From the NCBI GenBank assembly GCA_022566315.1, contig JADFJC010000027.1:1-33539 (forward strand): DNA of 33,539 nt. The letters are read 5' to 3'. Under the pieces are notes generated by a model. The model was not told the DNA's origin. It was given only the letters and a program-made list of their open reading frames with translations, and searched no databases. Of the stretch, positions 1-33,539 are shown one piece after another (positions within the stretch are counted from its first letter, which is position 1; each line of letters begins with the position of its first letter). Origin of the DNA: Planctomycetota bacterium. GTDB taxonomy: Bacteria; Planctomycetota; Phycisphaerae; Sedimentisphaerales; Anaerobacaceae. The position numbers were made by a program, and so were the translations under genes.

Positions 1-120
1 CCAGGTAAGGTTAAAATAGGCATCTCCGAGGAATGCCGGGTAGCATTTTGAGAAGTAACATGGTATCTTCACTTCGGGATTGTCGATCTTCCAAGCTATA
101 TACAATCTGAAATAGATGGC

Positions 121-954
121 GTGATAGGGTGGGGGGTTATAAGTCAGAACATTTTAGAAATTCACCCTGCATCAAAAAAGATTAAAATACACAATGCACT
201 AAATATAGATACTTCACAATGGTTATGCCTAAATATTCGAAAAGATCTAAACCTGCTTGTTGTGCAAGTACCAAAGAAGGGCAGAAAACATGGCTCAATT
301 CTGATCGATACAGGTTCTCCTGCAGGGGTGAGCCTCAACATGGAAAGGTGGCAATCGTGGATTGACAAGCAATCCGATCAAGACTCAACTCTTTCGGCAT
401 TGTTTTATCCGGGCAAAGGTTTGTTACTTATCGAGGAAACATGGGCGAAAAAGCTTACCATTGGAGGGCTTACTTTTACTGAGGTGCCAGTTCGCAAGGG
501 GGTTGAAGCAGGAGAGGGAGTAGTTGACGAAGGACTTGATGCAATATTAGGTCTAAATGCTTTATCGTGTTTCTCTTGGATTGTTGATGGGGCAACGGGA
601 AAAATCTATATTAAACCTAATGATTCTACGAGAATTCCTGAGAATTATGATTATAACAGATTAGGAGCTGTTTTCGTGCCGCATGACATAAGAAAAAGCA
701 ATGCTTTAATCGCACATGTCGTTGATCCCGGGCCTGCTTACAGCGCAGGAATACGCGATGGTGATGTTTTGCTAAAGATAGATGACTTGGACGTAACAGG
801 ATGGCGGACAGATCCAAGCGTCATGCCACTTAGTCGATTTTGGGAACAGCCAGCGGGAACAAAACTTAACCTTGTACTGATGCGGAATGGTAAAAAGCAG
901 GAAGTCATAGCAACCCTGCAAGAAATCTTTAAGGGACTAAGGGATTCTATATAG
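121..954 (+). CDS. Retropepsin-like aspartyl protease with C-terminal PDZ domain, 5'-truncated or disrupted
   Basis: What is visible is the end of one aspartyl-protease-like lobe, then a second lobe with the active-site motif ILIDTGSPAG (Asp about residue 63) and its partner segment GLDAILGLNAL (about 138-148), then a PDZ domain (about 180-270, with GPAYSAGIRDGDVLLKID). Such proteins are periplasmic or exported peptidases; the substrate is unknown. The GTG at 121 is the first usable start, but it falls inside the conserved DGVIGWG segment and has no Shine-Dalgarno, so it is probably not the native start. The frame is open back to 52 and still reads protease-like (FGIVDLPSY, EIDGVIGW). A TGA at 49-51 then breaks it, and upstream codons 1-48 in the same frame are open. 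The gene is therefore probably a longer protein beginning outside the window and interrupted by a nonsense mutation or base error. Domain calls are fairly sure; intactness is doubtful. Confidence 0.7.
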   Translation: MIGWGVISQNILEIHPASKKIKIHNALNIDTSQWLCLNIRKDLNLLVVQVPKKGRKHGSILIDTGSPAGVSLNMERWQSWIDKQSDQDSTLSALFYPGKGLLLIEETWAKKLTIGGLTFTEVPVRKGVEAGEGVVDEGLDAILGLNALSCFSWIVDGATGKIYIKPNDSTRIPENYDYNRLGAVFVPHDIRKSNALIAHVVDPGPAYSAGIRDGDVLLKIDDLDVTGWRTDPSVMPLSRFWEQPAGTKLNLVLMRNGKKQEVIATLQEIFKGLRDSI

Positions 955-1188
955 AGGATTTAGTGTTAAAAGAGATATTACAAAATAAGAAATGTGTTTT
1001 TTACGAAATAGTATGTAAAACATCGCAATAACCTGTAAGAATCCATCGATTTCTGGATGCTAACGATTGCGATTAAAAGGCTATTGGCGAAGAGACATTA
1101 GTGATATATTCGACCTAACGAGGTGAAAAAGCTTGTTTTAACCCTCAAAAAGGGTCAAATCGTAGAAAGTTGGCTGGATTGGTTTTGA

Positions 1189-1225
1189 ACTGAGCACACT
1201 CATTACAGACACTCGCTCAGTTTTT
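1189..1225 (+). terminator. Possible intrinsic terminator
   Basis: ACTGAGC (1189-1195) is perfectly complementary to GCTCAGT (1215-1221), and a run of T follows to 1225. The loop is long (19 nt) and the site lies about 235 bases after the stop of the protease gene, so it is a weak candidate. Confidence 0.3.
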
Positions 1226-1423
1226 ATGGAAATTGTGAGATTTTTCCACATTTTCCGGAGAATTATTGTAACGGATTTGTGGTTTTGGCATCTGGTTATA
1301 TAGATGAGGTGTTTTTTTAGTAGCCTGAAATGCGAATAGGGAGCTTACTGGTATAAGTGCTTGTTTTTCAAAAGGATAGGCACGTATTCATAGTGGTCAT
1401 GTTGACGCTTGACAAGCGCAGAC

Positions 1424-1438
1424 TCCGCCATAGGCGGA
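1424..1438. repeat. TCCGCC-N3-GGCGGA palindrome, copy 1
   Basis: A 6-bp perfect inverted repeat with an ATA loop, downstream of the diguanylate cyclase stop. Close relatives occur at 8817-8831, 10065-10083, 27064-27082 and 27247-27261. Confidence 0.6.
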
Positions 1439-1485
1439 CAAGTTTTCGCTCGACCTCATAACGAGGCGGTTATTCGGATAGGCTC

Positions 1486-2595
1486 TTAATCTATGTCGGC
1501 GATGTCGCTTTGAGGCTTACCGACCAGATAGATTCTGTTTTTGCCGCTGCGTTTGGCCTCCAGCAGTGCCTTGTCCGCCTGCTGAAAAAGCTCCTGAATT
1601 GTCGAACCGTCTCGGGGAAAGCTTGCCAGTCCGCCGCTTATCGTCAGAACCCCCTTACCTTCCGGACCTAATCCGGCAAGTGCGGGCAATTCGGATTTCT
1701 CTAATTCTCTTACGAACCGCTTTGCTATAAAGATTGCTTCCTTAGGATGTTCGGCTCTGGCCGAGCGCCTCTCGGCGCCCCCGGCGGGTGCGCCAACCGG
1801 TTTAGCCTGCGGCTCCGCCGTAACCTGTGCCCCAGGTAGGCGTCCCCAAGTGGAATCCCAGAATACAACTGCAAACTCGTCACCGCCAATCCTGCCGACA
1901 ACGTCATGGCCGCGGCAGCAGCGCCGCATCAAAACAGCAGCCTGTTTTAAAACCTCGTCACCGGCACAATGACCGTAAAGGTCATTGTAATGTTTCAAGT
2001 CATCAATATCAAAAACAAGCAGTGTTACCCGTCCGTTTTCTTTCCTGACGCGTTCTATAATCTGCCGGGAAAATTCCCAGATATATCTCCTGTTCTTCAG
2101 ACCGGTCAAATCATCCTCCGTAGCCAATCTTTCAAGGTGTTTGATTTTCATTTCTATTGTTGCATCGACAGGCGCAGAGAGGCTGACCTCAGCCGCACTG
2201 CGGCCCTCGGTAGTCATAATGGATTCGTAAAATCTGTCCGGCTGGACCGGACAAATCAAATAACCATCCGCCACACTTGTCCCGTTGCAGGCCGAGCCGA
2301 CCAGTCGTATCGCTATCGGCTCTTCGTACATCTGTGCTAAAAGAACAATTTTCGCATCGCAGCTATCTCGCAACACTCTCAGGGACGAACTTAATTTGGC
2401 TGACATCCCGAACATCACAATGCCGATTCCTGCAAAGTCATTCTTCGCTGCCGCATCAATCGCATCAAGCATACTGGCGCAGACTTCACAGCGCTCCTTT
2501 GCAATGGCACCGGCATCCAAAAAGGCTTTGCCGACGTCACCGACAAGCAGAATTTTCCGAGTGTCTCGGTCAGAGGATGAATTATAGCTTTTCAT
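1486..2595 (-). CDS. Diguanylate cyclase with N-terminal receiver-like domain
   Basis: Predicted to make cyclic di-GMP from two GTP in the cytoplasm. The C-terminal GGDEF domain (about 155-360) has FDIDDLKHYND for metal/GTP binding and the signature RIGGDEF with GGDEF at about 237-241. An RxxD product-inhibition site (RGHD, about 228-231) lies five residues before it, so both catalysis and feedback look intact. Residues about 14-125 resemble a receiver fold (KILLVGD start) but lack a clear phospho-acceptor Asp motif, so phosphorylation is doubtful. An unusual Pro/Ala/Gly-rich insertion of about 30-35 residues (about 248-282) lies after VVFWD; its DNA is GC-rich with nested inverted repeats and may be an inserted repeat. 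The ATG at 2595 has an AGGTGA-like ribosome site. The gene appears to be transcribed alone. Confidence 0.9.
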   Translation of the reverse strand: MKSYNSSSDRDTRKILLVGDVGKAFLDAGAIAKERCEVCASMLDAIDAAAKNDFAGIGIVMFGMSAKLSSSLRVLRDSCDAKIVLLAQMYEEPIAIRLVGSACNGTSVADGYLICPVQPDRFYESIMTTEGRSAAEVSLSAPVDATIEMKIKHLERLATEDDLTGLKNRRYIWEFSRQIIERVRKENGRVTLLVFDIDDLKHYNDLYGHCAGDEVLKQAAVLMRRCCRGHDVVGRIGGDEFAVVFWDSTWGRLPGAQVTAEPQAKPVGAPAGGAERRSARAEHPKEAIFIAKRFVRELEKSELPALAGLGPEGKGVLTISGGLASFPRDGSTIQELFQQADKALLEAKRSGKNRIYLVGKPQSDIADID

Positions 2596-2814
2596 CTCAC
2601 ATCACCTGCAACGGCAAATTGGATTTACCTTTCGCCAATGTCATTATTCTCATTTAACTCACAGCAGTAAAAAGGCCTAAAAAGCGCAAAGAAGATACCT
2701 CCAGCCAATCTTTATACTAACAAAATCTACAGAAAAGTCAACTCAAATCCCCTAAAACGGCTGATTACTGATGTTTTAGGGTCAATAATCCGAAAAGACC
2801 ACCAAAAACAAGCA

Positions 2815-4677
2815 TCAATTACTCGGCAGGCCATCCAGATTCTTTTTGACTTGCTCAGCACAGAAACTGGCCGGATACAAATTGAGGAAGCTCTCTAAAG
2901 TTGCTCTGGCATCCGCTAAATACTTTTTCTTCTGCTCCGAATTCGACTCACCCTGATACAGACCAATCTTCAAAAGACCTAATTCGTACAACGCTAACAT
3001 CCCACCATCAGTCTTGCCGAATTCCTTGTGCAGCTCGCTTAATTTCTCGGCCCGGAGCTGCTCGTCGGCGAGGAGTTTTGCCTGGGCTAACAGAATGTTG
3101 TCACGAAGCCGGTCTTTATCTTCTATTTGCTCTAACAATCCGTCGAGACGCTGAGAATAATCAGAGGCGTGCGGATTTAGCATAACAAACTCCGCCAGAC
3201 GTTCAATTGCTCCTGCCTCGTCTGTTCGATTTTCAGGCCCTATAAGCATTCGCAACTGACTTAGTCTTCTTTGCAGCTCGTTCAGCTTCGGTACTGTCAT
3301 AACCGAGTCAGCCGGAAGACGAAACAGGCCGAACAATGACTCGTCCGATGTTTGTTCTTTTTCGAGCAGCTTCGACAATTCCACGGCCAGCATGGTTTCT
3401 GCCTGGCGAAGAAGTTTGTCTGCCTGCTCAAATTTACCCTGACCGGCCCAATGTTTTGCGATCCGCCATCGTGCCTCTAATGATTCCGGACTCCCACCGA
3501 ATTTACTGTACAGCCGATACCATATCTCACGTGACCTTTCGTATGGATAATCGCTGTAAAAACGCAAAACTTCTTCTTGCCCAAGCACATTGATATCCGC
3601 GCTGTATTCGCTCAGAAGCGCTTTGCAGTAAAGCGCTATCGGCATCCGATGGCTGTTGAGACGCTTACTTATAAACAAATCGTACTGTCCGAACAGCCAT
3701 TGTTTTTTCGCCTGATACTCTAACTCTTCCGGTACTATAAACCAGCTTGGCCAACTGTCGTAACTCAACTTAATCTGGATTTCCCTTTTTAGTTCCGCAC
3801 GCAGCGCTATTGCCTCGGCAGGGTAAAAGAAACCTTCCAGGTATTTCTTGATAACAGGGTCTCTCGTCGTTCTGTCCAGCGCTTCTGTGATACTGTGGTC
3901 GTGAAATTCGCTAATGCGCTCCGGGTTATTCTTAGCCACATAAAGCTGATAGTCTAATTCGTCAAAGCCGATTGTTACTTCGAACACACCAACAGCCAAC
4001 ACGAGTGTAATGGTAGTGAATATCCAGACCAGGCCCGGCCGATAACGCGTATAATGGCCTATGCCGAGAACAAACCCTGCTATGGTCAAACCATCAAGCC
4101 ACGCAAAAATCCAGGGCGCGAAGGAAAAGCCCCATTTAATAGGTTCTACACCTCTGACACCACCGAAGTATGCCCAGTAAAGAAGCTGTGGAGCCGTGCA
4201 CAATGCTATCGCAACAAAACGCGAGCGAAAACGAAGAGGCCGGCACGCCACCGCAATACAACTGACCAATAGACAAATCGCAAAACCAGGCAAATCGGCT
4301 AAAAAAAACACCGCCAATATCAAAGGAAAACTGTAACCGAAACTCATAAGCTGTGATATCAACACAGGAACAATTGACAAAATACCCATAAGCAGTCCTA
4401 AAACAACAATCTGCCAGGGGTACTCGAATATGCTCACTCCGCTTATGATTGTCTGGCCCAAATGCCAGAATTCCGGTTTTGCTGCCGCCTGAATGTCGAA
4501 CGGCCAAAATGAGCCTGTTGCTATCTTCGACCAGAAAAAACAACTCACACCAAAAGCCACAACAGCAAGAAGCCAGCACCGCTGAACATTCTTATGGCTG
4601 TAGTGCAGCGTGGGGCCAACTGCCATAAAAGACTTCGAGACCGCTATCGGCGTCTTCTCTGTCTCTTTATTATCCAT
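2815..4677 (-). CDS. Polytopic membrane protein with a helical, TPR-like C-terminal half
   Basis: I do not recognise a named family. The first 240 of 620 residues carry about six or seven hydrophobic segments (near 34-50, 87-107, 115-146, 152-172, 188-208 and 214-238), consistent with an inner-membrane domain. The rest (about 250-620) is charged and mainly helical. It includes stretches such as ARWRIAKHWAGQGKFEQADKLLRQAE and a C-terminal block of tetratricopeptide character, ending near YPASFCAEQVKKNLDGLP, which resembles outer-membrane-assembly or tol-pal type TPR ends. A role as membrane-anchored scaffold is inference. No signal peptide precedes the first membrane segment. It follows ahcY on the same strand, but a 98-bp AT-rich gap containing an imperfect inverted repeat separates them, so co-transcription is uncertain. 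Confidence 0.75.
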   Translation of the reverse strand: MDNKETEKTPIAVSKSFMAVGPTLHYSHKNVQRCWLLAVVAFGVSCFFWSKIATGSFWPFDIQAAAKPEFWHLGQTIISGVSIFEYPWQIVVLGLLMGILSIVPVLISQLMSFGYSFPLILAVFFLADLPGFAICLLVSCIAVACRPLRFRSRFVAIALCTAPQLLYWAYFGGVRGVEPIKWGFSFAPWIFAWLDGLTIAGFVLGIGHYTRYRPGLVWIFTTITLVLAVGVFEVTIGFDELDYQLYVAKNNPERISEFHDHSITEALDRTTRDPVIKKYLEGFFYPAEAIALRAELKREIQIKLSYDSWPSWFIVPEELEYQAKKQWLFGQYDLFISKRLNSHRMPIALYCKALLSEYSADINVLGQEEVLRFYSDYPYERSREIWYRLYSKFGGSPESLEARWRIAKHWAGQGKFEQADKLLRQAETMLAVELSKLLEKEQTSDESLFGLFRLPADSVMTVPKLNELQRRLSQLRMLIGPENRTDEAGAIERLAEFVMLNPHASDYSQRLDGLLEQIEDKDRLRDNILLAQAKLLADEQLRAEKLSELHKEFGKTDGGMLALYELGLLKIGLYQGESNSEQKKKYLADARATLESFLNLYPASFCAEQVKKNLDGLPSN

Positions 4678-4687
4678 AAGCCTACCT

Positions 4688-4775
4688 ATTGACTATTGAT
4701 TATTGATTATTTTCTATTGAATTTGAGTGCCGATTTTCTTTTCAATAGTCAATAGAAAATAGAAAATAGTCAATC
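4688..4775. repeat. AT-rich low-complexity inverted repeat
   Basis: A left arm of ATTGACTATTGATTATT-type sequence (4688-4721) is roughly the inverse of a right arm built from CAATAGTCAATAGAAAATAG (4742-4775). Each arm is made of degenerate 7-8 bp units. It fills the gap between the ahcY stop and the start of the membrane-protein gene. It could act as a transcript hairpin, but the arms match imperfectly and there is no clean terminator T-run. Confidence 0.55.
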
Positions 4776-6035
4776 TTACGTCCCTTCACCGCTGCTGGCA
4801 AGGTAAGCGACCTGCTCGGCTGTAAGTTTGTCTATGCCGATCGACATTGACTTTAGTTTGAACCTGCTTACCTGCCACTCTATCTCCATCGGGACATCGT
4901 GCACGGCAACAGAAAGCTTACCTCGTTTTTTTACCACGTATTCAGCCTGTAACGCCTGCGTCGCAAAACTCATATCCATCACGCTCGCAGGATGACCCTC
5001 AGCGGCCGCAAGATTAATTAGCCGTCCCTCAGCCAGAAGATAAATCCGCTTGTTATTTCTCAGGACATATTCATCAACGTAGTTGCGCACATTACGGATT
5101 ACCTTTTTGCTGAGCCGTTTCAGGGCCGGTATATCTATCTCCACGTTGAAATGTCCGCTGTTGGCGACAACCGCTCTGTCCTTCATTACGCGGAAGTGCT
5201 CAGCCCGTATGACACTTTTATTACCCGTAAGCGTTACGAACAGCTCACCCACTTTTGCCGCCTTCGCCATCGGCATAACTTCAAACCCGTCCATAGCCGC
5301 TTCAAGGGCCTTGATCGCGTCAATTTCCGTAACGATAACGATTGCCCCCATCCCCCTGGCCCGCATGGCAAGGCCGCGCCCGCACCAGCCGTATCCTGCC
5401 ACAACAACCTTCTTGCCGGCCATCAGAAAATCAGTAGCGCGAATGATACCGTCAACCGTCGATTGTCCCGTGCCGTAGCGATTATCGAACAGTTGTTTGG
5501 TCGCAGCGTCATTGACGGCAATGACCGGAAACTTTAACTTGCCTTCATTCGCCAAAGCCCGCAGACGAATAACTCCCGTAGTGGTCTCTTCCATACCCGC
5601 AATAATCCGGTGGGCATCTTTTTTTCTGCGAGTATGTAATTCGTTCACCAAATCAGCACCATCATCAAGTGTAATAACGGGCTTATGGTCGATTGCCGCG
5701 TTAATATGTTTGTAGTACGTGGCCCGATTCTCGCCGCAGATGGAAAAAGTCGCTATCTTAAAATCCTTCACTAACGAAGCCGCTACATCATCCTGCGTAC
5801 TGAGTGGATTCGATGCACATAAAGCAACATTTGCCCCGCCGGCCTTGAGCGTACGGGCCAGATTCGCTGTCTCCGCGGTTACATGCAAACACGCCGATAC
5901 ATTCATACCTTTCAACGGCTTGCTCTTTGCAAACCGCCCGCGTATTGCCGCCAGGACAGGCATATCATTATCTGCCCAGAGAATACGTTTCTTACCCCCC
6001 GCCGCCAATGACAAATCAGCTACATCGTATTTCAT
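4776..6035 (-). CDS. ahcY: Adenosylhomocysteinase
   Basis: Catalyses the reversible hydrolysis of S-adenosylhomocysteine to adenosine and homocysteine, clearing the inhibitory product of methylation. It is a cytosolic, NAD-dependent enzyme. Visible signatures are a substrate-site His in CLHVTAETA (about 51), EETTTG (149-154), VNDAATKQLFDNRYGTGQS (174-192, with the Lys and Asp that contact the ribose), the NAD-binding GYGWCGRG (214-221), and SGHFNVEID. At 419 residues it matches the compact form seen in archaea and Thermotoga, lacking the roughly 40-residue insert and the C-terminal Lys-Pro...Tyr-Arg-Tyr tail of longer enzymes. The ATG at 6035 has an AAAGGA ribosome site 8 bases upstream. A short switchable hairpin pair lies just before that site. 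No metK or methionine synthase gene is nearby. Confidence 0.96.
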   Translation of the reverse strand: MKYDVADLSLAAGGKKRILWADNDMPVLAAIRGRFAKSKPLKGMNVSACLHVTAETANLARTLKAGGANVALCASNPLSTQDDVAASLVKDFKIATFSICGENRATYYKHINAAIDHKPVITLDDGADLVNELHTRRKKDAHRIIAGMEETTTGVIRLRALANEGKLKFPVIAVNDAATKQLFDNRYGTGQSTVDGIIRATDFLMAGKKVVVAGYGWCGRGLAMRARGMGAIVIVTEIDAIKALEAAMDGFEVMPMAKAAKVGELFVTLTGNKSVIRAEHFRVMKDRAVVANSGHFNVEIDIPALKRLSKKVIRNVRNYVDEYVLRNNKRIYLLAEGRLINLAAAEGHPASVMDMSFATQALQAEYVVKKRGKLSVAVHDVPMEIEWQVSRFKLKSMSIGIDKLTAEQVAYLASSGEGT

Positions 6036-6059
6036 TTATCAATCCTTTCAAAAAGTAAA

Positions 6060-6093
6060 CACCTGTGCCTGCGTTACCGACAGGTGCAGGCAG
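6060..6093 (-). promoter_or_regulatory. Two mutually exclusive hairpins in the ahcY leader
   Basis: Read on the minus strand the order is GCCTGC, ACCTGT, CGGTAAC, GCAGGC, ACAGGT. The first and fourth blocks pair perfectly, as do the second and fifth, giving an A-B-loop-A'-B' order. Forming both stems as one pseudoknot would leave no connecting nucleotides, so alternative hairpins are more plausible. The site ends about 10 bases before the ribosome site of ahcY. It does not match the SAH riboswitch consensus I know, and it could instead be a dispersed palindromic repeat. Confidence 0.35.
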
Positions 6094-6270
6094 AATCGAT
6101 AAATATAAAGCCAATCAGCGGAATTTGCAACCTTTTATTTACGCAAATATAGGGTTTGTTTAGCCCCCAGGCCTGTACTGGGGATTTCTTTTCACCCCAA
6201 TTTATTGAAGGCCGTTTAGCCGTCGTCGGTACGACGACGCAATTCCAGATGCGCCACTCCAAACTTCACA

Positions 6271-6312
6271 ATTCGATATTCCTTATTCGATATTCGGCAT
6301 TCGATATTGCGT
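6271..6312. repeat. 14-bp tandem repeat, three units
   Basis: ATTCGATATT recurs at 6271, 6285 and 6299 with an exact 14-bp period and variable last four bases. It lies in the ahcY upstream gap; no function is apparent. Confidence 0.7.
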
Positions 6313-6315
6313 TCC

Positions 6316-6349
6316 GTCATTCCGAGCGCAGCGAAGCGGAGTTGTCTGG
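6316..6349. repeat. Dispersed CATTCCGAGCG-type repeat, copy 1
   Basis: The block CATTCCGAGCGCAG is shared with 8771-8796. A relative with TCATTTCGAGCGAAGC is at 23138-23174. This copy immediately follows the stop codon of the Gfo/Idh/MocA gene. Confidence 0.5.
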
Positions 6350-6350
6350 T

Positions 6351-7622
6351 TCACAGCGTTGGCAGCTCGTAGCCTTTGCGGTACTGTTTCGTCAGATATG
6401 TATTCGCCTGGGCATCGTCGATGAATCGTTCCCGCTCGGCATCGAATTTGAGTCGCCGACCAACCCGCATTGAGATATTAGCCATGTGGCAGAGCGCCGC
6501 AGAGTAATGTCCAACCTCGACGTCGGCGTTCAAGTCACTGACCTTGCGGCTGCGCACCGCCTTGATGAAATTCGATGTATGCGAATCACTACCGCGCGGG
6601 CCGCCCGGCCCCTTTTTGCCGTTCTTGAAGGTTACCTGCCAACCTCTCCTGCCGATAGACACCGTCCCATTGTCGCCGTAAAAAATATTGCCGTTGTCAT
6701 GACCCTCGAGTGGATATGGAGTCCACAGCCGCATCTCGTACATCAAATACACATCGTCGTATTCAAACGTGGCGACCTGCGTGTCCGGCGTCTCGTGGTC
6801 GTCGTTGTAGAACAACTGCCCGCCGCTGCAGGAAACAGCCTTAGGTAGTTTAACACCCAGGCCCCACCGTGCGATGTCGATTTGGTGTATGCCGTCATTG
6901 CCAATGTCGCCCGTTCCATAGTCCCAGAACCAGTGCCACTTATAATGGAACCGGTTGCGATTGAAAGGACGCTTGGGTGCCGGCCCTAACCAAACGTCAT
7001 AGTTAACATGTGCCGGTGCTTCGCTGTCGGGCACTCTACCAATCGGGCCACGCAACTGGCTGTTGATCGCCTTGGCCATCCGTATCTTGCCGAGCTTACC
7101 CGACTGCATATACTCGACGGCATCCATCAGGCCCTCCGAACTGCGGGACTGGGTGCCATGCTGAACAATCCTGCCATGCTTGCGGGCCAAATTCACAAGC
7201 AAACGTCCCTCGGATATCGTGTGGCTCAGCGGCTTCTCGACATACACATCTTTACCTGCAATAACCGAGAACGCTGCCAGAGGAACGTGCCAATGGTCCG
7301 GCGTGGCAATGCAGACTACATCCAGCGACTTGTCTTCGAGCATCCGCCGGTAGTCGTTGTAGCCGTCAACCTTTTCATTACGGTCTTTGAATCTCTTAAC
7401 TTCGCGGTCTAAAGCATTCCCATCCACATCGCACAGCGCCGCCACCCGCACTCCCGGAGTATTATGGAAACTGCCGATGAGTCCACTACCTCGCCCGTTA
7501 ATCCCCACCACGGCCACACGAATATCATCGTTCGCCCCTCGTACTCGTGAAAACGGCACTGCCAACACGGCACCAGCAGCCAACGAACTCTTCACAAAAT
7601 CTCGACGTGTAACACCCTTCAT
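6351..7622 (-). CDS. Tat-exported Gfo/Idh/MocA family oxidoreductase
   Basis: An NAD(P)-dependent sugar or polyol dehydrogenase-like enzyme; the substrate cannot be told from sequence. The N-terminus is a twin-arginine signal (VTRRDFVKSSLAAGAVLAV), so the folded protein with cofactor is probably exported. The Rossmann start is VAVVGINGRGSG, the family EKP motif (YVEKPLSHT) lies near residue 130, and GTGDIGNDGIHQID (about 238-250) matches the catalytic-site region. The C-terminal half is the Gfo/Idh/MocA beta-sheet domain. The start is placed at the ATG at 7622, which has GGGAGA six bases before it; the frame can extend two codons to a TTG at 7628, which is less likely. It lies upstream of ahcY and downstream of the PmoA-family gene on the same strand, which fits a carbohydrate-processing cluster. 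Confidence 0.92.
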   Translation of the reverse strand: MKGVTRRDFVKSSLAAGAVLAVPFSRVRGANDDIRVAVVGINGRGSGLIGSFHNTPGVRVAALCDVDGNALDREVKRFKDRNEKVDGYNDYRRMLEDKSLDVVCIATPDHWHVPLAAFSVIAGKDVYVEKPLSHTISEGRLLVNLARKHGRIVQHGTQSRSSEGLMDAVEYMQSGKLGKIRMAKAINSQLRGPIGRVPDSEAPAHVNYDVWLGPAPKRPFNRNRFHYKWHWFWDYGTGDIGNDGIHQIDIARWGLGVKLPKAVSCSGGQLFYNDDHETPDTQVATFEYDDVYLMYEMRLWTPYPLEGHDNGNIFYGDNGTVSIGRRGWQVTFKNGKKGPGGPRGSDSHTSNFIKAVRSRKVSDLNADVEVGHYSAALCHMANISMRVGRRLKFDAERERFIDDAQANTYLTKQYRKGYELPTL

Positions 7623-7710
7623 AATCAATCTCCCTTAATAATCCTTGTATTGAAAAGAACTGTTCAGCCTCCTGAGATGGGCCACCGTTATTGGTTTAAG
7701 TTTCGATTTA

Positions 7711-8721
7711 TTATTCCACAAATTCCCTGAATCGTTCCTCCATTTGCTCTTTGTTTCTCAACCCTTCGTAAACAATCACGAGGAACCTGAAATGCGCCCT
7801 TTCGCCCGGTTTAAGCGTAAGCCGAAGCGGCTGTACAGGATTTTTCTTATATTTGCTTTGCCTTTGAAAATCACCCTGTCCCAACGGATTAGCGGAAAAC
7901 AGACCGTAATTTCTCACATGCCAATAAGTGGGATAGTTGATACTCGCCGGATGGTTAAGAATAGCCACGCCAACCACTTTTCCTTCTCTTATTCCCTGCA
8001 AAGCGACCCATCTCGCACGCTTACCCCACACATTTTTCGCCGTTTCATCACCATTGGAGCTGAAGTACCTGCCGGTCCCGGAAACTGATTCTTTCGGTAA
8101 TGGCTGTCCCTCCCGCAGTTTCAATTTCGCCTCACCCTCTCTCAAACAGTCAGCAACCCTAATCGCAAACACACCCTCTTCGATATCATCAAACACCACC
8201 TCTATTTCTCTGGCCGTAAGGTCAATTCTAAAATCAATGGCATATTCATCCTCACCTGCCAGAAAGACCATACTCCTGTTTTCTTCCAGCAATACCTTAC
8301 CGTCCTGGTCTGTCCAATGTATGATAGTTGAAAGTCTCCCTTTGCCTGTCCCACCGGCCACTTCCGTTGTTTTTATGTGTTTGATCTGCGGGGGCGGCGA
8401 AGTGTTATTCCAAAAGTTGGTTCCATTGACCTTGTCAACGGCAAAGAAAATACCAACGTGATGCGAATGGTCGTTACTGCCGCCCTTCATTTCAACCAAC
8501 GGCTCTCTGCGGGTTACTACAATTCCCGAAGGGCTGCGCAGCGGAACCAGCATCGGCTTGGTTAGTTCGTTTCCATAAATATAACTCGTAAAGTGCTTTC
8601 CACCAACCATCACATCAATTCTGTTTTTGCCTTTTATAAACTCTACTTTCGGCACCCTCTGATTTCCTAACGCCGCAACGGCCAGCACAAGCACTAACAA
8701 AACCGCAGTAGTTCTTTTCAT
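7711..8721 (-). CDS. PmoA/DUF6807 family exported protein
   Basis: Belongs, by recognition of its pattern, to the family databases label PmoA or DUF6807, common in planctomycetes and Verrucomicrobia next to Gfo/Idh/MocA genes. Despite the label there is no good reason to assign methane oxidation; a role in sugar or glycan metabolism is inferred from context. Visible family features are YGNELTKPMLVPLRSPSG, SNDHSHHVGIFFAVD with clustered histidines (a possible metal or ligand site), and WHVRNYGLFSANPLG near the C-terminus. The N-terminus from MKRTTAVLLVLVLAVAALG is a signal peptide. The ATG at 8721 is preferred because AAAAAGG lies just upstream and the signal peptide begins there; the frame extends ten codons to 8751. 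It sits 88 bases before the oxidoreductase gene on the same strand, so an operon is likely. Confidence 0.85.
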   Translation of the reverse strand: MKRTTAVLLVLVLAVAALGNQRVPKVEFIKGKNRIDVMVGGKHFTSYIYGNELTKPMLVPLRSPSGIVVTRREPLVEMKGGSNDHSHHVGIFFAVDKVNGTNFWNNTSPPPQIKHIKTTEVAGGTGKGRLSTIIHWTDQDGKVLLEENRSMVFLAGEDEYAIDFRIDLTAREIEVVFDDIEEGVFAIRVADCLREGEAKLKLREGQPLPKESVSGTGRYFSSNGDETAKNVWGKRARWVALQGIREGKVVGVAILNHPASINYPTYWHVRNYGLFSANPLGQGDFQRQSKYKKNPVQPLRLTLKPGERAHFRFLVIVYEGLRNKEQMEERFREFVE

Positions 8722-8770
8722 AATACAACCTTTTTTACTTCGGTATTCCATATTATATATTCCTCGTGCC

Positions 8771-8796
8771 CATTCCGAGCGCAGTCGAGGAATCTC
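8771..8796. repeat. Dispersed CATTCCGAGCG-type repeat, copy 2
   Basis: CATTCCGAGCGCAGTCGAGG followed by AATCTC, between the beta-helix and PmoA-family genes. Its first 14 bases match those of the copy at 6318. Confidence 0.5.
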
Positions 8797-8816
8797 AAAT
8801 TAATCAATATCGTAGA

Positions 8817-8831
8817 TCCGCCTACGGCGGA
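8817..8831. repeat. TCCGCC-N3-GGCGGA palindrome, copy 2
   Basis: A perfect 6-bp inverted repeat with a TAC loop, 13 bases after the stop of the beta-helix gene. The flank TCAATATCGTAGA is shared with the copy at 10065, so the repeat is longer than the palindrome. Confidence 0.65.
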
Positions 8832-8844
8832 ATCAATTGAAAAG

Positions 8845-9945
8845 TCATCTCTTTTCCAGCCAGTGCGCTGCCATAATAGCGAAATCTTTGAAATCCACCT
8901 TACAGTCACCGTTTATGTCTCCTGCAACAATCGTTTCGCAGACGGGCTGGCCAAAGTATGATTTGCTTGCTTCGGCAGTGCCGCCATAAGCCCCCATATT
9001 AATAATACCGCCATTTGGAAATGGTTCAAAACCGATGGGACTTGCCATATCCCCCGCATCAATACACGGACTCGTCACCTCGTCTTTCGTCCATCGTCTC
9101 TCGTTCGCATCCCATCGGCCCGCCTGAGATTTCAGATGATAATCACCCTTCAATTCTCCGAACCAGTCTCCAACTCGAACAAAGCACGGGTCCGCATCAA
9201 TATTACCCGTACCCCAATTCACATTACCTCCGCCAAAAATTCCACCGTCCACATCGGTGTATAGAATATTTACGGTTCCATCCACCCAAATCCCCATCGG
9301 ATTGTAGTAAATTATGCAATTTTCTATTGTGGTTGTGAACCCCTGCGAAACCCATATACCGGTTTCAAAGTTATGCGCAACAATGCAGTTTTTGATTAAT
9401 CCGTGACATTCACTAATTGCCGGGCCTATCCAATCGCTGTTAGGCCAATTATCGACTACCACGCAGTTGATGATTGTCCCATCACACGCTCGAATTACTG
9501 TACCTCTGGAAACCCTGTTACCCTGAAGTAAACAGTAACTAATCGTAGCATTTGTATGATTCTCACCTGTGGGGTCAATTATGTAGTCAACGCCGCTGAT
9601 CCAGCCGTTAATTTTAAAACCTGTAAGCGTACAGTTTGGTTCTTCGGTCCCAACAAATCCCGCACCGTAATCAATGATTGTCGCCGCGACGACATTGAAG
9701 TCGCCGGGATTGGTGCTTGTCAAAGTGATGTTTTTGCCATGAAACTTGACGAATTCTTTGTATAATCCCGGCTGGACAATGATGCTATCGCCATCATTAG
9801 AATCGTCAATGGCCGCCTGAATGTTATTGAAATCCGCAGGACCATCGTCATCAACGTAGATAGTTTTTCCTACAGCAGATATGCACAGCGCCCCCACTAA
9901 TAATACTGACATCAGCAGATAAGTTTTGGGATTGGTCGTTCGCAT
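8845..9945 (-). CDS. Exported right-handed beta-helix protein with C-terminal dockerin-like motif
   Basis: The protein begins with a signal peptide (about 1-26, ending SAVGK) and continues with IYVDDDGPADFNNIQAAIDD, the usual opening of planctomycete parallel beta-helix proteins related to NosD and pectate lyase folds. The repeating beta-helix coils run to about residue 260, with recurrent NCI/NCV turns (IINCVVVDNW, IKNCIVAHN, IENCIIYYN). The C-terminus GDINGDCKVDFKDF then IMAAHWLEKR is a single EF-hand-like calcium motif of dockerin type, which in this group may tether proteins to the surface or to each other. The substrate is unknown and no catalytic residues can be named. The ATG at 9945 has GAGGG upstream. 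It lies between the subtilase and PmoA-family genes on the same strand. Confidence 0.85.
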   Translation of the reverse strand: MRTTNPKTYLLMSVLLVGALCISAVGKTIYVDDDGPADFNNIQAAIDDSNDGDSIIVQPGLYKEFVKFHGKNITLTSTNPGDFNVVAATIIDYGAGFVGTEEPNCTLTGFKINGWISGVDYIIDPTGENHTNATISYCLLQGNRVSRGTVIRACDGTIINCVVVDNWPNSDWIGPAISECHGLIKNCIVAHNFETGIWVSQGFTTTIENCIIYYNPMGIWVDGTVNILYTDVDGGIFGGGNVNWGTGNIDADPCFVRVGDWFGELKGDYHLKSQAGRWDANERRWTKDEVTSPCIDAGDMASPIGFEPFPNGGIINMGAYGGTAEASKSYFGQPVCETIVAGDINGDCKVDFKDFAIMAAHWLEKR

Positions 9946-10064
9946 TTATAGCCCTCTTGCAAAGAACACAGGGGCCGCCTAAACTATAAGATTCTACCAA
10001 ATCGGCTCGGTTTGTGCCAATAAAAATTTCGCCTTTACACAAGGGCAACGTTCAATATCGTAGA

Positions 10065-10083
10065 TCCGCCGTCTTTTGGTGGA
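10065..10083. repeat. TCCGCC palindrome variant, copy 3
   Basis: TCCGCC (10065-10070) pairs with GGTGGA (10078-10083) with one wobble, around a GTCTTTT loop. It directly follows the subtilase stop codon and shares the upstream flank TTCAATATCGTAGA with copy 2. Confidence 0.6.
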
Positions 10084-10084
10084 A

Positions 10085-13000
10085 TCAACCGCCTTGGATG
10101 CGATCACCTGTAACCTGGACGTCATCTATGTTCCAGCCGGGATAGGTCACTGAATCATCTGTCGGGCCGATTCCCCAGCGGAAGTAAACCGTCGGCTGTC
10201 CATCCGCAACTGACGAGGGAACCACATACTCCACGAATCGCCAGGCCTCATCCGAGACATGAGAATAGCCCACTGTCCATATATCCACCCAATTGCTCCC
10301 GTCATTCGATACTTGCACATCGGCATAGTCATAAGGAGATTCAACCCCAAGCCACCGCCGGAAACTCAGCCTGATGTTCTCATATCCTTCACAATTAATG
10401 GCCCCGGTAGTGGCATACCGTGTATCCGTCAGATTATCGTCATAGTCACCGTCGAGCTTATATCCGATGACGTTCTCGCCGGTATAGCCGCTATTTGGGT
10501 CACCGTTCCATGAGCCTTGCCCCGTTGGAACTCCCCATGCCCATCCTTCGTCGAGCTGCCATCCGGGATCCGTATCCATGTTGGCGTAGTAGATGGCATC
10601 CGGCACCACTGTAACCGATACGCTTTGGCTGGTCTGCCGGATACCGTCTGTTACCAGGAAAGAGAAGGTATAAGTGTGAAAACTCTGGTCAACGGCTGGT
10701 TTCCAGAAAACTGTCAGGGTGTCCGCGTCATAATAGGCCCCTTCGGGTAAATTGCCCACAAAGAAGTCAAGGGGAACGTTCATTGGATTATAGGCGCTCA
10801 ATGTTAATTCGAGCCTTTCTCCGGGCCTGATCTCATCCGGTGCGTCTATGGGGTCCAGTTGAGGTATCTTTGAGGCCCATCCAGAGTTTTGGGGGTCATG
10901 CCTCGCCATACCCCAGTCGATCATCTCGGGGTCGTACGAGCCAGGCAGGTCAATGACGTGGAATTGATAATCATCGCCGTTGAACATCATCTCAATATCA
11001 CCGTCCTTATCGAGGTCCTCAAGCACGAGGGAGGTGTAAACGTCAGTAGACAGACCCAGCATTGGAAATCCCAGCGTAACTGAGCCATCTGACTCCCAGG
11101 CCATGATCGGTGCGCCGGTCGCACCCACCACCAGTTCCTTCTGTCCGTCACCATCAATATCGCCTATCAAAGGAGGACTGGATGACGCATTGCCCATGAC
11201 CGTCTTGGGAAATCCAGCATCGGACAATTCCCGGCCCTGATGGTCGAAGGCATGCACGAGACTGAATGTAAACCCGTCGGCTTCGACGTAGCTGCTGACA
11301 TAGACTTCACTGAATCCGTCACCGTCGATGTCTCCGATACTCAGTGCACCATCCTCGCCTAACAGGTCACCAACCATGGTTTTCCAGACCGTGCTGCCGT
11401 CAATATGGACTGCCATCACGCTGTCCTCAGTACAGAAGACGAGTTCCAGCTCCCCATCGGCGTCCAGGTCGGCGATGACCGTTCCCTTCTTACTTCCCCC
11501 TCGCCATCTCTTGATTTGCTGGCCATTGTGGTCCAGAATGAAGGTATAGATACGAGTAATACCGGGACCATATCCGCACAGGGCAATCTCCACGTCTCCA
11601 TCCCCGTCAAAATCTGCAACGCTCATGGGACCCTCTGAGGTGTACCGCCGCTGCCACAGAAACGTCCCGTCGCCCTGGATGGCAAACAAACCGTCACTTT
11701 CTCTGGATTCTGCATCAAGGGCGATGATAATTTCGCTGTCGCCGTCACCGTCAAGGTCCGCAAGGATGGGGTTGCCGACAATGTAGGCGTACCAGTAACT
11801 GCCGACCTCCACAGGCCAATCGCCATCTACCACCTTGCCGGTCTCAACATGCAGGGCAGTAGCCATGACATTGTAGTCGTCCACTACAATTATTTCGTAG
11901 TCGCCGTCACCGTCGATGTCTCCCACCGCCATGCCTGAGGCAATCATCGAATCCAGAAGGCCAAAACCGAGGGCTTTGGGCCAACCGGGAAGGGGTGTTC
12001 CATCGTCTTTCCAGATGGTTATTGCCCCTTCGTAATTGAAGTCGCTCCATGTGACCGACGCCTCGACTATCTCGTTTCGTCCGTCCCCATCTACGTCGAG
12101 GCATAACGGGCTGCCTAAGTACCACTCGTCTGCATCTTCGCCTTCCTCCTGCATCGGCCAGGGGGCCTGGCTGGATGCAAATTTCAAGCCAAATGTCTTG
12201 CGGTCGATGTGCGTGGACCCCTCCGTAGTAACGCTAAGGCGCAATTCGAATACGCCCGCGCCGGGATTGGTAAATGACAAATGGACAAGACCGTTGGGAT
12301 CTATAGGGGCACTGTTTTCGTCGATCAATATCCAGTCGTTGTTTCCGTATTGCGTGTACTCCAACCGATAGGAGTCCCCATGGACAAACAGAACCATGGG
12401 AATGCTGTTGACATCCGGCGCAAATATCTGTTCCTGTCTTGGCTCGACGATCTCACCTAAGGGATGCCTTTGGTCTGCCGCTATAAGGGCTTGATAGGCG
12501 TTGACACGTCCTGTTCCGATGTAGCCCTGAATGGGATCGATATTCCCGTAGTACACAGGGTCAGTAGTGTTTTCTAAGATGGCTCTGACCTCCACATGTG
12601 TTAGTTCCGGCCGATGCGCCAGCACCAACGCCCCTACGGCTGCTACATAGGGAGAGGAGAATGAAGTTCCCGCGGTGGCAATATATTTGCCGTTCAAATC
12701 GGTTGTAACAATGTCCGTGCCCGGTGCGGTGATATCCACCCAGGTTCCGAAACTGCTATGACCGGTCTTGATGTCTTCGCCATTCGTGGAGGCAACCGCC
12801 ATGACATTGTAATAGGCTGCCGGATAGTTCGGTTTGGTCGTGTCGTCGTTGCCGGCGCTGGCTGAGAGCAGAACGCCCTGAGCAAAGGCGTTGTCAATCG
12901 CTTCCTTGACGATTGGATCACCATCAGGGCCGAATTCGTCGGCACCAAAACTCATGTTCAAGACATGGGCGCCATTAGCCGCTGCATAATCCAGGGCCGC

Positions 13001-14137
13001 AGCCACCTCGGCAGAGGTGAACTCAAGACTCAACCGCAAGGCCATTATGCTGCAGTGCCAGTTGATGCCGGAAACCCCTTCACCGTTATTGCCCACCGCG
13101 GCAATCACCCCGGAAACCTGTGTGCCGTGACCGTTAATGCCCCACCAGTCGATGCCTTCCGGAGTAACATCATTGTTGTCATCCCCAAAGTTCCACCCGT
13201 GGATGTCATCGATATAGCCGTTCTCATCGTCATCCACACCGTTATTGGGAATCTCGTCCTTGTTAACCCAGATATTGTCTTTCAGGTCGGGATGATTCAC
13301 ATCAACACCGGTATCCAGCACGGCGACCACGACATCGTGACTACCGGTTGAGATGTCCCAGGCGTCGGACATTTGGATCAGTTGATGGGCATACTGGTCG
13401 GGAAACTCCGGGTCATTGGGGTCAACGCAGGAGTGATAGATGTAGTTGGGCTGGGCATACTCCACCTCGGGATCCTTTTTGAGCTGGGCACAGATGGTAC
13501 GGACATCTTCGGCGGTTCTCAAAAGGTAGAACCGAGACAACTCGGCGTTCCTCAAACGCTGCGCGGGCGCCGTCGTTCCTCCTGCGGATGCGATACTGAA
13601 CCGGCCCAGTTTCTGACTTTGGGGTGTATTCTGATTTTCCAGCCGCTTGTGGACGCCCTTGAACACCGGAGAAGTTTCTGAGTACAGTCCATATTCAGTT
13701 TGAAGACGAAGGAGGATAGTTTTGTGTCTGGCCACTGTTGTAGGGTAGGGCCCGGAAAAAAGGGAAATTCCACTTGATTGGCCGGCCTTTAGCTTAACAA
13801 TAACCTCACCCGACACGTACTTTTGTTTGCCTGCGGCAGAGCTGACACGAGCCAACCGCCTCTGTTCTCGGTCAGTCGGGACTGCGAGGTCCTTTTCTGC
13901 AGAAGAGAGTTTTGCTCTCGTCCTTCGACGCGCTTCGCTTGCTCTGGACGACCCTGAGCCTGTCGAATGGGTCGATGTTCCGGCAGCCATAACCTGCACA
14001 GCAGCCACGCACAGACAGAAGACAGAAGACAGAAGACAGAGGACAGAAAACAAATGACAAATTTCTGACTTCCGACATCTGATTTCTGACTTCTGACATC
14101 CGGTCAGCCAGCTTTTGTTTGTGTTATTCACGCTCAT
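10085..14137 (-). CDS. Exported subtilisin-like (S8) serine protease with FG-GAP repeats and Ig-like domain
   Basis: A 1350-residue extracellular or surface protease. Order: signal peptide (about 1-52); a fervidolysin-like inhibitory propeptide (about 105-240, KYVSGEVIVKLK to PEVEYAQPNYIY); the S8 catalytic domain with Asp275 (AVLDTGVDVNHPDL), His337 (NGHGTQVSG) and Ser492 (GTSFSSPYVAA); about eight FG-GAP/VCBS calcium blades (675-1060, DIDGDG motifs); an Ig/cadherin-like domain (about 1090-1178); and a MAM- or lectin-like end (about 1185-1345). The triad is complete, so activity is expected. The ATG at 14137 has an AGAGGAAG ribosome site. Oddly, the signal-peptide core is encoded by 7-bp microsatellite DNA (14015-14049), and residues about 56-73 by a 53-bp palindromic repeat also found in another gene. 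The native substrate is unknown. Confidence 0.94.
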   Translation of the reverse strand: MSVNNTNKSWLTGCQKSEIRCRKSEICHLFSVLCLLSSVFCLCVAAVQVMAAGTSTHSTGSGSSRASEARRRTRAKLSSAEKDLAVPTDREQRRLARVSSAAGKQKYVSGEVIVKLKAGQSSGISLFSGPYPTTVARHKTILLRLQTEYGLYSETSPVFKGVHKRLENQNTPQSQKLGRFSIASAGGTTAPAQRLRNAELSRFYLLRTAEDVRTICAQLKKDPEVEYAQPNYIYHSCVDPNDPEFPDQYAHQLIQMSDAWDISTGSHDVVVAVLDTGVDVNHPDLKDNIWVNKDEIPNNGVDDDENGYIDDIHGWNFGDDNNDVTPEGIDWWGINGHGTQVSGVIAAVGNNGEGVSGINWHCSIMALRLSLEFTSAEVAAALDYAAANGAHVLNMSFGADEFGPDGDPIVKEAIDNAFAQGVLLSASAGNDDTTKPNYPAAYYNVMAVASTNGEDIKTGHSSFGTWVDITAPGTDIVTTDLNGKYIATAGTSFSSPYVAAVGALVLAHRPELTHVEVRAILENTTDPVYYGNIDPIQGYIGTGRVNAYQALIAADQRHPLGEIVEPRQEQIFAPDVNSIPMVLFVHGDSYRLEYTQYGNNDWILIDENSAPIDPNGLVHLSFTNPGAGVFELRLSVTTEGSTHIDRKTFGLKFASSQAPWPMQEEGEDADEWYLGSPLCLDVDGDGRNEIVEASVTWSDFNYEGAITIWKDDGTPLPGWPKALGFGLLDSMIASGMAVGDIDGDGDYEIIVVDDYNVMATALHVETGKVVDGDWPVEVGSYWYAYIVGNPILADLDGDGDSEIIIALDAESRESDGLFAIQGDGTFLWQRRYTSEGPMSVADFDGDGDVEIALCGYGPGITRIYTFILDHNGQQIKRWRGGSKKGTVIADLDADGELELVFCTEDSVMAVHIDGSTVWKTMVGDLLGEDGALSIGDIDGDGFSEVYVSSYVEADGFTFSLVHAFDHQGRELSDAGFPKTVMGNASSSPPLIGDIDGDGQKELVVGATGAPIMAWESDGSVTLGFPMLGLSTDVYTSLVLEDLDKDGDIEMMFNGDDYQFHVIDLPGSYDPEMIDWGMARHDPQNSGWASKIPQLDPIDAPDEIRPGERLELTLSAYNPMNVPLDFFVGNLPEGAYYDADTLTVFWKPAVDQSFHTYTFSFLVTDGIRQTSQSVSVTVVPDAIYYANMDTDPGWQLDEGWAWGVPTGQGSWNGDPNSGYTGENVIGYKLDGDYDDNLTDTRYATTGAINCEGYENIRLSFRRWLGVESPYDYADVQVSNDGSNWVDIWTVGYSHVSDEAWRFVEYVVPSSVADGQPTVYFRWGIGPTDDSVTYPGWNIDDVQVTGDRIQGG
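13922..13974. repeat. 53-bp palindromic element, copy 1, inside the subtilase gene
   Basis: Identical at 52 of 53 positions to 29428-29480. It has an outer CTTCGAC / GTCGAA pairing and an inner GCTC(A/T)GG / CCTGAGC hairpin; this copy carries the mismatched T. On the coding strand it reads as a Ser/Gly/Arg-rich linker between the signal peptide and the propeptide. Confidence 0.85.
14015..14049. repeat. 7-bp microsatellite in coding sequence
   Basis: Five units of ACAGAAG or close variants (ACAGAGG, ACAGAAA). On the minus strand they encode Leu/Ser/Val/Phe/Cys residues that form the hydrophobic core of the subtilase signal peptide. Confidence 0.85.
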
Positions 14138-14468
14138 TTTATCTTCCTCTCTTCACGGGCAACACCTTTGGGATGTTCTCGAAGCAGCGGCAGGCACATT
14201 TATGGTTTGGGAACACAGTTTCTCTACTCCTCAGATACCCATCTGCACATACGAGAACTGTTACCATTATACTAATAAACGGAATCCTCAAAGTCAACAA
14301 AAAAATGGTACGCGATTACCCGTTTTAGCCTGTAGTAATGAAAAGGTCTCCGTATGCTTGTAAAATGGGGCTACATCGAACCAGATACACCCATATTTTT
14401 AGACGTAACCGAAATAGCCAATCCACGGACAAAAAAAATGAGTAACCGTTCAGGGTTTTTCAATCTGA
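14138..14468. other. Intergenic region upstream of the subtilase gene
   Basis: No gene was seen in these 331 bases. The only sign of regulation is the possible minus-strand promoter at 14266-14297. Nothing resembling a terminator for the subtilase's upstream neighbour is clear. Confidence 0.5.
14266..14297 (-). promoter_or_regulatory. Possible sigma70-type promoter for the subtilase gene
   Basis: On the minus strand a perfect TATAAT (14271-14266) follows TTGACT (14297-14292), but the 20-bp spacing is longer than the usual 16-18. It would give a leader of about 120 nt. Weak support. Confidence 0.3.
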
Positions 14469-17400
14469 CTACCGTGCAAGGAGATTTACGGCCCGAACGG
14501 TCCGAGCACGCTGCTCGATCTCAGGCGGCAGGGAGCCTTTGAACCAGGCCTTGGCGCGGTATCTGAACTCATCGCCCCTGGGCAGGAACTTGAGGGGACC
14601 CAGACGCATCGCAAGCGGTCGATTATTCGACGGAGCGGTATTCGGGATTTCGTGACAGCCCACACAGGACTTGGTCTCATCGGCTCGGGTATAAATCCAC
14701 GTCAACTGGTTGCCGAGCACGCGACGGTTGCTGTCGAGTACCTGGAAGTGAAGCAGCCTGTCGGCGGGCACTTCGACGAAGAACGACCCGTCGGGGGCGA
14801 GCGGTGCCGTGCCGAGCACCCGGGCGAATGTCCCGCCGTGGTTCTTCCAGACTTCGTGTAGATTGGTCTGCGTACTGTGGCGGGCCACAACAGGCACGCC
14901 CTCCACCAACCGGATCAACCGGCCTCGCGCGGCAACATCCTTCTCCTGAGACGTATAGACCGAGGCACACACGAAGTGACCGCTATATCCCTGATGCCGC
15001 TCCTTGCTAACCAAAATTGGCGGGCGAGCACGCGCGGCTATCGGGCGGGCCTCGAAATCGGCGGCGGAAGGATCGTTGTAGAGCAGTGTCAGCTTCTTAC
15101 TCTGTGGGTCGTACACGTAGATGCCCAGATCGACCTTCGTGCGGTCTGGTGTCTTAAGCGTGGAAGCGCACAGTATCCGCCCGTCAGGCAGGGGAAACGG
15201 AGTAGTGTAGGAGCGAGTCTTGTTGTCGGGTGTGATAATTTGCTCCGCGTAGCGGCTCGGACCTACCAGCGTCAATCCTCCCTGTGTTACCACCACTATG
15301 TGCCGGCCGTCGGGCATCGGCTGGGGTTGAGTCATCCGCAGAACGCGATGCGTCAGTGGGGCTTCCTGCCCGTCCGCCGGAGTCCGGGGGCCGTGATCGA
15401 AGTCGCGCCAGAACACCCGCCGCTCTGGGCCGTAAAGCACCATGTCCCGCGTCCCGTCGGGATTGACGGCGTGAAGTGTCAATTCGGTCTTGTTGCGAGA
15501 ATAGAAGACTTCCAGGCGGCTGAACACAACTCGTCCGTCGAGCAGGACCGCCGGTTCATTGTCCCGGCCGATGTTCGTGGCAATCAGGTGAATATCCGTG
15601 CCGTCGGGATTCATCACGTGCAGGGAAGCGCAGGGATAGCCGTGATACTCATCGCGGATGCCGGAACGACTCGATGTAAAAACGATTCGACCGTCCGGCA
15701 GGTAAGCCGGCCCGACGTCGTGATAGGGTCCATAGGTAAGCTGTTCAAGCTCCGAGCCATCCACGTTGATGCGATAGATATGCCACCACGGATCTTCCTG
15801 GCCGCGATAAGTAAATATCACATATTTGCCGTCCCAGGAGAGTTCAGGCTCGGCGACATAACCGTCTCCAAAGCGAGTCAGCGGTGTTACCGTGCCGTCG
15901 GGTCGAGGCGGGCGCAGAACGTAAAGGTTTCGTCCGGGCCGGTAGGCCGGACCTGAATCGGTTACCACGTATGTCTGCCGCCAGCGATCAGCCTGTTCGA
16001 CCGTGCCTATCGTGTTCGGGATGCTGTTGTCGCCTTTGATAAAGACAATGGCCTCGAATCCCGAATCGCCGGATGCACTTTCAGGTACCACAACGGGTTT
16101 GTAATATGGCCCGGTGCCCATCTCGTCCGAAGGCCCTTCGAGAATGCGCAGGGCATCTCTTGCCACAAGACGCGTGCTGTGGAACGGATGATTTCGCGCC
16201 GCTCGCTTCAAAGCGAGTCTCGCCGTCTCGTTGCCCATATCCGCCAGCGCTTCGGCTGCGGCGTGCCGGACTTCCAAAACAGAGCCTTCATCCTCAAGTA
16301 TCTGAACGATGAGGTCTGTGTGTTGGTGGGCACCAAGCAGTCCAAGAGCACGTATGAGGCCTTGCCGCCAGCGCGGCGCCGGGTCGGCGTATTCCTCGTC
16401 CTTGAAGGTCCCGCTGTAGCCGTATTCGGCTTCGGCCTTCGCTTGTGCCAGTATCTCCGCAATCGGCTCGATGGCACGTTTGTCACCGAGCCACGCGAGT
16501 GTTTTGGCTGCGTTCAGTCGCACCCAGCCATCTTCGTGCCTCAGCAGAGCGAGCAGCCGCGGTATATCTTCCTTTTCAGTGCAAACCGCAGGCAGCCAGG
16601 TCGCCATCCGGCCGGCATAGAATTGAGGCCATTGCCGAGCCTGGCGCGCTTTTGGGACTCGTCGAGGTTGCCCCAGCAGTTCGAAGGCATGCTCGCACGC
16701 TTGCCGGCGCAAGCCCGATAGCTCCAGCAGATGCCGTGTCAATAGGTGGCCTACTTCAGGTTCGTACAGCAGAAACGTGTCGTGGTCGCCCGGCAGGTTC
16801 GCCATTATCAAAGGAGCTATCTCCCGCAGAGCGGCCCGCTCGGATGGAGAGTCCCCAAGCAAACGGCACAGCGAAAAGGCTATGTGGTAGGGGGTTTCGA
16901 GCATCCTATCTTCGGAAGGGAAACCCATCTTGTCGTCCCGCGGAAGATCGCAGGGATCGCTGCCGTCCAACTTTTTGCCGTATTTGCGATACGCTGCAAA
17001 CAGAGCCGGAACGGCGAGCCTATCATCGAAATCACCCAACGCATCGGCGGCGTAGCGCGCCCAATAAGTGTTATCGAGCAGTTCCAGCAGGTATGAGAAC
17101 CCGGCCTCGTCCTGCAATCGTCCCAGAGATCGGATGCCCGCACGAGCCATCGGACGATACTCACCGCCTGACGGGGGAATCGGCCCCAAACATCGCAGGA
17201 TTGCCTCCGTCGCGCCAGAACCTCCCAGTGTGCCCAAAGCACGAAGGCCACGCTCGCACTTCCATATGACGGAGTCGATGGGGGGAGTCTCACTACCGGT
17301 GCCACCGCCGACCTGGATTTCAAAGAATGTCGTGGGATAGGTCGGATTGACCGAGCCGTAGCTGGTGATGCGGACGTACCGGACGAGACGCGGCGAAAAC

Positions 17401-18203
17401 GTGGTTGCCAGCGTGACAGGCGTTCTTCCCTTTTTTCTCTCGACGACCACGAAGGTTTTGTTGTCTAAGCTGGTAGCAAGCTCGTAGTCGGTCAACACAA
17501 AACGCGGGCCGTACTGGTGGATGGTAACCAGAGAAATCTGCTGGGGCCGGCCCAGGTCGATGGTGCACCACTGCGGGAAGGGAACGTTCTTGGTCTGCCA
17601 GAATCCCGGCCCGAGAAGACCGTCGGTCAGTACGTCGGGCGGTCCCCTGTAAGTCGAGGACGCCGTCACCGACCCGCCATGCGGCCGGTGTTTCCAGCCT
17701 TCGAGGAGCTGGAGCACTTCTGCCGGCGGCTGGTTCGATGGGACTGTTTCCCACCAGTCGCGCCATACGCTAATCTGGGCCGTGCGCTTTGGCGACGGCG
17801 CCATCGTATCGAACGGAAATTCCATACCGGTGAGGTTGGTCAGCGCAACGTGCGTCGCCTGCCTGGTAACTGCATCCGCATCTTCGAGAGCGTCCAGCAG
17901 GGGTGCGATTGCTTTGCGACTGCCGCACCATGCGAGCGCCATTGCCACCTGGCGGCGTACATACGCCGATTTGTCGAACAGCCGCTCAATCAGCGATTCC
18001 TCGGCGTCGTAGGCCCTGAGAAATCCCAACGCCTCGGCGGCACCGGCGCGCGTGTGTTCCGAGTGCGAGTGCAGCTTGGCCGTCTGCTCTGCGACCTGCC
18101 GGGCATAGGGACCCGATGACTCCTCGGCAGCGGTGCTTCGCTCGTATTCACCAAGCCAAACACAGAGACAAACAAGCAGCATGAGCTTTCGCAAGTATGA
18201 CAT
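14469..18203 (-). CDS. HzsA-related exported protein: HEAT repeats, discoidin domain, beta-propeller, CXXCH
   Basis: A 1244-residue secreted protein resembling those databases call HzsA-related, because they share a domain with the hydrazine synthase alpha subunit. Hydrazine synthesis is not implied. Order: signal peptide (about 1-26); HEAT/PBS-type repeats (about 35-130); an F5/8-type C (discoidin) domain (about 170-300, ASSTYRGPPDVLTDG and VRYVRITSYG) that may bind carbohydrate; more HEAT repeats (315-690); a TolB/WD40-like beta-propeller (about 715-1110, LSWDGKYVIFTYR, YLPDGRIVFTSSRSG); and a C-terminal segment with one c-type heme motif, CVGCH (1180-1184). A role as surface binding or redox protein is inferred. 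The assigned ATG at 18203 has only a weak ribosome site, but the signal peptide follows directly. Its GC content seems higher than its neighbours'. Confidence 0.85.
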   Translation of the reverse strand: MSYLRKLMLLVCLCVWLGEYERSTAAEESSGPYARQVAEQTAKLHSHSEHTRAGAAEALGFLRAYDAEESLIERLFDKSAYVRRQVAMALAWCGSRKAIAPLLDALEDADAVTRQATHVALTNLTGMEFPFDTMAPSPKRTAQISVWRDWWETVPSNQPPAEVLQLLEGWKHRPHGGSVTASSTYRGPPDVLTDGLLGPGFWQTKNVPFPQWCTIDLGRPQQISLVTIHQYGPRFVLTDYELATSLDNKTFVVVERKKGRTPVTLATTFSPRLVRYVRITSYGSVNPTYPTTFFEIQVGGGTGSETPPIDSVIWKCERGLRALGTLGGSGATEAILRCLGPIPPSGGEYRPMARAGIRSLGRLQDEAGFSYLLELLDNTYWARYAADALGDFDDRLAVPALFAAYRKYGKKLDGSDPCDLPRDDKMGFPSEDRMLETPYHIAFSLCRLLGDSPSERAALREIAPLIMANLPGDHDTFLLYEPEVGHLLTRHLLELSGLRRQACEHAFELLGQPRRVPKARQARQWPQFYAGRMATWLPAVCTEKEDIPRLLALLRHEDGWVRLNAAKTLAWLGDKRAIEPIAEILAQAKAEAEYGYSGTFKDEEYADPAPRWRQGLIRALGLLGAHQHTDLIVQILEDEGSVLEVRHAAAEALADMGNETARLALKRAARNHPFHSTRLVARDALRILEGPSDEMGTGPYYKPVVVPESASGDSGFEAIVFIKGDNSIPNTIGTVEQADRWRQTYVVTDSGPAYRPGRNLYVLRPPRPDGTVTPLTRFGDGYVAEPELSWDGKYVIFTYRGQEDPWWHIYRINVDGSELEQLTYGPYHDVGPAYLPDGRIVFTSSRSGIRDEYHGYPCASLHVMNPDGTDIHLIATNIGRDNEPAVLLDGRVVFSRLEVFYSRNKTELTLHAVNPDGTRDMVLYGPERRVFWRDFDHGPRTPADGQEAPLTHRVLRMTQPQPMPDGRHIVVVTQGGLTLVGPSRYAEQIITPDNKTRSYTTPFPLPDGRILCASTLKTPDRTKVDLGIYVYDPQSKKLTLLYNDPSAADFEARPIAARARPPILVSKERHQGYSGHFVCASVYTSQEKDVAARGRLIRLVEGVPVVARHSTQTNLHEVWKNHGGTFARVLGTAPLAPDGSFFVEVPADRLLHFQVLDSNRRVLGNQLTWIYTRADETKSCVGCHEIPNTAPSNNRPLAMRLGPLKFLPRGDEFRYRAKAWFKGSLPPEIEQRARTVRAVNLLAR

Positions 18204-18292
18204 GAAGGGCTATTCTACCGCTTGGAGGCGGGTACCGCAAGTCGCCAGAGCAGTAGTTGAACAAATACGGCAATACGTGTTCAAAGATTCGC

Positions 18293-18335
18293 TTCACGCT
18301 TCACCATTTACCACCCACTATTCACTACTCATCAT
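18293..18335. repeat. Low-complexity CACTATTCAC-type tract
   Basis: A degenerate run (TTCACGCTTCACCATTTACC, then ACCCACTATTCACTACTCAT) in the divergent intergenic region. Similar short-period tracts adjoin other genes here (4688-4775, 14015-14049, 21195-21240). Confidence 0.45.
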
Positions 18336-18361
18336 GCCTCACATTCTCCCGTACTTTTTCC

Positions 18362-18390
18362 TTGAAAATCCCCCTCATGCAGTGTAGATT
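18362..18390 (+). promoter_or_regulatory. Candidate sigma70-type promoter for the amidohydrolase gene
   Basis: TTGAAA (18362-18367) and TAGATT (18385-18390) are 17 bases apart, matching 5/6 and 4/6 consensus positions. The leader would be about 58 nt and ends with AAGGAG before the ATG. This is the best promoter candidate in the divergent 18204-18454 region. Confidence 0.35.
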
Positions 18391-18454
18391 TCCTGTAGTA
18401 GTCATAATAATCAATTGTTAAGGCCACAACTCAAAGAAGAAGGAGAATGACACT

Positions 18455-19756
18455 ATGAAGCGGATTTTATTGTGTTTACTTATCGTCGGAAGTTTCACAA
18501 CAGCGTATGCCGATGGAAAGCTGAAGAAACAGGTCGATATCTCAGCGGATTTGATTGAGTCGAAGGTCATAGAATGGCGCCGTCATTTTCATCAGTTCCC
18601 GGAGCTTTCAAACAGAGAATTCAAGACGGCTTCAAAGATAGCAGAGCACCTTAGAAATCTGGGGCTGGATGTAACAACCGGCGTTGCCCATACTGGTGTC
18701 GTTGCCCTTTTGAAAGGCGGCAAACCAGGGCCGGTGGTTGGGCTTCGCGCGGACATTGACGCCCTGCCGGTCACCGAACGTGTAGATGTGCCGTTTGCTT
18801 CCAAAGTACGCACAAAATACGATGGGCACGATGTTGGAGTGATGCACGCCTGCGGCCACGATGCGCACATTGCCATTTTAATGGGTGTTGCCGAGATTCT
18901 TTCTTCAATGAAAAAAGACCTGGCCGGAAGTGTAAAGTTTATTTTCCAGCCAGCCGAAGAAGGCGCCCCACAGGGTGAAGAAGGCGGTGCTGAGCTAATG
19001 GTCAAGGAAGGGGTCCTGAAAAATCCTGAAGTTGATGTGATTTTCGGTTTACATATTTGGTCACTTGTCGAAGCCGGCACTATCAACTATCGTCCCCGGG
19101 GCATCATGGCCGCCGCAGATGGCCTTCGCATTAAAGTCAAAGGTAAGCAAACGCACGGCTCCACGCCATGGACAGGAATCGACCCGATTACTGTCTCTGC
19201 GCAGATTATCATCGGGCTCCAGACAATCATCAGCAGACAGACAGAGCTGACCGAAGAAGCGGCCGTGATAACCATCGGGAGCATCCACGGCGGAGTAAGA
19301 AGCAATATTATACCTGAAGAAGTCGAGTTGATAGGTACTATCCGGACGTTCAATACGGATATGCAGGATAAGATTCACGAAAAGATTCGACTGACCGCAA
19401 CAAAGATAGCCGAAAGTGCGGGGGCGATTGCAGATGTTCAGATTAGCAAGGGCTATCCGGTAACGTACAACGACCCTGAGCTTACTGCCATGATGCTGCC
19501 TTCGCTGCAGGAAGCCGCAGGCGAGGAAAATGTAAAGCTCATCAAGGCGATAACGGGCGCTGAGGATTTCTCATTTTTCCAGCAGAAGATTCCAGGCCTG
19601 TATTTTTTCTTAGGTGGAATGCCGAAAGGCAAAACAGTTGAAGCCGCTGCACCGCACCATACTCCGGATTTCTATATCGATGAAAGCAGTTTCAAGCTCG
19701 GCATCAGAGCGTTATCTTATCTGGCCCTGGATTATATGGATAAACACGGAAAGTAA
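18455..19756 (+). CDS. Exported M20-family amidohydrolase (N-acyl-amino-acid hydrolase type)
   Basis: Resembles the M20D peptidases that remove acyl groups from amino acids (hippurate, IAA-amino acid and N-acetyl-amino acid hydrolases) using a two-metal centre. Visible signatures are the metal-site motif MHACGHDAH (130-138, Cys133 and His135/138), catalytic and metal-binding QPAEEG (Glu168-169), FGLHIW (His200), and the C-terminal TGAEDFSFF and PHHTPDF. A dimerisation domain, GLRIKVKGKQTHGSTPWTGI, sits in the middle. Residues 1-19 are a signal peptide, so the enzyme acts outside the cytoplasm, which is less common for the family. The ATG has AAGGAG eight bases before it. A DUF1028 gene follows after a 171-bp gap containing a large hairpin, so the two may be co-transcribed. 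The exact substrate is unknown. Confidence 0.93.
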   Translation: MKRILLCLLIVGSFTTAYADGKLKKQVDISADLIESKVIEWRRHFHQFPELSNREFKTASKIAEHLRNLGLDVTTGVAHTGVVALLKGGKPGPVVGLRADIDALPVTERVDVPFASKVRTKYDGHDVGVMHACGHDAHIAILMGVAEILSSMKKDLAGSVKFIFQPAEEGAPQGEEGGAELMVKEGVLKNPEVDVIFGLHIWSLVEAGTINYRPRGIMAAADGLRIKVKGKQTHGSTPWTGIDPITVSAQIIIGLQTIISRQTELTEEAAVITIGSIHGGVRSNIIPEEVELIGTIRTFNTDMQDKIHEKIRLTATKIAESAGAIADVQISKGYPVTYNDPELTAMMLPSLQEAAGEENVKLIKAITGAEDFSFFQQKIPGLYFFLGGMPKGKTVEAAAPHHTPDFYIDESSFKLGIRALSYLALDYMDKHGK

Positions 19757-19781
19757 GGACTGGTAAAGAAATTAGGTTTCG

Positions 19782-19889
19782 TTTTTGGCTGAGCGAGGAC
19801 AAGGCTGGCAAGGAAGCAAAACGCAGGACTACTGGTTGGTAGTCCGAGTTTTGCTGAGGCCGCCAGCCGAAGCCGCAGCCAGCCAAAAA
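19782..19889. repeat. 108-bp compound hairpin element
   Basis: Nested perfect stems pair TTTTTGGCTG (19782-19791) with CAGCCAAAAA (19880-19889), GGCTGGC (19803-19809) with GCCAGCC (19862-19868), GCAAAAC (19816-19822) with GTTTTGC (19848-19854), and GGACTAC (19826-19832) with GTAGTCC (19839-19845) around a TGGTTG loop. It lies between the amidohydrolase and DUF1028 genes. It could be a miniature mobile element, an RNA processing site or a structured RNA. It is not a classic terminator, because the T-rich arm is on the 5' side on both strands. Confidence 0.8.
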
Positions 19890-19927
19890 TGGAAGATAAT
19901 TTATTTACAAGTCCTGAGAGAAAGACT

Positions 19928-20722
19928 ATGCAATCTACAAAAATCTTCAAATGTTTTGTCGTTTCGATTTGTGTGCTGGCCGCACTGGCCGGCAATACAT
20001 CCCGGGAACCGAAGGCCAATGACACACCGACAACCCACGCCCTCCCAGTGGAGTCTCTTCCACCGGTGGCGACGTTCTCGATTGTCGGATTTGACCCGAA
20101 TACAAAGGAGCTGGGCATTGCAGTGCAATCCAAGTTCATCGCAGTTGGCGCCGTTGTGCCGTGGGCCAAGGCCGGTGTCGGGGCCATCGCCACCCAGTCC
20201 TACGCCAACACAAAGTATGGCCCGCTCGGCCTAAAGTACCTCGCCAAGGGCCTCAGCCCCAAAGAAGTTATCGAGAAACTTACAGCCGGCGACTCTTCGG
20301 CTCCAAGGCGTCAGGTAGGCATTGTCGATGCCGATGGCCGGCCCGCAACCTTCACCGGCAACAAATGCAATGCTTGGGCCGGTGGCCGCACAGGTAAAAA
20401 CTACACCGTACAGGGCAACATCCTGACAGGCCCGGAGGTGGTCGATGCAATGGCCGAGGCATTCGAGAAAGCAGAAGGCGAACTGGGCGCACGCCTGATA
20501 ACCGCTCTCGATGCAGGTCAGGCCGCCGGCGGTGACAAACGCGGCAGACAGTCGGCTGCACTATTCGTCGTCCGCGAGGGTTGGGGATACGGCGGCTTCA
20601 ACGACCGTTACCGTGACATCCGTGTTGATGATAACCCCGAGCCAATCAAGGAGCTTCGCCGCATCTACGAGCTCCACAAGACCGTTTTCCCTCAGCCAAA
20701 ACCAGCCGACGAACAGAAATAA
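19928..20722 (+). CDS. DUF1028 family exported protein
   Basis: Matches the DUF1028 pattern: VATFSIVGFDPNTKELGIAV then QSKFIAVGAVVPWAKAGVGA, followed by TQSYANTKYGPLGL and RQVGIVDADGRPATFTG. Members are Ntn-hydrolase-like proteins of uncertain function, often near peptidases. This one has a signal peptide (MQSTKIFKCFVVSICVLAALAG). The ATG at 19928 is chosen because GAGAG lies about nine bases upstream and the signal peptide starts there. The frame runs back to an ATG at 19889, but that overlaps the end of the hairpin element and would add a non-signal-like tail. Following the M20 amidohydrolase on the same strand suggests a shared role in peptide or amide breakdown (inferred). The protein is full length. 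Confidence 0.88.
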   Translation: MQSTKIFKCFVVSICVLAALAGNTSREPKANDTPTTHALPVESLPPVATFSIVGFDPNTKELGIAVQSKFIAVGAVVPWAKAGVGAIATQSYANTKYGPLGLKYLAKGLSPKEVIEKLTAGDSSAPRRQVGIVDADGRPATFTGNKCNAWAGGRTGKNYTVQGNILTGPEVVDAMAEAFEKAEGELGARLITALDAGQAAGGDKRGRQSAALFVVREGWGYGGFNDRYRDIRVDDNPEPIKELRRIYELHKTVFPQPKPADEQK

Positions 20723-20940
20723 CCTGCCGAAACAAAGGCTAAAACGCACCGGCGCATCAAAGCCTCGCCGCTGATACCCGTCGTTAGCTGAGATTTTGGA
20801 TCCTTCGACAGTGTTTACCCTGAATTAGCCGAAGCCCTGAGCGAAAAAAGCTTGCCCTGAATTAGCCGTAGCCCTGCCTGCCCTCCGTAGCTTTAGCGAA
20901 GGGGGGAGCGTAGCTTGCCCTGAGCTTGTGCCCAAGGTGC

Positions 20941-21062
20941 GTAGCCGAATGAGTCGAAGGGGTAGCCGAATGGGTCGAAGGCGCAGTCGAATGGGTCGAA
21001 GGCGCAGCCGAATGGGTCGAAGACGTAGCCGAATGGGTCGAAGGGGCAGCCGAATGGGCGGG
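20941..21062. repeat. 21-bp tandem repeat, about 5.8 units
   Basis: Units starting at 20941, 20962, 20983, 21004, 21025 and 21046 follow G(T/C)AGCCGAATGGGTCGAAG with two variable end bases. The unit resembles the GTCGAATGGGTCG end of the 53-bp palindromic element, suggesting it grew from part of one. A minus-strand reading gives an Arg/Pro/Leu repeat that I do not regard as protein. Confidence 0.85.
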
Positions 21063-21404
21063 TATCTGTGCTTAACACCACCCAACTTCGAATTATAACC
21101 CATCGTATTTCATCAAAGCTCATAGTCCTTTTGACTAATCAAAAGGACTATATGCATTATCCTGTTCGCGCAGCAGGCCACCACAATTTTTGATTTCTTT
21201 CACGACTCGCTAAACGCTGTACGCTATACGCTGAACGCTGTGCTATTCACGAGACTGATAAGTGAGTGATTATTTATAAAATATGTTGAATATTAGCTCA
21301 CGTCATCGTATCGTAGATACAACGAAGCCGGCATGTATCTGAATCGGCATTGGGACAGTATATAGGACCAGAAGGGTGACTTATATGTATGTCAGCATAT
21401 GATA

Positions 21405-21460
21405 CCTCCCGCGAAGGAGGATGCATGGCTTCAAAGCCATCCTGCATGACTACCGGTCAT
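21405..21460 (+). promoter_or_regulatory. Structured leader with three consecutive hairpins
   Basis: Hairpins CCTCC/GGAGG (21405-21420), ATGGCT/AGCCAT with a TCAA loop (21425-21440) and ATGAC/GTCAT (21446-21460) follow each other just before the ribosome site (AAAGGGG, about 21471-21477) of the oxidoreductase gene. ATGC/GCAT can extend the middle stem around a 3-nt bulge, and GGATG/CATCC offers an alternative pairing. This might be a cis-regulatory RNA; no known riboswitch is recognised. Confidence 0.4.
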
Positions 21461-21483
21461 CGGAAAAAAGAAAGGGGTTCATT

Positions 21484-22833
21484 ATGAATGCACAAAGCAA
21501 GACTCGGAAACCTTCAACCTCCCGCCGTGAGTTTCTCAGGCAAACCTCCGGCGCTTTAGCTGGCGCGGCGCTCGCTGGCGCCATTGGCACGCGGGCCTAT
21601 TCTGCCGAGCAGAACACTATCAGGATAGCTCTGGTCGGGTGCGGCGGACGCGGAACCGGCGCTGCAGTCAACGCCCTCTCGACCAAGGGGCCGACTAAAC
21701 TTCTCGCGATGGCGGATGTCTTCGACAATCGCTTGCAGACCAGCTTCAAGAGTCTCTCCAAGCGATTCCCCCGGCAGTTGGACGTCCCCCGGGACAGGCG
21801 GCTGCTCGGCATGGATGCCTACAAGAAGGCCATCGATGCCATCGCACCGGGCGGAGTCGTTATCCTGGCCACGCCTCCGGCTTTTCGCCCCATCCACCTG
21901 GAATACGCAGTGGCTAAAGGCTGCCACGTCTTCATGGAAAAGTCATTTGCCGTCGATTCACCGGGCATTCGCAGGGTGCTCAAGGCCGGAGAGCAGGCCA
22001 AAAAGAAAAATCTCAAAATCGCCAGCGGCTTGATGTCTCGGCACTACGAGCCGCTGGAACAGGCCGTCCGGCATCTGCACCAAGGCCTCATCGGAAATAT
22101 CATCACCTGCTGGGCATATCGCGAGCATGGCCCGGTGGGACTCGCTCCAAAATCTCCCGGGACGAGCGAGCTAACACACCAGATCCGAAACTACTCCTGC
22201 TTCACCTGGCTCAACGGCAGCTTTATCCTCGACTGGCTAATCCACAACATCGACGTCTGCTGCTGGTGCAAGAACGCCTGGCCGGTATCAGCCCAGGGTC
22301 AGGGCGGACGACAAGTACGTACCCAGCCCGACCAGTTATTTGACCACTATTCGGTGGAATACACTTTTCCCGATGGTACGCGAATGCTCGCCCAGGGCCG
22401 GCACATGGATAACTGCTGGGGCTTCTTCGGCGACATTATCCACGGCTCGAAAGGCTCCGCCGTGCTCGGCGAAGGCATCCCAAAGCCCCGCATTTTCAAA
22501 GGCCATCAGCAAACCTCTGAGAATGTTATCTGGCAGTACGATGGGCCGCGCCACAATGCCTACCAGAACGAGCACGACCTGCTGTTCGAAGCCATTCGCA
22601 AGGACAAACCCTACAACGAGACCGAGCGCAGCGCCTATACCGCCATGGCCGGAATCCTCGGACGCATGGCCGCCGAGTCAGGACAGATGATTACCTGGGA
22701 ACAGGCAATGGCCTCGAACCTGGAATTGGCCCCCGGCCTGGACCGCTACACCATAGAATCCGACCCACCCATCAAGCCCGACGCCCAGGGCCGCTACCCA
22801 ATCGCAATGCCCGGCCAAACAAAGGTGCTATAA
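21484..22833 (+). CDS. Tat-exported Gfo/Idh/MocA family oxidoreductase
   Basis: A 449-residue NAD(P)-binding oxidoreductase with a twin-arginine signal (TSRREFLRQTSGALAGAAL, Arg14-Arg15). The Rossmann motif is IALVGCGGRGTG. The usual EKP is EKS here (MEKSFAVDSPG, 152-154), a substitution at a conserved position that could alter activity. Later motifs GGRQVRT, DHYSVEY and a C-terminal PGQTKVL match the gene at 31087, so the two are paralogues of one subfamily, distinct from the gene at 6351. The ATG at 21484 has AAAGGGG upstream; the frame extends to an ATG at 21421, which lies inside the leader hairpins and is rejected. The substrate is probably a sugar or derivative, by family only. It appears to stand alone in its transcript. 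Confidence 0.92.
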   Translation: MNAQSKTRKPSTSRREFLRQTSGALAGAALAGAIGTRAYSAEQNTIRIALVGCGGRGTGAAVNALSTKGPTKLLAMADVFDNRLQTSFKSLSKRFPRQLDVPRDRRLLGMDAYKKAIDAIAPGGVVILATPPAFRPIHLEYAVAKGCHVFMEKSFAVDSPGIRRVLKAGEQAKKKNLKIASGLMSRHYEPLEQAVRHLHQGLIGNIITCWAYREHGPVGLAPKSPGTSELTHQIRNYSCFTWLNGSFILDWLIHNIDVCCWCKNAWPVSAQGQGGRQVRTQPDQLFDHYSVEYTFPDGTRMLAQGRHMDNCWGFFGDIIHGSKGSAVLGEGIPKPRIFKGHQQTSENVIWQYDGPRHNAYQNEHDLLFEAIRKDKPYNETERSAYTAMAGILGRMAAESGQMITWEQAMASNLELAPGLDRYTIESDPPIKPDAQGRYPIAMPGQTKVL

Positions 22834-22945
22834 AAATAGAGGTTCAATTGACGCAGGGTGTGCACGGCACACTATTATTTGCTTTTGAACATTTGAAAAT
22901 TCGCATTTTGAATCTTGACTGTCGTCAGACAAGTTTGTTTTGCCT

Positions 22946-22981
22946 GTCCTCCGTAGCCCCGATTGCATCGGGGCGGAGGAC
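22946..22981. repeat. Two-part hairpin
   Basis: GTCCTCC (22946-22952) pairs with GGAGGAC (22975-22981), and CCCCGAT (22957-22963) pairs with ATCGGGG (22967-22973) around a TGC loop. It lies about 110 bases after the oxidoreductase stop. There is no T-run, so it looks like a dispersed palindrome rather than a terminator. Confidence 0.6.
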
Positions 22982-23053
22982 GGAGATTTCGTGCTTCGGC
23001 TGGGTGGTACGCTCAAACTTGTTTGGGCGTAGTTGCCGCATCAACGCTTCGGA

Positions 23054-23099
23054 GTTTATCCTGAATAAGCCGAAGCCCTGAGCTTGTGCCCAAGGTGCG
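23054..23099. repeat. Dispersed repeat blocks shared with 20813-20941
   Basis: 23054-23083 matches 20813-20842 at 28 of 30 positions. 23076-23099 matches 20918-20941 at 24 of 24. The two blocks overlap here but are separated by 75 bases in the other region, which shows rearranged copies. Confidence 0.75.
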
Positions 23100-23137
23100 C
23101 AGTCGAAGGGTCAGTCGAACCATCTGGCATCCTATTG

Positions 23138-23174
23138 TCATTTCGAGCGAAGCGCAGCGGAGTCGAGAAATCTG
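23138..23174. repeat. Dispersed CATTTCGAGCG-type repeat, copy 3
   Basis: TCATTTCGAGCGAAGC followed by GCAGCGGAGTCGAGAAATC, related to the copies at 6316 and 8771. It has inverted ends (ATTTCGA/TCGAGAAAT). Confidence 0.5.
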
Positions 23175-24162
23175 GCCTGCGAACAAAATATAACCTCCAC
23201 CCTGTGCGACACTCCCGCAATACTAAATATCACTTGTGACTTTTGCTCTTATACTCTTACGACTTGTGTTCTGGAGTTTATCTCCGGGCTGTGCTTCGAT
23301 AGTTCCTCTGCCGGGGACCCTTTTTTAGTTTTTCTCTCGCTTGTGAAAACTAACTCGATTCAGCCCACAGATTCTCACAGCGCGGCCTCGGGCTTCGCCC
23401 TTTGGCCGCAACCAAAAGATTAAAGAACGGCTCTTGCGAATCCGGCGAATGTTTTTCGCCTCCGCCTTTCTTTTCGCCGCCTCAGTTTCTTGCGAAGGCG
23501 GCGAAAAACGGACTACGGCGAAAAACAAAAGGTCAAAATTTCCTTTTTGAAAAAAGTCTCATAACATATTAAGAATAAATAGGTTACAGTTAACAGTTTC
23601 AAAAAACACGCACAAAAAACAAGGAGTTGACAGATTGTAGTACAGAGTCACCTTCATAGGCGTTTTGCGCTCGTAGAATCGCCGATTTTGTCTTGATATC
23701 CAACCCTCAGATACCCTTCGGCCTGCGGTCATTGTAGAACGCTAAAACCCCTTTCAGTGGGGGCTACAGAAAATCCAGAGCCGGTTTAACCTAAACCAGT
23801 TCTTTCCTAACATAGCCTCTGGTGATGGATTTGGGCCCAAGAATACACCGTTTATCAGACCATTCTCATTTGGATTTTCCGATCCTTATGCTATTTGATG
23901 TCAGGTGTGTTGCCATAGCCAAAATACCCGTGAACGGTTACTAAAAAAAGTATGGGATTTCCAGCTTTCCTGAAAAGTGTCCCTTAAATCATGCCGATAT
24001 TTTTAATCAGTATAACTGTGTTGTTTTCCAAAATGGATAACCACGCACCTATCCAACAATGGACAAATTCGAGTACAACCATGCTGGGGATCGGCAGCTT
24101 TTCTGAAATTGCTTAGATGCGTGGTTGTGTTGTTGTACTTAGTCAGAAAGAAGGTACGCAAG

Positions 24163-25173
24163 ATGAACAGTAAGACCATTTCTACATATAAAGACTGGAT
24201 GAAAACAACTGCATTTAAAGACTTTGTTGCGGTCGGCGTTATTGCCTTCCAGGCCATTGTTTTGGTGGAAGTTTTAGACTTGGGAAAGACACTTACTGAA
24301 ACGGCCGCGCAAAAAGCTTGGCCGATCGATAAATTTATCACCGTACCTATGATCATTGCGTTAGCCATAGCATTTTACGCTCAGGGTCGGTTGAAAGAAC
24401 GTACAATCGATCTGCAGGAAGCTAAAAAGATGGCCGAAGCCGCCAACAATGCAAAGAGTATTTTTTTAAGCAATGTATCGCATGAACTGCGTACTCCGAT
24501 GCATGGTATCCTCAGTTTTGCCTCTTTCGGTATAAAGAAACACGCTACCGCCAATCCTGATAAGATACTCGACTATTTCCAGAAGATTCGGCAGAGCGGC
24601 GAGACACTGCTGACGTTACTAAATGACCTGCTTGATTTGGCCAAACTGGAATCTGGTAAGATCACATATAAGTTTAGGCCGGCAAACCTTAATTCACTGA
24701 TTGACATAGTGAAGGAAGAGTACAACTCGCTGGCATTAGAACACAATCTGACTATTCGGTGCGAACATCTCGAAGCCAACGGGAAAATTACGCTCGATGC
24801 CGATAAGATAAGGCAGGTACTCCACAACTTATTAAACAACGCTATCAAATTTTCGCCGGAAGGTGGAACAATCGATGTTATCTCGTTCAAGAAAGCCGAT
24901 TCGATAGTAGTTTCGATCCGAGACCAGGGCACAGGTATTCCTGGGAACGAATTGGAAAGTATTTTCGACAAGTTTGTTCAGTCAAGCAAAAACAAGACCG
25001 GTGCTGGTGGTACTGGTTTAGGATTGCCAATTTGCCGAGAGATTATAGCCGCTCACAAAGGCCGCATCTGGGCTGAAAACAATCCTGATATAGGTGCAAA
25101 CTTATCGTTTGAGATTCCGTTGTCTTTAGAAGCTAAGGAGCAGGAAGAGGTATTGGTTGGTAGTGCAAGTTAA
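24163..25173 (+). CDS. Membrane-bound sensor histidine kinase
   Basis: A 336-residue kinase that autophosphorylates on His107 (SNVSHELRTPMHGI). The N-terminus has two hydrophobic segments (about 19-40 and 57-74) with a short loop between, so the sensing part is minimal and likely membrane-embedded. The dimerisation domain spans about 95-160. The ATPase domain (about 205-322) has the N box LLNNAIKFSPEGG, G1 DQGTGIP, F box FDKFVQ and G2 GGTGLGLPIC. It is therefore complete. The ATG at 24163 is chosen because AGAAGG lies about ten bases upstream; an in-frame ATG at 24109 lacks this. It is the first gene of a signalling cluster and probably phosphorylates one or both receivers that follow. The signal is unknown. 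Confidence 0.93.
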   Translation: MNSKTISTYKDWMKTTAFKDFVAVGVIAFQAIVLVEVLDLGKTLTETAAQKAWPIDKFITVPMIIALAIAFYAQGRLKERTIDLQEAKKMAEAANNAKSIFLSNVSHELRTPMHGILSFASFGIKKHATANPDKILDYFQKIRQSGETLLTLLNDLLDLAKLESGKITYKFRPANLNSLIDIVKEEYNSLALEHNLTIRCEHLEANGKITLDADKIRQVLHNLLNNAIKFSPEGGTIDVISFKKADSIVVSIRDQGTGIPGNELESIFDKFVQSSKNKTGAGGTGLGLPICREIIAAHKGRIWAENNPDIGANLSFEIPLSLEAKEQEEVLVGSAS

Positions 25174-25253
25174 GTGAGAAGTATAACGAGAATTTGTTGT
25201 TGCTACCTGGCACTGATAGTGCAAGGGCCTAATTATTTATAAGAGGCAATATT

Positions 25254-25655
25254 GTGCAAGAGAAAAGTAAAATTTTAGCTGTCGATGATAATTCGATTAA
25301 TCTGGCGGTTATCGAGGAATTGCTTGGGAGTCAATACAATCTAATGACAGTTTCCACAGGTATAGATGCCCTTAAGATGGCCCAGGAATTCCGGCCTGAC
25401 CTGATTATATTAGACATTATGATACCTGATATGAATGGTTATGAGGTGTGCCAACAAATACGAAAGAACTCATCGCTACGGCATACTAAGATTATCATGG
25501 TATCCGCCAAGGCAATGACATCAGACCGTCTCAAGGGCTATCAAGTCGGTACTGATGATTATTTAACTAAACCCTTCGATGAGGAAGAGCTTTTAGCGAA
25601 GGTGGGCGCTCATTTGCATCCAAAACCCATTAATGCAATACAAGAAAACGAGTGA
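25254..25655 (+). CDS. Single-domain response regulator
   Basis: A lone receiver of 133 residues with the acidic pair Asp11-Asp12, phospho-acceptor Asp54 (LILDIMIPDMNGYE), a switch Ser in MVSAKA, and Lys106 (LTKPFDEE). No output domain is present, so it is likely a phospho-relay or a protein-protein switch. The start is GTG at 25254, with AAGAGG about six bases upstream. Its stop overlaps the first possible start of the next gene (GTGA at 25652-25655). This suggests translational coupling and places it in one operon with the kinase and the receiver-phosphatase. Confidence 0.9.
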   Translation: MQEKSKILAVDDNSINLAVIEELLGSQYNLMTVSTGIDALKMAQEFRPDLIILDIMIPDMNGYEVCQQIRKNSSLRHTKIIMVSAKAMTSDRLKGYQVGTDDYLTKPFDEEELLAKVGAHLHPKPINAIQENE

Positions 25656-25663
25656 AATCGAGC

Positions 25664-26803
25664 ATGAAAAAAAAGTTGCTGATTGTAGACGACGATGAAA
25701 TCAATGTCGGGATTTTTAAGGAATTGCTGGAAGAGCAATATGCGTTGGCCACAGCCAGTAGCGGTCAGCAGTGTCTGGAGAAAATAGGCCAGTTCAAGCC
25801 CGATCTAGTGTTGCTTGATATTGTGATGCCCGGCATGGATGGGTACGAGACCTGTCGACGAATCAAATCAGACCCCCAAAGCGAAACAGCGCATGTTATT
25901 CTTATCTCGTCTAAAATTTCCATCGAATCGCGACTGAAAGGTTACGAAGTTGGTACAGATGACTATATAACAAAGCCATTTGACAACGATGAGCTTCTTG
26001 CCAAAATAAAAGTCCAGGTCCGCCTCAGGGACACAATTATGAATCTGGCATCACTGCATGCCCAGTTGTCCGAGGGGCTTCGTTTGGCTGGTATTGTTCA
26101 GCAGGATTTTCTACCTGAAAAACTGCCAAACTGTGATAAATTACGTTGGGCTACTTTTACTGCGCCGGCCGAGTGTGTTTCAGGTGATATTTATGGTGTA
26201 AAGCGTATTGACGAGCAGCATGTGGGCTTCTATGTGGCTGATGTAGTAGGCCATGGAATGCCTGCTGCGCTGTTATCAATCTTTATAAATCAAGCCATTG
26301 CCGTGTATGAGGACGCTCAAAACAATCACTGTGTATTGTCGCCGGCGGAACTTATGAAAAATATCAATTTGCGAATGTCTGCACAGAAACTCTCAGACGG
26401 CCAGTTTGTAACTTGTTGCTATTGTCTGATCAATACCAACACACTACAGCTAACCTACTGCCGTGCAGGGCATCCATATCCTATTCTTATCAGACCCAAA
26501 GAACAGCCACAAAACTTGGAAATCGAAGGCTCACTACTCGGAATTTTTGAAGAAGCTGAATATAGCCAACGAACCATACAGCTTCAATCCGGTGATAAAC
26601 TGCTACTGTACTCCGATGGAGCCATACCGTTTATCAGCAATTCCAATGATACAAACCCATTTAATTTCAGAGAAGAATTTCGTGAAATCATAGGCCGGCC
26701 GATTGTTGAGATGATGGATAAATTTAGTGTGCTTGCGGAAAACAAAGATATGGACCCTTCCGAAATCGACGATATTACGGCTGTTGGCCTTGAGATACTT
26801 TGA
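25664..26803 (+). CDS. Response regulator with PP2C/SpoIIE-type serine phosphatase output
   Basis: The receiver (about 1-120) has Asp52 (LLDIVMPGMDGYE) and Lys104 (ITKPFD). A linker follows, then a PPM phosphatase of RsbU/SpoIIE type (about 165-379) with metal-binding aspartates in SGDIYG (Asp175) and DVVGHG (Asp193) and the C-terminal EIDDITAVGLEIL. In known partner-switching systems such phosphatases dephosphorylate an anti-sigma-factor antagonist, so it may control gene expression or a related switch. No antagonist or anti-sigma gene is in the window. The start is uncertain: ATG at 25664 gives the natural receiver N-terminus, while GTG at 25652 overlaps the previous stop and adds four residues. 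Confidence 0.92.
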   Translation: MKKKLLIVDDDEINVGIFKELLEEQYALATASSGQQCLEKIGQFKPDLVLLDIVMPGMDGYETCRRIKSDPQSETAHVILISSKISIESRLKGYEVGTDDYITKPFDNDELLAKIKVQVRLRDTIMNLASLHAQLSEGLRLAGIVQQDFLPEKLPNCDKLRWATFTAPAECVSGDIYGVKRIDEQHVGFYVADVVGHGMPAALLSIFINQAIAVYEDAQNNHCVLSPAELMKNINLRMSAQKLSDGQFVTCCYCLINTNTLQLTYCRAGHPYPILIRPKEQPQNLEIEGSLLGIFEEAEYSQRTIQLQSGDKLLLYSDGAIPFISNSNDTNPFNFREEFREIIGRPIVEMMDKFSVLAENKDMDPSEIDDITAVGLEIL

Positions 26804-27063
26804 GATTTGCATACACACCGATCGCACACTTTTATTGTTTTTGGATTATTTACAATTCTCCAAAAGCACACAAAACTTGCCCCTAAAAAACCAAAGCCTA
26901 ATTTATGTGTCCAAAGGGACCAAATTTGGTTTTTTTACTATTCGGGACCGACTGGAACAGTCAGACGGAAGTTTTAAGAATGACTCCGAGCCGGGCCTCG
27001 CCAGTAAGATTACAATGACGTAAGTGCTCGCCTTCTTTGCTGCTTTTTTCGCCTCCGGCGGAA

Positions 27064-27082
27064 TCCGCCGTCTTTTAGCGGA
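27064..27082. repeat. TCCGCC palindrome variant, copy 4
   Basis: TCCGCCGTCTTTTAGCGGA, with TCCGC pairing to GCGGA. It shares the GTCTTTT loop with copy 3 (10065), while copies 1, 2 and 5 have 3-base loops. A second CTCCGGCGGA lies just upstream. Confidence 0.6.
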
Positions 27083-27246
27083 GTAAATCATGAGCATCTC
27101 GGAGCTCTGCGGAGACCCCTTAGGGGGAGAATCCAACTTTAGTTCACTTTAGGCACTTTAGCTCACTCTTCACTCTTTCGTACCTCTACATCTGTCGAGA
27201 ACCCTCTACAAATCACCTATTTTTATGCAAAATAAACCCAATCTTG

Positions 27247-27261
27247 TCCGCCGTAGGCGGA
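27247..27261. repeat. TCCGCC-N3-GGCGGA palindrome, copy 5
   Basis: A perfect 6-bp inverted repeat with a GTA loop, in the gap between convergent genes. Confidence 0.65.
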
Positions 27262-27416
27262 TTCCAAATGAACGTAAATCTTTTTAAAAAAGGATTATGA
27301 AAATAAAGCCAATTGGACACTTGGTGAAAACAAACCCAATTCAAACCCAAACAAAGCCAATTTTAAAAAGAATGAATGTAAACTTTTGTGCTACAGGGTA
27401 TTATCGCAGAGTAGTA

Positions 27417-30299
27417 TTAATCCCACTCAACGAGCACATAGATATAATCTATCAACGTTTTTCTGTGAGCAATGTTGTCATTATTCTTAACTTGTAACTG
27501 GAGTGAATTTATCTTTTCGAGTGTATCCACAACACCTGTAACATCCCATGAGTCTATAGCCTCGTGGCATTGGCCTTCATGCACAGGAGCATTTATTGCT
27601 GCCCAAACCATCGGCTTAGTCGGCCAGCCTGTGCCGATAGACCATTTTAATTTCCCCTGTGCAAATCGTTCTTCTTCGAAGTGCTCGACACGAACAACGA
27701 CTGATTTTATTGCAGCATCTGCCGGGATGGATACATCTGAAAAATCAAAGGATACGTATGAGCCGAAGCCGGTTTCCCAGCGCTCGTTGTCGCTGGATTG
27801 GACAAGGTTGGTTTTGCCGTCTGCTGATAATGTTTTTCTGTTTCTTTGATTGTAGCCGTCCAGTACGGTCAATTTTGCTATCTTTGGCGGAGGTGGATTT
27901 ACTGTAATGGTAAATGATTGGGTATCCAGGGCTGGGGTGCTGTTGTTATCGGCGACCTTGACCACTATCTTATTATCCCCTACTTGGGTCGGTTTCCATT
28001 GTATCAACCCGGTAGCGGAATTGATGGTCATATCAGCAGGTTTGGTGGTTAAGGAGTAAGCTAAGGTATCTCCTACATCCGGGTCTGCGGCGTTAACATC
28101 GTATGTATATAACGCACCGGCTGCAGCTGTGGTTACAGGTGCTGAAGTGAACCTCGGGGCATCATTGACCATGTTGACCGTAACATTCACCTTAGCGGTA
28201 TCGGTTAGGCCTTTGTTGTCGCTAATAGTATATGTGAATGTATCGCTGCCGTAGAAGTTCGCGTGGGGGCTATAGCTCAGCGTGCTGTCGGGGTTGATGG
28301 TAACCGAGCCATTGGTGCCCTGGCTGACAGCGGTTACAGTAAGGGTGTCATTGTCTATGTCAGTGTCGTTCGCCGGCACATCAATGGTTGCTACCGGCGT
28401 GTCCTCCTGGGTAGTCGCAGTATCATCATTGGCCACTGGCGGGTCGTTGACCGGGGAAACCGTGATTGACACGGTTGCAAGAGCGCTGTCCGCTGTGCCG
28501 TCGTTGACCTTGAAGGTGAAGCTGTCTGACCCGTAGAAATTCGCGTTGGGAGTATAGTTAAGGTTTGGCGCTGTTCCATTCAAGCTCCCGTGGGATGGAC
28601 CCGTTACCGTACTGTAGGCCAACGGGTCTGAATCCGGGTCACTGCCCGTCAAGCTAATCGTTACAGACGTATCCTCCATTGTGGTTACTGAATGAGGCTT
28701 TGCCACAGGGAGGAGATTCGGAGCGACATTAATGGATACCGTTGCCGGGGCGCTGTCCACTTCGCCGTCATTCAACTTGAAAGTGAAAATGTCCGGACCT
28801 GTGAAGTAAGGTTTGGGCGTGTAGATGAGCCTTCCGTTGGTATTGAAGTTCGAGTCGAAGGTGAGTATGCCATGCTCAGGTTCTGTGCAGATAATGAACA
28901 TTAACGGTTCGCCATCCACATCACTGCCTGTCAAGGCAGCGGATACGGATTTGTTTACTTTTGTCGTTTCAGACTGAGGATTTGCTATAGGAGCATCGTT
29001 TACGGCCAACACTATAATCGATATCATCACCTGGTCACTATCAGCCTTGCCGTCGTTGACGCTGAATGTGAAATTGTCTGGTCCGTTGTAGTTCAACGCC
29101 GGCGCGTAAGTTATATTGGGCGCTGTCCCACTCAAGCTCCCGTGGGACGGACCTGTTATCACACTGTAGGTTAGCTGCTCTCCATCGGGAGCACTTCCCA
29201 TTAAGGTAATCTGCACCGGTGTCTCCTCCTGTGTCGTTACACTACCAGGCTCGGCCACTGGCGGGTCGTTGAGCGCGCTCACTGCAAATAATGCTATAGC
29301 TGAGAAAATTACTAATGCTGAAATCAAGGCAAATATCCTCTTTATAAGTCCTGAATGAGAAACGTGCCAGCGGGTTCGCTTGAAAGTCTTCGTCGTCTCT
29401 GCAGGCTTAGCCTCGATGCTTTGTCGCCCTTCGACGCGCTTCGCTTGCTCAGGACGACCCTGAGCCTGTCGAATGGGTCGTTCTTCGATTTTGGCCTTCC
29501 CGGCTTCGGCCTTCGCCGAGGCGAGCAGGCCCTCTTCTGCCTTTGCTCTGGTTAGAGCCTCAGACTTTGTCTTTTCTTCAGCTTCGGCTAACTTTTCCTC
29601 TGCCTGGTTTAGTGCCGCGGCATACGACCGGATTTTTTCTTCTGCTTCTGCCTTGGCTGCCGCTATCGCCTCTTTAGCCTGGGCCTCGACTCTTCGTCGT
29701 TCTTCGATTTTGGCCTTCAGGCCCTCTTCTGCTGCCTTTGCTCTGGTTAGAGCCTCAGTCTTTGCCATTTCTTCAGCTTTGGCTAACTTTTCCTCTGCCT
29801 GGTTTAGTGCCGCGGCATACGACCGGACTTTTTCTTCTGCTTTTGCCTCGACTGCCGCTATGGCCTCTTTAGCCTGAGCCTCGACCCTCTCTGCCAAGAC
29901 ACTATACCTGCGATGCTGTGTGAGAAGCATCTTTTCTGCTTCGGCTTTCACTTTTTGTTCCGCCGTTGCCTTAGTTTGAAGTTCTGCCCTTAGCCTTTCC
30001 TCTGCTTTGGCCCTTGCCTGGGATTCGGCCTTCAGCCTTTCTTCTAATTTGGCCATTGCATTGGCCTTTTTCTTGCTAAACAAGGTACTTAAGAAGTTAC
30101 GGTGAGATGTTCTTTTAATTTGCGTTTTAGAGGTCTGTGGTACCTGCGGCTGTGGTTCTGGCTCGTTATGGTCGGCGCGTCGCTGTTCAGGTGCGCCATA
30201 AGGCTGCTGGGCACTATCATTTTGCTGCATCGGTACTCCTTTGAAAACCGATGAGATTCTTTTGGCTAATCCTGCCTTATTCCTTTTGTGCCCTGACAT
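27417..30299 (-). CDS. Membrane protein: cytoplasmic coiled coil, one transmembrane helix, tandem Ig-like domains
   Basis: No named family is recognised for the whole 960-residue protein. Residues about 80-275 are Ala/Glu/Lys-rich coiled coil with a 65-residue tandem duplication (EAQAKEAIAA at 140 and 205). A single hydrophobic helix (about 319-341) follows RTRWHVSHSGLIKR, with no cleavable signal, so the N-terminus is probably inside and the C-terminus outside. Five Ig/cadherin-like repeats follow (about 345-803), with boundaries of NDPPVA or NDAP type. A C-terminal domain (about 807-960, KIAKLTVLDGYNQRNRK to YIYVLVEWD) may bind a ligand. Residues 274-294 are encoded by the 53-bp palindromic element. 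The ATG at 30299 has GGGAGA upstream. A surface-adhesion or cell-envelope scaffold is a reasonable guess. Confidence 0.85.
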   Translation of the reverse strand: MSGHKRNKAGLAKRISSVFKGVPMQQNDSAQQPYGAPEQRRADHNEPEPQPQVPQTSKTQIKRTSHRNFLSTLFSKKKANAMAKLEERLKAESQARAKAEERLRAELQTKATAEQKVKAEAEKMLLTQHRRYSVLAERVEAQAKEAIAAVEAKAEEKVRSYAAALNQAEEKLAKAEEMAKTEALTRAKAAEEGLKAKIEERRRVEAQAKEAIAAAKAEAEEKIRSYAAALNQAEEKLAEAEEKTKSEALTRAKAEEGLLASAKAEAGKAKIEERPIRQAQGRPEQAKRVEGRQSIEAKPAETTKTFKRTRWHVSHSGLIKRIFALISALVIFSAIALFAVSALNDPPVAEPGSVTTQEETPVQITLMGSAPDGEQLTYSVITGPSHGSLSGTAPNITYAPALNYNGPDNFTFSVNDGKADSDQVMISIIVLAVNDAPIANPQSETTKVNKSVSAALTGSDVDGEPLMFIICTEPEHGILTFDSNFNTNGRLIYTPKPYFTGPDIFTFKLNDGEVDSAPATVSINVAPNLLPVAKPHSVTTMEDTSVTISLTGSDPDSDPLAYSTVTGPSHGSLNGTAPNLNYTPNANFYGSDSFTFKVNDGTADSALATVSITVSPVNDPPVANDDTATTQEDTPVATIDVPANDTDIDNDTLTVTAVSQGTNGSVTINPDSTLSYSPHANFYGSDTFTYTISDNKGLTDTAKVNVTVNMVNDAPRFTSAPVTTAAAGALYTYDVNAADPDVGDTLAYSLTTKPADMTINSATGLIQWKPTQVGDNKIVVKVADNNSTPALDTQSFTITVNPPPPKIAKLTVLDGYNQRNRKTLSADGKTNLVQSSDNERWETGFGSYVSFDFSDVSIPADAAIKSVVVRVEHFEEERFAQGKLKWSIGTGWPTKPMVWAAINAPVHEGQCHEAIDSWDVTGVVDTLEKINSLQLQVKNNDNIAHRKTLIDYIYVLVEWD
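29428..29480. repeat. 53-bp palindromic element, copy 2, inside the coiled-coil gene
   Basis: Matches 13922-13974 at 52 of 53 positions. This copy has a perfect inner hairpin (GCTCAGG/CCTGAGC). It lies in the same orientation relative to its gene as copy 1 but is read in a different frame, as a Gln/Arg/Glu-rich stretch between the coiled coil and the transmembrane helix. Confidence 0.85.
29523..29912. repeat. 195-bp tandem duplication in coding sequence
   Basis: Two adjacent copies, displaced by exactly 195 bp (CATACGACCG at 29621 and 29816), encode the 65-residue coiled-coil repeat. Long identical stretches show the duplication is fairly recent. Outer limits are approximate. Confidence 0.75.
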
Positions 30300-30739
30300 T
30301 GATTATCTCCCGGCCAAAGTAAAGTCAGGCCGCCATTGGTTGTTTCATCTGCCGAAGCATTACTATTGTGTCTTTTCCATAAGCTCACTCTGCGAAGGTA
30401 TGGGCAAACCAACGTAGACAGTGCACACAAAGTCGTTTTCGTCTATACATTCCAACGACTTTAGTCAAAATCAAGGGGATACGATGTTTGCTGGACATCC
30501 CAATAGGTCTCGAAATTGCGCTTGACTGCGTGTTTGACTGCAAGTATCCTTATGAGCACAGAATGAGCACAGAGGTTATTTTCAGCACTCCCAAACAAGC
30601 CTTCGGCGAACTCAGGCCAGGGTTTTGAGGGTGTCGCCCAGGGTTGCTTTAATATAAGGATACATACGCTTCGGCCTGTTGGAAGGGGTCTTCGACTAAT
30701 AGGCGTAGGGCAAAGTCCGGTAATCAAAAAGAGATATTT
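30300..30739. other. Intergenic region between divergent genes
   Basis: No supported gene in 440 bases. A minus-strand frame (30461-30727) has no signal peptide, domain or ribosome site and is probably spurious. Promoters for the coiled-coil gene and the pseudogene should lie here, but none stands out. Confidence 0.45.
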
Positions 30740-31046
30740 ATGAGAAATAAGAGAAGCAGAAAAAATCGCGAGCTAACTCGCAGGGATTTTATCAAGACAT
30801 CAGCTCCTGGCATCATCAGACACATTATACAGAGATTATAAGGCGGATTCATAATGGATAAATCGGCGAAATCAGGGCTGCGCAATGCTGCTGGGCCATG
30901 GGCTTGCTGTGGGTGCAGAAAAGAGAGCCGGGCTGGTCGGATATGGAATGGCAGATTCGAAACTGGACCTTACACCGCCGAAATATGAGTTCGGTGATTT
31001 GCCGGTGAGGCCGATCGCTGTTCCGGGTAAAACAAGACTTATTTAA
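30740..31046 (+). pseudogene. Remnant of a Tat-exported Gfo/Idh/MocA oxidoreductase gene
   Basis: The ATG at 30740 opens a frame with a twin-arginine signal (ELTRRDFIKTSAPGI), but it stops at 30839-30841 after 33 codons. Downstream the sequence encodes KREPGWSDMEWQIR (from about 30919), matching residues 228-241 of the intact gene at 31087. It then jumps, in another frame, to SKLDLTPPKYEFGDLP and PVRPIAVPGKTRLI, matching that gene's C-terminus (from about 411), with a TAA at 31044-31046. About 170 codons are missing at the jump, and most of the N-terminal half is also gone. The fragment ends 40 bases before the intact paralogue, which suggests a tandem duplication followed by deletion. The remnant cannot make a functional enzyme. 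Confidence 0.88.
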
Positions 31047-31086
31047 CAAATTTTCGACTAATAACGGTTAACTGAAAGGACAACTT

Positions 31087-32406
31087 ATGGAAACCAAAGT
31101 GATACAAGAAACGCCGGGCTTGTCGCGGAGAGATTTTATCAAGAGCTCAGTCCCGATTTTATCGGGATTGGGGGCTGCGACTTTGTTGTCGGGAACAAGC
31201 CGAATCTTTGCGGCAGGTTCCGACAAGGTGCGCATCGGTCTGATTGGGTGCGGCGGACGAGGCACGTATGATACGGGCAACTGCCTGAACTGTGCAGAAG
31301 GTGTGGAGCTTGTGGCAATGGGGGACCTTTTTAAGGACCGCGTGGACAGGTGTCGCAGAACTCTTAAAAGGAAGCTGTCTGATAAAGTGAAGGTAACTGA
31401 GGATACGTGCTTTGTTGGCTGGGATGCGCACAAGAAGGTACTTGGGCGTGATGATGTAGATATGGTAATACTGACCGAGCCGCCTCACTTTCGTCCGGGG
31501 CATTTACGCGCTGCCGTTGAGGCGGGCAAGCATGTGTTTATGGAAAAACCGGTCGCCGTGGATCCGGCAGGTGTTCGCTCGGTCATTGAGTCGTCACAGA
31601 TAGCGGACCGGAAAGGCTTGACAATAGTAGCCGGCACGCAGAGTCGCCGGATGGCGCACCTGGTAGAGGGCATGAAGAGGATTCACAACGGGGATATCGG
31701 CAGAATCGTTGGCGGCCAGTGTCTCAGGCTCGGCGGGGGAATGCTCACGTGGTCGGAGGCGACCAAAGAGCGGCAGCCGGGCTGGTCTGATATGGAATGG
31801 CAACTTCGCCGGTGGCTGTTCCTGACCTGGCTTTCCGGGGACTTTATCACCGAGATGCACATACACAATTTAGACAGAATGAACTGGGCACTGGATGCAC
31901 ATCCCGTGCAATGTATTGCTCTTGGTGGTCGGCAGGTGCGGACTGGTCCGGAATACGGAAATGTTTACGACCATTTTTCCGTCGAGTACGAGTATCCTAA
32001 TGGAGTACGGATTGAGTATATGGGTGCCCAGATTGACAAGCTAACCTACCGGCAGGACGCACGGGTGATCGGGACAAAAGGTCTGGCATATATGCACGAG
32101 GGCAATTTCATTATTGAAGGGGCCAAGCCGTTCAAATACGATGGGCCGAGTCCGAGTCCGGTGATAAAGCAACACGCGGACCAAATTGCAGCAATTCGCC
32201 AGGGTAAGCATTTGAACGAAGGTAAGCGAATCGCTGAGAGTACGCTGACGTGCATAATGGGGCGAATGAGCGCTTATACCGGCCGGGCACTGAAGTGGGA
32301 TTGGGCGATGAAAGGCTCGAAACTGGACCTAAGTCCGCCGAAGTATGAGTTCGGTGATTTGCCGATGAGGCCGGTCGCTGTTCCCGGTAAGACACAACTG
32401 GTCTAA
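31087..32406 (+). CDS. Tat-exported Gfo/Idh/MocA family oxidoreductase
   Basis: A 439-residue oxidoreductase, full length for the family. It has a twin-arginine signal (LSRRDFIKSSVPILSGLG, Arg14-Arg15), Rossmann motif IGLIGCGGRGTY, EKP at 153-155 (FMEKPVAVDPAG), and the catalytic-region motif FITEMHIHNLDRMNW. It shares GGRQVRTGPE, DHFSVEYEYPNG and the C-terminal VPGKTQLV with its damaged neighbour and, more distantly, with the gene at 21484. Export through Tat implies cofactor binding before translocation. The ATG at 31087 has AAAGGA eight bases upstream. The propeller gene at the right edge converges on it, 47 bases beyond its stop. The substrate is likely a carbohydrate, inferred from context and family. 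Confidence 0.94.
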   Translation: METKVIQETPGLSRRDFIKSSVPILSGLGAATLLSGTSRIFAAGSDKVRIGLIGCGGRGTYDTGNCLNCAEGVELVAMGDLFKDRVDRCRRTLKRKLSDKVKVTEDTCFVGWDAHKKVLGRDDVDMVILTEPPHFRPGHLRAAVEAGKHVFMEKPVAVDPAGVRSVIESSQIADRKGLTIVAGTQSRRMAHLVEGMKRIHNGDIGRIVGGQCLRLGGGMLTWSEATKERQPGWSDMEWQLRRWLFLTWLSGDFITEMHIHNLDRMNWALDAHPVQCIALGGRQVRTGPEYGNVYDHFSVEYEYPNGVRIEYMGAQIDKLTYRQDARVIGTKGLAYMHEGNFIIEGAKPFKYDGPSPSPVIKQHADQIAAIRQGKHLNEGKRIAESTLTCIMGRMSAYTGRALKWDWAMKGSKLDLSPPKYEFGDLPMRPVAVPGKTQLV

Positions 32407-32453
32407 AATAAAATTGAGTTCCGTAACATCTATGTCGAACCGCTCGAATAAAG

Positions 32454-33539
32454 TCAACTAACGATTGCGCTGATGTCGATAAGATACATCTGCCGGCCGT
32501 TGCCTTCGTGTGGTGAATCAATGACGACACTTCGGCCGTTGGGACTGAAACGCGGGTGCGTATCGCATCGCCATTCGCCCTTATATTGCGGCGGCAAATA
32601 GAAATGGCCGAGCGGAAATCTTTCGCCGGTCGCTACATTGTAAAGATAGGGATTTTGCTTTCGCTCTTTGTCGGGATAGGTGTCGTTGAGTATCCACTTA
32701 TTGCCCGGCAGGTATGTGCAATGGCCATTCTTGGGCATAACCTCTTTGCCAACTACCTCAACCTTTCCTCCCGTGCTGTCCTCGTAGAGATAGAATGCGT
32801 TTTTGTGTGAAGGGTGCCAGGCCCAGGCGAGGATGTGGCGCGGGTCGCGCCAGATAAAGTGCGAGGTTTTGCCGTAGCTGTCCACGATGTGGATGTCCGA
32901 GCCGTCGGGTTTGGCGGTGAGCATTCGCGTGCCTTTTCCTTCCAGGCCCGGACCGAGACGGCGGTGCAGAAATATAAATCGAGAGCCGTCAGGATTGAAT
33001 AGCAGATGATTAAAATAATGTTTTGCGCCGGTGGTGTTTATGTGGGGACTGGGAATCTTTGCAATGTCAGCGATGGAGATTATCAAATCCCGCCTGCCTG
33101 TTTTAAGGTCGATTCGGAAAATGCCTGAATCTTTTGGTGCCAGGTCATCTTTATATGGGTCGGGCAGTCCTGCGTAGCCGTAGCCGGGGCGCATATCCTG
33201 GATGCGGCGTAAGTCCGGCGCCACAGCGGTTCGGCCATCGGGGCTGAGAGTGTAGATGGGGTACGGCAGTGTTCGCTTTTTGCCGCTGCGAACATTAAGG
33301 ATGTGGCAAACGAATCGGTCGCCTTCTCGGTCGTTCCAGATGATTTGATTTTTCGAGCCGGGCAGCCATTGGAGCATACATCCCTGCTGCCAGCACCATG
33401 AGCTGGATTGGCCTAATTCTGTCCATCGGTCGCCTTTTTTCAAATCTACCATCCCGATTTTGATGACGTCGTCGGGCCTGGGGCTGCGATGCTCGAAGTT
33501 GACCCCCATACCGAGTGCGTAACGGCCGGACGGGTCGGA
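32454..33539 (-). CDS. Oligogalacturonate-lyase-like beta-propeller protein, N-terminus cut by window edge
   Basis: The visible 362 codons form WD40/TolB-like propeller blades with repeats such as YPIYTLSPDGRTAVAPD, NHLLFNPDGSRFIFLHRR and DTHPRFSPNGRSVVIDSPH. The overall pattern is like oligogalacturonide lyase (Pectate_lyase22) and related planctomycete proteins. His-containing motifs (NHLLFN, NGHCTYLPG, CDTHPRFS) are where such lyases hold catalytic or metal-binding histidines, but I cannot confirm the active site. The frame stays open to 33539, and the codons before the ATG at 33509 read DPSGRYALG, typical of a propeller strand, so that ATG is internal and the gene starts beyond the window. 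If lyase-like, it would split unsaturated pectin fragments, which suits the neighbouring sugar oxidoreductases. Confidence 0.8.
   Translation of the reverse strand, partial: SDPSGRYALGMGVNFEHRSPRPDDVIKIGMVDLKKGDRWTELGQSSSWCWQQGCMLQWLPGSKNQIIWNDREGDRFVCHILNVRSGKKRTLPYPIYTLSPDGRTAVAPDLRRIQDMRPGYGYAGLPDPYKDDLAPKDSGIFRIDLKTGRRDLIISIADIAKIPSPHINTTGAKHYFNHLLFNPDGSRFIFLHRRLGPGLEGKGTRMLTAKPDGSDIHIVDSYGKTSHFIWRDPRHILAWAWHPSHKNAFYLYEDSTGGKVEVVGKEVMPKNGHCTYLPGNKWILNDTYPDKERKQNPYLYNVATGERFPLGHFYLPPQYKGEWRCDTHPRFSPNGRSVVIDSPHEGNGRQMYLIDISAIVS

Follow-up and report, generated by a model that had tools for sequence, protein, structure and literature searches.

The interior of a MITE is usually regarded as decayed filler between the ends that a transposase reads. 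Some bacterial MITEs are described as being mobilised in trans by insertion sequences, among them RUP with IS630-Spn1 and Nezha with ISNpu3-like elements (PMC3049150). The same source describes the BOX elements of Streptococcus pneumoniae as having ends that resemble ISSpn2 and as being transcribed (PMC3049150), and BOX is described elsewhere as able to raise downstream expression via mRNA half-life (PMC3395615). Its boxA part is presented as the portion of BOX that is conserved in diverse bacteria, and the primer BOXA1R contains GGCAAGGCGACGCTGACG (PMC7291552). REP sequences are given as 20 to 40 bp long, with a GTAG or CGTC tag (PMC3733652).

Here we describe an element in a 33,539-nucleotide stretch of planctomycete DNA (the window, meaning that whole stretch). 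Like RUP and Nezha, it is short, non-coding, palindromic, multicopy and mostly intergenic, with IS-like ends and a target duplication; it differs from them in its IS types, which here are ISAzo13 and, in a sister set, IS630, and in having a folded module common to sets with different ends. With BOX it shares the build of a modular hairpin MITE, but the ends and the host phylum are different and BOX has a three-module build with a boxB insert; no boxA-boxB-boxC succession is present in the window element, which resembles BOX by a loop descriptor only. Similar to REP/REPIN sequences with their RAYT (HUH) transposases, it is a high-copy extragenic palindrome, but its 158 bp and DDE-type 3-bp target duplications set it outside that class. 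ERIC, too, is an intergenic palindromic MITE, but it gave no match to our covariance model R2 (see below) and lacks the bulged GNN of the planctomycete loop. Taking all the data together, we consider it very probable that the locus is an ISAzo13-type MITE carrying a conserved folded module, and slightly more likely than not that this module has been selected as a folded single strand.

The 158-bp element, its copies and its transposase

The initial annotation described a four-stem hairpin at 19782-19889, and this hairpin is indeed present, with the apical stem GGACTAC/GTAGTCC enclosed by the outer stems TTTTTGGCTG/CAGCCAAAAA, GGCTGGC/GCCAGCC and AGCAAAAC/GTTTTGCT. Its stability is, as had been claimed, far beyond chance: region 19772-19899 folds with an MFE of -66.2 kcal/mol against a shuffle mean of -37.99 (z = -8.25), which 0 of 200 shuffles matched. 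The hairpin is therefore real, but the 108 bp ascribed to it were too narrow, as pairing reaches 19757 and 19914 through GGACTGGTAAAGAAATTA (19757-19774) and TAATTTATTTACAAGTCC (19897-19914). The fold of 19754-19917 scores -84.4 on the plus strand (z = -10.78) and -70.6 on the minus strand (z = -8.85). No Rfam family matched window positions 19600-20000 at its gathering score, the only hit being snaR-A with 21.4 bits against the 98 needed, and 10 other loci gave nothing at E 0.1. The features of the element and its site are as follows.

18455-19756, plus strand: M20 peptidase/amidohydrolase gene, ending directly before the element (Pfam)
19754-19756, plus strand: left target-site copy TAA, doubling as the M20 peptidase stop codon
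19757-19914, no strand assigned: ISAzo13-type MITE, whole element, 158 bp (ends and duplications from copy comparison)
19757-19774, plus strand: left terminal inverted repeat GGACTGGTAAAGAAATTA, 18 bp (own-genome matches)
19897-19914, minus strand: right terminal inverted repeat GGACTTGTAAATAAATTA, 18 bp (own-genome matches)
19915-19917, plus strand: right target-site copy TGA, with two of three bases as in the left copy; TAA/TGA is 1 of 67 sites
19928-20722, plus strand: DUF1028 gene, likely start 13 bp past the element (Pfam)

A search of the window's own draft genome (G000; 4.2 Mb in 244 contigs, 92% complete, the window being contig 79) revealed at least 40 copies of the hairpin with 96-100% identity. 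All 40 of the candidates scored, out of 103 at first look, matched at this level, most of them over the full length, and the copy counts are therefore lower bounds. The absence of any other copy, named beforehand as part of the outcome that would speak against the annotation, is thus excluded. When 20 copies were compared, identity past the 108 bp ran to GGACTGGTAAAGAAATTA on one side and TAATTTATTTACAAGTCC on the other and then ended in nearly all, the exception being one rearranged copy (L016). Allowing up to two mismatches, the terminal repeats were found 190 times in the genome (96 + 94), two of these within the window, as compared to 1 + 0 matches for a reversed-pattern control. Exact 3-bp TWA duplications flank 56 of 67 distinct sites, a tally that comprises all distinct loci then collected with both ends (TTA/TTA 33, TAA/TAA 23, crossed 5, others 6). 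The copies, the 18-bp terminal repeats, the TWA duplications and the ISAzo13-type ends strongly support the proposal that this is a non-autonomous mobile element: 19757-19914 is a multicopy, 158-bp ISAzo13-type MITE, without a transposase gene, that has spread through the genome. Plasmids and phages contained no match to it, and 18 pattern matches in viral contigs resemble coding sequence, none being palindromic by eye.

Ends of the window element's kind (type A) were present in 17 of 148 related genomes by exact-pattern search, G000 accounting for 166 matches and its control for none. The ISAzo13 family (PF07592) occurred in 16 of the 148 genomes and 0 of 14 control genomes. The G000 draft itself, at 92% completeness and in 244 contigs, gave 0 matches to PF07592, so the mobiliser was lost, is unassembled or came from elsewhere; no complete autonomous partner with identical ends was found there, and not every MITE must show one. 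In genome G085, many contigs break off ~120 bp from a copy, and where this sequence was read it runs on into a transposase C-terminus. Specifically, at three loci (L244, L251 and L257) a near-identical end is joined to the C-terminus of PF07592, the part of that gene that is assembled, and the MITE thus shares its ends with a PF07592-encoding element. In relatives, the ends of ISAzo13-type elements follow the pattern TWA-GG...TGTAAA.AAATWA, and one full-length element (L231) encodes a 407-aa PF07592 ORF between such ends, which are related but not identical to those of the MITE. From the ends and duplications we infer that an ISAzo13-family transposase probably moved the MITE in trans. PF13359 was not found in the own genome. 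PF01609 was rejected as mobiliser, as the ends of its 7 own-genome matches do not fit, and L163 was set aside as a chance partial match. ORFs adjoining unpaired terminal repeats showed no recognisable transposase by eye.

Copies gain or lose whole hairpins at internal loops and range from 109 to 271 bp. In the 109-bp forms (L047, L206, L209), the apical hairpin has been lost by deletion between GCTG repeats, an event that seems to have happened separately in G000, G072 and G003. Conversely, L040, L045, L049, L053, L059, L088, L099 and L146 have added hairpins at internal loops or at the apical stem. These insertions make the elements look modular, and the inserted palindromes may be repeats in their own right. 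Two minimal elements of ~36 bp, in L160 (~229-264) and L229 (~601-637), comprise little beyond the two terminal repeats. Seven own-genome loci (L038, L066, L067, L150, L151, L159, L161) contain lone left repeats of 18-19 bp that end near AAATTAG and are followed by unrelated sequence; they look as if the remainder had been removed at an internal TTA-G resembling the element's own end.

A core common to elements with different ends

Part of the hairpin recurs in MITEs with other termini.

19795-19877, plus strand: core common to MITEs with other termini (query 14-96 of the 108-mer)
19803-19868, plus strand: R2 module (window match 79.8 bits)

Query positions 14-96 were matched in further genomes of the same family and order, among them G027, G049, G025 and G051, and G041 within a base or two. 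A 22-base core pattern was found at at least 80 loci, and among the matches listed nearly all were from MAGs carrying a Sedimentisphaerales, Phycisphaerae or Planctomycetota label. A Rhodobacteraceae match (L132) was rejected as a chance match in coding sequence. The core-bearing loci form two sets, one with the type A ends of the window element and one with a second kind, type B (TAGAGCA..TTTAA). In G000 itself, two DDE_3 (PF13358) elements are bounded by type B ends (L170 and L195), and type B sites show TA/TA duplications in 31 of 32 cases, which identifies the sister set, though not the window copy, as IS630-derived. One core thus lies between the ends of two transposase types, ISAzo13 in type A and IS630/DDE_3 in type B. 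Two core-bearing type B MITEs (L071, L087) come from records labelled Candidatus Kuenenia stuttgartiensis isolate MiH-14oct19-120, for which the label or the binning may be wrong.

Covariance model R1, built from alignment A1 (32 sequences chosen from 79 distinct cores, 123 matches), had matches in 10 of the 392 planctomycete genomes searched (E <= 0.001), some of them in distant multi-copy elements whose ends differ; two matches from the phylum (L268, L269) were set aside because they resemble coding sequence. A second model, R2, was built from 24 chosen sequences with the flanks excluded. It had matches in 27 of the 392 genomes, and the MITEs concerned have roughly twelve distinct termini, such as TAGACCTGTTCGATAACC, GCAGCCCGTTGA, AAGTAGCTCCACGATAATTT, CCTGTCCACTAAATA and GGTTCTGTCTGACGGATCC. 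Perfect inverted repeats of at least 9 bases were present in the flanks of 25 of 44 R2 loci (4 of 48 being left out for short flanks), as compared to 6.3% of 857 mismatched flank pairs, and in 12 of 19 newly found loci. Over 252 kb of control sequence (54 loci), no R2 match scored above 23.0 bits (E 0.0051), whereas matches in the phylum start at 30 bits, and all 15 control matches at E <= 1 were in loci chosen for a 20-base motif piece. Chance may account for R2 matches that score close to 30 bits and lack inverted flanks (L345, L346), and perhaps for L331 and L337 as well.

Recurrence in MITEs with unrelated ends indicates that conservation of the module is separate from that of the ends, and the presence of this module inside otherwise unrelated mobile elements across planctomycetes suggests a function for the fold as such. 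The literature, covered in part through titles and the starts of abstracts, held no description of these elements or of a core common to MITEs of unrelated transposases. MITEs of this kind, here ISAzo13-type, are already known; the conserved interior, the exchangeable ends and the coupled non-canonical loop are new. The filler view is thereby reversed, with a conserved interior between exchangeable ends, and the loop is defined well enough to be mutated.

Covariation and the internal loop

The module comprises a stem, an AA-R-GA-A loop opposite U-GA-Y-GNN, a second stem, a GCA/GA loop and the apical stem. The two sides of the internal loop are at these positions in the window copy.

19810-19816, plus strand: 5' side of the internal loop, AA-G-GA-A-G (A4 alignment)
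19854-19861, plus strand: 3' side of the internal loop, C-U-GA-G-GCC (A4 alignment)

We fitted two alignments to the model structure, A2 (84 matches from 83 chosen sources, 79 distinct) and A4 (48 matches from 48 chosen sources). In A2, 93.9% of cells are paired, as compared to 27-43% in slid controls, and two-sided changes occur in 21 of 23 pairs; none of 500 shuffles scored as high. The values for A4 are similar (93.8% paired, two-sided changes in 17 of 18 pairs, 0 of 500 shuffles). Within the A4 loop, AA-R-G-A-A-G lies opposite C-U-G-A-Y-G-N-N. The R-Y pair is G-C in 40 sequences, A-U in 6 and otherwise in 2; in the window copy, 1 of the 48, it is broken by a G at the usual Y. Next to it is a G-A mismatch in 48 of 48. 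The pair that follows is A-G in 40, C-A in 7 and C-C in 1, and never A-A or C-G (25, 6 and 1 of 32 after dereplication at 75% identity); the one after that is A-U in 30, G-C in 17 and other in 1. Across MITEs with different ends, the loops vary less than the stems.

These data bear on whether this could be an ordinary selfish MITE, in which the hairpin is a leftover palindrome between the ends and the arms covary through self-templated (quasipalindrome) repair rather than through selection on the fold. Reviews describe palindromic MITEs as common, and the covarying arms and the recurrent apical deletions and added hairpins would all fit. Self-templated repair would, however, remove mismatched loops and is not expected to make coupled non-canonical pairs, yet the G-A mismatch is invariant, A-G is exchanged almost only for C-A, and conservation of the loops exceeds that of the stems in MITEs with different ends. 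We therefore regard this explanation as unlikely, at perhaps one chance in a few, and favour selection for a folded strand.

As to which strand folds, G-U exceeds A-C in the paired columns of A2 (39 versus 11 in 35 dereplicated sequences; 29 versus 9 without the loop-closing pair) and of A4 (45 versus 11). This excess favours the purine-rich plus strand as the folded one, although the comparison is weakened by the choice of columns, since RNAalifold selects those that tolerate G-U.

The same loop can be read in a BOX copy from a Streptococcus pseudopneumoniae satellite phage record (L308), in which CAAAC-UA-G-GA-A-GC lies opposite GC-U-GA-C-GUG-GUUUG. The planctomycete loop descriptor matched this record once in its 476 bases; over 317 loci it matched in 49, and 2 matches arose when these 1.29 Mb were dinucleotide-shuffled three times. 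Models R1 and R2 did not match L308, and because the resemblance is by descriptor only, shared descent with BOX cannot be claimed. The BOX pattern had 0 matches in viral contigs. If BOX shares the loop, point mutants would offer a way to test the long-standing puzzle of boxA conservation in distant bacteria. By eye, the central hairpin of the ERIC between cusF and cusC of E. coli (L318) has a tandem G-A/A-G beside a G-C pair that resembles part of the loop.

Possible roles of the module

We lean towards the folded single strand being RNA, probably made by read-through from neighbouring genes. Such read-through would yield an RNA copy of the module, which could act in cis to keep the transcript stable or to mask the long duplex from nucleases, and the element would then be tolerated without harm a few bases from genes. 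The case for such action in cis comes from the strand comparison and from analogy, BOX being the closest experimental parallel for the proposed transcript stabilisation. The initial annotation had offered a structured RNA as one possibility; covariation, the coupling of non-canonical pairs and the G-U excess in the aligned sequences lend it partial support, and a match to a known Rfam family is lacking. Against the RNA reading, the core shows no strand preference relative to genes, a preference that might be expected of a strand-specific host regulator. Of the 87 distinct copies of the core (23 own, 64 other; loci collected at that stage, ORFs called by a simple script), 2 are inside an ORF, and the flanking genes are arranged relative to the core as ++ in 20, -- in 21, -+ in 14 and +- in 15, with an open side in 15. 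The broken R-Y pair of the window copy and its right duplication, TGA, also count against the explanation as a whole.

A broader reading, to which we would give somewhat less than even odds, is that across Planctomycetota one structured nucleic-acid module has travelled with MITEs of unrelated transposase families, or has been picked up by them again and again, and that it occurs in pneumococcal BOX too, as the conserved internal loop. On this view, a general RNA motif, mobile and defined by a non-canonical G-A / A-G (or C-A) pair set, would let small elements live beside genes.

The folded strand could instead be DNA, as a cruciform or lagging-strand hairpin that aids excision or replication, or that helps a host protein to recognise the element. 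A core common to elements of two transposase types and the lack of orientation bias relative to transcription would both be in keeping with this. However, DDE transposases of the ISAzo13 and IS630 types act on double-stranded ends, and the excess of G-U over A-C fits RNA somewhat better, though DNA also tolerates G-T; we rate a DNA fold as improbable, on a par with the selfish palindrome. Selection as a folded strand, more probably RNA, remains our preferred reading.

A bidirectional transcription terminator is a still poorer fit. In a simple scan, the apical hairpin came out as terminator-like on either strand (2 matches versus 0.2 expected), but its T-run is part of a longer helix, so the statement that there is no terminator geometry was roughly right, and convergent flanking pairs are not in excess (15 of 87).

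The element does sit where it had been placed, between co-oriented amidohydrolase and DUF1028 genes, Pfam giving Peptidase_M20 and DUF1028. This position is what would suggest a host cis-regulatory or processing element specific to that gene pair, an idea that the copy number contradicts, with at least 40 copies beside other genes, and that we give almost no weight. A processing site setting the ratio of the two co-transcribed genes likewise found no specific support, as the copies have many different neighbours and no orientation bias. DUF1028 homologues were found in 8 of 61 genomes, and no empty site for the window insertion came to light; the one closer homologue examined (G015, 70% identity) has no amidohydrolase upstream. 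An in-frame ATG at 19889, contributed by the right end of the element, is a possible alternative start for DUF1028. Farther upstream in the window, 14469-18203 on the minus strand encodes a 1244-aa protein with HEAT repeats, an F5/8 type C domain and PD40, which also matches the hydrazine synthase alpha middle domain (PF18582).
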